Assembly (NCBI RefSeq): GCF_001425055.1
Contig: NZ_LMDK01000017.1
Span: 445,502-509,501 of the forward strand
Source: Pelomonas sp. Root1237
GTDB taxonomy: Bacteria > Pseudomonadota > Gammaproteobacteria > Burkholderiales > Burkholderiaceae_C
Length of the DNA stretch: 64,000 nucleotides
Direction of reading: 5' to 3'
Shown here: piece after piece, positions 1 through 64,000 of the stretch
How positions within the stretch are numbered: the stretch's first letter is position 1
Layout: every line of letters starts with the position of its first letter
Position numbers and translations under genes: made by a program
The notes under the pieces: generated by a model
Seen by the model: the letters and a program-made list of their open reading frames with translations, nothing else
The model's database searches: none
What the model was told of the DNA's origin: nothing

Positions 1-2
1 CC

Positions 3-299
3 CTGGTTGTGCCGGTCATGGAGGAGCTGTTCTGGCGCAGCTTCCTGATGCGCTGGGTGCAGCATCCCGGCTTCGAGCGGGTCAACCCGCAGACAGTCGG
101 TGCGCGTGCCGTCGTGCTGTCCACCTTCGTCTTCACGCTGGCCCACACGCTGTGGCTGGCCGCCGTCGTCGCTGGCCTCGCCTACGCCTTGCTCTACCGC
201 AGGAACGGCAAGCTGTGGAGCGCCGTCATCGCGCATGCGGTGACGAATGGGCTGCTGGGCCTCTGGGTCATTTGGACCGGGCGTTGGGAGTTCTGGTGA
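3..299 (+). CDS. CPBP family intramembrane metalloprotease (5' end outside window)
   Basis: This is the C-terminal part of a CAAX-protease/bacteriocin-processing (CPBP, Abi) membrane protease; the frame is open to the window edge, so the start is missing. All three family motifs are visible: an EExxxR motif (EELFWR) near the visible start, an FxxxH motif (FTLAH), and a final HxxxN motif (HAVTN) in the last helix. In the family these residues bind the catalytic metal within the membrane. Members process prenylated proteins or peptides, or serve in bacteriocin self-immunity. The substrate here is unknown. The gene converges on a caspase-like protease gene. Confidence 0.85.
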   Translation: MVVPVMEELFWRSFLMRWVQHPGFERVNPQTVGARAVVLSTFVFTLAHTLWLAAVVAGLAYALLYRRNGKLWSAVIAHAVTNGLLGLWVIWTGRWEFW

Positions 300-359
300 G
301 GCTTGAGCCCCATCAAACGCTCCAGAGTCGCCGCACGGTAAATGCAGCAGAGCCGTGCG

Positions 360-1319
<960 letters not shown>

Positions 1320-1545
1320 GAGCTTCTCCCGCAAAGGTGGGCGCAGACTGTCCTTGCCCGGACGACGTTGTACGGTTCGGAGCGTCTGTTGAACTCGTCA
1401 AACTTGCGGAGGCCATTGCCGATGGACGCACCGCCGGGGGGCAATGCTTGCGAACATGCGTCGGAAACCCTAGCCAAAACAGGCCAGGCCGCGCGCAAGG
1501 CCGGCCTCGCCGAGCCTTATCCGGGAGCCTGATGCGGTCGTTTGC

Positions 1546-2316
1546 CTATCCAGCACGACCGGTGCGGCGCTGGCCCAGGCCCGGCCGCTCCAAGTCGCGG
1601 AACGCCTCGAAGATCCACGACCTCAGCCCGATGACCACGCTGTAGGGCCGCTTCTCAGAGGACGGCAGCTTCTGGTCAAGCAGATGCTGTCGGGCGAAGT
1701 CATCGGCCGTGCGCTGCAGCCGTTCGGCCAGCTCGCGCGCATGGCCGGCGCCGAACTCGCCATGCACCAGCGTCAGCAGCTCGCCTTCGCCATCGAAGCC
1801 GCCGGCGAAGAAATCGGCCATCACCCGCTCGCGGAAGAACTGCATGACCGGCCCCTGCGGCCGCCAGCGCAGCGTCTTGGCCACCTTGAGCTTGTAGCGG
1901 TTGTGCGGGCGCAGTTCGATGACGCCGAGACGGTCGAGCTGGGTCAGGGCCGCAACGGCATCGGACTCGGCAATGCGATAACGCGACAGCACATCCTCGA
2001 TGGCCCAGTGGCTCAGGCAACAGATGGCAACAAGCAGCAGCACGGGCGAGGCCACGACGGCACCCTCTTGCTCCAGCGTCAGCTCGCGCAAGGCCGGCGC
2101 CTGTTGCCCCAGGCGCGCGGCCAGCTCGGCGAACTCCAGCTTCAGCACGCGGCAGATCTCGTCCACACGCGACAGTGGCATCTCGCCGCCCGGCGCGAGC
2201 ATGCGCTTCACGCTGGACTCCGACAGGTCCAGGGCCAAGGCCAGCTCGGCATAGCTCAGGCCCTGCGTCTTCAGCTCGGCCTTGATGAGGGCCACCAGCG
2301 ATTGCGTGCTCGACAT
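1546..2316 (-). CDS. XRE-family helix-turn-helix transcriptional regulator
   Basis: This 256-residue cytoplasmic protein has an N-terminal helix-turn-helix domain (about residues 8-65, with the SYAELALALDLSESSVKRML core). The longer C-terminal half is an uncharacterised helical region that may bind an effector or dimerise. In Burkholderiales this architecture is usually annotated simply as helix-turn-helix transcriptional regulator. It is transcribed away from the YiaA-like gene, and the 200 bp between them would carry both promoters. Target genes cannot be told from the sequence. Confidence 0.8.
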   Translation of the reverse strand: MSSTQSLVALIKAELKTQGLSYAELALALDLSESSVKRMLAPGGEMPLSRVDEICRVLKLEFAELAARLGQQAPALRELTLEQEGAVVASPVLLLVAICCLSHWAIEDVLSRYRIAESDAVAALTQLDRLGVIELRPHNRYKLKVAKTLRWRPQGPVMQFFRERVMADFFAGGFDGEGELLTLVHGEFGAGHARELAERLQRTADDFARQHLLDQKLPSSEKRPYSVVIGLRSWIFEAFRDLERPGLGQRRTGRAG

Positions 2317-2515
2317 GAGGCGAGACGGTAGCGCATGACGGCACCGGCGGCTCTGCGCCTGTGCGACACGGCGCCATTTCTATCCGTCGGGCAGTGTCAT
2401 GAAGCGCTACTTTGCGGCGCTTGCCACGCGCCTTGGAACTATTCCCGAGGCCAGCCACCCCGGCTTCACGCAAGATCGCGGCCATCGCAACATTCGTTCA
2501 CAAGAAGACACCCGC

Positions 2516-2983
2516 ATGGCTCAAACCCCTTTCATCCGCCGCGACACCAACGCCTGGCGCCTGCAAGTCTGGATCTCCTTCGGCCTCAGCGTCACGCTGT
2601 GCGGCTCGGGGCTGGCCTGGCTGCCGGGGCAGGATCTGGACCGCGCCTTCATGGTCATGGGCTATGTGTTCTGCCTTTCCACCGCCTTTGCGCTGGCCAA
2701 GTTCATCCGCGACAACCAGGACCGCCAGGTCGACACGCCGATGTGGCGCCTCGTTGTCTGGTGCGGCTTCGCGCTCGCCATGGGCCTCACCGGCTGGGGC
2801 CTGTGGCGCATGGAGATCCAGCCCGTCTGGAAGGCCTATCTCGGCGTCTGCTGGCTCTACCTGATCTCCAACGTCTTCACGCTCGCCAAGATGCTGCGCG
2901 ACGCCCACGATGCCGACATGCTCGAAGCCCGCATGCAGGGCCGCCGTGAAGCGGCTGCGCAGGCTGACGCCGCAGCCCAATAA
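2516..2983 (+). CDS. YiaA/YiaB-type inner membrane protein
   Basis: This 155-residue protein has four predicted hydrophobic helices arranged as two copies of the YiaAB two-helix unit (W-x2-S-F-G-type first helix, then GYxFxLSxAFALAKFIRD). It resembles the E. coli inner membrane proteins YiaA and YiaB, whose function is unknown. The C-terminus is a short charged, alanine-rich tail. ATG at 2516 was chosen because the family motif begins just after it; the frame extends upstream to 2399 without family sequence. It is followed 15 nt later by a small exported protein and a DUF2145 protein, which look co-transcribed. Confidence 0.8.
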   Translation: MAQTPFIRRDTNAWRLQVWISFGLSVTLCGSGLAWLPGQDLDRAFMVMGYVFCLSTAFALAKFIRDNQDRQVDTPMWRLVVWCGFALAMGLTGWGLWRMEIQPVWKAYLGVCWLYLISNVFTLAKMLRDAHDADMLEARMQGRREAAAQADAAAQ

Positions 2984-2998
2984 CCCAAGGAGCCTTTG

Positions 2999-3439
2999 AT
3001 GAAGCGCCTGCTCGCCCTCTCCAGCCTGTCACTCGCCCTGGCCCTGCCCGCCCAGGCCCACAACAGCCCGTCCGAGGCCAGCGCGGTGCTGTCCCTGGCG
3101 CCCGTCGTGCTGTCGGTCGGCGCGGTCAGCGCCGGCGGCGTCGCACTCAGCGCCATCCCCGCCGGCATCCTGTCGGCCGGCGTGACGTTGGTGGTGGTGT
3201 CCGTCGAGGTCGTCGGCAGCGCGACGGTCTGGGTCCTGGAGCGCGCCTCCGACGGCGCCCGCATCAGCATCAAGGCCGCCGGCAAACTGGCCGAGGGCGT
3301 CGTCGTGTCCACCGGTGCGGCCGTCGTCGTCTCCGTCATCGGCGCGGGCACCCTGCTGTCCGCCGCCGGCGAGGTCATCGCCTTCATCCCCAATGAGATC
3401 GGCAAGGCCCTGCTCTACAACGAGCAGGTGAGCCGTTGA
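2999..3439 (+). CDS. Small exported hydrophobic protein, unknown function
   Basis: This 146-residue protein starts at ATG 2999, with an AAGGAG ribosome-binding site 6 nt upstream. It has a clear Sec signal peptide (about residues 1-21, ending AQAHN). A glycine/valine/serine-rich hydrophobic stretch (about 30-75) and another (about 100-125) follow, so it may be a periplasmic protein anchored in or associated with a membrane. I do not recognise a family. Its stop overlaps the TTG start of the DUF2145 gene by 4 nt (TTGA), which argues for translational coupling and a shared job. Confidence 0.7.
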   Translation: MKRLLALSSLSLALALPAQAHNSPSEASAVLSLAPVVLSVGAVSAGGVALSAIPAGILSAGVTLVVVSVEVVGSATVWVLERASDGARISIKAAGKLAEGVVVSTGAAVVVSVIGAGTLLSAAGEVIAFIPNEIGKALLYNEQVSR

Positions 3440-4221
3440 GGCAGGCCCTCGCCCTGGCCGGCGCACTGGCTGTCGCAACCGCCGCCCACGCCGGCCGGCC
3501 TTGCGAGGAGAAGCAGCCAACGGCGCGCCAGATCGAGCAGGGGCTCAACCTCGCCCAGGCCACGGCCCGCCAGCTCGATGCCAGCGGCGCCCAGGTCGTC
3601 GTCCTGGCTCGCGCGGGGCAGGACCTCTCCAAATACGGCCTGCAATGGTCCCACCTGGGCTTTGTGTACAAGGACACGACGCAGCAGCCGGCCGTCTGGC
3701 GCGTCATGCACAAGCTCAACAACTGCGGCACCGACCATGCGGCGCTGTATCGCCAGGGTCTCGGTGAGTTCTTCCTCGACAACCCGCACCGCTACCAGGC
3801 CGCCTTTGCCGTGCTCAAGCCTGAGTTGCAGCAGGCCTTGCTGCCCGTGCTGACGGACAACAGCCGTGTGGCGCGTTTCAACGAGCGCCGCTACAGCATG
3901 GTGGCCTATGCCTTCGGCACCACCTACCAGCAGAGCAACCAGTGGGTGCTGGAGACCCTGGCAGGCAGCGCGGCACCGAGCGTGAACAATCGCCGCGACG
4001 CGCAGAGTTGGCTGAAGGCCCAGGGCTACCAGCCTACCGACCTGCACCTGTCCACGCTGACCCGCCTGGGCGGGCGCATGACCCAGGCCAACATCGCTTT
4101 CGACGATCATCCGAGCGCGCGTCGTTTCAGCAGCCATATCGACACAGTCACCGTGGATTCGATGTTCACGTGGATGCAGCGCGCCGGCCTGTCCCAATCA
4201 CCCCAACTCGTCCAGCAATGA
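3436..4221 (+). CDS. DUF2145 family exported protein
   Basis: This 261-residue protein has a signal peptide (about residues 1-19, cut near AHAG). The rest matches the DUF2145 family: an RQLDASGAQVVVLARAGQDLS segment, a YGLQWSHLGFVYKD segment, and a C-terminal region ending near the domain limit. The family is common in Proteobacteria and uncharacterised; the sequence has the look of a periplasmic enzyme but no proven activity. It begins with TTG inside the preceding gene's stop codon. The only other nearby candidate start (GTG) is out of frame, so the TTG start is likely real. Confidence 0.85.
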   Translation: MRQALALAGALAVATAAHAGRPCEEKQPTARQIEQGLNLAQATARQLDASGAQVVVLARAGQDLSKYGLQWSHLGFVYKDTTQQPAVWRVMHKLNNCGTDHAALYRQGLGEFFLDNPHRYQAAFAVLKPELQQALLPVLTDNSRVARFNERRYSMVAYAFGTTYQQSNQWVLETLAGSAAPSVNNRRDAQSWLKAQGYQPTDLHLSTLTRLGGRMTQANIAFDDHPSARRFSSHIDTVTVDSMFTWMQRAGLSQSPQLVQQ

Positions 4222-4235
4222 CGGAATAGCCCACC

Positions 4236-4312
4236 CCCTACCGGCTTCGCCGGCCCCCTCAAGGGGGCACCGCCAGTGGACCGGCAAAGCCGGATCCACG
4301 GCAGTCACTGGG
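4236..4312. repeat. Palindromic intergenic repeat-like element
   Basis: Three nested short palindromes occur in a row between convergently spaced genes: CCGGCTTCGCCGG, CCCCCTCAAGGGGG, and GTGGACCGGC-AAA-GCCGGATCCAC (one bulge). The arrangement resembles GC-rich palindromic intergenic repeats seen in Burkholderiales genomes, possibly acting as a factor-independent stop for the upstream operon. No T-run follows, so a classic terminator is not supported. Copy number in the genome cannot be judged from one window. Confidence 0.4.
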
Positions 4313-4355
4313 TGGTGCACCATGACTCGGCCCATCCCCCTCTCCGGAACAACGC

Positions 4356-6260
4356 ATGTCTGATCCTCATTCGCATCCGAATCAATTTGCGCTGCTGGGC
4401 CAGCGCCGCTTCGCGCCCTTCTTCTGGACGCAGTTCCTCGGCGCCGCGAACGACAACGTCTTCAAGTTCGCGTTCACGCTGATGATCACCTACCAGCTGC
4501 AGCTGGACTGGCTGCCGTCCAAGATGGCGGGCCTGGTCATCGGGGCGCTGTTCATCCTGCCCTATGTGCTGTTCTCGGCCACCAGCGGCCAGCTGGCCGA
4601 CAAGCACGACAAGGCCAGGCTGATGCAGCTCGTCAAGAGCCTGGAGATCGCCATCATGGTGATCGCGGCCTGGGGCTTCTACGCCGCCAATGTGCCGGCG
4701 CTGCTGGGCTGCGTCTTCCTGATGGGCCTGCACTCGACGCTGTTCGGCCCGGTCAAGTACGCCTACATGCCGCAGCAGCTCAGCGAGCGCGAGCTGACCG
4801 GCGGCAATGGCATGGTGGAGATGGGCACCTTCGTCGCCATCCTGCTGGGGCAGCTGCTTGGCGGCATCCTGGTCGACACGCCGATCGTTGGCCCGCAGCA
4901 TGTGGCCTGGGCCTGCCTGGCGCTGGCCGTGGCCGGCCGCGTGACCGCGCAGGCCATTCCCACCAGCCCGTCAACCGACCCGAATCTGGTCATCAACTGG
5001 AACCCCTTCACCGAGACCTGGCGCAACCTCAAGCTCGCGCATGAAGGCCTGGCGGTGTTTCGCTCGCTGCTGGGCATTTCGTGGATGTGGTTCTTCGGCG
5101 CCGTGTTCCTGAGCAACTTTCCGGCCTTCGCCAAGGAGGTGCTGCACGGCAGCCCGCAGGTGGCATCTCTGTTGCTGGCGGTGTTCTCCATCGGCATCGG
5201 TATCGGCTCGCTGATGTGCGAGATGCTGTCCAAGCGCCATGTCGAGATCGGCCTCGTACCACTGGGCGCCATCGGCATGAGCGTGTTCGCCATTGACCTC
5301 TATTTCGCCGCCTCGGGCCTGCCCGCGGCGGCGCCCTACAGCGTCAGCACCTTCCTGGCCGTGACCGCGCACTGGCGCGTGCTGGCCGACCTGACGCTGC
5401 TGGCCCTGTTCGCCGGCCTCTACAGCGTGCCCATGTATGCGCTGATCCAGCTGCGCGCCCAGCCCAGCCACCGCGCCCGCATCATTGCGGCCAACAACAT
5501 CCTGAACGCGGTCTTCATGATCGCCAGCTCCGTCATCGCCGGCGCCATGCTGGGCGCGGGGCTGACCATCCCGCAGATCTTCCTGGCCGTCGGCATCGCC
5601 AACGCGATCGTCGCGTTCTACATCTTCCTCATCGTGCCGGAGTACCTGCTGCGCTTCGCTGCCTTCGTGCTGACGCGCATCGTCTATCGCTTCCGCGTCG
5701 TCAACGACGAGCGCATTCCCACCACCGGCCCGGCCGTGCTGGTGTGCAACCACGTCAGCTTCGTCGACGCCGTGCTGCTGATGGCCGCCAGCCCTCGGCC
5801 CATCCGCTTCCTGATGGACGCGCAGATCTTCCGCATCCCCGTGCTCGGCTGGATGTTCAAGCTCGCCAAGGCCATTCCGATCGCGCCGCAGAAGACCGAC
5901 CCGGCCACCTATGAAGCCGCCTTCGCGGCCGCCCGGGCCGTGCTGGCCGATGGCGAGATGGTCTGCATCTTCCCCGAGGGCGGCATCACGCGCGACGGCG
6001 AGCTGCAGCCTTTCAAGGGCGGCGTCATGAAGCTCATCGAAGGCATGCCCGAGGTGCCCGTCATCCCGATGGCGCTGGGCAATCTGTGGGGCAGCTATTT
6101 CTCGCGCGTCGAGGGCGGCAAGGCGATGGTCAAGCCGATGCGGCGCGGGGTGTGGAGCCCGGTCAGCCTGACAGTGGACCGGCCGATGCCGATGGCCACC
6201 GTGTCGCCTGATGGCCTGCGCACGCGGGTGCAGACCTTGCTCGCAGGAGCTGCATCATGA
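4356..6260 (+). CDS. MFS transporter (LplT-like) fused to 1-acyl-glycerol-3-phosphate acyltransferase (PlsC-like)
   Basis: This is a 634-residue two-domain inner membrane protein. Residues about 15-420 form a 12-helix major-facilitator domain resembling the lysophospholipid flippase LplT (opening FAPFFWTQFLGAANDNVFKF). Residues about 440-625 are a cytoplasmic PlsC-type acyltransferase with the HX4D catalytic motif (NHVSFVD, His466/Asp471) and FPEGG (about 539-543) for glycerophosphate binding. In E. coli, LplT is a separate protein that works with Aas, an acyltransferase/acyl-ACP synthetase; here the synthetase domain is absent. The likely role is to flip lysophospholipid inward and re-acylate it. 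It heads a four-gene operon whose next start (ATGA, 6257) overlaps its stop. Confidence 0.88.
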   Translation: MSDPHSHPNQFALLGQRRFAPFFWTQFLGAANDNVFKFAFTLMITYQLQLDWLPSKMAGLVIGALFILPYVLFSATSGQLADKHDKARLMQLVKSLEIAIMVIAAWGFYAANVPALLGCVFLMGLHSTLFGPVKYAYMPQQLSERELTGGNGMVEMGTFVAILLGQLLGGILVDTPIVGPQHVAWACLALAVAGRVTAQAIPTSPSTDPNLVINWNPFTETWRNLKLAHEGLAVFRSLLGISWMWFFGAVFLSNFPAFAKEVLHGSPQVASLLLAVFSIGIGIGSLMCEMLSKRHVEIGLVPLGAIGMSVFAIDLYFAASGLPAAAPYSVSTFLAVTAHWRVLADLTLLALFAGLYSVPMYALIQLRAQPSHRARIIAANNILNAVFMIASSVIAGAMLGAGLTIPQIFLAVGIANAIVAFYIFLIVPEYLLRFAAFVLTRIVYRFRVVNDERIPTTGPAVLVCNHVSFVDAVLLMAASPRPIRFLMDAQIFRIPVLGWMFKLAKAIPIAPQKTDPATYEAAFAAARAVLADGEMVCIFPEGGITRDGELQPFKGGVMKLIEGMPEVPVIPMALGNLWGSYFSRVEGGKAMVKPMRRGVWSPVSLTVDRPMPMATVSPDGLRTRVQTLLAGAAS

Positions 6261-6511
6261 GCGACGCCCAGACCTCCTTCGGCCGCTTCGTCCTCGTCTG
6301 CATCCTGGTCGTCGCGACGCTGGGCTTCGGCCTCGCCGGCCTGTGCGGCGGCGTGTTCACCGTGGGCGCTTTGCCCGATCTGTTCTCGAAAGGCCCGGAG
6401 AACTACTCCACCGCCATGCTGGTCATCTCCGTGCCCAGCCTGCTGATCGGCGGTGGCCTGGCCTGGCTGTGCGGACGCAAGCTGGCCCGGATGTTCAGCA
6501 GCAGAGATTGA
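6257..6511 (+). CDS. Small two-helix membrane protein in lipid operon
   Basis: This 84-residue protein has two clear hydrophobic helices (about residues 10-36 and 50-72) joined by a short polar loop (LPDLFSKGPENYST), with a basic C-terminal end. I do not recognise a family. It starts in an ATGA overlap with the acyltransferase gene and ends in a TTGA overlap with the Lgt-like gene. It is therefore translationally coupled on both sides, which suggests a subunit or accessory factor of the same membrane process. Confidence 0.7.
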   Translation: MSDAQTSFGRFVLVCILVVATLGFGLAGLCGGVFTVGALPDLFSKGPENYSTAMLVISVPSLLIGGGLAWLCGRKLARMFSSRD

Positions 6512-7251
6512 TCGCCGACGCCACCACCGCCGCCTGGGTGCACAGCGCCTTCGCCTATGCCGGCATGGCCCTTGGCGCGGCAATGTGGCGCGGGACGCTG
6601 AAACGTCGGGACCGCGGCGGCGCATTGGCGCCTGGGAATTTCGGTGTCCTCGTCGGCCTGCTGATCGGCGCGGCCCTGGGCAACAAACTCGTCTTCCTCA
6701 TCGAGCGGCCCGATGTGGCAGCAGCTCTCTGGCAGGGCGGCCAACTCATGCTGCCCGGCCAAAGCATCGTCGGCGGCCTGCTGGGCGGGCTTCTTGGCGT
6801 GGAGATCGCCAAGAAGCTGACCGGCCAAACCCGCAGCACCGGCGACGCCATGGTGCTTCCCATCGCCGTCGGCCTCGCCATTGGTCGCATCGGCTGCTTC
6901 CTCGCCGGCCTGCATGACGACACCTACGGGCTGCCGACGGCGTTGCTCTGGGGCGTGGACTTCGGCGACGGCATCCCGCGGCACCCAACCCAGCTCTACG
7001 AGATCGCCGTCGTGCTGGTCCTCGGCATCACGCTGAGCCGCGCGCGCTTCACCACACCCGGCCTGGCCTTCAAGCTCTTCCTGAGCGCCTACCTGCTGTG
7101 GCGCTTCGCAGTCGAATTCCTCAAGCCCGTGCCGGTCCCTTATCCGCTCGGCCTGTCCGGCATCCAATGGACCTGCCTCATCGCGCTCGCCGTCTACACC
7201 CCCATCGTGCTGCGCGCCTGGCGCCGGCCGCCCTTGCTCGCCACGCCATGA
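6508..7251 (+). CDS. Prolipoprotein diacylglyceryl transferase (Lgt)-like membrane protein
   Basis: This 247-residue polytopic membrane protein has recognisable Lgt sequence blocks: SIVGGLLGGLLG (aligning with the FHGGLIG block), GRIGCFLAG (126-134, the GRIGNF signature), RHPTQLYE (158-165) and WRFAVEFLK (R199, aligning with the essential Arg239 of E. coli Lgt). The His of HGG (His103 in E. coli) is replaced by Val88 and the Asn of GRIGNF by Cys130, so it is probably not the housekeeping Lgt. The start is a TTG overlapping the previous stop (TTGA). It ends in an ATGA overlap with a radical SAM gene. It may use a phospholipid, such as phosphatidylglycerol, in a different transfer reaction; this is inference. 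Confidence 0.75.
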   Translation: MIADATTAAWVHSAFAYAGMALGAAMWRGTLKRRDRGGALAPGNFGVLVGLLIGAALGNKLVFLIERPDVAAALWQGGQLMLPGQSIVGGLLGGLLGVEIAKKLTGQTRSTGDAMVLPIAVGLAIGRIGCFLAGLHDDTYGLPTALLWGVDFGDGIPRHPTQLYEIAVVLVLGITLSRARFTTPGLAFKLFLSAYLLWRFAVEFLKPVPVPYPLGLSGIQWTCLIALAVYTPIVLRAWRRPPLLATP

Positions 7252-8717
7252 CCCGCAAAGTCCGTCCCTACCTGTTCTACGACACGACGCAGTCCGTCTG
7301 CACGACCTGCCTGCGCCCTGTCGAAGCCAAGATCCTCATCAAGGACGATCACGTCTACATGGACAAATGGTGCCCCGCCCACGGCACCGAGCGCGTGCTG
7401 GTCAGCGACGACGCGGCCTACTACCGGCAGTGCCGCGAGGTGTTCGTCAAGCCACCGGAGATGCCGCAGAGATTCGCGACGCCGATGAAGTACGGCTGCC
7501 CCTATGACTGCGGCCTGTGCCCCGACCACATGCAGCACAGCTGCCTGTCCCTCATCGAGATCAGCGACCACTGCAATCTGCGCTGCCCGACCTGCTATGC
7601 GGGCTCAGGCCCCGAGCGGCTCAGCCACCGCACGATGGAGGAAGTCATCGCGATGCTGGATGCCGTTGTTGCCAGCGAGGGCGAGGCCGATGTCGTGCAG
7701 ATCTCCGGCGGCGAGCCGACGCTGCACCCGCAGTTCTTCGACATCCTGGATGCTGCCAAGGCCCGGCCCATCAAGCACCTGATGGTCAACACCAACGGTC
7801 TGCGCATCGCCCAGGACGAAGCCTTTGCCGAGCGGCTGGCAGGCTATGCACCGGGGCTGGAGGTGTACCTGCAGTTCGACTCGCTGCGGCGCGAGGCGCT
7901 GATGGACCTGCGTGGCGCCGACCTGCGCGGGCCGCATGACGCTGCGCTGGCCAGGCTGGACGCGCTGGGCATCTCGACAACGCTGGTCATGACGGTCAAG
8001 CGCGGCGTCAACGACGACGAGATCGGCGACGTCATCCGCCACGGCCAGAGCTACGCCTGCGTGCGCGGCGTGACGCTGCAGCCCATCCAGAACGCCGGCC
8101 GCGTCGAGGCCTACGACGCCGCGAAGCACCGCCTCACCGTCAGCGAGCTGCGCCGCCGCATCGCCGAGCAGAGCGGTGTGTTCACGCTGGCCGACGTGCT
8201 GCCGGTGCCCTGCAACCCCGACACGCTGGCGATGGCCTACGCGCTGCGCAGCCAGGACAAAGAGAAGGGCCTGGTGCCCCTGACCCGCTTCCTCGACGCC
8301 GCCACGCTGCTGTCCGGCGACCGCAGCACCATCGTCTTCGAGGGCGACCCGGCGCTGAAGGCCTCGGTCTTCAAGCTGTTCTCCACCAACCACTCGCCCG
8401 AGAGCCAGTCCAACTGCCTGTCCGAGCTGCTGTGCTGCCTGCCCAAGATCGACGCGCCCCAGCTCAGCTACCGCGACGTCTTCCGCGTGCTGATCGTGCA
8501 GTTCATGGACGCCCAATCGCTGGACATCCGCGCGCTGAAGAAGAGCTGCATTCACATCGCCCGGCCGGACGGCCGCATGGTGCCCTTCGAGGCCTACAAC
8601 CTGTTCTATCGCGACGAGCGCCAGGCCGAGCTGGCTCACATCCGCGCCGAGATCGATGCGCAGCGCGAGCAGCGCCTGCACTTCAAGCCGAAGGCGGTTC
8701 CACTCGTGCGCGCCTGA
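7248..8717 (+). CDS. Radical SAM protein of the MJ0619 / tetraether lipid synthase (Tes)-like family
   Basis: This 489-residue cytoplasmic or membrane-peripheral enzyme contains an N-terminal rubredoxin-like set (C18xxC21 and C42), an auxiliary C84-x3-C88-x2-C91 plus C99, and the canonical radical SAM C109-x3-C113-x2-C116 motif (CNLRCPTC). After the TIM-barrel SISGGEPTLHP-type block, the C-terminus carries further cysteines (about residues 385-400) and a family-type ending (PDGRMVPFEAYNLFYR). This multi-cluster layout is that of the MJ0619 family, whose archaeal member Tes joins lipid tails by radical C-C coupling. The gene overlaps the Lgt-like gene by 4 nt. Joining, methylating or desaturating lipid chains is the natural hypothesis. 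ATG 7248 was preferred to upstream in-frame codons for that overlap. Confidence 0.85.
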   Translation: MTRKVRPYLFYDTTQSVCTTCLRPVEAKILIKDDHVYMDKWCPAHGTERVLVSDDAAYYRQCREVFVKPPEMPQRFATPMKYGCPYDCGLCPDHMQHSCLSLIEISDHCNLRCPTCYAGSGPERLSHRTMEEVIAMLDAVVASEGEADVVQISGGEPTLHPQFFDILDAAKARPIKHLMVNTNGLRIAQDEAFAERLAGYAPGLEVYLQFDSLRREALMDLRGADLRGPHDAALARLDALGISTTLVMTVKRGVNDDEIGDVIRHGQSYACVRGVTLQPIQNAGRVEAYDAAKHRLTVSELRRRIAEQSGVFTLADVLPVPCNPDTLAMAYALRSQDKEKGLVPLTRFLDAATLLSGDRSTIVFEGDPALKASVFKLFSTNHSPESQSNCLSELLCCLPKIDAPQLSYRDVFRVLIVQFMDAQSLDIRALKKSCIHIARPDGRMVPFEAYNLFYRDERQAELAHIRAEIDAQREQRLHFKPKAVPLVRA

Positions 8718-9192
8718 ACAACCGCTTCACCCTCAGCTTGATCGCCCGCGCGGTACGCCAGGCCGAGCTGGCCCGCACCCAGGCCAGCAGCTCGGTCTTC
8801 CAGGCCGTCCAGCGAGCATAGAAGCGGGCGAACCAGGGCAGCTGCATCAGCGCCGGCTGGATGAGCTGGAACAACCATGCCAGCAACGCCGTGCCCAGCA
8901 GTTTGGCCGCAACGACGATGCCCACGCCCAGCATGACGTGGCCCTCGGCCACCAGCCAGACGGCAGCCAGCTTGATCGGCAGGATCAGCAGGCTGGGCAG
9001 CACCAGCACGACGAAAGCCCAGCGCGGCGGCAGGCGCTGGAGCAGGGCCTCGAACTGGCGGATGAGCGGCAGCTTGGCCAGCAGCGCGAAGACGCGCCGC
9101 AACGGCTCCCAACCCCATTCCTCGAACAGGATGAGCAGGGCCAGGACGACGCGGATGAGCCAGCGCAGCGGAGCGAGCATCGACTTCAACAT
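8683..9192 (-). CDS. Conserved membrane protein, unknown function
   Basis: This 169-residue protein has hydrophobic stretches at about residues 10-25, 58-85 and 88-115 and a strongly basic, arginine-rich C-terminus (about 145-165). That pattern fits a small inner membrane protein with a cytoplasmic tail. It converges on the radical SAM gene, overlapping its 3' end by 35 nt. I know similar sequences only as hypothetical proteins of Burkholderiales. Confidence 0.65.
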   Translation of the reverse strand: MLKSMLAPLRWLIRVVLALLILFEEWGWEPLRRVFALLAKLPLIRQFEALLQRLPPRWAFVVLVLPSLLILPIKLAAVWLVAEGHVMLGVGIVVAAKLLGTALLAWLFQLIQPALMQLPWFARFYARWTAWKTELLAWVRASSAWRTARAIKLRVKRLFRRARVEPPSA

Positions 9193-9346
9193 GGTCGGGG
9201 ATCATGCCAGGGCGACGACGCAGTGCCAGAATCCCGGCGGCCCGTTGCGCCGGCCCGATTCCAGGCCATGGACGACCCGGTTTTTCCAGCTGCGTGGCAC
9301 CCCCACCGGGGATCTGTCCGCCGGGCAAGGGTGATGCAGGCGATCG

Positions 9347-9901
9347 CTAGCCGCTGATGACGCCGGCCGCGCGCAGATGCTCGAATGCCACGGCGGCGGC
9401 CTCGTCCGGCGACAGCGTGGCGGTCTGCAGGTGCAGCTCGGGCGACACCGGCGGCTCATAGGGCGAATCGATGCCGGTGAAATCCTTCAGCAGGCCGGCG
9501 CGGGCCTTTCGGTACAGCCCCTTGGGATCGCGCGACTCGGCAACGGCCAGCGACACGTCCACGTAGACCTCGAAGAACTCACCCGGTGCGAAGCGTTCGC
9601 GCACCGCCTGGCGGTCGCGCCGGAAGGGCGAGATCAAGGCCACGATGACGATCAGGCCCGCATCGGCCATCAGCCTTGCGACCTCGCCCACGCGGCGCAC
9701 GTTCTCGGCCCGGTCTTCGGCGCTGAAACCGAGGTCGCGGTTCAGGCCGGTGCGCAGAACGTCACCGTCGAGCAAGCAGGTGAGCAGACCATGGGCACGC
9801 AGGCGTTGATCAAGCCGACCGGCCAGCGTGGACTTGCCGGCGCCCGACAACCCTGTCAGCCAGACCACTGCGCCGCCAGGACGTTCCACTGCGGCGCTCA
9901 T
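9347..9901 (-). CDS. cysC: Adenylyl-sulfate kinase
   Basis: This 184-residue APS kinase phosphorylates adenosine 5'-phosphosulfate to PAPS in the cytoplasm. The P-loop GLSGAGKST lies at residues 17-25. The [16 protein letters not shown] substrate-binding block, the LISPFRRDR segment carrying the conserved Ser, and the FEVYVDVSL and [12 protein letters not shown] blocks are all intact. It is full length for a stand-alone CysC. No cysD, cysN or sulfate reduction genes are next to it; its neighbour is tgt, 2 nt away on the same strand, so the two may be co-transcribed. Confidence 0.93.
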
Positions 9902-9903
9902 GT

Positions 9904-11903
<2,000 letters not shown>

Positions 11904-11935
11904 AGCGGGCCGAGGCCGCGGGACAATCCCGCAAC

Positions 11936-12541
11936 ATGCCCCTGACCCTCGCGGCGCCGGCCGAACACGAACTCGTCATCAAGAAGAGCCGCTTCCTCGG
12001 CCGCGTCGAGCCGTGCGCCGATCGCGCGGCCGCCCTGGTCCGGGTCGCCGAGCTGCGCGCCGCCCACCCCGGCGCGGCCCATGTCTGCTGGGCCCTGCTC
12101 GCCGGCGGGCATTCGGCCGCCAACGACGACGGCGAACCCGGCGGCACCGCGGGCCGGCCCATGCTGGACGTGCTGCGCCATCAGGGCCTGGACGGCGTGC
12201 TGGCGACCGCCGTGCGCTACTGGGGCGGCGTCAAGCTCGGCGCCGGCGGGCTGGTGCGGGCTTACACCGACTGCATCGCCCAGGCCTTGCTGACTGCCGA
12301 CAAGATCGAGCGCGTCGCCCAGGTGGAGCTGGGCTGCGAGCTGCCCTATGAGCTGGAAGGCCGGCTGCGCCGGTTGGCCGAACAGCATGGCGCGCAGCTC
12401 GTCGACGTGAAGCACGAGACGCGCGTCAGCATGCGCTTCAGCTTGCCCGTGACGGCACGAGCCGCATTCGCGGCCGCCATCGACGAAGCGGCTCAGGGCC
12501 GCGTGGCGTGGACGCGCGAGAGCAGCATCGCATCGCCATAG
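11936..12541 (+). CDS. IMPACT/YigZ family protein
   Basis: This 201-residue protein has the UPF0029 (IMPACT) N-terminal domain: [12 protein letters not shown] start, the [13 protein letters not shown] block, [15 protein letters not shown] (the family hallmark) and [24 protein letters not shown]1949-like C-terminal ferredoxin-type domain follows (about residues 135-200). E. coli YigZ is of uncertain function; eukaryotic IMPACT affects translation control. The gene runs tail to tail into queA, overlapping it by 49 nt. Confidence 0.9.
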
Positions 12542-13557
12542 CTGAAGAAGCGGTAGCGCTGCGCGATGGCGTGGCTGTACAGCGAACGGATGCGCTCGTA
12601 GCCCGCAAAGGCGCTGACCAGCATCATCAGCGTGCTCCTGGGCAGGTGGAAATTGGTGACGAGGCGGTCGACGACGCGGAACTGGAAGCCCGGCGTGATG
12701 AAGATGTCGGTCTCGCGGGCACCCGCTTCCAGCTGACCGCCGCGCGCGGCCGATTCCAGCGCGCGCAGCGTCGTCGTGCCGACGGCCACGACGCGGCCGC
12801 CGCGCGCATGGCAGGCGGCGACGGCGTCCACCGTCGCCTGCGGCACCTCGAACCATTCGCTGTGCATCTTGTGGTCGGCCAGCTGCTCGACGCGCACCGG
12901 CTGGAAGGTGCCGGCGCCCACATGCAGGGTCACATGGGCGCTCGCAACGCCACGCTCGGCCAGGCGGGCGAGCAGGGCTTCGTCGAAATGCAGGGCCGCC
13001 GTCGGCGCGGCGACGGCACCGGGCTCCTTGGCAAACACCGTCTGGTAGCGGCGCACATCGTCTTCGCCGTCGGCATGGGCGATATAGGGCGGCAGCGGCA
13101 CATGGCCGTGGGCCTCCAGCAGCGCGAAGGGGTCTCCGGCGAAGCGCAGATGGAAGAGGCCGTTGTCCGGCCCGCAGCGGCCCAGCACTTCGGCATCGAA
13201 GGCATCGGCAAACCGCACGCGGCTGCCCGGCTTGGGGCTCTTGCTGGCGCGCAGATGCATCCAGACTTCCTGGGTACCTGGCAAGACTCGTTCGATCAGG
13301 GCCTCCACCGAACCGCCCGTCGCCTTCACGCCGAAGAGACGCGCCTTGATGACCTGGGTGTTGTTGAACACCAGCAGGTCGCCAGGGTTCAGCAAGTTGG
13401 GCAGTTCGCGGAACACGCGGTCCACCAGGTCGACACCTGTCGCGTCCAGCAAACGCGAGCTGCTGCGCTCGGCGGCCGGGTGCTGGGCGATCAGCTCGGG
13501 GGGGAGGTCGAAATCGAAGTCGGCGACCGTGTAGGCGGCGGCTGGGGAGGAGCTCAT
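12493..13557 (-). CDS. queA: S-adenosylmethionine:tRNA ribosyltransferase-isomerase
   Basis: This 354-residue enzyme transfers and isomerises the ribosyl moiety of SAM onto preQ1-tRNA to give epoxyqueuosine. Visible QueA hallmarks are the [16 protein letters not shown] start, the [15 protein letters not shown] block, [11 protein letters not shown], a FHLRFAGDP segment, [14 protein letters not shown], and the THVGxxTLRALE-type [16 protein letters not shown] motif near the C-terminus. Length is normal. The ATG at 13557 ([11 protein letters not shown]) was chosen over upstream in-frame codons because the family N-terminus begins there. Confidence 0.95.
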
Positions 13558-13694
13558 GAGGCGCGCTGGCGGGCCGGACAGACCCGTGCCAAGGGGAGGA
13601 CGCATTGTCCCATCGGGCCGACCGCGTCTTATTCCACACCGCCGGCCGCTTGGTCATACGGACGTCAGCGTTGTCACCCTAGACTCGCGGCCCC

Positions 13695-14447
13695 GTGAAG
13701 CGCCGTACCTGTCTCGCCCTGCCCGCTGTCTTCGGCCTGCCCGCCGTGGCGGTCGCGGCGCCGGCCGAGCGCGCGCTGGTGGGCTTCACCGAAAACCTGG
13801 CGCCGCTGAATTACCAGGACGGCGCCGACGTTCGAGGCTTCAGCGTCGAGTTGCTGCGCAAGATGGCGGCCGCCGTCGGCCTGCCACTGGAACTGCAGGT
13901 GCTGCCTTGGCAGCGCGCCGTGCAGATGGCCGAGACCCAGCCCGCCAGCGTGCTGTTCTCGCTGACGCGCACGCCCGAGCGCGAGTCACAGTTCCAGTGG
14001 GTCGGGCCGATCGCGCCGCGGCGCGTGCTGATCTACCGGCTCACCAAGCGCGGCGACCTCAGCCTGCCCCAGCTCAGTGAACTGGGCGAGCGCCGCATCG
14101 GTGTCGTGCGCGACTCGGCGGCCGATCGCCTGCTGCAGGCGGCCGGCCTCAGGCCGGGCATTGAGCTCGAGCACGGGCTGGACGATGCCACCAATGTGCG
14201 CAAGCTGTTGGCCAGCCGCATGGAGTTCGTCGTGCTGCTGGACTGGGCCGCCGCCTGGGCCATGCGCCAGCACAAGCTGGCCTACGCCACGCTGCAGCCG
14301 GTCATGGAGTTGGATGTCGCCCGCGCCTACTGGTACGGCCTGCGACCGGAGGCCGACCCGGCCTTGGTGAAGCGCCTGCAGGCGGCGCTGGACACGATGA
14401 AGCGCGACGGCCGCTATGAGCGGTTGAGGCAGCGCTACTTCCGCTGA
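13695..14447 (+). CDS. Periplasmic transporter substrate-binding domain protein
   Basis: This 250-residue protein starts at GTG 13695 with a signal sequence (about residues 1-22, VAVAAPAERA). It matches the PBPb/SBP_bac_3 fold: VGFTENLAPLNYQ at the start, a FSVELLRKMAAAVGL helix, the LFSLTRTPERE region and a final LKRDGRYERLRQRYF helix. It lacks neighbouring transporter genes, like the similar protein at 11097. Such orphan family-3 proteins are abundant in Burkholderiales, and their ligands are mostly unknown. Confidence 0.78.
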   Translation: MKRRTCLALPAVFGLPAVAVAAPAERALVGFTENLAPLNYQDGADVRGFSVELLRKMAAAVGLPLELQVLPWQRAVQMAETQPASVLFSLTRTPERESQFQWVGPIAPRRVLIYRLTKRGDLSLPQLSELGERRIGVVRDSAADRLLQAAGLRPGIELEHGLDDATNVRKLLASRMEFVVLLDWAAAWAMRQHKLAYATLQPVMELDVARAYWYGLRPEADPALVKRLQAALDTMKRDGRYERLRQRYFR

Positions 14448-14466
14448 AGCAGCGCTGCCGGCGGCG

Positions 14467-16842
14467 TCAGTTGCCGCCGTTGCCGGTGGCCAGCACGAGG
14501 CCATTGGCACCCGTGATCCAGGCCGTATTGGCATCAACCACCTGAATGGAGCTCAGCGCCAGGTTGGTGCCGCTGGGCTGTTGCCGCCAGGTCTTGCCGC
14601 CGTCCTGCGTGGCCAGGATCAGTCCGCCGTCTCCGACGATCCAGCCCACCTTGGCATTGGCAAACTTGATGTCGCGCAGCAGGCCATTGCTGCTGGGCAG
14701 CTTGACCAGGGTCCATTTGGCTCCCGCATCTTCGGACTTGAGCAGCGTGCCTTCGGAACCCACGGCCCATACCGTCTTAGCGTCAGTGAACGCCAGCGAA
14801 TAGAGGGTGGAGGTGGTGCCGGTGTACGCAGCATTCCAGGTCGCGCCAGAGTCCGTGGAGACATAGACGCCCCCCATGTTGCCCACGGCCACCCAGGACT
14901 GCTCGCCAAGGCGCACAGACATCACGCCATTGGGCAGTGTCATTTCGGTCCAGGTCTTGCCGCCATCACGCGTGTAGGCGAACTGGGCCCCCGAATTGCG
15001 CTGCGACCAGCCCAGCGTCTCGGTCTGGAAGTAGGCACCGGTCAAGCTCACACCCGACGCCGTCGGCACATTCGTCCAGCTCTGGCCAAGGTCGGTCGAC
15101 TTGTAGAGTCGACCATCGTTGCCAACCAACCAGCCCGTCTGCTTGTTGACGAACTGAACGGAGCGTGCCCCGTTGAAGCCGACGCTCTTGACTTCCCAGG
15201 TGATGCCGCCGTCCTTGGTGGCGTAGGACTTGTTGGTGGCGTCGGTCATGAAGCCGTTCTTGGCATCGCCGAACCCCACCACAGCCATCTGGCCGTAGTA
15301 GCCGCCGCTGTCGACAGCCGTGAAGACCTTGGTCCAGTTCTGGCCGTTGTCCTTGCTCAGGTACATCGCGCCCTGGCCGTCCGAGGCGAGCAGGCTGCTG
15401 GTGTCGACGCGCCGGAAGCTGTCACTCGAATAGGAAAAGGAGTTCACGCCACCCGGCATGCTGATCTTGGCCCAGGTCTGGCCCGCATCACGGCTCAACC
15501 ACAGGGTCGAGTAGTTGCTGGCGATGATGTCGCTGCCGCCGATCGGAATGTAGGAGAAGGAGTAGTAATAGGGCTCGGCCGGAGGTCCGGCCAGCGTGGT
15601 CCAGGTCATGCCGCCGTCGGTGCTGCGGATCAGGCCGTTGTTGCCGCTCGCCACCAGCGTCTTGGCGTCGACCGAGACCTGATACAGGCGCTGGATGCCC
15701 ACCGTCGTCCCGCTCGGCAGGTCCACCTTGGACCAGTTGGCGCCACCATCCACCGTCGTGTACACGGTCTCGGCATAGACGTACCGGTACGTCGTGTAGT
15801 CGTAGCTGGACGTCCGCGTGTAGGCCGCGAGATGTTGGTCATCCTGCGCCAGCATGGTGGCAGCCTCGAAGTAGTAAGACGTCGGCGGGAGCTTGAGATC
15901 GAGTGAGCTGGTGTAGGCCTGGCCACCGTCCGTGGACACGCGGACGCTGTTGTTCTGGATGAGCCAGAACTTGCCGCTTGACGTGATCTGGTAAGGCGTC
16001 GAAGTGATGGTCTTCCAGGTGAGACCTCCGTCCGTGCTGGTGAAGAACAGCCCCGTGCCGCCGTTGCTGATACCAGGCCGACCGATATAGACCGTCTTGG
16101 CGTCGACGGCGGTGATGACACCCAGGTCAGCGCTGCTCAGGTAGTACGAAGGGTCTCCAAACTTGGACACCGTCCAGGTGTTGCCGCCGTCGGTCGTGCG
16201 CAGCAGTGCGCCGAAGGCACCCGTGGCCCAACCCGTCTGGGCATCGAAGAACTTGATGCCGTAGATGGCCGCGTTGACGCCCGAATTCTGGCGAACCCAG
16301 GTGCCACCGCCATCGGTCGTCTTGAAGATTTCACCGCTCTCGCCACCACGCCAGCCGGTGGTGGCGTTCAGGAAATAGACGGTGTTGACGTGATTGCCCG
16401 TCGGTCGGGGGTTTTGCCAGCACCAGCCGGTGTTCGATGCGCCGGTGCACTCGAGTCCGCGCACGTTGGCGATGTTGGTGATCGCGACCTTGGTGCGCGT
16501 CTCGCGGCTGCTGCCGGCCTCGTTGGTGACCTTGAGCACCACATCGAACTCGCCACCGCTGGCAAAGCTGTGGCTGGGTGCGGCATCCGTGCTGGTGCTG
16601 CCGTCGCCGAAGTCCCACTGGAACTTGAGGCCGGTGAGCGTACCGGCCGAATTGCCGAACGCCACGGCAGTGGCCGAATCGGACGTGGCCGGGGCGGTGA
16701 TGGCCAGGTTTTCCGGAATGACGGTGGGTGCCGGCGGCGGGGGAGGCGTGCTGTCGCCACCGCCACCACCGCAGGCCGTGAGCACGGCGGCAGCCAGCAT
16801 TCCCATTCCCAAAGCGCGCACGCGCAGCGTCAACTTCTGCAT
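14467..16842 (-). CDS. Ycf48/BNR-repeat lipoprotein with PKD-like domain
   Basis: This 791-residue lipoprotein has its lipobox at VLTAC with Cys24, followed by a glycine run and a proline linker. Residues about 45-125 form a PKD-like domain (FQWDFGDGSTSTDAAPSHSF). From about 150 to the end, many repeats of the form TTDGGxTW plus GWxxG follow, as in Ycf48/photosystem II stability factors and sialidase-type BNR beta-propellers; there are enough for two propellers. In non-phototrophs such proteins sit in the envelope and have no clear role. ATG 16842 has a GGGAGGG ribosome-binding site upstream. The gene is divergent from recG. Confidence 0.82.
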   Translation of the reverse strand: MQKLTLRVRALGMGMLAAAVLTACGGGGGDSTPPPPPAPTVIPENLAITAPATSDSATAVAFGNSAGTLTGLKFQWDFGDGSTSTDAAPSHSFASGGEFDVVLKVTNEAGSSRETRTKVAITNIANVRGLECTGASNTGWCWQNPRPTGNHVNTVYFLNATTGWRGGESGEIFKTTDGGGTWVRQNSGVNAAIYGIKFFDAQTGWATGAFGALLRTTDGGNTWTVSKFGDPSYYLSSADLGVITAVDAKTVYIGRPGISNGGTGLFFTSTDGGLTWKTITSTPYQITSSGKFWLIQNNSVRVSTDGGQAYTSSLDLKLPPTSYYFEAATMLAQDDQHLAAYTRTSSYDYTTYRYVYAETVYTTVDGGANWSKVDLPSGTTVGIQRLYQVSVDAKTLVASGNNGLIRSTDGGMTWTTLAGPPAEPYYYSFSYIPIGGSDIIASNYSTLWLSRDAGQTWAKISMPGGVNSFSYSSDSFRRVDTSSLLASDGQGAMYLSKDNGQNWTKVFTAVDSGGYYGQMAVVGFGDAKNGFMTDATNKSYATKDGGITWEVKSVGFNGARSVQFVNKQTGWLVGNDGRLYKSTDLGQSWTNVPTASGVSLTGAYFQTETLGWSQRNSGAQFAYTRDGGKTWTEMTLPNGVMSVRLGEQSWVAVGNMGGVYVSTDSGATWNAAYTGTTSTLYSLAFTDAKTVWAVGSEGTLLKSEDAGAKWTLVKLPSSNGLLRDIKFANAKVGWIVGDGGLILATQDGGKTWRQQPSGTNLALSSIQVVDANTAWITGANGLVLATGNGGN

Positions 16843-16999
16843 TGCAGACCCTCCCTGGCCCCGATCCGGGCTGTTTTTGTCGGGCCGGATTGTGATGCAA
16901 AAGGAGGGCATGGCGTTGGCTTCGTCCGCTCGAATGAGGGGTTCGAGGCTCCCGACGCCGGGCGGTCGGCGCGCTGCTTTACGAACGCAAAATGCCGGC

Positions 17000-19033
17000 A
17001 TGCCCGAGCCAGCCAAGTCCGCACCGCAGAAAGCGATGGAAAAGCTCGGCCTGCTGCGCGACATCGACCTGGCTCTTCACCTGCCGATGCGCTATGAGGA
17101 CGAGACCCAGCTGATCCCCATTGCCGCGCTGCGCGAGAACGAGCCGGCGCAGGTGGAGGGCGTCGTCGTCGACTGCCAGGTGGAGCTGCGCAGCCGCCGC
17201 CAGCTGCTGGTGCGCGTGAAGGACGACTCCGGCACGCTGCTGCTGCGCTTCCTGCACTTCTACCCCTCGCAGCAAAAGCAGATGTCGGCGGCCACCCGGC
17301 TGCGCGTGCGCGGCGAGGCACGCGTCGGCTTCTTCGGCCGCGAAATGGTGCACCCCGTCGTCAAGGTCGTCGACGAGGACACGCCGCTGGCCCAATCATT
17401 GACCCCTGTCTATCCGGCTTCGGCGCAACTGCCGCAGGCCTATTTGCGCAAGGCCGTGGCCTCGGGCCTGGCGCGTGCGGACCTGCGCGAGCTGCTGCCG
17501 GCCGGCGTGGTGCCGCAGGGGCTGCCGGGCTTGAAGGACGCACTGCACTACCTGCACCACCCGCCACCCAGCGCCTCACTGGCTGCGCTGGAAGACCACA
17601 GCCACCCGGCCTGGCAGCGGCTCAAGTTCGAGGAGCTGCTGGCCCAGCAGTTGTCTCAGCTGCAGGCGCAGCGCGAGCGCGCGCTGCTCGCTGCGCCGGC
17701 CCTGCGCGCCCACCCTGGTGGCCTGCACGAGAAGCTGCTCGCGGCCCTGCCCTTCCAACTGACCGGCGCTCAGCAGCGCGTGTCCGAGGAGATTGCGCAG
17801 GACCTGGCCCGGCCACAGCCGACGCACCGGCTGCTACAAGGCGACGTCGGTTCAGGCAAGACCGTCGTCGCCGCCTTGGCCGCGGCCGTGGCCATCGACG
17901 CGGGCTGGCAGTGCGCGCTGATGGCACCCACCGAGATCCTGGCCGAGCAGCATTTCCGCAAGCTGGTGCAGTGGCTGGAGCCGCTGGGCCTGAAGGTCGC
18001 GTGGATCACCGGCAGCGTGAAGGGCAAGGCGCGGCAGAAGATGCTCGATGCCGCCGGCTCGGGCGAGGCCCAGCTCGTCATCGGCACGCATGCCGTCATC
18101 GAGGACAAGGTGAAGTTCGCCCGGCTGGGCCTGGCCATCATTGACGAGCAGCATCGCTTTGGCGTGGCGCAGCGGCTGGCCTTGCGCAACAAGCTCAAGG
18201 CGATGGACCTGGAGCCCCACCTGCTCATGATGAGCGCGACACCGATCCCCCGCACTCTGGCGATGACCTATTTCGCCGACCTCGATGTTTCCACCATCGA
18301 CGAGCTGCCGCCCGGCCGCAGCCCCATCGTGACCAAGTTGTTCACCGAGTCCAAGCGCCACGACGTGGTCGACAAGATCCGCATGGCGGTGGCGGACGGG
18401 GCCCAGGTGTACTGGGTCTGCCCGCTGGTGGAGGAGAGCGAGGCGGTGGACCTGCGCAACGCCACCGAGACCCACGCCGAGCTGAGCGGGGAGCTGCCGG
18501 GCTGCAGCGTGGGCCTGCTGCACGGCCGCATGGCCGCGGGCGAGAAGGCGGCCGTCATGGCGCAGTTCTCCGAGGGTGCGATGCGCGTGCTGGTGGCCAC
18601 CACCGTCATCGAGGTCGGCGTGGACGTGCCCAATGCCAGCCTGATGGTCATCGAGCACGCCGAGCGCTTCGGCCTGGCGCAGCTGCACCAGCTGCGCGGC
18701 CGCGTGGGCCGTGGCGCCAAGGCGAGCGTGTGCGTGCTGATCTACAGCCCGCCGCTGTCCGACACGGGCAAGTCACGGCTCAAGGCCATGGCGGAGACGA
18801 CCGACGGCTTCGAGATCGCGCGGCGCGACCTGGACATCCGCGGCCCGGGCGAGTTCATGGGCTCGCGCCAGAGCGGCGCTGAGCTGTTGCGCTTTGCCGA
18901 TCTGCAGGAGGACGCACCCCTGCTGGTCGCCGCGCGCGCGTTGGCGCCCAGGCTGCTGGATGAGCATCCCGAGGCGGCGCGACGTCAGGTCGCGCGCTGG
19001 CTCGGAACAAAGGCGGAGTTTCTGAAGGCCTGA
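17000..19033 (+). CDS. recG: ATP-dependent DNA helicase RecG
   Basis: This 677-residue helicase remodels stalled replication forks and Holliday junctions. The N-terminal wedge (OB-fold) domain spans about residues 50-160. The helicase core has Walker A GDVGSGKT (281-288), DEQH box (382-385), MSATPIPRTLAM (motif III), and motifs V/VI ending in HQLRGRVGRG. The C-terminus has the RecG-type DLDIRGPGEFMGSRQSG motif. The start at 17000 (MPEPAKSAPQKAMEKLGLL) gives a normal length; the same frame is open far upstream, antisense to the Ycf48-like gene, and that part is not coding. Confidence 0.96.
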   Translation: MPEPAKSAPQKAMEKLGLLRDIDLALHLPMRYEDETQLIPIAALRENEPAQVEGVVVDCQVELRSRRQLLVRVKDDSGTLLLRFLHFYPSQQKQMSAATRLRVRGEARVGFFGREMVHPVVKVVDEDTPLAQSLTPVYPASAQLPQAYLRKAVASGLARADLRELLPAGVVPQGLPGLKDALHYLHHPPPSASLAALEDHSHPAWQRLKFEELLAQQLSQLQAQRERALLAAPALRAHPGGLHEKLLAALPFQLTGAQQRVSEEIAQDLARPQPTHRLLQGDVGSGKTVVAALAAAVAIDAGWQCALMAPTEILAEQHFRKLVQWLEPLGLKVAWITGSVKGKARQKMLDAAGSGEAQLVIGTHAVIEDKVKFARLGLAIIDEQHRFGVAQRLALRNKLKAMDLEPHLLMMSATPIPRTLAMTYFADLDVSTIDELPPGRSPIVTKLFTESKRHDVVDKIRMAVADGAQVYWVCPLVEESEAVDLRNATETHAELSGELPGCSVGLLHGRMAAGEKAAVMAQFSEGAMRVLVATTVIEVGVDVPNASLMVIEHAERFGLAQLHQLRGRVGRGAKASVCVLIYSPPLSDTGKSRLKAMAETTDGFEIARRDLDIRGPGEFMGSRQSGAELLRFADLQEDAPLLVAARALAPRLLDEHPEAARRQVARWLGTKAEFLKA

Positions 19034-19047
19034 GAAGGTGGGAGGCC

Positions 19048-19242
19048 TTACTTACAGACGAAGCTCTTCGCGTTGACTTCCTTCACGTTGCCGGCGCCAC
19101 AGGCAGCCACGGCGCGTTCGGTGTTCTTGGCCATGGCGTCGGCATCAAACGCATTGGATGAGCCGGCCGGCGGTGCGAAGACGCAGGCACTGAGCAGGGC
19201 GGCGCAAGCCAGGGCGAGGAGAGAGCTTGTGAGACGGTTCAT
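19048..19242 (-). CDS. Small lipoprotein, unknown function
   Basis: This 64-residue protein has a typical lipoprotein signal: basic start (MNRL), hydrophobic core and lipobox LLSAC at Cys20. The mature part is about 45 residues, with two further cysteines (CGAGNVK and the final FVCK) that could form a disulfide. I do not recognise a family. It converges with recG, 15 nt apart. Confidence 0.6.
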   Translation of the reverse strand: MNRLTSSLLALACAALLSACVFAPPAGSSNAFDADAMAKNTERAVAACGAGNVKEVNAKSFVCK

Positions 19243-19357
19243 TCGAGTTGTGGGGTCAGGTGTTGAGGAAGGCGGATCGTCGCCAATGTCCGCCGCAGGT
19301 GACCGCGGCATGCGACGAACTGCGCAACGCCTGGGACAGGCCGTGCGCTGACAGCCG

Positions 19358-20077
19358 CTACAGCTCCAGCCTCTCGCGCAGCAGCCTGGCCTGCCGCCTC
19401 GACACCTCAACCTGATGCCCATCGCGGAGCAGGACGCGATAGCCGTCGTTGCTCCAGGGCTGGATGCCCTGGATCCAGCGCAGGTTGATCAGATGACTGC
19501 GGCTGGCGCGGAAGAAGAGCTGAGGGTCGAGTTTTTCCTCCAGGCTGGTGAGAGTGCGGTTGATCAGAGGGCGCTGACCGTCGAACCAGGCCTGGGCGTA
19601 GTTGCCGCAGGCCTCGAAGCCGGCCACTTCGCCCAGGCGCACGAACCAGCAGCGCTCGCCATCGCGCAGGAAGACCATGTCGTCGACGCCCTTGAGCGTT
19701 GTCGCCGGTGCCGCGACGGGCGCGGGACGCAGGCGATCGCGGGCCTTGGCAAGCGCCGCCTCCAGACGGTCAGCGGCGATGGGCTTGAGCAAATAGTCCA
19801 GTGCATTGCGCTCGAAGGCGGCCAGCGCATGCTGGTCATAGGCCGTCGTGAAGACGACGAGCGGCATGTGTTCGAGTTGGTCGAGCAGGTCGAAGCCGGT
19901 GGCGCCGGGCAGTTCCACGTCGAGCAGCAGCAGCTCCGGTTGCAGCGTGTCGATGGCCTCGCGCGCCGGCGCCAGCTCGGCGGCCTCGCCGACGATGTCG
20001 GCATCGGGGATGGCGGCCAGCAGCGTGCGCAGCTCCTGGCGCGCCAGGCGTGAGTCCTCGACGATGTAGATCCTCAT
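19358..20077 (-). CDS. LytTR-family response regulator (system 1)
   Basis: This 239-residue response regulator has an N-terminal receiver domain with phosphoacceptor Asp53 (LLLLDVELPG) and acidic residues ED at 7-8. A C-terminal LytTR DNA-binding domain follows (about 135-237, with SHLINLRWIQGI and the DGHQVEVSRRQARLL ending). It resembles AlgR/LytR regulators. It overlaps the upstream histidine kinase gene by 4 nt (20074-20077), so the pair is translated together. The target is not evident. Confidence 0.9.
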   Translation of the reverse strand: MRIYIVEDSRLARQELRTLLAAIPDADIVGEAAELAPAREAIDTLQPELLLLDVELPGATGFDLLDQLEHMPLVVFTTAYDQHALAAFERNALDYLLKPIAADRLEAALAKARDRLRPAPVAAPATTLKGVDDMVFLRDGERCWFVRLGEVAGFEACGNYAQAWFDGQRPLINRTLTSLEEKLDPQLFFRASRSHLINLRWIQGIQPWSNDGYRVLLRDGHQVEVSRRQARLLRERLEL

Positions 20078-21114
20078 GCGTTCAGTTCCACGGTGACGTT
20101 GACGCGGCCGTCGGCCGCCGCGATGCGGCAGCCCGCGCCGTCGCCGCCAGCGCGCGCGAGGCGCTCGCGCAGGTTGGCCAGGCCCAGGCCGGTGCTGTCC
20201 GTCGACCCCGGCTTCCATTGGCCTGGGTTGTCGACGGCAATGTTCAGCTTGCCGCCGTCACGCCCGATACGGATGTCCACGACACCACCACCGGCCGTGC
20301 GCGCGATGCCATGCTTGATCGCGTTCTCCACCAGCAACTGCAGCAGCATGGGCGGCACGCTGGCGCCCGCCGTGGCCGGGTCGACCTGCCAGTCCACGCG
20401 CAGCCTCTCCTCATGGTGCAACTGCTCCAGCGCGATGTAGTCACGCACGACGGCCAGCTCGTCGGCCAGCGGCACGCGTTCCTTGGCGCTGTGCTGCAGC
20501 GTGTGGCGCAGCGTGTTGGACAGGCGGCTCAGCATCTCGCGGGCACGAGTCGGGTCCTCGTTGATGAGGGCACGCAGGTTGTTCAGCGCGTTGAACAGAA
20601 AGTGGGGATTGATCTGGGCGCGCAGCACCTGCAGCTCCAACTCGCGCGCGGCGGCCTCGGCCTGCCATTTGGCGACCTCGCCGACACGCCAGCGGTGCAG
20701 CATCTGCAGGCCCATCCAGACGGCCATCCACAGCCACAGCATGATGGTGGTGTTGACCGTGTAGCTCAGCAGCACCAGCCAGCCTTGCGGCACATTGGGT
20801 GGGAAGTGCAGCAGGCCGAGCGAGATCCCGGCCCAGTTGATGGCGAAGAGCACGACCTGCACTGCCAGGGCGAACAGCGGCGGCAACAGGGCCAGGCGCA
20901 GCAGCAGGGCGGGTGGTGAACGGTCCAGCCAGGCGCGGCGCAGGGCCAGGGCGCGCAAGCCCTCGCTGGCCGCCCACAAGCCGCCACCGACGCAGCCCAT
21001 CACAAAGACGAAGGAGGCGTTGAGCGGCTGGAAGCTCGACACCATCGCCAGCGAGACGGCCACATAGCCGCCCCACAGCAGCGCCTGCACCCCCATCCGC
21101 TTGCGCGTGTCCAT
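20074..21114 (-). CDS. LytS/AlgZ-type sensor histidine kinase (system 1)
   Basis: This 346-residue membrane sensor has about four hydrophobic helices (residues 10-30, 33-48, 70-92, 112-138). A short coiled region leads to a His_kinase domain with phosphoacceptor His171 in QINPHFLFNALNNLRALI and a C-terminal ATPase domain with LLVENAIKHGI and GLGLANLRERL. The five-residue PHFLF motif is typical of LytS/AlgZ kinases. It is the upstream partner of the LytTR regulator at 19358. The start is uncertain between 21114 and the ATG six codons downstream. Confidence 0.88.
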   Translation of the reverse strand: MDTRKRMGVQALLWGGYVAVSLAMVSSFQPLNASFVFVMGCVGGGLWAASEGLRALALRRAWLDRSPPALLLRLALLPPLFALAVQVVLFAINWAGISLGLLHFPPNVPQGWLVLLSYTVNTTIMLWLWMAVWMGLQMLHRWRVGEVAKWQAEAAARELELQVLRAQINPHFLFNALNNLRALINEDPTRAREMLSRLSNTLRHTLQHSAKERVPLADELAVVRDYIALEQLHHEERLRVDWQVDPATAGASVPPMLLQLLVENAIKHGIARTAGGGVVDIRIGRDGGKLNIAVDNPGQWKPGSTDSTGLGLANLRERLARAGGDGAGCRIAAADGRVNVTVELNA

Positions 21115-21133
21115 GCCCCTCAGCCCTCTCGAT

Positions 21134-22030
21134 TTACTTGCCGGCGGCCAGGAAGCCCTTGACCTCGCCAACCAGCCAGTCGGCATCGTCCCACATGAGG
21201 AAGTGATAGCCGCGCTGGCTCATGGACACCTTGGCGCCGTTCAGGCCGGCGTACTGCGCCTCGAAGATCTTCTTCGTGCTCTCCAGCGTCGAGCCCATGG
21301 GCTCGTAGGCCGCCCAGGCGCCGAGCACCAGCGTCGGTGCAGTGATCCTGGGCAGCAGCGGACGCAAGTCCTCGCCCCACAGTTCGGACATGGCCTGAGC
21401 CGTTGTCGCACGGTCGCTGGCCAGGCCCCAACCGACGATGCGCTCGGCGTTGGCCGGGTTCCGGCTCATGCCACCGGCGCCCTGGCGGGTGCCGGCCTCC
21501 CATTGCTCCTTGGTGCCGGCCAGCATCTGCTGGCGCATGCCAGCCGCCACGCCGCGCGCAGCTTCGGGCGTCATGCCGCGCAGGCCAGCCAGGAAGGGCA
21601 GGGAGTCGACGATAACGAGGCGCTCGATGCGGCCGGGCTTCTCGGCCGCCATCTGCAGGGCCAGCACGCCGCCCAGGCTGTGGCCCATCACGACAGGTCG
21701 GTCGAGCTTGCGGTCGTCCAGGTAGGCCAACAGGCGGTCGCGCATGCCGGCCAGGAAGTTGTCCGTCACCACCGCAGGCGCGCCGGCAAAGCCGGGCAGC
21801 TGCACGATGTGGCATTGCACGCCGGGCTGCAGGGCAGCGCAGGTCTCCGTCCAGGTGCTGGCCGCGCTGTTCAGGCCAGGGATCATGACGACCGGCCGGC
21901 CCTGACCGACCAGGTCCACGCGCAAGTCACGGAATTCGGTCGTCGCGGCCTGGGTGTTGCTCACCCAAAGGGCGGTGGCGATGCCCACGGCGGCGCCGAA
22001 CAGGCCGATCCACGAGGTCTTGCGGGTCAT
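21134..22030 (-). CDS. Alpha/beta hydrolase, exported or membrane-anchored
   Basis: This 298-residue protein begins with a hydrophobic signal or anchor segment (about residues 7-29, ending TQAAT). The alpha/beta-hydrolase fold shows an oxyanion strand (VVMIPGLNSAASTW), nucleophile elbow GHSLGG (Ser118), an APTLVLGAW strand and the catalytic His in GYHFLMWDD near the C-terminus. It resembles esterases and peroxidase-like hydrolases, but the substrate cannot be predicted. It lies 19 nt downstream of the lytS-type gene on the same strand and may be in that operon. Confidence 0.82.
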   Translation of the reverse strand: MTRKTSWIGLFGAAVGIATALWVSNTQAATTEFRDLRVDLVGQGRPVVMIPGLNSAASTWTETCAALQPGVQCHIVQLPGFAGAPAVVTDNFLAGMRDRLLAYLDDRKLDRPVVMGHSLGGVLALQMAAEKPGRIERLVIVDSLPFLAGLRGMTPEAARGVAAGMRQQMLAGTKEQWEAGTRQGAGGMSRNPANAERIVGWGLASDRATTAQAMSELWGEDLRPLLPRITAPTLVLGAWAAYEPMGSTLESTKKIFEAQYAGLNGAKVSMSQRGYHFLMWDDADWLVGEVKGFLAAGK

Positions 22031-22163
22031 GGCGTCTTCTCCATCAAGGTTGTGATGGAGGCATGTTGGCCATGTCCAGGCCGGGCTGCCCGGGCCCGAT
22101 GACGAACGGCAAGCCGCGCTGACGAATGGCGAGCCGCCAGGACGGACGGGCCTACTTCAGACC

Positions 22164-22865
22164 TTACTTCAACCTTTGGGCCCAGTAGACCAGCACCTCG
22201 GTGCGCGGCTCGATGTCGGTCGAGCTGTAGGTGTAGGTCGGCACGACGTTGATCGCGTCCAGCGTATTGAGGCCGGAAATGATGCGGCCGAAGACGGCAT
22301 AGCCCGGGTTGGCAGCGCTCTGGTAATCCAGGCTGGTGTTGTCCTTCACGTTGAAGAAGAACTGGCTGGTCGCCGAGTCCGCATCGCTGCGGCGGGCCAT
22401 GGCGATGGTGCCGCGCAGGTTGGACAGGTCGTTGTTGCTTTCCAGCTTGATCGGCGCATACAGCGGCGTCTTGGTGACCATGCCGCTTGTGTAGCCACCG
22501 CCTTGGACGACGAAGTCGCGGTCGACGCGGTGGATCAGCGTGCTCGTGTAGAAGCCCGCCGAGACGTATTTGTAGAAGTTGGCCACCGTCAGCGGCGCGT
22601 AGGTGTCGTAGAGCTCAACGACGATCTCGCCGCTGCTCGTCAGCATGCAGACCGTGCCCCATTGGCTCGCGGCGGACGCGGCCAGGCCTGCGGGGCTGCA
22701 TGACTGCGTGGGCGGATTCGGGTTGGGATTGGGGCGCGGGTATTGGGTGCCGCCCCCTCCGCCTCCGCCTCCGCCGCCCACTTCGATCTCGACACCGCCG
22801 CCGCAGGCGCTGAACAGGGTGGCCGAGCCGGTGACCAGCAACAAGGTGGCGAGACGTTTGAACAT
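22164..22865 (-). CDS. Cyclophilin-type peptidyl-prolyl isomerase lipoprotein
   Basis: This 233-residue envelope protein has the lipobox LFSAC (Cys21), then a glycine-rich and proline/asparagine-rich linker (about residues 22-55). The cyclophilin domain (about 65-230) shows SGEIVVELYDTYAPLTVANF, the active-site HRVDRDFVVQGGGY block and MARRSDADSATSQFFFN. It should catalyse proline cis-trans isomerisation at the outer membrane. It is a paralogue of the next gene upstream (22941), from which it is separated by 75 bp; the pair probably arose by local duplication. Confidence 0.9.
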   Translation of the reverse strand: MFKRLATLLLVTGSATLFSACGGGVEIEVGGGGGGGGGGTQYPRPNPNPNPPTQSCSPAGLAASAASQWGTVCMLTSSGEIVVELYDTYAPLTVANFYKYVSAGFYTSTLIHRVDRDFVVQGGGYTSGMVTKTPLYAPIKLESNNDLSNLRGTIAMARRSDADSATSQFFFNVKDNTSLDYQSAANPGYAVFGRIISGLNTLDAINVVPTYTYSSTDIEPRTEVLVYWAQRLK

Positions 22866-22940
22866 GGCAGGACACCCGCGAGGTGAAGGGGCCTGCCTAA
22901 CGAAGCGGCCCGCCGTCTGGACGACAGCGGACGCAGCTTG

Positions 22941-23585
22941 TTACGGAATCACCTTGGCATCGGTGATGGTGATGTCGACGAGCGGCACGTCCGAGGCATT
23001 GGTGTTGACCGCACGGATCTTGTCCACGATGTCCATGCCCGCCGTCACCTGGCCGAACACGGCATAGCCAGGGTTGGCGGCACTGGCGTAGTTCAGGCTC
23101 GTGTTGTCCACGGTGTTGATGTAGAACTGGCTGGTGGCGCTGTCGGGCACCGAGGTGCGGGCCATGGCCAGCGTGCCGCGCAGGTTGGACAGGCCGTTCT
23201 GGCTTTCCAGCTTGATGGCCGCGTAGGTCGGCGTCTTGTCCCGCAGGCCGTCCGGCCCGCGCGTGACACCGCCGCCCTGGATGACGAAATCCCTGATGAC
23301 GCGGTGGAAGACCGTGCCCTTGTAGAAGCCGTCGTTCACATACTTCAGGAAGTTGTCCACGCTGATGGGCGCGTGGTTGTGGTCCAGGCCCAGCTCGATG
23401 TCGCCCATGGAGGTCGTGATCTTGACCTTGTGCGTGACGGTCAGGGTGACCGGCGCCGGGGGCGGGGGCGGGGTGACAGGGTCACCACTGCTGCCACCAC
23501 CACCACCGCAGGCGGCCAAGGTCAGCACAAGGGAAGCGGCGGCCAGGGCCAGCAGCGGGCGGCGGCGCAGTCGAATCTTTGTCAT
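22941..23585 (-). CDS. Cyclophilin-type peptidyl-prolyl isomerase lipoprotein
   Basis: This 214-residue protein has a lipoprotein signal with lipobox LAAC, followed by a glycine/proline-rich linker. The cyclophilin domain carries TSMGDIELGLDHNHAPISV, the FHRVIRDFVIQGGG catalytic block (Arg and Phe residues conserved) and ARTSVPDSATSQFYIN. ATG 23585 begins one base after the panC stop, so it is probably read from the panBC transcript; a TTG four codons earlier is possible. It differs from its neighbour (22164) mainly in the linker. Confidence 0.9.
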   Translation of the reverse strand: MTKIRLRRRPLLALAAASLVLTLAACGGGGGSSGDPVTPPPPPAPVTLTVTHKVKITTSMGDIELGLDHNHAPISVDNFLKYVNDGFYKGTVFHRVIRDFVIQGGGVTRGPDGLRDKTPTYAAIKLESQNGLSNLRGTLAMARTSVPDSATSQFYINTVDNTSLNYASAANPGYAVFGQVTAGMDIVDKIRAVNTNASDVPLVDITITDAKVIP

Positions 23586-23586
23586 T

Positions 23587-25229
<1,643 letters not shown>

Positions 25230-25292
25230 GGCCACCTCTCAGTGAAAACCCTGGGGCCACCCCCGAGGCGGCCGCAGTGTAGCGTTCGGGCC

Positions 25293-25436
25293 TTGCTCCG
25301 GTGGCTGAGCATGGCCGAGGGACTGGCGAGGCGGGCCGCTGGGTAGGCGCGACGACGAATGTGGGCTTGTGCCCACGAGGCGGAGCAACACCCCCAGCGG
25401 CTCGAAGCGCCAGACCAGCGGCCATGCAGCGCTTCG
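25293..25436. other. Inverted-repeat-rich element in the panB-oxyR intergenic region
   Basis: The 301 bp between panB and oxyR hold no convincing gene but several perfect inverted repeats. TTGCTCCG (25293-25300) pairs with CGGAGCAA (25381-25388). GCCGCTGGG (25335-25343) pairs with CCCAGCGGC (25393-25401). GTGGGC-TTGT-GCCCAC forms a hairpin at 25361-25376. CGAAGCGC (25403-25410) pairs with GCGCTTCG (25429-25436). The first two stems cross, so a pseudoknot or alternative folds are possible. It could be a structured leader of panB or oxyR, a small RNA, or a multicopy intergenic repeat. Confidence 0.4.
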
Positions 25437-25530
25437 GATCGGAGTGGTGAGCGCCGACAAAGACATGAGGTTTTGATGTGACAAGCATTTCGAGCAATGG
25501 CGAGCGGTCAGCTGCCGGGGCAAGGCCTGT

Positions 25531-26454
25531 ATGACCCTCACAGAGTTGCGCTACATCGTCGCCGTCGCCCGCGAGCGGCATTTCGGCCGCGCGGCCGAGG
25601 CCTGCCACGTGTCGCAGCCGACGCTGTCGGTGGCCATCAAGAAGCTGGAAGAAGAGCTGGACCTGAAGATCTTCGAGCGCGGCGGCAACGAGGTGTCGGT
25701 CACGCTGCTGGGCGACGAGATCGTGCGCCAGGCGCAGTCGGTGCTGGACCAGGCCGGCGCCATCAAGGAGATCGCCAAGCGCGGCAAGGACCCGCTGGCC
25801 GGTGCACTGCGCCTCGGGATCATCTACACCATCGGCCCCTATCTGCTGCCCGAGCTGGTCAAGCACACCATCGAGCTCTACCCACAGATGCCACTGATGC
25901 TGCAGGAGAACTTCACGGTGAAGCTGCTGGAGATGCTGCGCACCGGCGAGCTGGACTGCGCCATCATGGCCGAGCCCTTCCCCGAGGCGGGCCTCGCCAC
26001 TGCCCAGCTCTACGACGAGCCCTTTGTCGTCGCGCTGCCGGCCGTGCACCCGCTGGCCACGCGCGAGACCATCAGCGCCGAGGAACTCAAGCGCGAGACC
26101 ATGCTGCTGCTGGGCACCGGCCACTGCTTTCGCGACCATGTGTTGGAAGTCTGCCCGGAGTTCGCGCGCTTCTCCAGCGATGCCGAGGGCATACGGCGAA
26201 GCTTCGAGGGCTCGTCGCTGGAGACGATCAAGCACATGGTCGCCTCGGGCATGGGCGTGACCGTCGTGCCCGCACTCAGCGTGCCGCGCGAGCCGAGCCG
26301 GCACCTGCGCTTCGTGCCCTTCAGTGAGCCCATTCCGACGCGCCGCGTCGTGCTCGCCTGGCGGCGCAGCTTCACGCGCTACGAGGCCATTGCGGCGCTG
26401 CGCAATGCCATCTACGCCTGCCAGCTGGACGGGGTCACCCGGCTGTCGCAGTGA
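25531..26454 (+). CDS. oxyR: Hydrogen-peroxide-sensing LysR-type regulator OxyR
   Basis: This 307-residue LysR-family regulator has an N-terminal winged helix (residues 1-60: MTLTELRYIVAVARERHFGRAAEAC) and a substrate-binding-like regulatory domain. Cys199 and Cys208 sit in GTGHCFRDHVLEVC, exactly the positions of the E. coli OxyR redox pair, so disulfide sensing of peroxide is expected. It lies upstream of katG and dps on the same strand. Those are classic OxyR targets, and an AT-rich partial OxyR-like site is seen before katG. Confidence 0.95.
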   Translation: MTLTELRYIVAVARERHFGRAAEACHVSQPTLSVAIKKLEEELDLKIFERGGNEVSVTLLGDEIVRQAQSVLDQAGAIKEIAKRGKDPLAGALRLGIIYTIGPYLLPELVKHTIELYPQMPLMLQENFTVKLLEMLRTGELDCAIMAEPFPEAGLATAQLYDEPFVVALPAVHPLATRETISAEELKRETMLLLGTGHCFRDHVLEVCPEFARFSSDAEGIRRSFEGSSLETIKHMVASGMGVTVVPALSVPREPSRHLRFVPFSEPIPTRRVVLAWRRSFTRYEAIAALRNAIYACQLDGVTRLSQ

Positions 26455-26522
26455 CGGCCTGATACAGCCATGCTGCGCCGCACAATGTTCTACTGCGCAT
26501 CATCTTCACATCCGCCTTCACC

Positions 26523-27245
26523 ATGAGCACCCCTCCCGCTGACACCACGGCTGGCGCCATCCATTTCGTTGGCGGTGAAAAGGGCGGCGTCGGCAAGTCG
26601 CTGCTGTCGCGCCTGCTGGCGCAATACATGATCGACCGCGGCATCCCCTTCACCGGCTTCGACACCGACCGCTCCCACGGCGCGCTGCTGCGCTTTTATG
26701 CCGACTACGCCTCACCGGCGCTGGTGGACAACTTCGCGGCGCTGGACGCCATCGTCGAGAGCGCCCTGGCCGAGCCGGGCCGGCGCGTGCTGGTGGACCT
26801 GGCCGCGCAGACGCACGAGCCGCTGGCGCGCTGGATGGATGAGTCCGGTGTGCTGGAGCTGGCGGCCGAGGCCGGCGTGGCTGTGCACTATTGGCATGTG
26901 ATGGACGCCGGGCGCGACTCGGTGGACCTGCTGGCCCGTCTGCTCGACCGCTTCGGCGACCGGCTGCGCTATGTGCTGGTGCTCAACCAGCTGCGCGGCG
27001 ACGACTTCTCGCAGCTGGAGCGCTCCGGCCAGCTCGCCCGCGCTGAAGGGCTGGGCGCCCGCACCATGCCGCTCAAGCATCTGCAGGACGCCGTGCTGCG
27101 CAAGATCGACGCGGCGGACGCGAGCTTCTGGTCGGCCCGAACCGCGTCCAGCGGCGAGGGCGCCAAGCTGGGCCTGCTGGAGCGCCAGCGCCTGCGCGTG
27201 TGGCTGGCGCTGGTGGAGAGCGAGCTGGCGCGGCTGGGCGTTTAG
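26523..27245 (+). CDS. ParA/MinD-like P-loop ATPase
   Basis: This 240-residue cytoplasmic protein has the deviant Walker A motif GGEKGGVGKS (residues 17-26) of the ParA/MinD/SIMIBI class, FDTDRSHGALLRFY after it, and RRVLVDLAAQ as Walker B. No ParB-like partner or DNA-binding domain is adjacent, so a partition role is not supported. Related stand-alone proteins are often labelled mobilization or cobyrinic-acid-synthase-like proteins without evidence. Its place between oxyR and katG is unexplained. Confidence 0.75.
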   Translation: MSTPPADTTAGAIHFVGGEKGGVGKSLLSRLLAQYMIDRGIPFTGFDTDRSHGALLRFYADYASPALVDNFAALDAIVESALAEPGRRVLVDLAAQTHEPLARWMDESGVLELAAEAGVAVHYWHVMDAGRDSVDLLARLLDRFGDRLRYVLVLNQLRGDDFSQLERSGQLARAEGLGARTMPLKHLQDAVLRKIDAADASFWSARTASSGEGAKLGLLERQRLRVWLALVESELARLGV

Positions 27246-27289
27246 GGCGAGACGGTGCAACATCGGGCGCCGCCCGCGCGGCGCTTGAT

Positions 27290-27345
27290 GATGATTTTGG
27301 CTATTGGTAGATTAGTTCTATTCAAATCCAAAACTCAATAGTCAT
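27290..27345 (+). promoter_or_regulatory. AT-rich katG promoter region with partial OxyR-like site
   Basis: This is one of the few AT-rich stretches in the window and lies 40-95 nt before the katG start. GTAG-N7-CTAT (27307-27321) matches one half of the OxyR consensus (ATAG-N7-CTAT), and another CTAT (27301-27304) and an ATAG (27338-27341) lie close by. The second tetranucleotide pair expected 22 nt away is poorly matched, so the operator is only a candidate. No clean -35/-10 pair was found. Confidence 0.4.
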
Positions 27346-27351
27346 CATTAA

Positions 27352-29547
<2,196 letters not shown>

Positions 29548-29767
29548 GCCCCTCGTCCAGCCCCGCATCGCTGAACGCGAGCGTGGCTGACCGGTCCCCC
29601 GCGGGGACGGCGATGCTCGCGGCATCGAGCCGCAAGCACATCGCCCAAGGCGGGCCGGCTTGGGAGCGGCCCTGCGCTCGGCCCGCAAGCTGACGTCACG
29701 ACCCCGTTGACCCCGGGGTGGGCCGAATCCGTTAGGCTCACCCCGTACCGTTTTGGAGCCCCCCCGC

Positions 29768-30262
29768 ATGGCCAAGAAGTCCGCCGCCCCGTCCATCAGC
29801 ATCGGCATCAGCGAGAAAGACCGCGCCGCGGTTGCCGCCGGCCTGTCCAAGCTGCTGGCCGAGACCTACACGCTCTACCTGACGACGCACAACTTCCACT
29901 GGAACGTCACGGGCCCGATGTTCAACAGCCTGCATGCGATGTTCATGGCCCAGTACACCGAGCTGTGGAATGCGGTCGACCCCATCGCCGAGCGCATCCG
30001 CTCCCTGGGCTTCCCGGCGCCCGGCAGCTATGCCCAGTTCGCCAAGCTCAGCGGCCTGCCCGACGCGCCCGCCACGCCGCCCAAGGCGATGAAGATGGTC
30101 GAGGTGCTGATGCAGGGCCACGAGGCCGTCGCCCGCACGGCGCGCGCGCTGTTCCCGCTGGTCGACAAGGCCAGTGATGAGCCGAGCGCCGACCTGCTGA
30201 CGCAGCGACTGACAGTGCACGAGCAAACCGCATGGATGCTCCGGAGCCTGCTGGAGGAGTGA
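29768..30262 (+). CDS. dps: Dps-family ferritin-like DNA-protection protein
   Basis: This 164-residue protein forms dodecamers that oxidise iron with peroxide and bind DNA. Ferroxidase residues are visible: His44 (HNFHWNVTG), His56 (LHAMF), Asp71 and Glu75 (DPIAERIRSLG). The basic, alanine-rich N-terminus (MAKKSAAPS) could bind DNA. ATG 29768 was preferred to an upstream TTG. In the 220 bp after katG a small GTCCCC-CGC-GGGGAC hairpin (29594-29608) occurs without a T-run. The stop overlaps the start of the next gene by 1 nt. Confidence 0.93.
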   Translation: MAKKSAAPSISIGISEKDRAAVAAGLSKLLAETYTLYLTTHNFHWNVTGPMFNSLHAMFMAQYTELWNAVDPIAERIRSLGFPAPGSYAQFAKLSGLPDAPATPPKAMKMVEVLMQGHEAVARTARALFPLVDKASDEPSADLLTQRLTVHEQTAWMLRSLLEE

Positions 30263-30867
30263 TGAAAGTCGCCGTCCTCACATTCGACGGCTTCAACGAG
30301 CTCGACAGCTTCATCGCGCTGGGCCTGATCAACCGACTCTATGCCCAGGGCTGGTCGGCCGCCATCACCAGCCCGAGCGCGCAGGTGACGTCGATGAACG
30401 GCGTGGTCGTCACGGCCCAGCAGCCGCTGGAGTTCGCCAACGAGGCCGACGTCGTGCTGTTCGGCAGCGGCATCCACACCCGCGCCATCGCCAACGACAG
30501 CGCGCTGCTGGACCGGCTGCAGCTCGACCCGGTGCGCCAGCTCATCGGCGGCCAGTGCTCGGGCACGCTGCTGATGGCCCGCCTCGGGCTGCTGGCGGAC
30601 ATGCCCGCCTGCACCGACTCGACCACCAAGCCCTGGGTCATCGAGGCCGGCGTGCGCGTCGTCGAGGAGCCCTTTCATGCCCGCGGCCCCATCGCCACGG
30701 CCGGCGGCTGCCTGGCCTCGCAATACCTGGCCGCGTGGGTCATGGCCTCGCGCGCCGGGCTGGACGCCGCGCGCAGCGCGTTGCATTACGCAGCGCCGGT
30801 CGGCGAGAAGGAAGCCTACGTGGAGCGCCTGATCGGCGTCGTCAAACCTTTCCTGCCGCAGGCCTGA
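30262..30867 (+). CDS. DJ-1/PfpI family protein
   Basis: This 201-residue protein has the class I glutamine-amidotransferase-like fold of DJ-1/PfpI and ThiJ: KVAVLTFDGFNELDSF at the start with the conserved acidic residue, and the nucleophile Cys99 in GGQCSGTLLMARLGLL. Family members include isonitrile hydratases, chaperones/glyoxalases and regulators lacking activity. No AraC DNA-binding domain is attached. Its start overlaps the dps stop (TGATG), suggesting a shared oxidative-stress transcript. Confidence 0.85.
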   Translation: MKVAVLTFDGFNELDSFIALGLINRLYAQGWSAAITSPSAQVTSMNGVVVTAQQPLEFANEADVVLFGSGIHTRAIANDSALLDRLQLDPVRQLIGGQCSGTLLMARLGLLADMPACTDSTTKPWVIEAGVRVVEEPFHARGPIATAGGCLASQYLAAWVMASRAGLDAARSALHYAAPVGEKEAYVERLIGVVKPFLPQA

Positions 30868-31870
30868 CCGCCCGCGTCGCCTGCCGCAGTCGGCCGATGC
30901 CCTCGGCGACGGAGCCCACCCTCACCTGGTGGTATTCAGAGTCGGCCGGCAGCTGCTCCATCAGCCGGCGGTTGGCCGTCGGCAGCGCGTGATAGGGCAG
31001 GTAGGGCGCCACGTGGTGCAGCGCGTGGAAGCGCAGGCCCACGGGGCAGAGCAGCACCGAGATCGGGCCGTTGGAGTCGACGTTCAGCGAGTCCAGCAAC
31101 TGGCCGCGCGCATCGCGGCCTTCAAGCTCCTCGACGTAGAGATGCGTGCCGCCCATCGCGCGGATGGTGTTCAGCGTCGCAATCAGCACGACGAGCAGCG
31201 CCCAGGCCGCCACCCACACCCAGCCCGCAAAGACGCCGATGGCCACCAGCGCCCAGCCCCAGGCGCAGCACCACCACTCGACCGCCATCGCCTCGGCGCG
31301 GGCGCTTTCCTTGATGGCCGGCGCACGAAACGGCATACGCAGGGCCATGTGGACGAACTCCGGGATCATCTTTTCGCGGATGGGCGGCAGCACGGCGGCC
31401 AACGGCGTCAGGACGGCGAAGCGCACCCACAGCGCCAGCGGCAGCGCGAAGTTCAGCGCAAACAGCTTGGCGCTGGCCAGGCCGGCGCGACCCTGGAACT
31501 GGTCGTACTCGCCGTCCTCACGGGTGCCATAGGTCGCCTTGTTGTGGTGGCCCTGGTGGATGGGCAGATAGAGCATGAAGGGGATGAGCAGCGGCACGCC
31601 GGAGACCGCATGCCAGGTCAGGCGAAAAGCCTTCATGCCCTGCTGGTGGAAGATCTCGTGGATGAAGGCCAGCGTGCGGTAGAGCAGCAGCACCGCCGCG
31701 ACGAAGGCGAGCGTGCGCAGCAGCGGCGCCCCCGGCAGCACGGCGACGACCAAGGCCACCCACCCCACGGCGGCGCAAAGCAGCAGGTCGGCGAAGTAAT
31801 GCGCCTGGTTGGGCTCGCGCAGGTCGGCCACCAGCTCCTGCACCCGCTTCATGTCAACCTGTTTATCCAT
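30842..31870 (-). CDS. Membrane fatty-acid desaturase
   Basis: This 342-residue integral membrane di-iron enzyme has the three histidine boxes of the family: HEIFH (71-75), HQGHH (105-109) and a late HALHH followed by HALP in the last third. Hydrophobic helix pairs surround them (about 30-70, 85-105, 150-175, 205-240). It should introduce a double bond (or hydroxylate) in a lipid acyl chain or carotenoid-like lipid. It converges on the DJ-1 gene, overlapping it by 26 nt. ATG 31870 gives the usual N-terminus; an upstream in-frame ATG exists. Confidence 0.87.
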   Translation of the reverse strand: MDKQVDMKRVQELVADLREPNQAHYFADLLLCAAVGWVALVVAVLPGAPLLRTLAFVAAVLLLYRTLAFIHEIFHQQGMKAFRLTWHAVSGVPLLIPFMLYLPIHQGHHNKATYGTREDGEYDQFQGRAGLASAKLFALNFALPLALWVRFAVLTPLAAVLPPIREKMIPEFVHMALRMPFRAPAIKESARAEAMAVEWWCCAWGWALVAIGVFAGWVWVAAWALLVVLIATLNTIRAMGGTHLYVEELEGRDARGQLLDSLNVDSNGPISVLLCPVGLRFHALHHVAPYLPYHALPTANRRLMEQLPADSEYHQVRVGSVAEGIGRLRQATRAVRPAAGKV

Positions 31871-32075
31871 CGTGCTCTCGTCTTGCAAAACCCGCCCACG
31901 ATAATTCAGCGGCAATCCGCGCTCCATGTTTTCCGGACGAGCGGTATCCGTTGATGTCGACTTTTGACGCCTTGCCGCGCGCCCGGCGACCGTTCGCCCC
32001 GTTGCCCGGCGAGTCGGGCCTCACCCACCTAGTCTGCGTGCGGACCGATTCGTGTCCGTCACGGGAGATTGATTG

Positions 32076-32648
32076 ATGAAAGCCTCAGCCATCGTCGCCG
32101 CCATCGGGGTGGGCGTGCTCGCCACGGCCCTTGCCAAGCCCACAGGCCTGCCTTCGGGTTGGCTGCAGACCGGCAGCGCCAAGACCTGCGAAGGCTCGGT
32201 GGTGCCGGCCAACGGCGCGCCTAGCGCCAAGGTCTTCAACATCGAGTGCAAGCCAGACACCGAGGGCTTCTCGACACTGATGCAGCAGATCGGCAGCGCC
32301 GACTATGCCGGCAAGCGTGTGCGCCTGACCGCCCAGGTCCACGGCGACCAGATCGCTGCGTGGGCCGGCCTGTGGATGCGCGCCGACAGCGGCCAGCGGC
32401 CCGGCACCGCGTTCGACAACATGAACGACCGGCCGCTGCGCGGCAGCTTCGGCTGGCAGACCGCGCAGGTCGTACTGGACATTCCCGCCGACGCAACGAC
32501 GCTGAGCTTCGGCTTCCTGCTGGAAGGCACCGGCCAGTTGCAGGCCACGCAGTTCCAGCTGGACGTCGTGCCCGCCAGCACGCCGACGACCGGCCAGGGC
32601 CCCATCCAGGTGTTGCCGCGCCAGGCCGGCAACCTGACCCCGCCTTGA
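32076..32648 (+). CDS. Secreted beta-rich protein coupled to a LytS-type kinase
   Basis: This 190-residue protein has a signal peptide (about residues 1-21, ATALA) and a mature part predicted to be beta-rich, with a sequence reminiscent of jelly-roll/carbohydrate-binding-like domains (AGLWMRADSGQRPG, FGWQTAQVVLDIPADA, LSFGFLLEGTGQ). The C-terminus is proline/glycine-rich. ATG 32076 follows GGGAGA. The stop codon overlaps the TTG start of the kinase gene by 4 nt, so it is translated with the sensor and may be its periplasmic partner or ligand-binding subunit. No named family was recognised with certainty. Confidence 0.7.
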   Translation: MKASAIVAAIGVGVLATALAKPTGLPSGWLQTGSAKTCEGSVVPANGAPSAKVFNIECKPDTEGFSTLMQQIGSADYAGKRVRLTAQVHGDQIAAWAGLWMRADSGQRPGTAFDNMNDRPLRGSFGWQTAQVVLDIPADATTLSFGFLLEGTGQLQATQFQLDVVPASTPTTGQGPIQVLPRQAGNLTPP

Positions 32649-33682
32649 ACCGCACCGCGCGCACGCTGGGCGGCGAGCTGGCCCAGGCCCTGAGAGAGGA
32701 AAGGCTGGGCTGGCAACGGCCCGGCCCGCTGCTGGCCGGCGTCGCGCTGTTTGCACTGGCGGCGCCCTGGTTGCGCGATCACGGCGCCTGGGCGCTGTCC
32801 CTGGGCTTGTGGCTGGGCCACGCCATCACCGATGGCCTGTGCGGCCTGGTTGCCCGGCGGATGCGGCCCGAGCACCACGGCGCCTTGCCTGGCCTGCTGT
32901 TCCTGGCCCTGCTGCTGGGCGCGATGTCCGGTTGGTCCGCCGAGCAGGGCCTGACGCGCGAGCTGCTGAGCGGCAATGACCGCATCACCCGTGCCTGGTT
33001 GCACTTCAGCTTCTGCGCCCTGCTGCTGGGCCTGCCGCTGCTGCAAGGCCTGCGCCGCCAACGCGCCGTGCAGCGCGTGGAACAGGAGCGCGCCCGGCTG
33101 CGCGCCGAGCTGCAGATGCTGCAGGCGCAGATCGAGCCGCATTTCCTGTTCAACACGCTGGCCACGCTGCGCAGCTTCGTGCGCCAGGGCTCGGAGCGCG
33201 CGCTGCCCCTGCTGGACGCCGTCAGCGGCCTGCTGGAGACCACGCTGGAGCGGGTGCGCCAGGCCGAGGACTCGACGCTGGGCCAGGAGTGCCAGATCGT
33301 CGAGCACTACCTGGCCATCATGGCACTGCGGCTGGGCGAGCGGCTGAGCTACCGCGTCGAGGTCGACCCCGAGCTGCACGACCTGCCCCTGCCACCGCTG
33401 ATGCTGCAGCCGCTGGTGGAGAACGCCATCCAGCACGGTATCGAGCCCAGCGAGAGCGGCGGGCAGGTGCTGTTGCAAGCCGAACGGGCCGACGGGCAGT
33501 TGCGGCTCAAGGTCATCAACAACGGTTGCGCGCTGACGGCAGACGCGACCGCAGGCCACGGCCTGGCCCTGGTCAACCTGCGCCAGCGCCTGCAAGCCCT
33601 GCACGGCGACCGCGCCGGCCTGAGCCTCGCCACCAACGCTGACGGCCTGACCGAGGCCACGCTCATCCTGCCGATGCCATGA
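32645..33682 (+). CDS. LytS/AlgZ-type sensor histidine kinase (system 2)
   Basis: This 345-residue membrane kinase has four hydrophobic helices (about 28-42, 48-68, 82-95, 115-135), a coiled region, then the His_kinase domain with His166 in QIEPHFLFNTLATLRSFV and an ATP-binding domain (LVENAIQHGIEPSESGG, GHGLALVNLRQRL). TTG 32645, in a TTGA overlap with the secreted-protein gene, is the best start. The response regulator gene follows with a 4-nt overlap. It is a paralogue of system 1 (20074-21114) with a diverged sensor part. Confidence 0.88.
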   Translation: MNRTARTLGGELAQALREERLGWQRPGPLLAGVALFALAAPWLRDHGAWALSLGLWLGHAITDGLCGLVARRMRPEHHGALPGLLFLALLLGAMSGWSAEQGLTRELLSGNDRITRAWLHFSFCALLLGLPLLQGLRRQRAVQRVEQERARLRAELQMLQAQIEPHFLFNTLATLRSFVRQGSERALPLLDAVSGLLETTLERVRQAEDSTLGQECQIVEHYLAIMALRLGERLSYRVEVDPELHDLPLPPLMLQPLVENAIQHGIEPSESGGQVLLQAERADGQLRLKVINNGCALTADATAGHGLALVNLRQRLQALHGDRAGLSLATNADGLTEATLILPMP

Positions 33683-34371
33683 CGACTGCGCTGATCGCCG
33701 ACGACGAACCCCAGCTGCTTGAAGAGCTGCAGCAACTGCTGGGAGAGGCCTGGCCCGAGCTGGAGATCGTCGCCCAGGCCCGCAACGGCACCGAGGCGCG
33801 CCGGCTGCTGGACGAGCTGCGCCCCGACATCGCCTTCCTCGACATCCGCATGCCCGGCATCGACGGCCTCGGCCTGGCCCAGCTCGCGCCGCCGGCCACC
33901 CGCCTGGTCTTCGTCACGGCGCATGCCGAGCACGCGCTGGCTGCCTTCGAGCGCGCGGCGGTGGATTACCTGCACAAGCCTGTCACGCCCGCCCGGCTGG
34001 CGGCCACGGTACAGCGACTGCAGGCGGCTCAACCCCAGCGGTCGGATCTGCGCTTCCTGCAGGCCTGGACCGGCAACACGATGAAGCTGCTGGACGTGGA
34101 CCACCTCGCCGCGCTGCGCTCGGAGCTGCGCCACACGCGGGCGCTGAGCCAGGGCGGTGAACAGCTGCTGCTGCGCACCTCGCTGGGCGAGCTGCAAAAG
34201 GAGCTGGACCCGCAACTTTTCTGGCAGATCCACCGCGGTTCGGTGGTCAACGCGCGGGCCATCGAGCGCATCGAGCGGCGCGACGACGGCGAGCTGTGGG
34301 TGCACCTGCGCGGGCTGGCCCAGGCGCTGCCTGTGAGCCGTGCGCACCGGGGGCGGTTCAAGGGCATGTAG
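33679..34371 (+). CDS. LytTR-family response regulator (system 2)
   Basis: This 230-residue regulator has a receiver domain with Asp55 (IAFLDIRMPGIDGL) and the conserved Thr/Lys (VTAHAEHA, YLHKPVTPARL). The LytTR DNA-binding domain (about 128-228) contains QIHRGSVVNARAIERIERR and ends in a basic RAHRGRFKGM. It is translated together with the kinase at 32645. Candidate targets include the upstream secreted-protein gene, but no repeated LytTR sites were identified. Confidence 0.92.
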   Translation: MTTALIADDEPQLLEELQQLLGEAWPELEIVAQARNGTEARRLLDELRPDIAFLDIRMPGIDGLGLAQLAPPATRLVFVTAHAEHALAAFERAAVDYLHKPVTPARLAATVQRLQAAQPQRSDLRFLQAWTGNTMKLLDVDHLAALRSELRHTRALSQGGEQLLLRTSLGELQKELDPQLFWQIHRGSVVNARAIERIERRDDGELWVHLRGLAQALPVSRAHRGRFKGM

Positions 34372-34434
34372 CTGGGGAGGGTCTCAAGCAAGAGGCCCAC
34401 GGATAATCCCGGGCTAGCCTGCTTCCAGAACTCC

Positions 34435-36063
<1,629 letters not shown>

Positions 36064-36069
36064 GACTCG

Positions 36070-36639
36070 TCAGCAGGACGAGCCCAGCCAGCGGCCGGTG
36101 GACAGCATGCGCTGGTCCACCTCCTCGGTGCCCACCGCATTGCCGTTGCGGCCATCGACCGCATTACCCCGACCCTTGAGTTCGATGCGGTAGCTGCTCG
36201 GGCCATAGGTGGCCGCGAAGCTGCCCTGCGTCAGCCCGCCGCCGCCGGTGCGGCAGACGTATTTGCCCGTCGCCTCGCTGGTGTTCATCTTGGTGGCGCT
36301 CAGCTCGCATTTCCAGGGACCGCTGCCGCTGAGGGCCGACTCCAGATAGGCGGCCAGGTCGATCTTCGCTTGCTGCGGACTCAGGCAGGCCTGCTTCTCG
36401 GCGGCCTGCTGGCGGTCCATCTCCGCCTTCTGCGCATCGGTCAGGCGACCGCGCAGCTTGGCCCGCAGCGCCTGCACCCCGGGCTTGATGGACTGGCCGT
36501 TGATCCAGATCTCGCTTTCGGACGTCCACAGGCCGGGATTGACCTCGAGGATGGGCGCAGCGCCGCAGGCGCCCGCGAACAGGGTGAGGGACAACGCGGC
36601 CGGCAGGACGCTGAGACGGATCGGACGAAGCTGGGACAT
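36070..36639 (-). CDS. DUF3617-family exported protein
   Basis: This 189-residue protein has a signal peptide (about residues 1-27, GACGAAP; a lipoprotein cleavage at GAC is possible). The mature part fits DUF3617: NPGLWTSESEIWINGQ at the start, four conserved cysteines (QACLS, WKCELS, YVCRTG, SSC) and a GTEEVDQRMLSTGRWLGSSC ending. The family is uncharacterised. It converges with prfC, only 6 nt apart. The start at 36639 (MSQLRPIRL) is preferred to upstream in-frame codons. Confidence 0.8.
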   Translation of the reverse strand: MSQLRPIRLSVLPAALSLTLFAGACGAAPILEVNPGLWTSESEIWINGQSIKPGVQALRAKLRGRLTDAQKAEMDRQQAAEKQACLSPQQAKIDLAAYLESALSGSGPWKCELSATKMNTSEATGKYVCRTGGGGLTQGSFAATYGPSSYRIELKGRGNAVDGRNGNAVGTEEVDQRMLSTGRWLGSSC

Positions 36640-36790
36640 GGATGTCGGCCGGGAGGCTAGCAAAAGGCGCGCATTGCAGCAGTTCGAGCGAGACGGCGAC
36701 ATCCCTCGGTTGCAAGTCACGCTGCGGCCGCGTCAGTGACGCCAGCTCAGGCACCAAAATGCGCCAGCGGCAATCCCACTCGCTTCAACG

Positions 36791-37522
36791 ATGCCTACGC
36801 CCTCATCCCGCCCCTGCCCCTCCTGCAACGACGCCATGCAGGTGCATGAGCTGCCCGGCCAGTACGACAGCCGGGTGGAGATCGACTTCTGCTTCGGCTG
36901 CCAGGGCATCTGGTTCGACAGCATGGAGAACCTCAAGCTGGCGCCCGCCGCGGTGGCCACGATGTTCAAGGAGATGCATCGGCACCGCGACGCGCTGCAT
37001 GCGCCGCTCGCCGGCCGGCTGCGCTGCCCGCAATGCCGCGGCGGCCTCGCACAAGGCTTCGACGTCGTGCGCAGCGGCCGCTTCATCACCCACCGCTGCG
37101 AGAACCGGCACGGGCGCTTCAGCAGCTTCTCGTCCTTCATGATCGAGAAGGGCTTCGTGCGCCAGCTCACCAAGCCCGAGATCGCCGACATCGCCAAAAA
37201 GGTTGGCGTCATCAATTGCAGCAACTGCGGCGCGCCGGTGGACCTGCGCAAGGAAGACAGTTGTTCGCACTGCCGCTCGGCGCTGTCGCTGCTGGACCCG
37301 GAGGCCGTGGAGAAGGCGTTGCAGAACTACGCCAAGGCGCCATCCGCTCATGCTGCGCCCGCAACCGCTGTGGCAGACGCCCTTGTCGCGATGGCGCGCG
37401 AGCGCTCGCGCACGGAACGCCTCGACGTCTGGCCGGCCGACGCCAGGCTCACCGGCGCAGGTCTGGCGGTGGATCTGTTCGCTGTGGGCCTCACCCTCGT
37501 CAGCAGCTTGTGGGATGACTGA
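36791..37522 (+). CDS. Zinc-ribbon (zf-TFIIB type) protein
   Basis: This 243-residue protein begins with a zinc-ribbon of the zf-TFIIB type (CPSCNDAMQ...CFGCQGIWFD). A second CxxC pair (CPQCRGG) and a third zinc site (CSNCGAP...CSHC) follow. The C-terminus is hydrophobic (about residues 215-240) and may be a membrane anchor. No enzymatic domain is seen; an assembly or nucleic-acid/protein-binding role is possible. The stop overlaps the next start by one base (TGATG), linking it to the TPR-methyltransferase. Confidence 0.8.
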   Translation: MPTPSSRPCPSCNDAMQVHELPGQYDSRVEIDFCFGCQGIWFDSMENLKLAPAAVATMFKEMHRHRDALHAPLAGRLRCPQCRGGLAQGFDVVRSGRFITHRCENRHGRFSSFSSFMIEKGFVRQLTKPEIADIAKKVGVINCSNCGAPVDLRKEDSCSHCRSALSLLDPEAVEKALQNYAKAPSAHAAPATAVADALVAMARERSRTERLDVWPADARLTGAGLAVDLFAVGLTLVSSLWDD

Positions 37523-38694
37523 TGCCCAGCGATTTCGACAAAGGCCTGGCCCTGCACCAGCAAGGCCGGCTCACCGAGGCCGAGCTGCTGTACCGCCGCG
37601 TGCTGCGCACGGCACCGAGGCATTTCGACGCGCTGCACTTGCTGGGCGTCATTTGCGGCCAGACCGACCGCTTCGACGAGGCGCTGGACCTGCTGCACCG
37701 CGCCCTGGCCCAGCGCCCCGGCAGCGCGCCGGCGCTGAACAACCTGGGCAACACCCTGGGCAGCCTGGGCCGCCACCAGGAGGCCGTGCAGGCCTTCGAG
37801 CGCGCACTGGCGGTGCGTCCTGAAGACGCCAAGGCGCTGCGCAACCGCGGCACCAGCCTGCGCGCGCTGGAGCGGCCCGTCGACGCGCTGGCCAGCTTCG
37901 ACGCCGCCCTGGCCCTGCAGCCCAGCTACCCTGAGGCGCTGATCGGCCGCGCCGAATGCCTGTTGACCCTGCACCGCCGCTCGCAAGCCATCGAAGCCTT
38001 CCAGCAGGCCCTGCCCCTGGGCAAGGACGTCGACCAGATCCGCTATGCCCTGGCCGCTCTGGGCATCGAACCCGCGCCGCCCACGGCGCCTGCCGGCTAC
38101 GTCGAGGCTCTGTTCGACATGTATGCCCACAACTTCGACGACCACCTCGTCAAGACGCTGGGCTACCGCACACCCGAGTTGCTGGTCGCGGAACTGCAGC
38201 GCGCCGATCCACCCAGCGATGGCGAGGTCATCGACCTCGGCTGCGGCACCGGCCTGTGCGGGCCGCTGCTGCGCCCGGTGAGCCGAAGGCTGACCGGCGT
38301 GGACCTGTCCGGCCTGATGCTGGCCAAGGCGCGCGAGCTGGGCCTGTATGACGAACTGGTGCAGGGCGACATCGTCGCGGCGTTGCAGGGGCCGCCGCAG
38401 CGCTTCGACATCGCCATTGCCGCCGACGTGTTCGTCTACATCGGCGACCTGGAAGCCGTGTTCGCCGCCACCGCGGCCGCGCTGCGCGCGGGCGGGTTGT
38501 TCGCCTTTTCGGTCGAGGCTTGCGAAAGCGGTGACTTCGCCCTCGGCACCAAGCGGCGCTACGCCCATTCGCTGCCCTATCTGCAGCGCCTGGCTGCCGC
38601 CCATGGCTTCACCGTCGAATCATCGACACGTTGCGCCATCCGCAAGGAAAGCGACGAAGCCGTCGATGGGCTGCTGGTCGTGATGCGCCGCTGA
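37522..38694 (+). CDS. TPR-repeat protein fused to SAM-dependent methyltransferase
   Basis: This 390-residue protein has four to five tetratricopeptide repeats in its first half (about residues 3-170; units such as ALNNLGNTLGSLGRHQEAVQAFERAL). A class I methyltransferase domain follows, with the SAM-binding VIDLGCGTG motif at 236-244 and IADVFVYIGDLEAVF further on. The substrate is unknown; TPR-methyltransferase fusions of this type are often labelled by homology to trans-aconitate or cyclopropane-type methyltransferases. It is coupled to the zinc-ribbon gene at 36791. Confidence 0.88.
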   Translation: MPSDFDKGLALHQQGRLTEAELLYRRVLRTAPRHFDALHLLGVICGQTDRFDEALDLLHRALAQRPGSAPALNNLGNTLGSLGRHQEAVQAFERALAVRPEDAKALRNRGTSLRALERPVDALASFDAALALQPSYPEALIGRAECLLTLHRRSQAIEAFQQALPLGKDVDQIRYALAALGIEPAPPTAPAGYVEALFDMYAHNFDDHLVKTLGYRTPELLVAELQRADPPSDGEVIDLGCGTGLCGPLLRPVSRRLTGVDLSGLMLAKARELGLYDELVQGDIVAALQGPPQRFDIAIAADVFVYIGDLEAVFAATAAALRAGGLFAFSVEACESGDFALGTKRRYAHSLPYLQRLAAAHGFTVESSTRCAIRKESDEAVDGLLVVMRR

Positions 38695-38701
38695 ACCCGG
38701 C

Positions 38702-38929
38702 TCAGCGCAGCTTCTTGGCGTAGTTGTCGCGCACGTGCTGGCTGATGTAGGTCGACAGCCCGCGGCCGGCAAGGGCCAGCCGCTTCATGTCCGACACGAC
38801 CTCGCGCCCCGGGTGCTCCACGTCGTAGACATAGATCGAGCCGTTAGTGAACTGCACGGCAATGCCCGCCGGGCCAGTGGCAAAGGCCACGACGCCCGAG
38901 TCACCCTCGCGGTTGGCATAGCGCTGCAT
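38702..38929 (-). CDS. Small KTSC-like domain protein
   Basis: This 75-residue protein has a compact domain with an FTNGSIYVYDVEHPG beta-hairpin-like core, followed by LAGRGLSTYISQHVRDNYAKKL. This resembles the KTSC domain found in small proteins and at the ends of lysyl-tRNA-synthetase-like proteins, but the match is by eye only. The start at 38929 (MQRYANREG) is inferred; an ATG at 38980 would add 17 residues. It converges with the methyltransferase gene. Confidence 0.65.
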   Translation of the reverse strand: MQRYANREGDSGVVAFATGPAGIAVQFTNGSIYVYDVEHPGREVVSDMKRLALAGRGLSTYISQHVRDNYAKKLR

Positions 38930-39042
38930 CTTCACGGTGGAGGACTGGCAAGCAGCGTGCCGGCGGGGCATGCCATTCATGGGCTGCGAGGCGCAGCGGG
39001 GCGCTGCGATGATGTGCTTTTCCTTCCAGCCCCACAGAGCCG

Positions 39043-40137
39043 ATGAGCAAGCGCCTTGTCCCCCTTGTTGCGGCCCTGAGCTGCACCCTCGCCCAGGCCG
39101 CCCCAGAACTCGAAACCGTCGTCGAAGGCCTCAAGACCCCCTGGGCGGTCGCCTTCCTGCCCGGCGGCCAGCTCCTGATCACCGAGCGTGACGGTGCGAT
39201 GCGAACGGCCCAACCCGGCGGCAAGCCCAGCGCCCCCATCGCGGGCGTGCCGGCTGTGGACGCCATCGGCCAGGGCGGCCTGCTGGACGTGCAGCTGGAC
39301 AGCGACTTCGCGCGCAACCGCACGATCTACTTCTGCTTCGCCGAACCCGGCGCCGACAAGAAGACAAACAGCACGGCCCTGGCGCGCGCGCGCCTCAGCG
39401 AAGACGCCAAGCGCCTCACCGACGTCAAGGTCATCTTCAGCCAGAAGCCCAAGGTCGAGAGCAAGCACCACTTCGGCTGCCGCATCGTCGAGATGCCGGA
39501 CGGCAAGCTGATGCTGAGCCTGGGCGAGCGCTTCAGCCAGATGCAGAGCGCGCAGACGCTGGACAACCACCTCGGAAAGATCGTGCGCGTCGGCAAGGAC
39601 GGCAGCGTGCCGGCCGACAACCCCTTCGTGAACACGCCCGGCGCCCTGCCGGAGATCTGGAGCTATGGCCACCGCAACTCGCAGGGTCTGACGCTGGACG
39701 CGCAAGGCCGGCTGTGGGAACACGAGCATGGCCCGCAAGGGGGTGACGAGCTCAACCTCATCACGCCCAAGCTCAACTACGGCTGGCCCGTCATCACCTA
39801 CGGCGAGAACTACGGCGGCGGCAAGATCGGCGACGGCATCGCGGCCAAGGCCGGCATGGAGCAGCCCATCGTGAAGTGGGTGCCCTCCATCGCGCCCGCC
39901 GGCCTCGTGCGGCTCAAGAGCGCCAAGTACGGCCCGGCCTGGCAGAACAGCTTCTTCATCGGCTCGCTGAAGTTCGGCCACCTGGAACGCGTGAAGCTCG
40001 ATGCCGACAACCGCCCCGCCGAGCAGGAACGCCTCTTCCCCGACGCCGGCCGCATGCGCGACGTGCGCGAGGGGCCGGACGGGCTGCTCTATCTCGTACT
40101 GGAAGCGCATGGCCGCATCGTGCGCGTGAAGCCCTGA
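39043..40137 (+). CDS. PQQ-dependent aldose sugar dehydrogenase-like protein (YliI type)
   Basis: This 364-residue periplasmic protein has a signal peptide (about residues 1-19) and a six-bladed beta-propeller of the glucose/sorbosone dehydrogenase family: LKTPWAVAFLPGGQLLITER, GGLLDVQLDSDF, the catalytic-site HHFGCRIVEMPDGKL, RNSQGLTLD, EHEHGPQGGDELN and NYGWPVITYG. It should oxidise sugars with PQQ, as E. coli YliI (aldose sugar dehydrogenase) does. Length and blade motifs are complete. Confidence 0.9.
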   Translation: MSKRLVPLVAALSCTLAQAAPELETVVEGLKTPWAVAFLPGGQLLITERDGAMRTAQPGGKPSAPIAGVPAVDAIGQGGLLDVQLDSDFARNRTIYFCFAEPGADKKTNSTALARARLSEDAKRLTDVKVIFSQKPKVESKHHFGCRIVEMPDGKLMLSLGERFSQMQSAQTLDNHLGKIVRVGKDGSVPADNPFVNTPGALPEIWSYGHRNSQGLTLDAQGRLWEHEHGPQGGDELNLITPKLNYGWPVITYGENYGGGKIGDGIAAKAGMEQPIVKWVPSIAPAGLVRLKSAKYGPAWQNSFFIGSLKFGHLERVKLDADNRPAEQERLFPDAGRMRDVREGPDGLLYLVLEAHGRIVRVKP

Positions 40138-40244
40138 GCCAAGCCCGCAACCAGGCCATGACGCTGCGGCCAAGGCCTCGCACACCCTAGGTCGAACACA
40201 CCGGTACTTCTGCGAGCATGCGGCCCTGAACCCAGGGAGGGCTC

Positions 40245-43200
40245 ATGCCGCCGAATGCTCCGTTCGCACGTTCGATCCGCGCCGCGCTGCTGGCGCTCGC
40301 CGCCATCTCGGCCCAGGCCGCCCCGCTCACCACCGCCGAGCTGCCCGCCACCACGCGCGACTGGCTGCCCTGGGCTCAGCAAGGCCAGCCGCCACTGGGC
40401 TGCCCGACACCCATGGATGCCGCCGAGCCGGCCGTCTGCGTCTGGCCGGGCCGGCTGCAGCTCGGTGCCGGGCCGCGTGACGCGACGTTCAGGCTGGAGG
40501 TGCGGGTCTTCGGCGCTCCGGCACGCGTGGCCCTGCCCGGCGAGGCCGGCGCGTGGCCGCAAGACGTGAAGGCTGGCGGCACGGCGCTGGCCGTCGTCGA
40601 GGCCGACGAGCACCCCGCCGTCTGGCTGGCGCCGGGCGTGCATGTCGTCGAAGGCCGCATCGTCTGGACGGAGATGCCGCAGAACCTCGCCGTGCCGGCC
40701 GGCCTGGCGGCCATCGTCGTGACCAGCGATGGCGCCACGCAGGCCCGCGCGCCGGACGGCGAAGGCCGGCTGTGGCTGCGCGCCGTCGCCAGCCCGGCCG
40801 AGGCCAGCGACAGCGTCAGCGTGCAGACCACGCGTCTCGTCGACGACGACCTGCCGCTGACGGTGACGACCGTCTTCGAGCTGCGCGTGGCCGGCCGTGC
40901 CCGCGCCGTGGAGCTGCCGCTGGCCCTGCTGCCGGGACTGCGCGCCATGCAGCTGGACAGCCCGTTGCCGGCCCGCCTGGCGGATGACGGCCGCCTCGTC
41001 GTGCAGGCGCGGCCCGGCAACTGGCATGTCGAGTTGCGCGCGCGGCTGAGCGCGCCGGTGCAGGCGCTGACGCTGCCCGGCACGGCAGCGGACGAAGAGG
41101 TCTGGGTCGTCAAGGCCCAACCCGCGCTGCGGCTGATCCGCCCCGAAGGCCCGGCCAGCGTGGACCCGCGCCAGGTCGAGATGCCCGAGGCCTGGCGCGC
41201 GCTGCCGGCCTTTCGCTTGAAGCCCGGCGAGACGCTGAAACTGACCGAGCTGCAGCGCGGCAACGCCAAGCCCGCGCCCGACACGCTGACGCTGGCGCGC
41301 CGGCTGTGGCTGGACTTCGACGGCCAAGGCCTGACGGCCAGTGACAGGTTCGAGGGCCAGCTGTCGGCCAGCTCGCGCCTGGCCATGCCCGCGCCCGGCC
41401 AGCTCGGCCGCGCGGCGCTGGGCGGGCAGGACCAGCCCATCACCCGCCTGGCCGCCGACGGCCCCGCCGGCTTCGAAGTGCGCCAGCGCAACGCCCGCAT
41501 CGAGGCCGACAGCCGCTGGCCGCGCAACGGCGCCCTGCCCGCCAGCGGCTGGAGCGCGAGCGTGGACAGCCTGAGCGCCACGCTGCAGCTGCCGCCCGGC
41601 TGGCGCCTGCTGCACGCGCAAGGCCCCAGTCGCGCCGACGGTGCCTGGGTGTCGATGTGGACGCTGTGGGATTTCTTCTTCGTGCTGCTGGCGGCGCTGG
41701 CCGCCTACCGGCTGCTGGGCTGGCGCACGGGCCTGCTGCTGGGCGCGGCGCTTGCGCTGACCTGGCACACGCCCGGCAGCCCGCCGGCGGCGCTGTGGTT
41801 CGGCCTGCTGGCGCTGACGGCGCTGGCGCGCGTGCTGCCGGCGGGGCGGGCGCGGGCCGCGTTCGCGCGTGGCCGATTGGCGGTGGCCGCCATGCTGACG
41901 CTGGTGTTGCTGGTGTTCGCGGTGGCCGAGCTGCGCCAGGCAATCTATCCGAGCCTGGAGCACAACGGCATGGCCTGGGGCATGGCCAAGGAGGTGGCAG
42001 CACCACGCGAGGTGCAGATCATCGAGGAGAAGGTGGTGCCGCCGCCCGAATTCCAGGTGGCCGCCCCTGCGCCGCCTGATCGAAGAATGCCCGCTGCCGA
42101 ACAGCGGCTGGAGTCCGTCGTCGTCTCGGGCAGCAAGGTCCGCAAGGACGCGTACGCCAGCAGCGACCTCAGCCGCGTCGACCCCGGCGCGCGCGTGCAG
42201 ACCGGCCCTGGCCTGCCGACCTGGAGCTGGCGCGCCCATCGGCTCAGCTGGAGCGGCCCTGTCACGCCCGAGGAGACGCTGAATCTGTGGCTGCTGCCGC
42301 CCTGGGCGACGGCGCTGCTCAAGCTCGCCGGCGTGGCGCTGCTCGCGCTGGCGCTGGCCGGCGTGGCGGGCTGGAAGCTGCCGCGCCTGCCGTCCTTGCA
42401 GCGGGCCGGCGGTGTGGCGGCCGCAGCCCTGTTGCTGGCGCTGGCGCTAGCGCCCCAACCGAGCGAAGCCCAGGCTTCTACCTCGGCACCGTGGCCCAGC
42501 GACGAGCAGCTGCAGGCGCTGCGCGGCAAGCTCGCCGCGCCGCCCGACTGCCTGCCGCGCTGCGCCGAGCTGGCGCGGTTGCTCATCAGTGCGTCGGGCT
42601 CGGCTGTGCAGCTGCGCGCCGAGATCCACGCGCTGGCGCTGGTGGCCGTGCCGCTGCCCGGCCAGGGCACGGGCTGGCAGCCGGGCAGCGTGCTGCTGGA
42701 CGGCCAGCCCGCCGCAACGCGACGCGACGACGAGGGCCGCCTGCTGATCGCCGTGCCGGCCGGCGTGCACCAGGTCGTGCTCGCCGCCGATGTCGGCAGC
42801 GCCAGCGGCCTGGACATCGCGCTGCCGCTGCCGCCGCGCACGCTGCAGACCGAACTCAAGGGCTGGACGCTGGCGGGCCTGGACCCGAATGGCCAGAGCA
42901 CGGGCGCGATCACGCTGAGCCGCGAGGCCGTGGCCGGCAGCCGGCGTGCCGAGGACACCGGCACCCAGCGCGACGCGCTGCCGCCGCTGGTACGCGTGGA
43001 CCGTCGCCTGGCGCTGGGCCTGCGCTGGCAGGTGCACACGCGCATCGAGCGCCTGGCCGCGAGCCGGGCACCGCTGCGCGTGCGCTGGGCGCTGCTGCCG
43101 GGCGAGGCGGTCAGTGACGCACGCGTGACGGTGGACGGCGGCGTGGCCAGCCTGCAGCTCGGCGGCGAGGACACCGTCGAGGTGGCCAGCAGCCTGCCAC

Positions 43201-44354
43201 CGGGCGAGGCGCTGACGCTGGTGGCAGGCAAGGAACCCCATCAGGTCGAGCGCTGGACGCTGGCCGCATCGGCGCAATGGCACGTGGACGCCAGCGGCCT
43301 GCCGGCGACGGCGCTGCAGCAGGGCGGCGACTGGCTGCCCGAATGGCGCCCCTGGCCCGGCGAGACACTGAAACTGGCCATCGCCAAGCCCGCCGGCGTG
43401 GGCGGCCAGACGCTGACACTGGACGATGTGCGCACCACCATCAAGCCCGGCGAGCGCAGCAGCGATGTGGAGCTGTCGATGCGCCTGCGCACCAGCCTCG
43501 GCGGCACGCACGCGCTGAAGCTGCCGGCCGGCGCCGAACTGCTGGACGTGCAGATCAACGGCCAGAAGCTGGCCCTGCAGCCACGCGACAACGTGCTCAG
43601 CCTACCGCTGGCGCCGGGCCCGCAGATTGTCGACATCCATTGGCGCGAGCCCGCCGGCATGGGGGTGCTGTGGCGCCACGAGGGCCTCGCCCTGGGCCTG
43701 CCCGGCGTCAACGACGCGCTGACATTGCACGTACCCGAGGACCGCATCGTGCTCGCCGTGGGCGGCCCGCTGATCGGGCCGGCCGTGCTGATCTGGGGCG
43801 CCCTCGGCGTCGTCCTCGTGCTGGCCTGGCTGGCGCCGCGCGGCTTGCCGGGGCTGATGGGCCGGCCGGCCTGGATCGTGCTGGCGCTGGGCGTGGCGCC
43901 GGTGTCGCTGAGCGCGCTGGCCGTACTGGCCGGCTGGTTCGGCGCGCTGGAGGCCCGCCGCCGCTGGGGCCGGCTCGGCCGGCGCGGCATGCGCATCGCC
44001 GTGCAGCTCCTGCTCGTACTGCTGACGCTGGCAGCCGTGGGCGCGCTGCTGGAGGTGCTGCGCACCGGCCTGCTGGGCTACCCGGAGCTACTCGTCGCCG
44101 GGCCGGGGTCGAGCAGCACGCTGCTGAACTGGACGAGCGACCGTTTCACCGAGCACACGGCGGGTGCGTGGGTGCTGAGCGCACCGGTGTGGCTGTACCG
44201 CGCAGCCATGCTGTCCTGGGCGCTGTGGCTGGCCGTGTCGCTGCTGCGCTGGGTGGGCTGGGCCTGGGCTGCTTTCAGCACGGGCGGGGCGTGGCCGGCG
44301 AAGGTGGCCAAGGCGGTGGCGAGCGAGGAGAAGGGAGTGAAGGGGAGCGAGTAA
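40245..44354 (+). CDS. Very large multi-pass membrane protein, unknown function
   Basis: This 1369-residue protein has a signal peptide (about 1-26), a large beta-rich periplasmic domain (about 30-465), and a helix cluster (about 470-570). A second periplasmic stretch contains residues 623-637 (ESVVVSGSKVRKDAY), which resemble a TonB-receptor plug start. Two more helices (about 685-740), a second large beta-rich domain (about 750-1165) and a C-terminal group of five or six helices (about 1175-1350) follow. I do not recognise a catalytic domain. The protein is larger than most membrane proteins in the window and appears intact. The start at 40245 follows GGGAGGG. Confidence 0.65.
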   Translation: MPPNAPFARSIRAALLALAAISAQAAPLTTAELPATTRDWLPWAQQGQPPLGCPTPMDAAEPAVCVWPGRLQLGAGPRDATFRLEVRVFGAPARVALPGEAGAWPQDVKAGGTALAVVEADEHPAVWLAPGVHVVEGRIVWTEMPQNLAVPAGLAAIVVTSDGATQARAPDGEGRLWLRAVASPAEASDSVSVQTTRLVDDDLPLTVTTVFELRVAGRARAVELPLALLPGLRAMQLDSPLPARLADDGRLVVQARPGNWHVELRARLSAPVQALTLPGTAADEEVWVVKAQPALRLIRPEGPASVDPRQVEMPEAWRALPAFRLKPGETLKLTELQRGNAKPAPDTLTLARRLWLDFDGQGLTASDRFEGQLSASSRLAMPAPGQLGRAALGGQDQPITRLAADGPAGFEVRQRNARIEADSRWPRNGALPASGWSASVDSLSATLQLPPGWRLLHAQGPSRADGAWVSMWTLWDFFFVLLAALAAYRLLGWRTGLLLGAALALTWHTPGSPPAALWFGLLALTALARVLPAGRARAAFARGRLAVAAMLTLVLLVFAVAELRQAIYPSLEHNGMAWGMAKEVAAPREVQIIEEKVVPPPEFQVAAPAPPDRRMPAAEQRLESVVVSGSKVRKDAYASSDLSRVDPGARVQTGPGLPTWSWRAHRLSWSGPVTPEETLNLWLLPPWATALLKLAGVALLALALAGVAGWKLPRLPSLQRAGGVAAAALLLALALAPQPSEAQASTSAPWPSDEQLQALRGKLAAPPDCLPRCAELARLLISASGSAVQLRAEIHALALVAVPLPGQGTGWQPGSVLLDGQPAATRRDDEGRLLIAVPAGVHQVVLAADVGSASGLDIALPLPPRTLQTELKGWTLAGLDPNGQSTGAITLSREAVAGSRRAEDTGTQRDALPPLVRVDRRLALGLRWQVHTRIERLAASRAPLRVRWALLPGEAVSDARVTVDGGVASLQLGGEDTVEVASSLPPGEALTLVAGKEPHQVERWTLAASAQWHVDASGLPATALQQGGDWLPEWRPWPGETLKLAIAKPAGVGGQTLTLDDVRTTIKPGERSSDVELSMRLRTSLGGTHALKLPAGAELLDVQINGQKLALQPRDNVLSLPLAPGPQIVDIHWREPAGMGVLWRHEGLALGLPGVNDALTLHVPEDRIVLAVGGPLIGPAVLIWGALGVVLVLAWLAPRGLPGLMGRPAWIVLALGVAPVSLSALAVLAGWFGALEARRRWGRLGRRGMRIAVQLLLVLLTLAAVGALLEVLRTGLLGYPELLVAGPGSSSTLLNWTSDRFTEHTAGAWVLSAPVWLYRAAMLSWALWLAVSLLRWVGWAWAAFSTGGAWPAKVAKAVASEEKGVKGSE

Positions 44355-44450
44355 GTGGGAAAGGTCGGCTTGCGGCCAGGGGACTAAACCGCTCGCGCGG
44401 TAGCCGCTGCGGCGGCAGTGGGAGTTGATCGATCCAGCGTTCCTGCCACC

Positions 44451-44485
44451 GTTGAGCAGCGAGGCAATCCGCCTCGCTCTTCAAC
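44451..44485. repeat. 15-bp-arm hairpin upstream of recombinase remnant
   Basis: The arms at 44451-44465 and 44471-44485 (loop AATCC) form 13 Watson-Crick pairs, one G-T pair and one mismatch. The hairpin lies directly upstream of the CAGGAG ribosome-binding site of the recombinase remnant. A palindrome GATCGATC (44427-44434) and a short GGCAG/CTGCC repeat lie just before it. It could be a recombination-site element or a translation-control hairpin. It marks the left edge of the lower-GC island. Confidence 0.45.
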
Positions 44486-44497
44486 AGGAGCAGGACC

Positions 44498-44620
44498 ATG
44501 ACCCCATCGCCTGAAGCCATCTCACCGCTGCGTCAACGCATGACCGAGGACATGCGCATGCGCAAGCTGGAACTCAAGACCCGCGCGGCGTACCTGCGCG
44601 CGGTTGCGAAGCTGAGATAA
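44498..44620 (+). pseudogene. N-terminal remnant of a tyrosine recombinase/integrase
   Basis: This 40-codon reading frame (ATG 44498, AGGAG site upstream, TAA at 44618) encodes SPLRQRMTEDMRMRKLELKT and RAAYLRAVAKL. That is the start of the SAM-like N-terminal DNA-binding domain of phage-type or IS91-associated site-specific recombinases. The catalytic domain is absent. It is immediately followed by the TIR-like gene, suggesting that recombination or deletion replaced the rest of the integrase with the present cargo. Confidence 0.7.
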
Positions 44621-44651
44621 CGTGCAAGAGCATCCAGAAAGGGAGCGAAGA

Positions 44652-45872
44652 GTGGCAAGAACACCCGTAAAAAAGGCTATCCCGACCGCAAAAGCTGCGC
44701 CTGCTAAGAAGGCTGCTGCTTCGAAGATGGGAGCAACGGCAACGCCAACGAACGGCGCAGAGCGGACCCGTTCATATATGTCTCAGGAAGACATTCCGGC
44801 ATACGACCTAGACGAGGCGCTGCTAGTCGCAAAGGCGCTGTTGCAGGAGTACGGCGGGCATCCAGCGACCCCGCTAGATGTTGCGGCGGCAATGGACCTT
44901 ACCCCGACAAGCGGAAAGTTTCGAATGCTCTGCGGTTCGTCCATTGCATTCGGACTGACCAGCGGGGGATACAACGCCTCACAAATTGCGCCTACGGCCC
45001 TTGCGAGGCAAATCATTGAGCCCCAAGAAGAAGGGGCTGACCTCGCAGGGCGGCGCGAAGCGGTTATGAAGCCGCGGATTCTGAGAGAGTTCCTCTCAAA
45101 ATACTCGGGATCGCCGCTGCCCCGAGAGGACATCGGAACGAATGTACTTAAGGGTATGAACGTGCCCGCGGATCGGACGAAGGCCGCATGGGACATGATT
45201 TTGCGCACGGCCGATTCGGTAGGGTTCTTGCAGACCATTAAGGAGCGCAAATACGTCAATCTCGGTGGGGTTAAGCCCGCGGGGACCTCGACGCCGTTTG
45301 AAGACGTAGGTTCCTCCACCGAAGCGCCTGCCGAGTCGCAAATCAAAGATCTAGTGCGAAGCGTGCATGAGCCGGAGGCCGCTGCTGTCGCTCAGGAATC
45401 GAAGCGGCCGAGCGTTAACAACGACGCACGGCTGCGACGCGTTTTCATCACGCATGGAAAAAACACCGCCTTTATCGATCCCCTTAAGGAGCTACTTGGC
45501 TTCGGTGAATTGATCCCCGTGGTTTCGATTCACAAGGAGTCTGTTGCCCAGCCTGTTCCAGACAAGGTTATGAATGATATGCGGAGTTGCGGCGCCGCAA
45601 TCATTCACGTTGACGGGGAGATGAAGCTGGCCGACTCTGAAGGGAAAGAGCACACGGTAATTAACGCTAACGTACTCATCGAGATCGGCGCCGCGATGGC
45701 CCTTTATGGAAGGCGGTTTATTTTGCTGGTTCGCGATGGCGTGAGGCTGCCGTCCAATTTACAGGGCCTATACGAAGTGCGATATCAAGGCGAGGCGCTT
45801 GACGGTACGGTAACGATCCGACTTCTGAAGGCGATCAATGAGATGAAGGCGGTATCGCTTCCCAGCGAGTAA
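44652..45872 (+). CDS. TIR-like nucleotide-binding effector with N-terminal DUF5343-like region
   Basis: This 406-residue protein begins with an Ala/Lys/Pro-rich tail (about 1-30, histone-like). A helical region at about 45-205 resembles the DUF5343 type seen before TIR-like domains (segment PLPREDIGTNVLKGMNVPADRT). Its C-terminal domain (about 262-400) matches the predicted TIR-like nucleotide-binding fold: VFITHGKN (264-271), the AIIHVDGE strand, and VLIEIGAAMALYGRRFILLV with Glu344 at the place of the catalytic NADase Glu. Such proteins act as NAD-degrading effectors in abortive phage defence. GTG 44652 follows GGGAG at a good distance; a GTG at 44622 is also in frame. The gene is lower in GC than its flanks. 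Confidence 0.78.
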   Translation: MARTPVKKAIPTAKAAPAKKAAASKMGATATPTNGAERTRSYMSQEDIPAYDLDEALLVAKALLQEYGGHPATPLDVAAAMDLTPTSGKFRMLCGSSIAFGLTSGGYNASQIAPTALARQIIEPQEEGADLAGRREAVMKPRILREFLSKYSGSPLPREDIGTNVLKGMNVPADRTKAAWDMILRTADSVGFLQTIKERKYVNLGGVKPAGTSTPFEDVGSSTEAPAESQIKDLVRSVHEPEAAAVAQESKRPSVNNDARLRRVFITHGKNTAFIDPLKELLGFGELIPVVSIHKESVAQPVPDKVMNDMRSCGAAIIHVDGEMKLADSEGKEHTVINANVLIEIGAAMALYGRRFILLVRDGVRLPSNLQGLYEVRYQGEALDGTVTIRLLKAINEMKAVSLPSE

Positions 45873-45952
45873 TAATATCGGGTGCCGCAGCACACTCCAA
45901 GGCACTATGGCGACCTAAATCGCCTGGGGCAAACTTAGGAAAGAAGTACGAA

Positions 45953-46708
45953 ATGGATGTGGAAACAATCTACGCGGCCCTATTCATTGCTGTACTCGTG
46001 TGGTGGATGTGGCGCGCGAACAATCCCAAGAAGAAGCCCGCACCGCAACCTGAACCTGAGAGCACGGCGTTCACAACGGAACCGGGTAAGCCGGCGCCAG
46101 AAACCGACCCGTTTCTGGATGCCATTGCGGCAGCGCGCCTTTCAGCAGAACGCGAATCACGAACCGAAGGGAATGCGTACAAGAAAGCCGTTGCCGCTCA
46201 ATTCAGCGATGATGAGAAGCTTAAAGCCAGACTAGCTAAATTCGCAAAGGACAATCAGCTGGATTCCGCGCTGGCGCAGTTATGGGATGAAATGCGCAGC
46301 TATCCGGCATGGTCCAAGCGCGACGATTGGCAGCAGTGGAACAAACTGGGTATCGACAACCCCAGTGAAGAGTCTCAAGACTTCAAGAACAAGACCATGC
46401 ATTTCGGCTACCACGGTACAGCGTACAGCATTGTGACGCGCGAGCGGGACGGCATAGAGACAAACACACATATGGATTTCCAGCTACTGGAGAACGGCGA
46501 GGAAGTTTTCGCGATCAGCTGTGAAGTCGTGTACGACGACTACATGACGTGGTACAGACCCGTGGACGTAAAAGCATTCAAAAGGCGCGGCAATTGGGCC
46601 TCGATGCTGGTGCAACTGTTCGCCAAGAAACAGCTGGAATCTGAGAAGAGCAGCGCAAATTTCCGGGCCCGAATGGCTAGCGACATAAAGCAGCGCTTCG
46701 CGGAGTAG
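45953..46708 (+). CDS. Membrane-anchored orphan protein in accessory island
   Basis: This 251-residue protein has a single N-terminal membrane helix (about residues 6-22, WWMW end) and a proline/glutamate-rich linker (about 27-55). The soluble part has an acidic and helical first half and a possible alpha/beta domain (about 150-235, THMDFQLLENGEEVFAISCEV). No family was recognised. It lies 80 nt after the TIR-like gene with similar low-GC codon use and may be a sensor or partner of it. Confidence 0.65.
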   Translation: MDVETIYAALFIAVLVWWMWRANNPKKKPAPQPEPESTAFTTEPGKPAPETDPFLDAIAAARLSAERESRTEGNAYKKAVAAQFSDDEKLKARLAKFAKDNQLDSALAQLWDEMRSYPAWSKRDDWQQWNKLGIDNPSEESQDFKNKTMHFGYHGTAYSIVTRERDGIETNTHMDFQLLENGEEVFAISCEVVYDDYMTWYRPVDVKAFKRRGNWASMLVQLFAKKQLESEKSSANFRARMASDIKQRFAE

Positions 46709-46746
46709 CGGGCAGCAGGGCGAACTTCAACCTTCGAAAGGGAGCT

Positions 46747-47031
46747 ATGTTTGCAAAGGAATGGGCCGTTAGGTACAACGATCATTCGATCGTCGTCAGG
46801 AATAGTCTTTCACTGACCGGAAGCACAGAGGCCAAGCTCTACATTGATGGCAGCAAGGTGGACTCAACGACCGACCGCTTTGCCATGGCTGGAACGCCCG
46901 TCCTGAGGGGGGCGATTAAGCGAGAAGATGGGCCCCCTGAGGAGGTTGAGGTCTACGCGAAGTCCGGACTCTTTAGCGTAAAAATCCGAATCTGCGTCGG
47001 CGGCAAGCAGGTATTCAGCGACGGCTTTTAG
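46747..47031 (+). CDS. Small beta-rich orphan protein in accessory island
   Basis: This 94-residue protein is predicted to be a small beta-sandwich: alternating strands such as HSIVVRNSLSLTG, EAKLYIDGSKVDST, RGAIKREDG, EEVEVYAKSG and FSVKIRICVGG. No signal peptide or membrane helix is seen. GGGAG sits just upstream of ATG 46747, and it is 38 nt after the previous gene on the same strand. Its small size next to a TIR-like effector would suit a regulator, inhibitor or sensor; this is speculation. The 242 bp that follow hold no recognised gene. Confidence 0.6.
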   Translation: MFAKEWAVRYNDHSIVVRNSLSLTGSTEAKLYIDGSKVDSTTDRFAMAGTPVLRGAIKREDGPPEEVEVYAKSGLFSVKIRICVGGKQVFSDGF

Positions 47032-47273
47032 GCTTTGCCGAGGCGCGGCGGCGCGCTCCTAGATGTTTATCTTTAAGGCGCGAGGCTTACCTCAATCAGG
47101 CTCAAAGGGACTCTCTCAGTCGCCGCGCGCCTTGCGGTCATGCCAACACCCCAGCGGATGGCCGCGTCGAAAGCCTGGTGGCTGCCAGCGTGGCCGGCCG
47201 CCAATGTAGAGAAGCCCGCGCTTCTTCAAGCTCACTCGACACGCGCTAGGCTGGCGCCCTCCAGGATGCCGCC

Positions 47274-48338
47274 ATGACCACCGCCGCCTCGCCACCCGCC
47301 ATCGTCTCCATCTCGCCCCTGGGCATGCCCTGGGAGACGCTCGACCCCTTCCTGTTCTGCGTCCACCACGACGACGCCTACCCGCCCGGCAATGGCCGCT
47401 ACGGGCCGGATGCGGCGCTGCTGAAGGGCCGCCAGATCGGCTCGGACTTCTCAGGGCAGGGCGGCTGGAGCATGTATCACGGCGAGCAGGTGCCCGGCTT
47501 CCCGGCCCACCCGCACCGCGGCTTCGAGACGGTGACGATCGTGCGCCAGGGCCGCATCGATCACGCCGACTCGCTGGGCGCCGGCGCGCGATTCGGGGGC
47601 GGCGACGTGCAGTGGCTCACCGCTGGCCAGGGCATCGTGCACGCGGAGATGTTCCCGCTGCTGCACACGGACAAGCCCAACCCGCTGGAGCTGTTCCAGA
47701 TCTGGCTCAACCTGCCGGCCGCCAGCAAGATGGTGGCGCCGCACTTCACGATGTTCTGGTCGCAGGAGATCCCGCGGCACCGCTTCGTCGACGACGCCGG
47801 GCACGCGACCGACGTCGTCTGCATCGCCGGTGCCCTGCCAACGCCCGCCGGGGTGACCCAGCCGCTGGCGCCGCCGCCTGATTCCTGGGCCTCGCGCCAG
47901 CAGGCAGACGTGGCCATCTGGACCCTGCGCCTGGCGCCGGGTGCGCAGTGGGTGCTGCCGCCGGCGACGGGCGCGGACACGCGCCGCAAGCTCTACTTCT
48001 TTGCCGGCGCACGGATCACCGTCGATGGCCATGCCGTGGCCACGCGGCACGCGATCGAGCTGCGAGCCGGCGCCGCGGTCACGCTCGTCAATGGCGGAGA
48101 AACAGCAGCCGAGTTGCTGATGCTGCAGGGCCGCCCCATCGGCGAGCCCGTCGCCCAATACGGCCCCTTCGTCATGAACACGCAGCAGGAGCTGCACCAG
48201 GCCTTCGAGGACTACCGCCGCACCCAGTTCGGCGGCTGGCCCTGGAGCGACCCGGCGCCGGTGCATGGTGACGAGGCCGGCCGCTTCGCACGGCATGCCG
48301 ACGGCCGGACGGAACTGTTCCCGTCGCAGGAGGATTGA
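47274..48338 (+). CDS. Pirin-family cupin protein
   Basis: This 354-residue bicupin has the pirin signature with iron-binding residues His79, His81 (AHPHRGFET), His123 and Glu125 (GQGIVHAEMF), matching human pirin His56/His58/His101/Glu103. The C-terminal cupin (about 185-300) is degenerate. Bacterial pirins act as quercetin dioxygenases or redox-related regulators; the function here is unproven. It marks the return to high-GC chromosomal DNA after the island. Confidence 0.92.
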   Translation: MTTAASPPAIVSISPLGMPWETLDPFLFCVHHDDAYPPGNGRYGPDAALLKGRQIGSDFSGQGGWSMYHGEQVPGFPAHPHRGFETVTIVRQGRIDHADSLGAGARFGGGDVQWLTAGQGIVHAEMFPLLHTDKPNPLELFQIWLNLPAASKMVAPHFTMFWSQEIPRHRFVDDAGHATDVVCIAGALPTPAGVTQPLAPPPDSWASRQQADVAIWTLRLAPGAQWVLPPATGADTRRKLYFFAGARITVDGHAVATRHAIELRAGAAVTLVNGGETAAELLMLQGRPIGEPVAQYGPFVMNTQQELHQAFEDYRRTQFGGWPWSDPAPVHGDEAGRFARHADGRTELFPSQED

Positions 48339-48343
48339 TCGTT

Positions 48344-48634
48344 CTATCCGCCCGCCCTGAGCCGGTGGATCTCCTCGAGCAGGTCCACCACCAGCGCCGC
48401 GAGTTCCTGGTTGGCGTCGAAGTCCTGTTCGATGGCCAGCAGCCGGCCGGCGCGGTGCAGATGCGGGCTGGCGAAGCGCCGGCTTTCGCCTTCGCCACTG
48501 TGGCAGCCCAGCAGGCCGGCATCCAGCCGCTGGCTCAGCCAGTCGACGCTGACGCCGCAGGCGCAGGCCAGCTCTTCGAGCGTCAGCGTCTGCTCGTCGA
48601 TGACCACGCCGACCAGCACATCACCGTCGTTCAT
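48344..48634 (-). CDS. cbpM: Chaperone-modulator protein CbpM
   Basis: This 96-residue MerR-like helix-turn-helix protein of the CbpM type binds CbpA and blocks its co-chaperone and DNA-binding activities. Visible hallmarks are the short LTLEELACACGVSVDWLSQRLDAGLLG helix set and the C-terminal coiled LAALVVDLLEEIHRLR helix. It is translated with cbpA: its start (48634) overlaps the cbpA stop by 4 nt. This gene order is the usual one for the pair. Confidence 0.88.
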   Translation of the reverse strand: MNDGDVLVGVVIDEQTLTLEELACACGVSVDWLSQRLDAGLLGCHSGEGESRRFASPHLHRAGRLLAIEQDFDANQELAALVVDLLEEIHRLRAGG

Positions 48635-49599
48635 GGCTCGCCTTCTGCGCGGGGGTGGAAGTCACGACCGACGGCAGCGGCCATGACCTCGTAGGCGGCA
48701 CGCGCGCCCGGCAGCGTGGAGGGCGGCAGCACGACCTCGACCTCCAGCACCATGTCGCCTGCCGGCTCACCTGCCAGACCGCGGCCCTTCAAGCGCAGGC
48801 GCTTGCCATGCGGTGTGTCCGGTGGCACGGTCACGCTGACCGTGCCGGCAGGCGTGGCGGCGCTCACGTCGCCGCCCAGCGCGGCCTCCCAGGGCGTCAG
48901 CGGCAGCTGTTCATGTACGTCACGGCTCTTCTCACGGGCGACGTCCTTGAACTGGATCTCCAGGTACAGGTCGCCGCTCGCGCCGCCGCCACGGCCCGCC
49001 GAGCCCTGTGCCGGCAGGCGGATGTGCTGGCCCGCGCGTATGCCCTTGGGGATGCGGACCTGCACGTTGCGCACGACGACGGCACGGTGGCCCTGCTCGT
49101 CCGGCGCCAGGCCGCGCACGTTGACCGAGCGTACGGCGCCGTCGATGGCGTCTGAGGCGTCGATGACCAGCTTGACGTGCTCATCGGTCCCGCGTTCGGG
49201 CTTGGCGTCTGGCGGCTCGGGCTTGGCATCGCGGCCGAACATGCTGGTGAAGAAGTCGCTGAAGCCCTGGCCAGCGCGCCCCGCGGTCGCTCCGCCTTCA
49301 TAGGTGAAGCCCTGCTGCCAGTCGCTGGGGAGCTCGGGCTCGGCGGGTTTGCCGGCGCCAGTGGTCGCCTGCTGCAGCGCCTGGTGCCGCCGGCGCACGC
49401 CGTCATAGGCGACGCGGCGCTGCGGGTCGGCCAGCACGTCGTAGGCCTCGTTGATGCGGGCCATGGACGCATGCGCATCGGCGGACTGGTTCACGTCGGG
49501 GTGAAGCAGCCGCGCCTGACGCCGGTAGGCCTGCTTGATGGCAGCCGCATCGGCATCGGCGGCGACACCCATGACCCGGTAATAGTCTTCAAAACGCAT
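48631..49599 (-). CDS. cbpA: DnaJ-like co-chaperone / curved-DNA-binding protein CbpA
   Basis: This 322-residue DnaJ-type protein has a J domain (residues 1-70) with HPD at 33-35, which activates DnaK. A glycine-poor linker and the CTDI/CTDII substrate-binding domains follow (about 130-300; KGIRAGQHIRLPAQGSAGRGG and TPHGKRLRLKGRGLAG). There is no zinc-finger domain, so it is CbpA-like rather than DnaJ. Its partner CbpM is encoded right downstream. Confidence 0.92.
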   Translation of the reverse strand: MRFEDYYRVMGVAADADAAAIKQAYRRQARLLHPDVNQSADAHASMARINEAYDVLADPQRRVAYDGVRRRHQALQQATTGAGKPAEPELPSDWQQGFTYEGGATAGRAGQGFSDFFTSMFGRDAKPEPPDAKPERGTDEHVKLVIDASDAIDGAVRSVNVRGLAPDEQGHRAVVVRNVQVRIPKGIRAGQHIRLPAQGSAGRGGGASGDLYLEIQFKDVAREKSRDVHEQLPLTPWEAALGGDVSAATPAGTVSVTVPPDTPHGKRLRLKGRGLAGEPAGDMVLEVEVVLPPSTLPGARAAYEVMAAAVGRDFHPRAEGEP

Positions 49600-49667
49600 G
49601 GTCCGAGTATGGAATTGCGGCGCGCAGGGACTGTCGGACGGGGCCGCCTTCCGCGGCGGACGGGTTC

Positions 49668-49955
49668 CTACGCCGCGGCGTTGACAGGCCCCAGCTCCCG
49701 CAGCCAGGTCCAGGGGTAGATGCCGCGGTCGTGGCCGTCGCTGAAGATGAGGTTCAGGGCGTAGCGGCCCACCGGCACGGCATCGACCAGCTCGGCCGGT
49801 GCGGGTGCGGGCTCGCCGCGCTCGGCGCGAGCACGGCAGCCGCCGCAGCGGCAGACGGCGCGCAGCCGGGCGGCTGGCAGCTCGGCCGCGCCGTCGGGCC
49901 AGCGCAGGTGCAGCGCGGCGGGTGTCAGCTCGACGGCTTGCGGGAGATCGCTCAT
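49668..49955 (-). CDS. DUF971 (GBBH-like N-terminal domain) protein
   Basis: This 95-residue protein matches the small DUF971 fold found at the N-terminus of gamma-butyrobetaine hydroxylase-like proteins: LRWPDGAAELPAARLRAVCRCGGCRA, then AVPVGRYALNLIFSDGHDRGIYPWTWLREL. The CRCGGC cysteines could bind a metal or iron-sulfur cluster. Stand-alone copies are common in Proteobacteria near iron-sulfur or Mrp-type genes. Its ATG (49955) overlaps the stop of the HEAT-repeat gene by 4 nt (ATGA). Confidence 0.88.
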   Translation of the reverse strand: MSDLPQAVELTPAALHLRWPDGAAELPAARLRAVCRCGGCRARAERGEPAPAPAELVDAVPVGRYALNLIFSDGHDRGIYPWTWLRELGPVNAAA

Positions 49956-50293
49956 CGGTCCACCCCGGCCGGTGCGCCCAGGCGTTGCAGCGACAGGCGC
50001 ACCGCCTTGCGGACTTCCGGGTCGGGGTCGGCAGCGGCGGCTTGCAGGGCGGGAACGGCAGTCACGTCGCCGATGTCGCCCAGCGCGATGGCCGCTTCCT
50101 TGCGCAAGTTGCCGGCGGGGTGGATGAGGGCCTCGCTCAGCTCGGGTACGGCTCGCACGTCGCCGATGCGGCCGAGTGCACGGGCGGCGCGCAGGCGGAC
50201 CTGCCAGTAGTCGTCGGCCATGGCCTCGCGCAGCGCGGTGGCGGCGGCCGTGGCGCGCAGCTTGCCGAGCGTGGAGGCGGGGCGAGGCGGCAT
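49952..50293 (-). CDS. HEAT-repeat protein (C-terminal part of an apparently frameshifted gene)
   Basis: This 113-residue reading frame begins at ATG 50293 and encodes HEAT/PBS-lyase-type repeats: ALREAMADDYWQVRLRAARALGRIGD, VRAVPELSEALIHPAGNLRKEAAIALGDIGD and VTAVPALQAAAADPDPEVRKAVRLSLQRLG. The repeats upstream continue in another frame (see 50294-50420), so the 5' part of the real gene seems lost to a frameshift. It is followed by DUF971 with a 4-nt overlap. The likely function is protein-protein scaffolding. Confidence 0.7.
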   Translation of the reverse strand: MPPRPASTLGKLRATAAATALREAMADDYWQVRLRAARALGRIGDVRAVPELSEALIHPAGNLRKEAAIALGDIGDVTAVPALQAAAADPDPEVRKAVRLSLQRLGAPAGVDR

Positions 50294-50420
50294 GGGCTAG
50301 CAGACGTTCGCCGGAGCGCGGGTCCTTCAGCTCCGTGAGGGACTGGGCGGCGGCAGTGGCGACTTCGGGTGTGTCGCTCAGCGCAGCGGCCAGCGCGTCA
50401 ACGACGGCGGGTTCGCTCAG
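50294..50420 (-). pseudogene. Out-of-frame 5' fragment of the HEAT-repeat gene
   Basis: In a different frame from the main HEAT part, this segment encodes WLSEPAVVDALAAALSD and EVATAAAQSLTELKDPRSG, then ERLLAHAASP, which is a clear HEAT repeat. Typical homologous proteins run from here straight into the repeats at 49952-50293. No start codon was found in this frame close by, and the frames change near 50290. A frameshift mutation or a sequencing error is likely. Confidence 0.55.
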
Positions 50421-51193
50421 CCACCCGCATGCTGCAGCTGATAGTCGCGCAGCGAGCGCAGCAGCGCCTGCTGGCGCGCGCCGGGCTGCAGCTGCCGCGC
50501 CACTTGCTCGAAGCGCCCCACGTTGCCGGCGTTCAGGAAGGGCCCGACGTTCTCGGCCACCGACTGCGCGGCCTGCCAGCCACCGGTGTGGACGAGGCCG
50601 ACGAACATGTCGTCGTAGCCGCTGGACAGGCCGAGCTGCTGCCACTGCTGCAGGACCGGATAGGCCTTGGCAAGCAGCACGGCGTCATAGGTTCGGCCCA
50701 GTGCCGCAACGGCAGCCGCCGCGGTCTCGGCCGAAGGTGGCAGCCGAGCGGCGAGCGCCAGCGCCGCGGCCTGCACATGGCCGTCGGGGAAGGCCAGCAG
50801 CTCGCGCGCCCACGCGGCCTGGTCGGCGGGGCTGCCATGGGCGGTGAGGCGGTCCAGTTGCTCGAGCAGCAGGCGCACCACCTCGAAGTGCTCGTCCAGA
50901 CCTTCGCCGCGGGTCAGGCGGCAGCTGTCGGCGGCGTGGCAGCGAATCAAGGTGCGCAGCGCCTGCGCCGGCGGCGCGCTGCCGAGCGATGCAACCGCGG
51001 CGGGCTCGACAGCGGCTGTGGCAGCCGGCAGCGGCCCGGCTGGCGACGAGGCGCTGGCGGAAGGGGCTTGCGCCAGCGCCCCAGGCGAAGCGGGCCGGGC
51101 GGTGGCGGCGACCGGCACGGCGTCGCCCCGCTGCGTCCACCACAGCCCGGCCACCACGGCCGCGGCGGCGGCCAGCGCAAGCAGTGCCTTCAT
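50417..51193 (-). CDS. Exported or membrane-anchored helical-repeat protein
   Basis: This 258-residue protein has an N-terminal hydrophobic anchor or signal (about residues 2-18) and an Ala/Pro-rich linker (about 25-65). The helical domain (about 75-255) has repeat-like helices (TLIRCHAADSCRLTRGEGL, HFEVVRLLLEQLDRL) and two cysteines. No family was recognised. The ATG at 51193 lies just after the stop of the lysozyme-like gene, and the GTG two codons upstream also overlaps it. It may be its operon partner. Confidence 0.65.
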   Translation of the reverse strand: MKALLALAAAAAVVAGLWWTQRGDAVPVAATARPASPGALAQAPSASASSPAGPLPAATAAVEPAAVASLGSAPPAQALRTLIRCHAADSCRLTRGEGLDEHFEVVRLLLEQLDRLTAHGSPADQAAWARELLAFPDGHVQAAALALAARLPPSAETAAAAVAALGRTYDAVLLAKAYPVLQQWQQLGLSSGYDDMFVGLVHTGGWQAAQSVAENVGPFLNAGNVGRFEQVARQLQPGARQQALLRSLRDYQLQHAGG

Positions 51194-51199
51194 CGCCAC

Positions 51200-53251
51200 T
51201 CAGGGCTGCAGCGCGAGGAAGGCCGCGGCCGGCCAGCGGTTGGTCCGGCAATAGGCGGCGTTGCCGGAACGCACCAGGCAGGCGTTGACGAGGGCCGTGC
51301 CGAAGGGGCCGTAGACGTCGGTCTCGGCGGCGCCGTTGCGGGTCACGGTCTCGGTGCAATGGAAGCGGTGCGCCATGGAGCGCGCCGCGCCCCGCGGGCA
51401 GTCGCCATTGCCGGCGGCTGCGGCGGCCAGAGCCTTGCTCCAGATCGGCATCGCCAGCGCCACGCCGTCGACGACCGTCGCACGGTTGGCCGTGCAGACC
51501 GCGCCGCCTGCGCCATCCACGCAGGCCTGCACCGCTGCGGCCGTGAAGGGGCCGTAGGTGGAGCTGGTGCTCATGCACTGGCGCAGATGGTTGTCGTAGC
51601 GCGTGCCATTGGGGCAATGGGCGTGCTTCTGTGCCGACGGCGTGGCGGTCGGTAGCGCCCAACTGGCCAGCGTGGACGCCGGGTAGAGGTTGCCGGCAAA
51701 GATCCAGCCCTCGCGCAGCACGCCGTCGTTGTGCGTGTACTCGACGCGGTAGTAGAGGTTGTTGGCCGAGGCGGTGCCGAACACCTCCTTGACCTGCACG
51801 GCGGTGTTGGCCGGGATGGCGACGAGCAGGGCGCCGCCCGGTGTGGCGCGCATGTTGAGGTTGGGCACGACCTTGACCCAGTCGCCCGCATAGGCGATGG
51901 CGCCGGGGCCGGCTGGCGCGGCACCTACCGCCAGCGTGGCATGCGTGCCGGCATCTCCTGCGTCGACCCAGCCATCGGTCAGCGCGCCATTGATGTCGGC
52001 ACGGATGCGATACAGGCGCTTCTGCTGCTGCGCGCCGCTGACCATGAAGTCCAGCACCTGGTAGGTGCCCGCCGCCGCCTGGCCCAGCACCATGCCGCCC
52101 GGCGCCGAGCGCAGGTCCAGCGGCTGCAGCGTGGCGATCGCGCTGGCCAGCGACTGCAGGCCGGGCACCTGGGCGCGGCAGAGCTGGTGGCGGTTGTGGT
52201 CGATGCGGGCGTAGCTGGCCGTCTGCGCGACATACACCTGCGTGATGCTGCCTTCGTCGAAGCTGGCTCGGCCGGCCAGGCAGGCGGCGTCGCGCACGTC
52301 GTCCACGCACTCAAGCGTGTTGTTGCCGGCCAGCACGCAGGCGGCGGCGCCGACCTGCAGCAGCTTGCCGGGCTCGACGTTGCCGCCCACCGGCACGGGG
52401 CAGCTGGGGCCGTTGTCCATCAGGCAGGCCACGTCGATGCCGGCGGCCTTGCTGAGGTCGGTGATGTCGACCAGCCAGAGCTTCGCGTCGTAGTTATCGC
52501 GGTAGCCGTTGTCCTTGGCCACGTTGACATCCGACCCGTTCTGCCAGCGGCAGACCTTGGTGGGGCCGCCGTTGTAGGCCGACCAGGCCGAGCGCGCGCG
52601 GCCGCGCCAGTACTCGTCGACCTGTGCCGTCGTGCCCGTCGGCGTCGTCACGCCACCCATGCAGGAAGCCGGTGCGGCCTCCCACGCCGCGTAGTAGATG
52701 TCGATCGCGTAGGTGAAGTTCTGCATCATGTTCCAGCCCTTGCCTTCCTGGAGCTGGACGAAGTGATAGCGGTCGTCGACCTGCATCATTCCGTGGCCGT
52801 GGCCACTGTCGCCGCGCATCATCTTCAGCGCATAGGGCTGACCGGCAGACAGCTGCGCGTCGCGGTAGTGCGACCAGAAGGTCTCCTGGCGCAGCGTTGC
52901 GTAGGTGCCGCGCTGGAAGGCTTCCAGCTCGCGCGCCGACACTGCCGGCTTGCGCGAGCGCAGGTAGCGGTCGCTCGCGTCACGGATGACCGGGTACATC
53001 GCCTGCATGTAGCGCTTGCGCTCGTCGACGAGGCTGGCGGACGCGTCGTTGAAGATGGTGCCGGGGTAGTTGCCGCGCACGAAGCTGTCCGGACCGAAGG
53101 CGTTGGCGTCGCAGCCCGAAGGGGCGCGGCCATGGGTCCAGGTGCCACCGACCTTGTTGGTGCAGGCCCAGTCGTTGGGCGTGGGCGTGTAGCCGGCATG
53201 GGCCGTGGTGGCCAGGCCAAGACACAGGGCGAAGAGAGCAAGTGCTTTCAT
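51200..53251 (-). CDS. Lysozyme/lytic-transglycosylase-like protein with SH3-like domains
   Basis: This 683-residue secreted protein has a signal peptide (about 1-19). An SLT-like glycoside hydrolase region (about 105-225) has Glu123 (RQETFWSHY) as candidate catalytic acid, GMMQVDDRYH (154-163) like the GLMQI block and SAYNGG later. At least two SH3-type segments follow (LDLRSAPGG, LNMRATPGG). The C-terminus has repeated CMSTSSTYGPFTAAAVQACV-type modules with conserved cysteines, found twice more with variation. It probably cleaves or binds peptidoglycan; the activity is unproven. Confidence 0.8.
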   Translation of the reverse strand: MKALALFALCLGLATTAHAGYTPTPNDWACTNKVGGTWTHGRAPSGCDANAFGPDSFVRGNYPGTIFNDASASLVDERKRYMQAMYPVIRDASDRYLRSRKPAVSARELEAFQRGTYATLRQETFWSHYRDAQLSAGQPYALKMMRGDSGHGHGMMQVDDRYHFVQLQEGKGWNMMQNFTYAIDIYYAAWEAAPASCMGGVTTPTGTTAQVDEYWRGRARSAWSAYNGGPTKVCRWQNGSDVNVAKDNGYRDNYDAKLWLVDITDLSKAAGIDVACLMDNGPSCPVPVGGNVEPGKLLQVGAAACVLAGNNTLECVDDVRDAACLAGRASFDEGSITQVYVAQTASYARIDHNRHQLCRAQVPGLQSLASAIATLQPLDLRSAPGGMVLGQAAAGTYQVLDFMVSGAQQQKRLYRIRADINGALTDGWVDAGDAGTHATLAVGAAPAGPGAIAYAGDWVKVVPNLNMRATPGGALLVAIPANTAVQVKEVFGTASANNLYYRVEYTHNDGVLREGWIFAGNLYPASTLASWALPTATPSAQKHAHCPNGTRYDNHLRQCMSTSSTYGPFTAAAVQACVDGAGGAVCTANRATVVDGVALAMPIWSKALAAAAAGNGDCPRGAARSMAHRFHCTETVTRNGAAETDVYGPFGTALVNACLVRSGNAAYCRTNRWPAAAFLALQP

Positions 53252-53261
53252 GGCGGCCTCC

Positions 53262-53894
53262 TCAGCCCTGACGGCGGCGTGCCGCGATGGCCAGCAGGCC
53301 GGCGAGCATCAGCAGCACGCTGCCCGGCTCGGGCACCGGGGCCACGTCGCCGACGCGCACGGCCCAGGCCTGGGCCAGGGTGTCGGTGGCGAGCTGGTCC
53401 TGCAGACCCATGCCCATGAAGAAGCTCAAGGCCCAGCCGGGTTCGGAGGCCGTGCCCGTCCAGAACACCGGCCCGACCGGGCTGTTCGGATCGACGAGGC
53501 CGCTGAACGAGCCGGTCTGCGTGGGCCCGGCGGCCGTGTTGCCCAGGCTGGCGTAGAAGAGGTGGCCCAGCTCGCTGTTTGCACCGTTGTTGTTGATGCC
53601 GATGTCGGTGGAGCCGTCCTCTGAATAGTCCAGCTGCAGCGCGCTGCCATTGACCGGCGCCACCACCGGCAGGCGCCAGTCGTCGAAGCCGCCAAAGCTC
53701 AAGGAAGCCGCCCATTGCAGCGCGTCGGCCTGCGTGCGCAGCCCGCCGGTGGTGGCATCGGCCAGCCAGGTCAGGTTGGTCTGCGTGTCGTAGACCATGG
53801 CGCCGTTGGCACGCGGCTGCAATTCGGCGCGGGCCGTTGCACCGATCAGCAAACCAGTTATTGCCAGGCCGGCAAGCAGCGTCTTCTTGGTCAT
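53262..53894 (-). CDS. PEP-CTERM protein with DUF1566 (Lcl C-terminal) domain
   Basis: This 210-residue exported protein has a signal peptide (about 1-23), a DUF1566-like domain (MVYDTQTNLTWLADATTGG, FDDWRLPVVAPVNG) and a C-terminal PEP-CTERM sorting signal (VPEPGSVLLMLAGLLAIAARRRQG): PEP motif, hydrophobic helix and basic end. Exosortase would cleave and anchor or release it. It is separated by 10 nt from the lysozyme-like gene on the same strand and may be co-transcribed. Confidence 0.85.
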   Translation of the reverse strand: MTKKTLLAGLAITGLLIGATARAELQPRANGAMVYDTQTNLTWLADATTGGLRTQADALQWAASLSFGGFDDWRLPVVAPVNGSALQLDYSEDGSTDIGINNNGANSELGHLFYASLGNTAAGPTQTGSFSGLVDPNSPVGPVFWTGTASEPGWALSFFMGMGLQDQLATDTLAQAWAVRVGDVAPVPEPGSVLLMLAGLLAIAARRRQG

Positions 53895-54134
53895 GGGCGG
53901 GGCGACGGCGTCGCGTGAACTGAGGGCGGGTCGCATGGTCTGCAAAACCACTGTGCAGCGACCAGCGGGTTAGTCCGGCAATGCCCTGCCAATTCAAGCG
54001 GGCGGCATAACCGCCTGGAATGCGCCCTGCCATGCACGAAGATGGGCTTTCCTGGCGTCAGCGGGACAATCTCCGGCCCACCGCCGCGCCTCCCTAGTTC
54101 TCGGGGGGTCGACGACCTCCGCGTCCCCGCCCGC

Positions 54135-54656
54135 ATGCCCATCGCCGACTGGTTCTCGCCCGCTCAACTCTTCGGCTATGTCGCCTTTGTGCTCGGCGTC
54201 GGCTGCTTCTTGCAGACCGATGACCGCCGCTTCAAGTGGTTCATGACGGGCGAGTGCATTGCCTATGTCGCCCACTTCGCGCTGCTGGGCAACCCGACGG
54301 CGGTGGTGAGTTCATCTCTGTCCATGCTGCGTTCGCTGTTGTCGCTGCATACGCGTTCGGTGTGGGTGGCCGTCGTCATCGTGGCGGCCAACCTCGGTTT
54401 TGGCTTGGGCCTGGCCCACAGGCCCAGCGACTGGCTGCCGCTGACGGCGTCCTGCCTGGGCACGATTGCCCTCTTCACGCTGCAGGGCATTCCGATGCGG
54501 CTGCTGATGCTGTGTGGCACCGGGCTGTGGATCGCCAACAACCTGATCGCAGGCTCCATCGGCGGCACGGCGCTGGAGGTGGTTATTGCGGTCATCAACC
54601 TGACCACCATCGCAAGGATGATCAGGTCTCGCCCAGCCGCTCGAACTCCGCAATGA
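54135..54656 (+). CDS. YgjV-family inner membrane protein
   Basis: This 173-residue protein has about five or six hydrophobic helices and the YgjV-type start (QLFGYVAFVLGVGCFLQTDDRRFKWFMTGECIAYVAHFALLG). The function of E. coli YgjV is unknown. ATG 54135 fits the family start; upstream in-frame ATG codons would add unrelated residues. It converges on the BrkB gene, overlapping it by 35 nt. Confidence 0.8.
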   Translation: MPIADWFSPAQLFGYVAFVLGVGCFLQTDDRRFKWFMTGECIAYVAHFALLGNPTAVVSSSLSMLRSLLSLHTRSVWVAVVIVAANLGFGLGLAHRPSDWLPLTASCLGTIALFTLQGIPMRLLMLCGTGLWIANNLIAGSIGGTALEVVIAVINLTTIARMIRSRPAARTPQ

Positions 54657-55497
54657 CCTGGGCTCCATACAGCAGCAGCGTGGCCGCGACCTCCAGGCTC
54701 AACAGCACGGCGATGGCCGTGGTCAGGGAGCCGTAGACGGTGCCGATCTGCGACAGCGTGCCGAAGTACCAGACCAGCACATGGCGCGACAGCTCCCACA
54801 GCAGGGCGGCGGCCAGTGCACCGATCAGCGCCAACGGCAGCGACGGCCGCCCGCCCGGCATGACCATGTAGACCGAGGCCAGCACGAAAACCTCGCCGGC
54901 AAACCCCAGCAGATACAGCATGACGCCGGACACCCCGTCCAGCGACCAGCTGAAGCCCAGGAGCTCCACCTCGCGCTGACCCAGGGCCTGGAAGCGGCCG
55001 GCCACCAGCGTCACCAGCAGCAGGCCCACGCTCAGGCAGAGGATATAGACATAGGGGATCAGCGCCGAGATCAGGAAATGCCGCTGGTTGAGCTTGCGCC
55101 GGTGATGAAAGATGGCCGACATTGCGCTCTCCAGCACGGAGAAGGCCAGCGAGCTGAAGAACAGCATGCTGACCAGCAGCACCCAGCCCATCACCTCGCG
55201 GTGGGCCAGGAAGCGCGCCAGCTCGGCCACCACGGCGGCCGACTGCCCCGGCACCAGCCATTCCAGGTAGCGGCCCACCGTCTGCAGCAGCCGCGCGGGG
55301 TCGACCCAGTGCGACAGCGCGATGACGCTGAGGATCATCAGCGGCACGATGGACAGCAGCGCGTAATAGGCCACCGCACCGGCCAGCAGCAGGCCCTGGT
55401 TGGCGCGGAAGGATTTGAGCGTCTGCCAGGCGAAGCCCCAGGGGTTGTGCAGCACGCGGGCGGTCTGGCGCGCAAACTGTTGAGTAAAAAGGCGCAT
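54622..55497 (-). CDS. YihY/BrkB-family membrane protein
   Basis: This 291-residue membrane protein of the YihY/BrkB family has six to seven hydrophobic helices, with the family patterns AYYALLSIVPLMILS, LFFSSLAFSVLESAM and TVYGSLTTAIAVLLSLEVAATLLLYGAQV. The old label RNase BN is not supported for this family; its transport role is unclear. The start at 55497 (MRLFTQQFARQ) is inferred from the family length. Confidence 0.88.
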   Translation of the reverse strand: MRLFTQQFARQTARVLHNPWGFAWQTLKSFRANQGLLLAGAVAYYALLSIVPLMILSVIALSHWVDPARLLQTVGRYLEWLVPGQSAAVVAELARFLAHREVMGWVLLVSMLFFSSLAFSVLESAMSAIFHHRRKLNQRHFLISALIPYVYILCLSVGLLLVTLVAGRFQALGQREVELLGFSWSLDGVSGVMLYLLGFAGEVFVLASVYMVMPGGRPSLPLALIGALAAALLWELSRHVLVWYFGTLSQIGTVYGSLTTAIAVLLSLEVAATLLLYGAQVIAEFERLGET

Positions 55498-55623
55498 GTC
55501 ACAGGGTCGGCCACCAGCGCCGCAACGCCTTGTCGGCCGCCACAACGCCCCCGTGTCGGACGGCGCCGTGAAGCGTGCAAGAGCGAGCACGGGTGGGTGT
55601 AACAGCGCGTACGCTGCTCCGTC

Positions 55624-56781
55624 ATGAGCGCCCTTCCCAACAGCACCGACCCTGCACCGCCCACCAGCGAACCGTTGCGCCTGCACATGCCGGTGGACGT
55701 GCGCAGCTTCTCGCTGGCGCTGCTGGCGCTGGTGGCCGTGCTGTTCACCCTGCATGTGGCCGCTGCGGTCTTCGTGCCGTTGCTGCTCGGCCTGATGTTG
55801 AGCTATGCACTGGCGCCGGTGGTCGAACAGCTCCAGCGGCTGCGGCTGCCGCGCGCGGTGGCCGCAGCCATGCTGCTGCTGAGCCTGGTGGGCGCTGTTG
55901 GTTGGACGGGCTATGCGCTCTCCGACGACGCCGGCAAGCTGCTCGAATCACTGCCCGCAGCCACCGAGAAAGTGCGCGCGGCCGTGGCGGCCCACCGGCC
56001 CGGATCGAGCAGTGCCCTGGTCCAGATGCAGAAGGCGGCCACCCAGCTGGAGCAGGCGGCCGAGGCCGGCGCGCCGGGACCGGCAACAGCAAGCTCGCGC
56101 GGCATCACACGCGTCGTCGTCGAGCGGCCGCGTTTCAACCTGCATGACTATCTCTGGACCGGCACGCTGGGCCTGCTGGCCTCGGTGGGCGCGGTGATGG
56201 TGGTGGTGTTCATCGCCTTCTTCCTGCTGGCATCGGGCGACACCTTCCGGCGCAAGCTGGTGCACCTGGCCGGCCCGACATTCGCCAAACGGCGCCTGAC
56301 GGTCCAGACCCTGGACGAGATCGGTGCGCAGATCCAGCGCTACCTGCTGGTGCAAGTGTTTACCAGCGCCGTGGTGGGCCTGACCATCTGGCTGGCCTTC
56401 CTGCTCGTGGGCCTGGAGCACGCGGCCGTCTGGGGCGTGGTGGCCTTCGTGCTGGACTTCGTGCCCTACCTCGGCGCCGCCGTGCTGACCACCAGCGCGG
56501 GCCTGATGAGCTTCGTGCAGTTCGGCAACGTGGACATGGCGCTGCTGGTGTCGGGCATCGCGCTGGGCGTGCACACGCTCTCGGGCAATCTGCTGATGCC
56601 GTATTTGAGCAGCCGCAGCAGCCGCATGAACGCGGTCGTCGTGTTCATCGGCGTGCTGGCCTTCGGCTGGCTGTGGGGCGTGTGGGGCCTGCTGCTCGCC
56701 GTGCCCATCCTGGCCAGCGTCAAGGCGGTGTGCGACCGGGTGGAGGGGCTGCAGCCCATCGGCGAGCTGCTGGGTACCTGA
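55624..56781 (+). CDS. AI-2E/PerM-family transporter
   Basis: This 385-residue protein has eight predicted helices in the AI-2E (PerM) family arrangement: a first helix pair (about 30-75), a soluble coiled region (about 95-190), then helices around IGAQIQRYLLVQVFTSAVVGL and VAFVLDFVPYLGAAVLT. A GNLLMPYLSSRSSRMNAVVVFIGVLAFGWLWGVWGLLLAVP block follows. It may export a quorum-sensing or other small molecule or ions; no substrate is implied here. Confidence 0.9.
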   Translation: MSALPNSTDPAPPTSEPLRLHMPVDVRSFSLALLALVAVLFTLHVAAAVFVPLLLGLMLSYALAPVVEQLQRLRLPRAVAAAMLLLSLVGAVGWTGYALSDDAGKLLESLPAATEKVRAAVAAHRPGSSSALVQMQKAATQLEQAAEAGAPGPATASSRGITRVVVERPRFNLHDYLWTGTLGLLASVGAVMVVVFIAFFLLASGDTFRRKLVHLAGPTFAKRRLTVQTLDEIGAQIQRYLLVQVFTSAVVGLTIWLAFLLVGLEHAAVWGVVAFVLDFVPYLGAAVLTTSAGLMSFVQFGNVDMALLVSGIALGVHTLSGNLLMPYLSSRSSRMNAVVVFIGVLAFGWLWGVWGLLLAVPILASVKAVCDRVEGLQPIGELLGT

Positions 56782-56868
56782 ACGGGTGGCCGCCGGCCGC
56801 GCCGCATAACGCTCCGCTGACGCTGCCGCGGCTAGACTGGCTTTCTCCTCACCTGGCTGGAGCCCCTC

Positions 56869-57864
56869 ATGAACCGTGTCGTGCCCTGGGTTGCCGCGCT
56901 CACGTTGAGCATCGGACTCGCACCGGCCTGCCTGGCCGCCTACACCGCCACCGCCGAGGTCAACGCCCAAGCGCTGGGCCAGGCCTCGGTCAACGAACTC
57001 GCCCCGGTCGTGCTGGGGTCGAGCGACCAGCAGCGCGACACGCGGGCCAGCGGAACGGCCACTGCCAGCGTCGGCGTCAGCAGACATGCCCAGGTGGGTA
57101 CGGCCGATGCCGGCGGGGGCGCCAGCAGCTGGGCGCAGGTGGTGGCGGGGGGCATTCAACTGCAGGCCACCGGCACCGGCAACGGGCTGTTCCTGTCGCC
57201 CGGCGACGCCTGGTTTGCGCGCATCCTCGGCCGCGGCACCGCTTACGCCGGTGCCAGCTTCAGCGACGGCCTGACCTTCTCCGTGCCCGGGCTGGCGGTC
57301 GGCGCACCGCTGACTTTGACCTTCGGGATCAATGTCACCGGCAGCATCTCCAGCATGGGCCAGTTCGCCCAGGGCCTGTCGGGCTACGGCACGGTCACCG
57401 ACATGCGCTGGCATGTCTCGCTGGGCAACCTCTCCGACGGCCGCAGCGAAAGCGAATACAACAGCAACGGCCTGATCGACCGCAGCGCGGTGGCTACCGG
57501 CCTCAGGAGCTTCGTGGCGACGGTCGGCAACGGCGTGCCGACGGTGCTGGCCATGGAGGCCTCGGTGGGCGCCTCGGCGCAGGGTGGCGTGAGTTGCCGC
57601 GGTTGTGGCTTCGCCGCGCTATATGCCGAGGGAAACTCCTACGCCGACTTCAGTCACACCTTCGCCTGGAACGGTATCCAAGGGGCCCTCGATGCCGCCG
57701 GCAACCCGCTCGCGCTGGCCGACCTGCAGGTCATGTCATCGTCGGGCTTCAATTACCTGAGCGCCTGGTCGGCCCCGGTGCCCGAGCTGCCGTCGCCTGC
57801 GCTGATGGCGGCCGGCCTGCTGGTGCTGGCGGGCTTCGTTGGGAAGCGCCGCCACCCTCGCTGA
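56869..57864 (+). CDS. PEP-CTERM-type exported protein
   Basis: This 331-residue protein has a signal peptide (about 1-25, CLAAY) and a beta-rich middle part with many Gly/Ser/Thr residues. Its C-terminal sorting signal is of PEP-CTERM form, though with PELPSP in place of PEP (VPELPSPALMAAGLLVLAGF, then basic GKRRHPR). The middle domain was not recognised. It is probably a secreted, exosortase-processed surface protein. The 221 bp that follow hold no convincing gene. Confidence 0.75.
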   Translation: MNRVVPWVAALTLSIGLAPACLAAYTATAEVNAQALGQASVNELAPVVLGSSDQQRDTRASGTATASVGVSRHAQVGTADAGGGASSWAQVVAGGIQLQATGTGNGLFLSPGDAWFARILGRGTAYAGASFSDGLTFSVPGLAVGAPLTLTFGINVTGSISSMGQFAQGLSGYGTVTDMRWHVSLGNLSDGRSESEYNSNGLIDRSAVATGLRSFVATVGNGVPTVLAMEASVGASAQGGVSCRGCGFAALYAEGNSYADFSHTFAWNGIQGALDAAGNPLALADLQVMSSSGFNYLSAWSAPVPELPSPALMAAGLLVLAGFVGKRRHPR

Positions 57865-58085
57865 GGCCGCAAGCCGTTTCATTTGGGGACCATGCGGCTC
57901 ATGTCGCGCGCCTGCCCTGATCGAGTCCTGCTGCGTCTGGCCGACGCGGCGCAGCGCGTGGAGTTGGGCAGGTTGCAGCAGCCGCTGGCCGCCAGAGATG
58001 CGGCGCGGTTGGCCTGGCTCGCGATCGAGGGGCCGCCGGCTGGCGCGAGAACTACCTGACCCGCGCGCCGGTGCTGGTGCAGGCT

Positions 58086-59024
58086 CTAACGATTTGCCGA
58101 GTAGTTCACCGGCAGCCAGTCATAGCCCTTGCCGTCGGCGCGCAGCTTGCCGATGCCGGGGAATGACACGTGCGTGACCGCCACGTAGTAGCCGTCTTTG
58201 GCCGCAGCCGCATAGGCCTTCTCGCGGGCGGGCGCGGCGGCCTTGGGGTCGGAGTCGAAGCTCATGGTCACGGCCGGCTCCGGGAACTGCACGGCGGCGA
58301 CGTGCATCAGGTCACCCCAGAACATGATCTTCTGGCCCTTGCTCTCGGCGACATAGTTGCTGTGGCCGGGCGTGTGGCCGTAGGCCGGATAGGCCTTCAC
58401 GCCGGGGACGATCTCGACGCCACCGGCACTGCCGTCGAAGGGCTTGAAGCGGCCCGCGTCGGCATACGCCTTCACGTTGGCCGCGATGGCCTTGGCACCG
58501 TCGCCCTTGGCGACCTGTTCGGGCGCCAGCCAGAAGTCGGCGTCGCGCTTGTCCACGCGCAGCGTCGCGTTGGGAAAGTTGGCCTTGCCGTCGACAGCCG
58601 TGCCGCCGATGTGGTCGCCGTGCATATGCGTGATGACCACTTCGTCGACCTGCTCAGGCGCATAGCCCGCAGCCTTGAGGTTGGCCAATACCCGGCCCAA
58701 CGTCGGGCCGTACAGGCCAGCGGCGCCGGTATCGACGAGGACGATCTTGGCCCCGGTGTTGATCAGGTAGGCGTTGAAGGATGTCTCCAGCGGCACGCCG
58801 AGGTAGGCGTGCTGCAGGGCCTTGACCGTGTTGGGCACGGGCTGCTGCAGCAGCTTGTCGACGGGCAGGTCCAGCGTGCCGTCGGACAGGGCCGTGACCT
58901 CGAAATCGCCAAGCTGCATGCGGTACCAGCCCGGCGCCTGGCCCTTGAGCTGCGGGCCGGCGGCGAAGGCTGTGGTGGCACTGAAACCAATGGCGATGGC
59001 GGCGGGAAGCAGGCGTTTGAGCAT
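58086..59024 (-). CDS. Exported metallo-beta-lactamase-fold hydrolase
   Basis: This 312-residue periplasmic MBL-fold protein has a signal peptide (about 1-21) and metal-binding motif THMHGDH (His133, His135, Asp137, His138). Further metal ligands sit in GHTPGHSNY and in the late THVSFPGIG segment. It resembles quorum-quenching-lactonase- or glyoxalase-like MBL enzymes, but the substrate is unknown. It is divergent from a TonB-dependent receptor gene across 259 bp, and a shared regulation is possible. Confidence 0.88.
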   Translation of the reverse strand: MLKRLLPAAIAIGFSATTAFAAGPQLKGQAPGWYRMQLGDFEVTALSDGTLDLPVDKLLQQPVPNTVKALQHAYLGVPLETSFNAYLINTGAKIVLVDTGAAGLYGPTLGRVLANLKAAGYAPEQVDEVVITHMHGDHIGGTAVDGKANFPNATLRVDKRDADFWLAPEQVAKGDGAKAIAANVKAYADAGRFKPFDGSAGGVEIVPGVKAYPAYGHTPGHSNYVAESKGQKIMFWGDLMHVAAVQFPEPAVTMSFDSDPKAAAPAREKAYAAAAKDGYYVAVTHVSFPGIGKLRADGKGYDWLPVNYSANR

Positions 59025-59283
59025 GGGTCGTCTCCGAGGGATTTGGGGCAAGCGGCGCAGGATAGCTGCGGGTTTCGTCCCTTGCAGCCCCAAGGGTCGT
59101 TGTCTGCAAACTGGACACCGTCCGCGCCGGCAAACGACTGGAATCCGGACGGCCTCAGCGCCACGGACGGCAAATTCGCGGGTTAGCTCGCAAGGGTTTG
59201 CCTGTAACTCGCCCCGACTTGGCGCGGGCATGGCTTTTGCGCTTTCTCTCCTGGTTCCGAACACAACAACCAGGAGACAAGCC

Positions 59284-61473
59284 ATGACCCGACGCCTGCC
59301 GGCGCCCTCGCCGCTGCATTTCGCCATCCTCGCCACGCTGGGCGCCACGATCGCTCTGCCGGCAGCCGCACAAAGCGCAGTCGAGCCGGCGGTGACGACG
59401 CTGGAGGTCGTCAAGGTCACGGCGCGCAAGCGGGAGGAGTCGCTGCAGGACGTGCCGGTGGCGGTCACGGCGCTGACCGCCGACCAACTCGACAAGCTGG
59501 CCATCAAGGATCTCGGCGACCTGCAGGGCCAGGTGCCCAACCTGACCATCTACGCCGCACGCGGCAGCAACACGACCATCACGACCTTCATCCGCGGCGT
59601 CGGCCAGGCCGACCCGCTGTGGGGTGTGGACCCCGGCGTGGGCATCTATTTCGACGACGTCTACATCGCCCGGCCGCAGGGCGCGCTGCTGGATGTGTAC
59701 GACGTGCAGCGCGTGGAGGTGCTGCGCGGCCCGCAGGGCACGCTGTACGGCAAGAACACGATTGGCGGCGCGGTGAAGTACGTGTCCAAGCCGCTCCCCA
59801 CGACGACCGAGGGCTCGGTGACGCTGGCGGTCGGCAGCTATGGCCAGGTGACGGCCAAGGGCGGCGTGGGCACGGCCGTCAATGACGGCCAGATCCGTTT
59901 CCGTGTCGCCGGCGCCAGCCTGAACCGCGACGGCTACGGCAAGAACCTGACCGATGGCAGCCCGGTCAGCGACCAGAACACGACGAGCGGCCGCATCTCG
60001 GCCGGGTGGTTCCCGACCGGCTCGAGCTTCAACGCCCAGGTTTCGGTGGACCGCACACGCGACGACTCGCACATGCGCGGCTTCCAGCGCCTGAACGTCA
60101 GCGCCTTCGACCCCGCCAAGACACCGCCCACCCCGGGCCGCTACGACATCGCGACAGGCATGCCCAATGCCAACGGCACCAGCAGCGAGGGCGAATCACT
60201 GACGTTGAACTGGGGCGCCAGCGAGGCCTGGAGCCTGAAGTACATCCTGGCGCATCGCGCTTCTGACACCAGCACCTCCATCGACTTCGACGGCCTGCCC
60301 AACAGAACAGCCGACGTGCGCGCCGAGTACCACGACAGCTCGCAGAGCCATGAGCTGCAGGCCATCTACGAAGGCCAGAACAGCTCGGGCGTTGTCGGTG
60401 TCTACTACTTCGACGGACGCGCCGGCGGCACGGTGCGCAACAATTTCTTCAACCTCTCATTCGGTACGACCAACGGCCTGGTCTACACCGAGGGCAAGGC
60501 CGTCTTCGGCGACTGGAGCTGGCGCCTGAGCCCGGCCTTCAGCGTCAGCACGGGACTGCGCTACACCAAGGAGGACAAGCGCGCCGTCGTGCTGAACCAG
60601 GCCTTCGCCAACGATCAGTTCAGCGGCACGCCCATCGCCGTGCCGGCCAATTTCGACAAGAGCCTCTCGGTCAGCAACACCTCACCGCGCCTGTCCCTTG
60701 AATACAGGGCCAGCAAGGAGATCAAGCTCTACACGACAGCCTCGCGCGGCTTCAAGAGCGGCGGCTACAACATCCGCGCCAACACCGTGGCGTTCCCGTC
60801 TTCGGGCAGGCCCTTCGCCGACGAGAAGCTCGACTCGCTGGAACTGGGCGCCAAGATGATCCTGGACGGCGGCCGCCTGGAGCTGAACACGGCCCTGTTC
60901 CACAACAAGTACAAGAACGTGCAGCTCTCGGTGTTCACGAGCTACACCCAGGCCAACGGCCAGCCCGGCTTCTTCGGCGACTTCACCAATGCCGGCAAGG
61001 CGACCGTGCAGGGCGCCGAGGTCGAGTTCCTGTGGATGCCGACCCCCGCCTGGCGCATCAGCGGCAACCTGGCCACGCTGGACGCCAAGTACGACGAATA
61101 CATCGACCGCGGCGTCAACGTGGCCGACCAGAAGAAGTTCACCAACACGCCCAAATACCAAGCGGGCCTGAACATCGAGCACAACGCAAAGCTGGCCATG
61201 GGCACGCTGCGCTCGCGGCTGGGCGTCACCCACCGCAGCAAGGTCTACCCGACGACCGACCTGTCCGAAGCGCTGGCCCAGGATGCCTACACGCTGGTCA
61301 ACGCCGGCCTGATCTGGGAGAAGGACGCCAAGCTGAGCTTCTTCCTGCAAGGCAGCAACCTGACCAACAAGGCCTACAAGACCGACGGCTACAACATCGC
61401 CGCGCTCAGCGTGCTGAACGCCTACTACGGCCCGCCACGCACGTTCACGATTGGCGGGACGTTCAAGTTCTGA
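59284..61473 (+). CDS. TonB-dependent outer membrane receptor
   Basis: This 729-residue outer membrane receptor has a signal peptide (about 1-28). A TonB-box/plug region opens with VVKVTARKREESLQDVPVAV and continues with VQRVEVLRGPQGTLYGKNTIGGAV. A 22-strand barrel follows, ending in TFTIGGTFKF with the terminal aromatic residue typical of barrel sorting. The sequence style matches receptors found in Sphingomonads and Burkholderiales for plant- or polymer-derived substrates rather than a named siderophore receptor. It is complete; the ligand is unknown. Confidence 0.93.
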   Translation: MTRRLPAPSPLHFAILATLGATIALPAAAQSAVEPAVTTLEVVKVTARKREESLQDVPVAVTALTADQLDKLAIKDLGDLQGQVPNLTIYAARGSNTTITTFIRGVGQADPLWGVDPGVGIYFDDVYIARPQGALLDVYDVQRVEVLRGPQGTLYGKNTIGGAVKYVSKPLPTTTEGSVTLAVGSYGQVTAKGGVGTAVNDGQIRFRVAGASLNRDGYGKNLTDGSPVSDQNTTSGRISAGWFPTGSSFNAQVSVDRTRDDSHMRGFQRLNVSAFDPAKTPPTPGRYDIATGMPNANGTSSEGESLTLNWGASEAWSLKYILAHRASDTSTSIDFDGLPNRTADVRAEYHDSSQSHELQAIYEGQNSSGVVGVYYFDGRAGGTVRNNFFNLSFGTTNGLVYTEGKAVFGDWSWRLSPAFSVSTGLRYTKEDKRAVVLNQAFANDQFSGTPIAVPANFDKSLSVSNTSPRLSLEYRASKEIKLYTTASRGFKSGGYNIRANTVAFPSSGRPFADEKLDSLELGAKMILDGGRLELNTALFHNKYKNVQLSVFTSYTQANGQPGFFGDFTNAGKATVQGAEVEFLWMPTPAWRISGNLATLDAKYDEYIDRGVNVADQKKFTNTPKYQAGLNIEHNAKLAMGTLRSRLGVTHRSKVYPTTDLSEALAQDAYTLVNAGLIWEKDAKLSFFLQGSNLTNKAYKTDGYNIAALSVLNAYYGPPRTFTIGGTFKF

Positions 61474-61539
61474 TTCAGAAGGGCCCCCGCGGCCCATCTG
61501 ATGCTGTCGGCCCCCCGCGCATCACCGGGCGCCTGCATG

Positions 61540-61563
61540 AAAAAACCCGCCTCACGGCGGGTT
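61540..61563 (-). terminator. Intrinsic terminator of the 61588 gene
   Basis: An 8-bp perfect stem (AACCCGCC with GGCGGGTT) around a 4-nt loop is followed, on the minus strand, by a run of six T. It lies 25 nt past the stop of the minus-strand PEP-CTERM gene, so it fits a Rho-independent terminator for it. The TonB receptor gene, coming from the other side, could also stop here. Confidence 0.85.
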
Positions 61564-61587
61564 GATCGTCAGCGCGGGATCGGCTCC

Positions 61588-62139
61588 TCAGGCGCGACGG
61601 CGGCGCGAGCTCGCCAGACCCAGCAGGCTCATCCCCACCAACGCCAGCGTTGCGGGCTCCGGCAGGACGCCGCTGCGGTTGTAGTTGACGCCCGTGGGAT
61701 CGTCCATCGTGTTGCAGCCAGCGCCGAAGCTCTGGCAGTGCAGGCTCAAGCCACCACCGGTGCGGGTGTAGTTGGCCGCGAAGGAGATGGTCGACTGCAG
61801 GGGCGCGCCGGCCCAGAAGAACAGGTCGACCTCGACGGAGTCGGCGATATTGCCCAGGTAGTTTTCGGTCCAGCCCGACAAATTGACGGACGGGCCGCTT
61901 GCGATCACGTAGTTCGGATTGACCAGATTCGCCACCCAGCCCGCCGGCAGAGTCGAAAGGCCAGGGCCGGCGAAGGGACCGGCACCCGTATCGCCGACGA
62001 TGAAGAACTCGACCGTCGTCGTCGGTCCGCAACCTCCGCAACCTTGCGTGATCACCCAGCCCGCGAATGCCGCAGGGGCGGCGAACAGCGAAGAAGCCAG
62101 CAGCGAAGCTGCAGCAACGAATTTCATGAACTTGGTCAT
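61588..62139 (-). CDS. PEP-CTERM protein
   Basis: This 183-residue exported protein has a signal peptide (about 1-26, AFAGW), two cysteine pairs (CGGCG, CQSFGAGCN), a beta-rich middle and the C-terminal sorting signal LPEPATLALVGMSLLGLASS followed by RRRRA. ATG 62139 follows a G-rich ribosome-binding site. The function of the mature part is unknown. It is divergent from the sigma-54 activator gene and is followed by a strong terminator, so it is probably expressed on its own. Confidence 0.85.
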   Translation of the reverse strand: MTKFMKFVAAASLLASSLFAAPAAFAGWVITQGCGGCGPTTTVEFFIVGDTGAGPFAGPGLSTLPAGWVANLVNPNYVIASGPSVNLSGWTENYLGNIADSVEVDLFFWAGAPLQSTISFAANYTRTGGGLSLHCQSFGAGCNTMDDPTGVNYNRSGVLPEPATLALVGMSLLGLASSRRRRA

Positions 62140-62350
62140 ACCCCCACCCCATCTATTTGTAAAAGCCACATCGGCAATGGGTGCGCTTGCAAGCATCGAG
62201 CCAAGACAGAAAACCCTATAAGAATCATTAACTTGCTCAAGTATTTCGGTATGCATCTTCACAGTGTGTCAAATTGTTCGACAACCTCGGATGCGGGGGG
62301 CGCAGCATTGGCGACCTGCGGTTGACGGCCGCGTTACATTGCCCGTCGCC

Positions 62351-63838
<1,488 letters not shown>

Positions 63839-63862
63839 CACAGGCGCTTCGCGGACCCGGCC

Positions 63863-64000
63863 ATGCACATCCACAAGGATCCGCTTCCGAAGGGCTACAG
63901 CTTCGTGCTTCGCTCCAGCCAGCTCGAACGCGCGTTCGAAGCCGCGGGAATTCGCACCGAAACCTCGCTCTGGCACACCAGCTCCAACAGCTTCGTCATT
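63863..64000 (+). CDS. Unknown gene, cut by window end
   Basis: An open frame starts at ATG 63863, 25 nt after the sigma-54 activator, and runs through the last base (46 codons visible). The product begins MHIHKDPLPKGY and continues SFVLRSSQLERAFEAAGI. No family was recognised from this short piece. Confidence 0.5.
   Translation, partial: MHIHKDPLPKGYSFVLRSSQLERAFEAAGIRTETSLWHTSSNSFVI

Follow-up and report, generated by a model that had tools for sequence, protein, structure and literature searches.

The closest described counterparts of the proteins considered here are the radical SAM enzyme Tes (GDGT-MAS; MJ0619, PDB 7TOL/7TOM), which is the tetraether lipid synthase of archaea, and the prolipoprotein diacylglyceryl transferase Lgt (PDB 5AZB). 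According to PMC9433317, Tes binds two lipids, its C-terminal cluster is the site of a C-S intermediate, and its Tyr459 is conserved across 1000 archaeal homologues. Tes homologues are also found in bacteria; an environmental survey counted them in 281 bacterial genome bins (PMC11868695), and their role was left open in 2022 (PMC8941075, PMC9433317). PMC13274423 describes the membrane-spanning lipid synthase Mss, a bacterial counterpart of Tes that is regarded as coupling acyl chains, and also reports membrane-spanning lipids from the genus Thermotoga. When Thermotoga maritima was searched with the Tes model as a control, no match was obtained at E 1e-25. Judging from this search, Mss is therefore probably a member of a different family. 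In Lgt, residues R143, Y235 and R239 surround the phosphatidylglycerol head group or are required for activity (PMC4728403, PMC8689077), His103 has been proposed to be the catalytic residue (PMC8689077), and changing Tyr26 of the E. coli protein inactivates the enzyme (PMC4728403).

Gene layout and extent of the cassette

The window analysed here, that is, the whole stretch of 64,000 nucleotides, carries four consecutive genes on the forward strand. The first (4356..6260) encodes a 634-aa fusion of an MFS/lysophospholipid-transporter-like protein with a PlsC-type acyltransferase (MFS_1 and Acyltransferase domains), and the second (6257..6511) a small membrane protein of 84 aa with two transmembrane (TM) segments and the pattern R10-x19-C30-G, a candidate substrate of the enzymes that follow. 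The third gene (6508..7251; TTG start) codes for a 247-aa Lgt-like membrane protein (LGT, PF01790), a paralogue of the canonical Lgt of this genome, and the fourth (7248..8717) for a radical SAM enzyme of the Tes fold with 489 aa, comprising a Radical_SAM domain and an HMPTM zinc ribbon. A convergent gene on the reverse strand (8683..9192; 169 aa) forms the right-hand border of the insertion site; a Pfam search of its product gave no family at E 0.01. The 4-nt overlaps between the four genes (ATGA, TTGA and ATGA) were described correctly in an earlier note on this DNA, and they recur in the related locus L022.

Overlaps of 4 nt are by themselves common among bacteria; what exceeds chance is the conservation across genomes. 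The radical SAM and Lgt-like genes occur together across many bacterial phyla and also in genome bins of marine archaea. In 74 of 80 loci no more than 2 kb separate the two genes, these being the best 80 of at least 577 confirmed by a two-pattern scan, so that the frequencies apply to close relatives of the query. An Lgt-like gene is also found near the radical SAM gene in eight of nine further loci of the same family, and near none of the genes from other Tes/TrsS clades (0 of 19 loci, among which the stretches of L164, L165 and L174 end at a contig edge near the radical SAM gene, and those of L165 and L167 measure 4.0 and 10.6 kb, respectively). The pairing noticed in the window is thus widespread and, among the compared loci, specific to one clade.

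The borders of the conserved unit became apparent from a survey of joint presence and absence in 20 genomes of one genus. Both the radical SAM and the Lgt-like gene are present in the same 14 genomes and absent from the same six. The acyltransferase fusion is encoded in all 20, with or without the cassette, and was for this reason rejected as a member of the system; in two of the six cassette-less genomes (L275 and L276) it is abutted by the flanking gene 8683..9192. The conserved unit consists of the small-protein, Lgt-like and radical SAM genes (6257-8717), and the acyltransferase fusion is a resident upstream neighbour, which overlaps the unit by 4 nt here and lies outside the cassette. The four genes named in the earlier note are not conserved as a set: a relative of the acyltransferase fusion was found in just 10 of the best 80 of at least 577 loci. 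Nine of these ten carry betaproteobacterial labels, and the tenth (L033) is labelled as Proteobacteria only; in nine of the ten the relative ends within 600 nt of the Lgt-like gene.

The radical SAM enzyme compared with Tes and TrsS

Modelling of the radical SAM protein against Tes revealed the Tes fold: the AF2 model (pLDDT 86.7 overall, below 50 at residues 356-372 and 391-403) matches the Tes structure 7tom over 416 residues (VIA Z 41.9, rmsd 2.7, 29% identity), and the profile match to Tes has an E value of 5e-87. The relationship to Tes advanced in the earlier note therefore holds in that the protein is a full-length structural relative, but its genes form a clade of their own. In a tree built from 39 of the 81 family rows and 41 others, this clade comprises 52 rows, apart from Tes and TrsS, with support of 100/99; it represents 50 distinct genes, because L149 is the gene of L047 and L112 that of L085.

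The cysteines that had been listed for the protein (C18/C21, C84/C88/C91 and C109/C113/C116) are found at the positions given and, together with C42 and H94, are kept in all 81 family rows, H45 being kept in 78. The enzyme shares with Tes the rubredoxin C-x2-C-x20-C-x2-H, FeS_N C/C/C/H and RS CX3CX2C spacings. Three further columns (T326, S433 and E448), which we take to hold the ligands of the [Fe4S4]C cluster, are each occupied by Cys in 16 of the 18 Tes-group rows. Among the 52 rows of the own-family clade, Cys occurs at the T326 column in 18 and at the S433 and E448 columns in none (L124 and L013, with very long branches, were left out of the column counts). By our reading of an alignment of eight radical SAM rows, the column of Tes Tyr459 is I, F or L, and that of Met439 is M in three of the same eight.

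The NCBIfam model closest to the enzyme is that of TrsS (NF045646; 309.9 bits, cut-off 490); the Tes model NF045702 gives 257.9 bits (cut-off 450). Other cysteines of the protein include C322, C396, C397 and C434. C99, C322 and C434 are also present in all four TrsS rows, and when aligned by eye, the two TrsS loci that contain a UGA codon have it at the position of C322. C99 and C434 are absent from the Tes group, of which only 8 of 18 rows have Cys at the C322 column, and the chemistry may therefore differ from that of Tes. However, all four TrsS rows keep the three Tes C-terminal Cys columns, two of which are lost in the clade studied here; the enzyme falls outside the TrsS clade, and none of the four TrsS loci has the Lgt-like gene that sets the clade apart from Tes as well. 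With both NCBIfam cut-offs missed, a separate clade and two C-terminal Cys columns lost, naming the enzyme either Tes or TrsS was rejected. Three acidobacterial genomes (G274, G279 and G280) hold a gene of this family and another Tes-group gene, that of G280 exceeding the Tes cut-off with 573 bits; these are therefore different, coexisting genes. An in-frame TGA in the match from G136 was considered as a selenocysteine codon and rejected, as the ORF simply ends there, three codons before the end of the alignment.

The Lgt-like protein and the small membrane proteins

The Lgt-like protein (6508..7251) matches PF01790 with 93.6 bits (cut-off 24.9), compared with 249.5 bits for the canonical Lgt encoded elsewhere in the genome, and its AF2 model (pLDDT 95.1) aligns with 5azb over 229 residues (VIA Z 14.2, rmsd 4.3). 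Besides this fold, it retains individual residues of Lgt: by our mapping, the equivalents of Lgt R143, R239 and Y235 are present in all 75 Lgt-like rows, that of R246 is K or R in all 75, and that of E202 is E in 68. Unlike canonical Lgt, it is a second gene and falls short of the two best NCBIfam lgt equivalog models (48.2 bits, cut-off 334; 34.6 bits, cut-off 118.9). In addition, the column of His103 (HGGL motif) is occupied by V (63 rows), L (8), I (3) or M (1), although His is found there in only 7 of the 19 other Lgt rows, and 68 of the 75 have His at the column that we equate with E. coli Tyr26. E99 and K102 are invariant in the Lgt-like rows and variable in the others. FastTree separated the 75 Lgt-like rows from the 19 other Lgt rows, which include one ORF twice (L182 and L196), with support of 0.714 on the Lgt-like side. 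The replacement of Asn146 by Cys130 was rejected as a sign of lost Lgt activity, Cys being found there in 10 of the 19 other Lgt rows.

The small protein (6257..6511) had no family above the cut-off in Pfam and NCBIfam searches, and a search for paralogues elsewhere in its own genome returned one weak match only (E 0.78). Compared with its counterpart in L022, it shows a dN of 0.227 and a dS of 0.515; it is therefore protein-coding, and none of the other three genes evolves as fast. Cys30 is present in 13 of 13 copies in the genus. Tandem second copies occur in five of the 13 genomes, and all five have Cys at the equivalent place, giving 18 of 18 copies in total.

Small TM ORFs chained to the radical SAM/Lgt-like pair have a TM Cys in 63 of 68 cases, versus 7 of 27 control ORFs (of the same kind and from the same loci, but adjoining other genes at a distance of 2.5 kb or more), and satisfy the strict motif in 41 of 68 versus 0 of 27. 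When organism labels are counted instead, a TM Cys is present in 33 of the 35 groups that have a small TM ORF chained to the pair and in 6 of 11 control groups, and the enrichment is therefore weaker than the raw counts suggest. Under a uniform rule, a small TM-Cys ORF was detected in 52 of the 80 discovery loci (the best 80 of at least 577; 28 without), in 9 of 14 held-out loci of the family (5 without) and in none of 18 other-clade loci. Since 17 of the latter 18 are without any adjacent small TM ORF, this contrast tests the presence of the ORF more than its Cys. Some loci have a longer lipoprotein-like gene in place of the small ORF, and others are without such a gene. The radical SAM/Lgt-like pair more often than not adjoins at least one small protein with a Cys ending a hydrophobic helix that starts with K/R.

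What is new here is that in many of the small membrane proteins beside the pair a Cys follows K/R at roughly the length of one transmembrane segment, in the position of a lipobox cysteine. K/R precedes the Cys by 15, 16 or 19 residues in 24 of 28 N-terminal-type rows, with a predicted topology and a Cys chosen in each protein by a score that favours a preceding hydrophobic stretch and a following small residue; the motif table is therefore partly selected. No qualifying Cys was found in 6 of 75 small proteins. The standard lipobox is [LVI][ASTVI][GAS]C. It is unmatched in these proteins, position -1 being Leu in 16 of the 28 rows, and the protein of the window reads LAGLC. Two architectures can be told apart by the helix that bears the Cys. 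L044 has a run of six small ORFs, five of which carry a TM Cys. The lipobox-placed Cys of the small protein does not appear in the earlier note.

Possible function of the cassette

The system probably hinges on the small membrane protein and its Cys at the lipobox position. The reading that we favour, tentatively and with rather more doubt than belief, is that the Lgt paralogue lipidates this Cys and the radical SAM enzyme remodels the lipid. The genes at 6257-8717 would then form a self-contained cassette, gained and lost as a unit, for the lipid modification of dedicated membrane microproteins. The Cys-bearing helix, starting with K/R, is predicted to run from the inside to the outside. The Lgt paralogue, which appears to keep the phospholipid-binding arginines, could transfer diacylglyceryl or another lipid from a phospholipid to the Cys, and the Tes-fold enzyme could activate C-H bonds of the hydrophobic chains, couple them or insert sulfur into them, either before or after lipid transfer. 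The microprotein would thereby end up with a lipid anchor of altered chemistry. In favour of this reading are the clade-specific pairing, the joint presence and absence within one genus, the TM Cys of the adjoining small proteins and its retention in tandem copies, the conserved Lgt residues, and the fold shared with Tes, an enzyme of lipids. The lipidation reading is weakened by the substitutions at the His103 (75 of 75 rows) and Tyr26 (68 of 75) columns, by the discovery (28 of 80) and held-out (5 of 14) loci without a small TM-Cys ORF, and by the departure from the standard lipobox. A broader formulation is doubtful: the cassette might represent an undescribed class of protein lipidation in many bacterial phyla and marine Thermoplasmatota, in which a neofunctionalised Lgt lipidates the TM Cys of very small proteins dedicated to this purpose, and the chains are welded, cyclised or sulfurated by a radical enzyme of the Tes fold, either ahead of their transfer or following it, yielding membrane-embedded microproteins with radical-made lipid anchors.

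Alternatively, though we consider it unlikely, the radical SAM enzyme might, as the earlier note had envisaged, act on phospholipids, coupling or modifying the acyl tails of free ones into membrane-spanning, macrocyclic or branched products, with the Lgt-like protein delivering or holding the phospholipid and the small TM protein serving as an assembly subunit. The Tes fold offers a precedent for hydrophobic substrates (PMC9433317), a role in brGDGT synthesis was proposed for the 456 bacterial Tes homologues of Zeng et al. (PMC8941075), and the rubredoxin, FeS_N and RS ligands are kept. Against this stand the separate clade and the loss of Cys at two of the three C-terminal columns; GrsA/B, however, most likely have no cluster other than RS (PMC11186832), so that an enzyme may lose an auxiliary cluster and still act on lipids. 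Phospholipid remodelling would also leave the lipobox-placed Cys and the tandem copies unexplained, and genes of this family coexist with other Tes-group genes in G274, G279 and G280.

An improbable role is RiPP-like peptide modification, whereby the radical SAM enzyme would act on the small TM protein itself, for example by introducing a thioether or C-C crosslink at the Cys or close to it, with the Lgt-like protein lipidating or anchoring the small protein. The small, fast-evolving and sometimes duplicated proteins adjoining the enzymes are consistent with such a role, as are C99 and C434, common to TrsS and not Tes, and the irregular C322. However, the N-terminal domains are Tes-like, among solved structures a lipid enzyme has by far the closest fold (Z 41.9; MoaA reaches 19.1), and a Cys within a membrane helix should be hard to reach for a soluble enzyme. 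It is slightly more improbable still that the small proteins serve the two enzymes as TM subunits or chaperones and lend their Cys to redox or metal chemistry of the radical SAM or Lgt-like partner. The 28 discovery loci without a small TM-Cys ORF and the two helix placements might suggest such an accessory role, but tandem copies and fast evolution would be unusual for a subunit, and the Cys would lie at the outward helix end, away from a radical SAM enzyme that should be cytosolic.

With a constant partner gene and candidate microprotein substrates, the role of one large clade of Tes homologues becomes testable by mass spectrometry; if the favoured lipidation reading is true, radical lipid chemistry would be added to lipoprotein maturation. 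It would also be unwise to take each bacterial Tes match in environmental surveys (e.g. PMC11868695) for a sign of brGDGT or tetraether synthesis. A literature search for the pair yielded only a passing mention, in a single-cell study of Pseudarthrobacter (PMC12010503), where the text on a variable 3.5-kb region assigns the pair no function and draws no link to Tes. That this pair is of the same family is our guess from its description. The region comprises five genes, including those for a radical SAM domain protein and a prolipoprotein diacylglyceryl transferase, and, in the manner of a cassette, it is lacking in one of the four cells whose 16S rRNA matches (PMC12010503).

Gene content and boundaries of the cassette

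Four overlapping genes at 4356–8717 had been described in an earlier note and proposed to form a lipid-modification operon. The overlaps were borne out, the junctions of 4 nt reading ATGA, TTGA and ATGA in the window. The genes encode an MFS/PlsC-type acyltransferase fusion (4356–6260), which is akin to acyl-ACP-phospholipid O-acyltransferases and scores under their cut-offs, a small membrane protein (6257–6511; 84 aa) without a Pfam or NCBIfam family above cut-off, a 247-aa protein with an Lgt (prolipoprotein diacylglyceryl transferase) domain (6508–7251), and a 489-aa radical SAM protein (7248–8717). The host genome is 6.4 Mb in size; in a close relative, Pelomonas sp. Root1444, the radical SAM protein is 95% identical. 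A further gene of the window (360–1334, minus strand) encodes a putative caspase/metacaspase-type protease, having SGHGG and DSCHSG motifs.

The acyltransferase fusion, counted in the earlier note as a member of the set, is present in all 20 genus genomes compared, whereas both the radical SAM gene and the Lgt-like gene were found in 14 of them, an identical set for the two. In two genomes without the cassette (loci L275 and L276) the acyltransferase gene directly meets the convergent gene that in the window borders the cassette (8683–9192, minus strand). Since this pattern of presence and absence and the empty sites leave the acyltransferase fusion in place, the unit is 6257–8717 and the fusion is a resident neighbour. 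Three other cassette-less genomes (L271–L273) have 1.4–3.3 kb of other DNA between the acyltransferase and convergent genes; in the sixth (L274) the convergent gene was not found. The site (6260–8683 in the window) thus resembles a hot spot, with other DNA in 3/6 genomes lacking the cassette. In one genus genome (L260, G450) ∼2.2 kb of extra DNA separates the small gene from the Lgt-like gene.

Conservation of the four-gene set was followed in the best 80 of 577 confirmed radical SAM loci (the discovery set). The Lgt-like and radical SAM part of the set stood, with an Lgt-like ORF within 2 kb in 74/80 loci (on the opposite strand in L036 and L071, downstream in L086, L091 and L094), but the acyltransferase part did not, a relative of the fusion being present in the fetched flank of 10/80 (nine betaproteobacterial, one labelled 'Proteobacteria' only). 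No Lgt-like ORF was found within 2 kb in L030, L045, L068, L076, L092 and L099 of these 80; a contig end lies <330 nt from the start of L030 and L068, and in the genome of L092 an Lgt-like gene sits on a different contig (G282:C14). Among nine further loci of the same radical SAM family, eight have the Lgt-like gene (not L017). Near radical SAM genes of other Tes/TrsS clades it was found in 0/19 loci, some of these stretches being short or cut.

The radical SAM protein and its clade

The best solved relative of the radical SAM protein is GDGT-MAS/Tes, the archaeal tetraether lipid synthase (phmmer 6.4e-58), which the profile of the protein's own family matches at 5e-87, spanning 12–461. Modelling against Tes, as the earlier note had advised, resulted in a full-length match: the AlphaFold2 model, built from 81 family sequences (pLDDT 86.7), aligned with Tes (7tom) across 416 residues at Z 41.9, and MoaA came second (Z 19.1). 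Ligand motifs given for GDGT-MAS in the consulted passages of PMC9433317 are C9-x2-C12-x20-C33-x2-H36; C73, C77 and C80 with a His; and CX3CX2C. The multi-cluster Cys layout read earlier from the sequence (C18/C21, C84/C88/C91, C109/C113/C116) is kept, together with C42 and H94, in 81/81 family sequences, and H45 in 78/81.

Identity with Tes itself was rejected: the protein scores 258 bits against an NCBIfam cut-off of 450 and falls in a clade apart from the group containing the Tes hit. Its score with the model of TrsS, a related radical SAM (seleno)protein, is 310 bits, under the cut-off of 490. In an IQ-TREE phylogeny of 80 rows (midpoint-rooted for drawing only), the own family forms one clade of 52 rows and 50 distinct genes (support 100/99); TrsS comprises 4 rows (100/100) and the group containing the above-cut-off Tes hit 18 rows (100/99), and these two sit together, split from the own family at 100/99.

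Three C-terminal columns, taken here as C-terminal cluster ligands, are Cys in 16/18 Tes-group, 4/4 TrsS and 4/4 intermediate rows. The own family has Cys there in 18/52 (T326), 0/52 (S433) and 0/52 (E448) rows and carries C396 and C397 instead (51/52 rows). The column of Met439, the only residue named at the Tes C-terminal cluster in those parts of PMC9433317, holds V in the window protein, and 3 of 8 aligned rows have M. TrsS and intermediate rows have C99 and C434 in common with the own family, whereas the Tes group is without them; the C322 column is also Cys in 8/18 Tes-group rows, and in two TrsS loci an in-frame UGA aligns, by eye, with C322. These UGA-bearing genes (L129, L130) come from two genomes drawn from an acidobacterium's phylum. 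Three acidobacterial genomes contain both an own-family gene and another gene of the Tes group, one of the latter being a Tes hit of 573 bits; therefore, own-family and Tes-group genes are different genes.

In locus L021 (6634–10689; genome G239, hits L012 and L013) an SDR-like gene lies in the 0.7 kb that separates the genes of two further Tes-family proteins from other clades. Desaturase/hydroxylase-like and aminotransferase-like genes are nearby (names from reading the sequence); an Lgt-like gene was not found there.

The Lgt-like and small membrane proteins

The Lgt-like protein is a paralogue of canonical Lgt, which the host genome encodes on a separate contig (249.5 bits). An Lgt-like hit was obtained in 12 of 13 other bacterial genomes, each of the 12 also having another PF01790 gene; the thirteenth (G178) has canonical Lgt only. 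The model of the Lgt-like protein (pLDDT 95.1) aligns with E. coli Lgt (5azb) at Z 14.2 over 229 residues. With residue roles taken from passages of PMC4728403 and PMC8689077, equivalents of Lgt R143, R239 and Y235 are present in 75/75 Lgt-like rows, but His103 of the HGGL motif is replaced by V/L/I/M in 75/75; thus, the phospholipid site looks intact and the supposed catalytic base altered. The Tyr26 column (our own mapping) is His in 68/75 rows, and E99 and K102, variable in 19 other Lgt rows, are invariant.

The small membrane proteins gave no family above cut-off (six searched in Pfam, seven in NCBIfam); that of L096 starts with a B-box zinc finger (25.3 bits, cut-off 24.1). Within the genus, the small gene occurs in 13/13 cassettes with a complete interval, Cys30 and R10 being conserved in all; second copies, present in 5/13, also retain the Cys. 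Compared with locus L022 it is the fastest-changing gene (dN 0.227, versus 0.100 for the Lgt-like, 0.071 for the acyltransferase and 0.030 for the radical SAM gene).

Across the best 80 of 577 loci, 68 small transmembrane (TM) ORFs are chained to the pair in 52 loci, 63 with a TM Cys and 41 with the motif, versus 7 and 0 of 27 control small TM ORFs from other positions in these loci (Fisher p 1.7e-10 and 5.5e-9, ignoring shared ancestry and with the motif derived from the same loci). The contrast is weaker per organism label (TM Cys in 33/35 chained versus 6/11 control groups). A uniform rule set after discovery was passed by 52/80 discovery loci, 59 of these best 80 having any adjacent small TM ORF. 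It was also passed by 9/14 held-out own-family loci, namely all nine with such an ORF, in a test only semi-independent because these loci had been glanced at beforehand, and by 0/18 other-clade loci, one of which has an adjacent small TM ORF.

Two layouts were distinguished. The tallies are partly selected, as the Cys was picked by a score rewarding surroundings of these kinds; six proteins lacked a qualifying Cys, and six N-type rows and one C-type row are manual additions. In the first layout (28 rows) the Cys ends the first helix, with G at −2 in 18, L at −1 in 16 and G at +1 in 18; in the second (41 rows, among them some first-helix proteins with extended N-termini) it lies near the C-terminus, often in NAACFG. 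In 24/28 first-layout rows a K/R stands 15, 16 or 19 residues ahead of the Cys. Under the positive-inside rule this Cys would lie at the outward end of its helix, at the height of a lipobox Cys.

In Psychrobacter pygoscelis (L044, 6429–8073) the Lgt-like gene is preceded by six consecutive small TM ORFs, five with a TM Cys. Between it and the radical SAM gene a 317-aa protein with a TM start and GFGSC is encoded. Longer genes with a lipoprotein-like start are found near some loci (L034/L035, Sel1-type; L029; L039; L015; L017, DUF547).

Possible function and distribution

In Lgt catalysis, phosphatidylglycerol is attacked by a Cys thiol at the outer face. The Lgt-like paralogue would accordingly act on the microprotein Cys, lipidating it, and the radical SAM enzyme, given its Tes fold, would remodel lipid acyl chains by radical chemistry. 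Since the paralogue keeps the phospholipid site, often adjoins Cys-bearing small proteins and is gained or lost jointly with the Tes-fold enzyme, the simplest reading, put forward tentatively, is that the cassette is a dedicated lipidation system with a lipid altered by radical chemistry. The same radical chemistry might be spent on free lipids, which we consider rather unlikely; that it is directed at the peptide itself is improbable, and that the small proteins are accessory subunits slightly more so.

A role in brGDGT synthesis was proposed for bacterial Tes homologues when they were described in 2022 (passages of PMC8941075), and Tes homologues have been noted in bacteria not known for biphytanyl chains (passages of PMC9433317). 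The literature search on Lgt or diacylglyceryl with radical SAM, which covered few subscription papers, so that absence counts for little, yielded one relevant passage (PMC12010503). It describes a ∼3,500 bp five-gene region, absent from one of four Pseudarthrobacter single-cell genomes, that includes a radical SAM domain protein and a prolipoprotein diacylglyceryl transferase, and in the part consulted assigns it no functional conclusion. Likened by description rather than sequence, this may be the same cassette gained or lost in Actinobacteriota.

Own-family genes, many from metagenome bins, carry the labels Pseudomonadota, Acidobacteriota, Bacillota, Planctomycetota, Myxococcota, Bacteroidota, Spirochaetota, Elusimicrobiota, Omnitrophota and Verrucomicrobiota among bacteria, and Thermoplasmatota among archaea. 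Distribution in the window's class is patchy: 9/274 genomes match, counting the host itself and G239, whose genes belong to other clades. Three marine Thermoplasmatota (MGII-type) bins, L059, L067 and L089, contain the radical SAM and Lgt-like pair in a single tree clade (100/100); these bins, of unstated completeness, gave no further PF01790 gene. A DUF1246/DUF1297 gene, which we take to be PurP-type, adjoins the pair in L089. On these grounds, the archaea seem to have acquired the pair by transfer, and bin contamination looks the poorer account.
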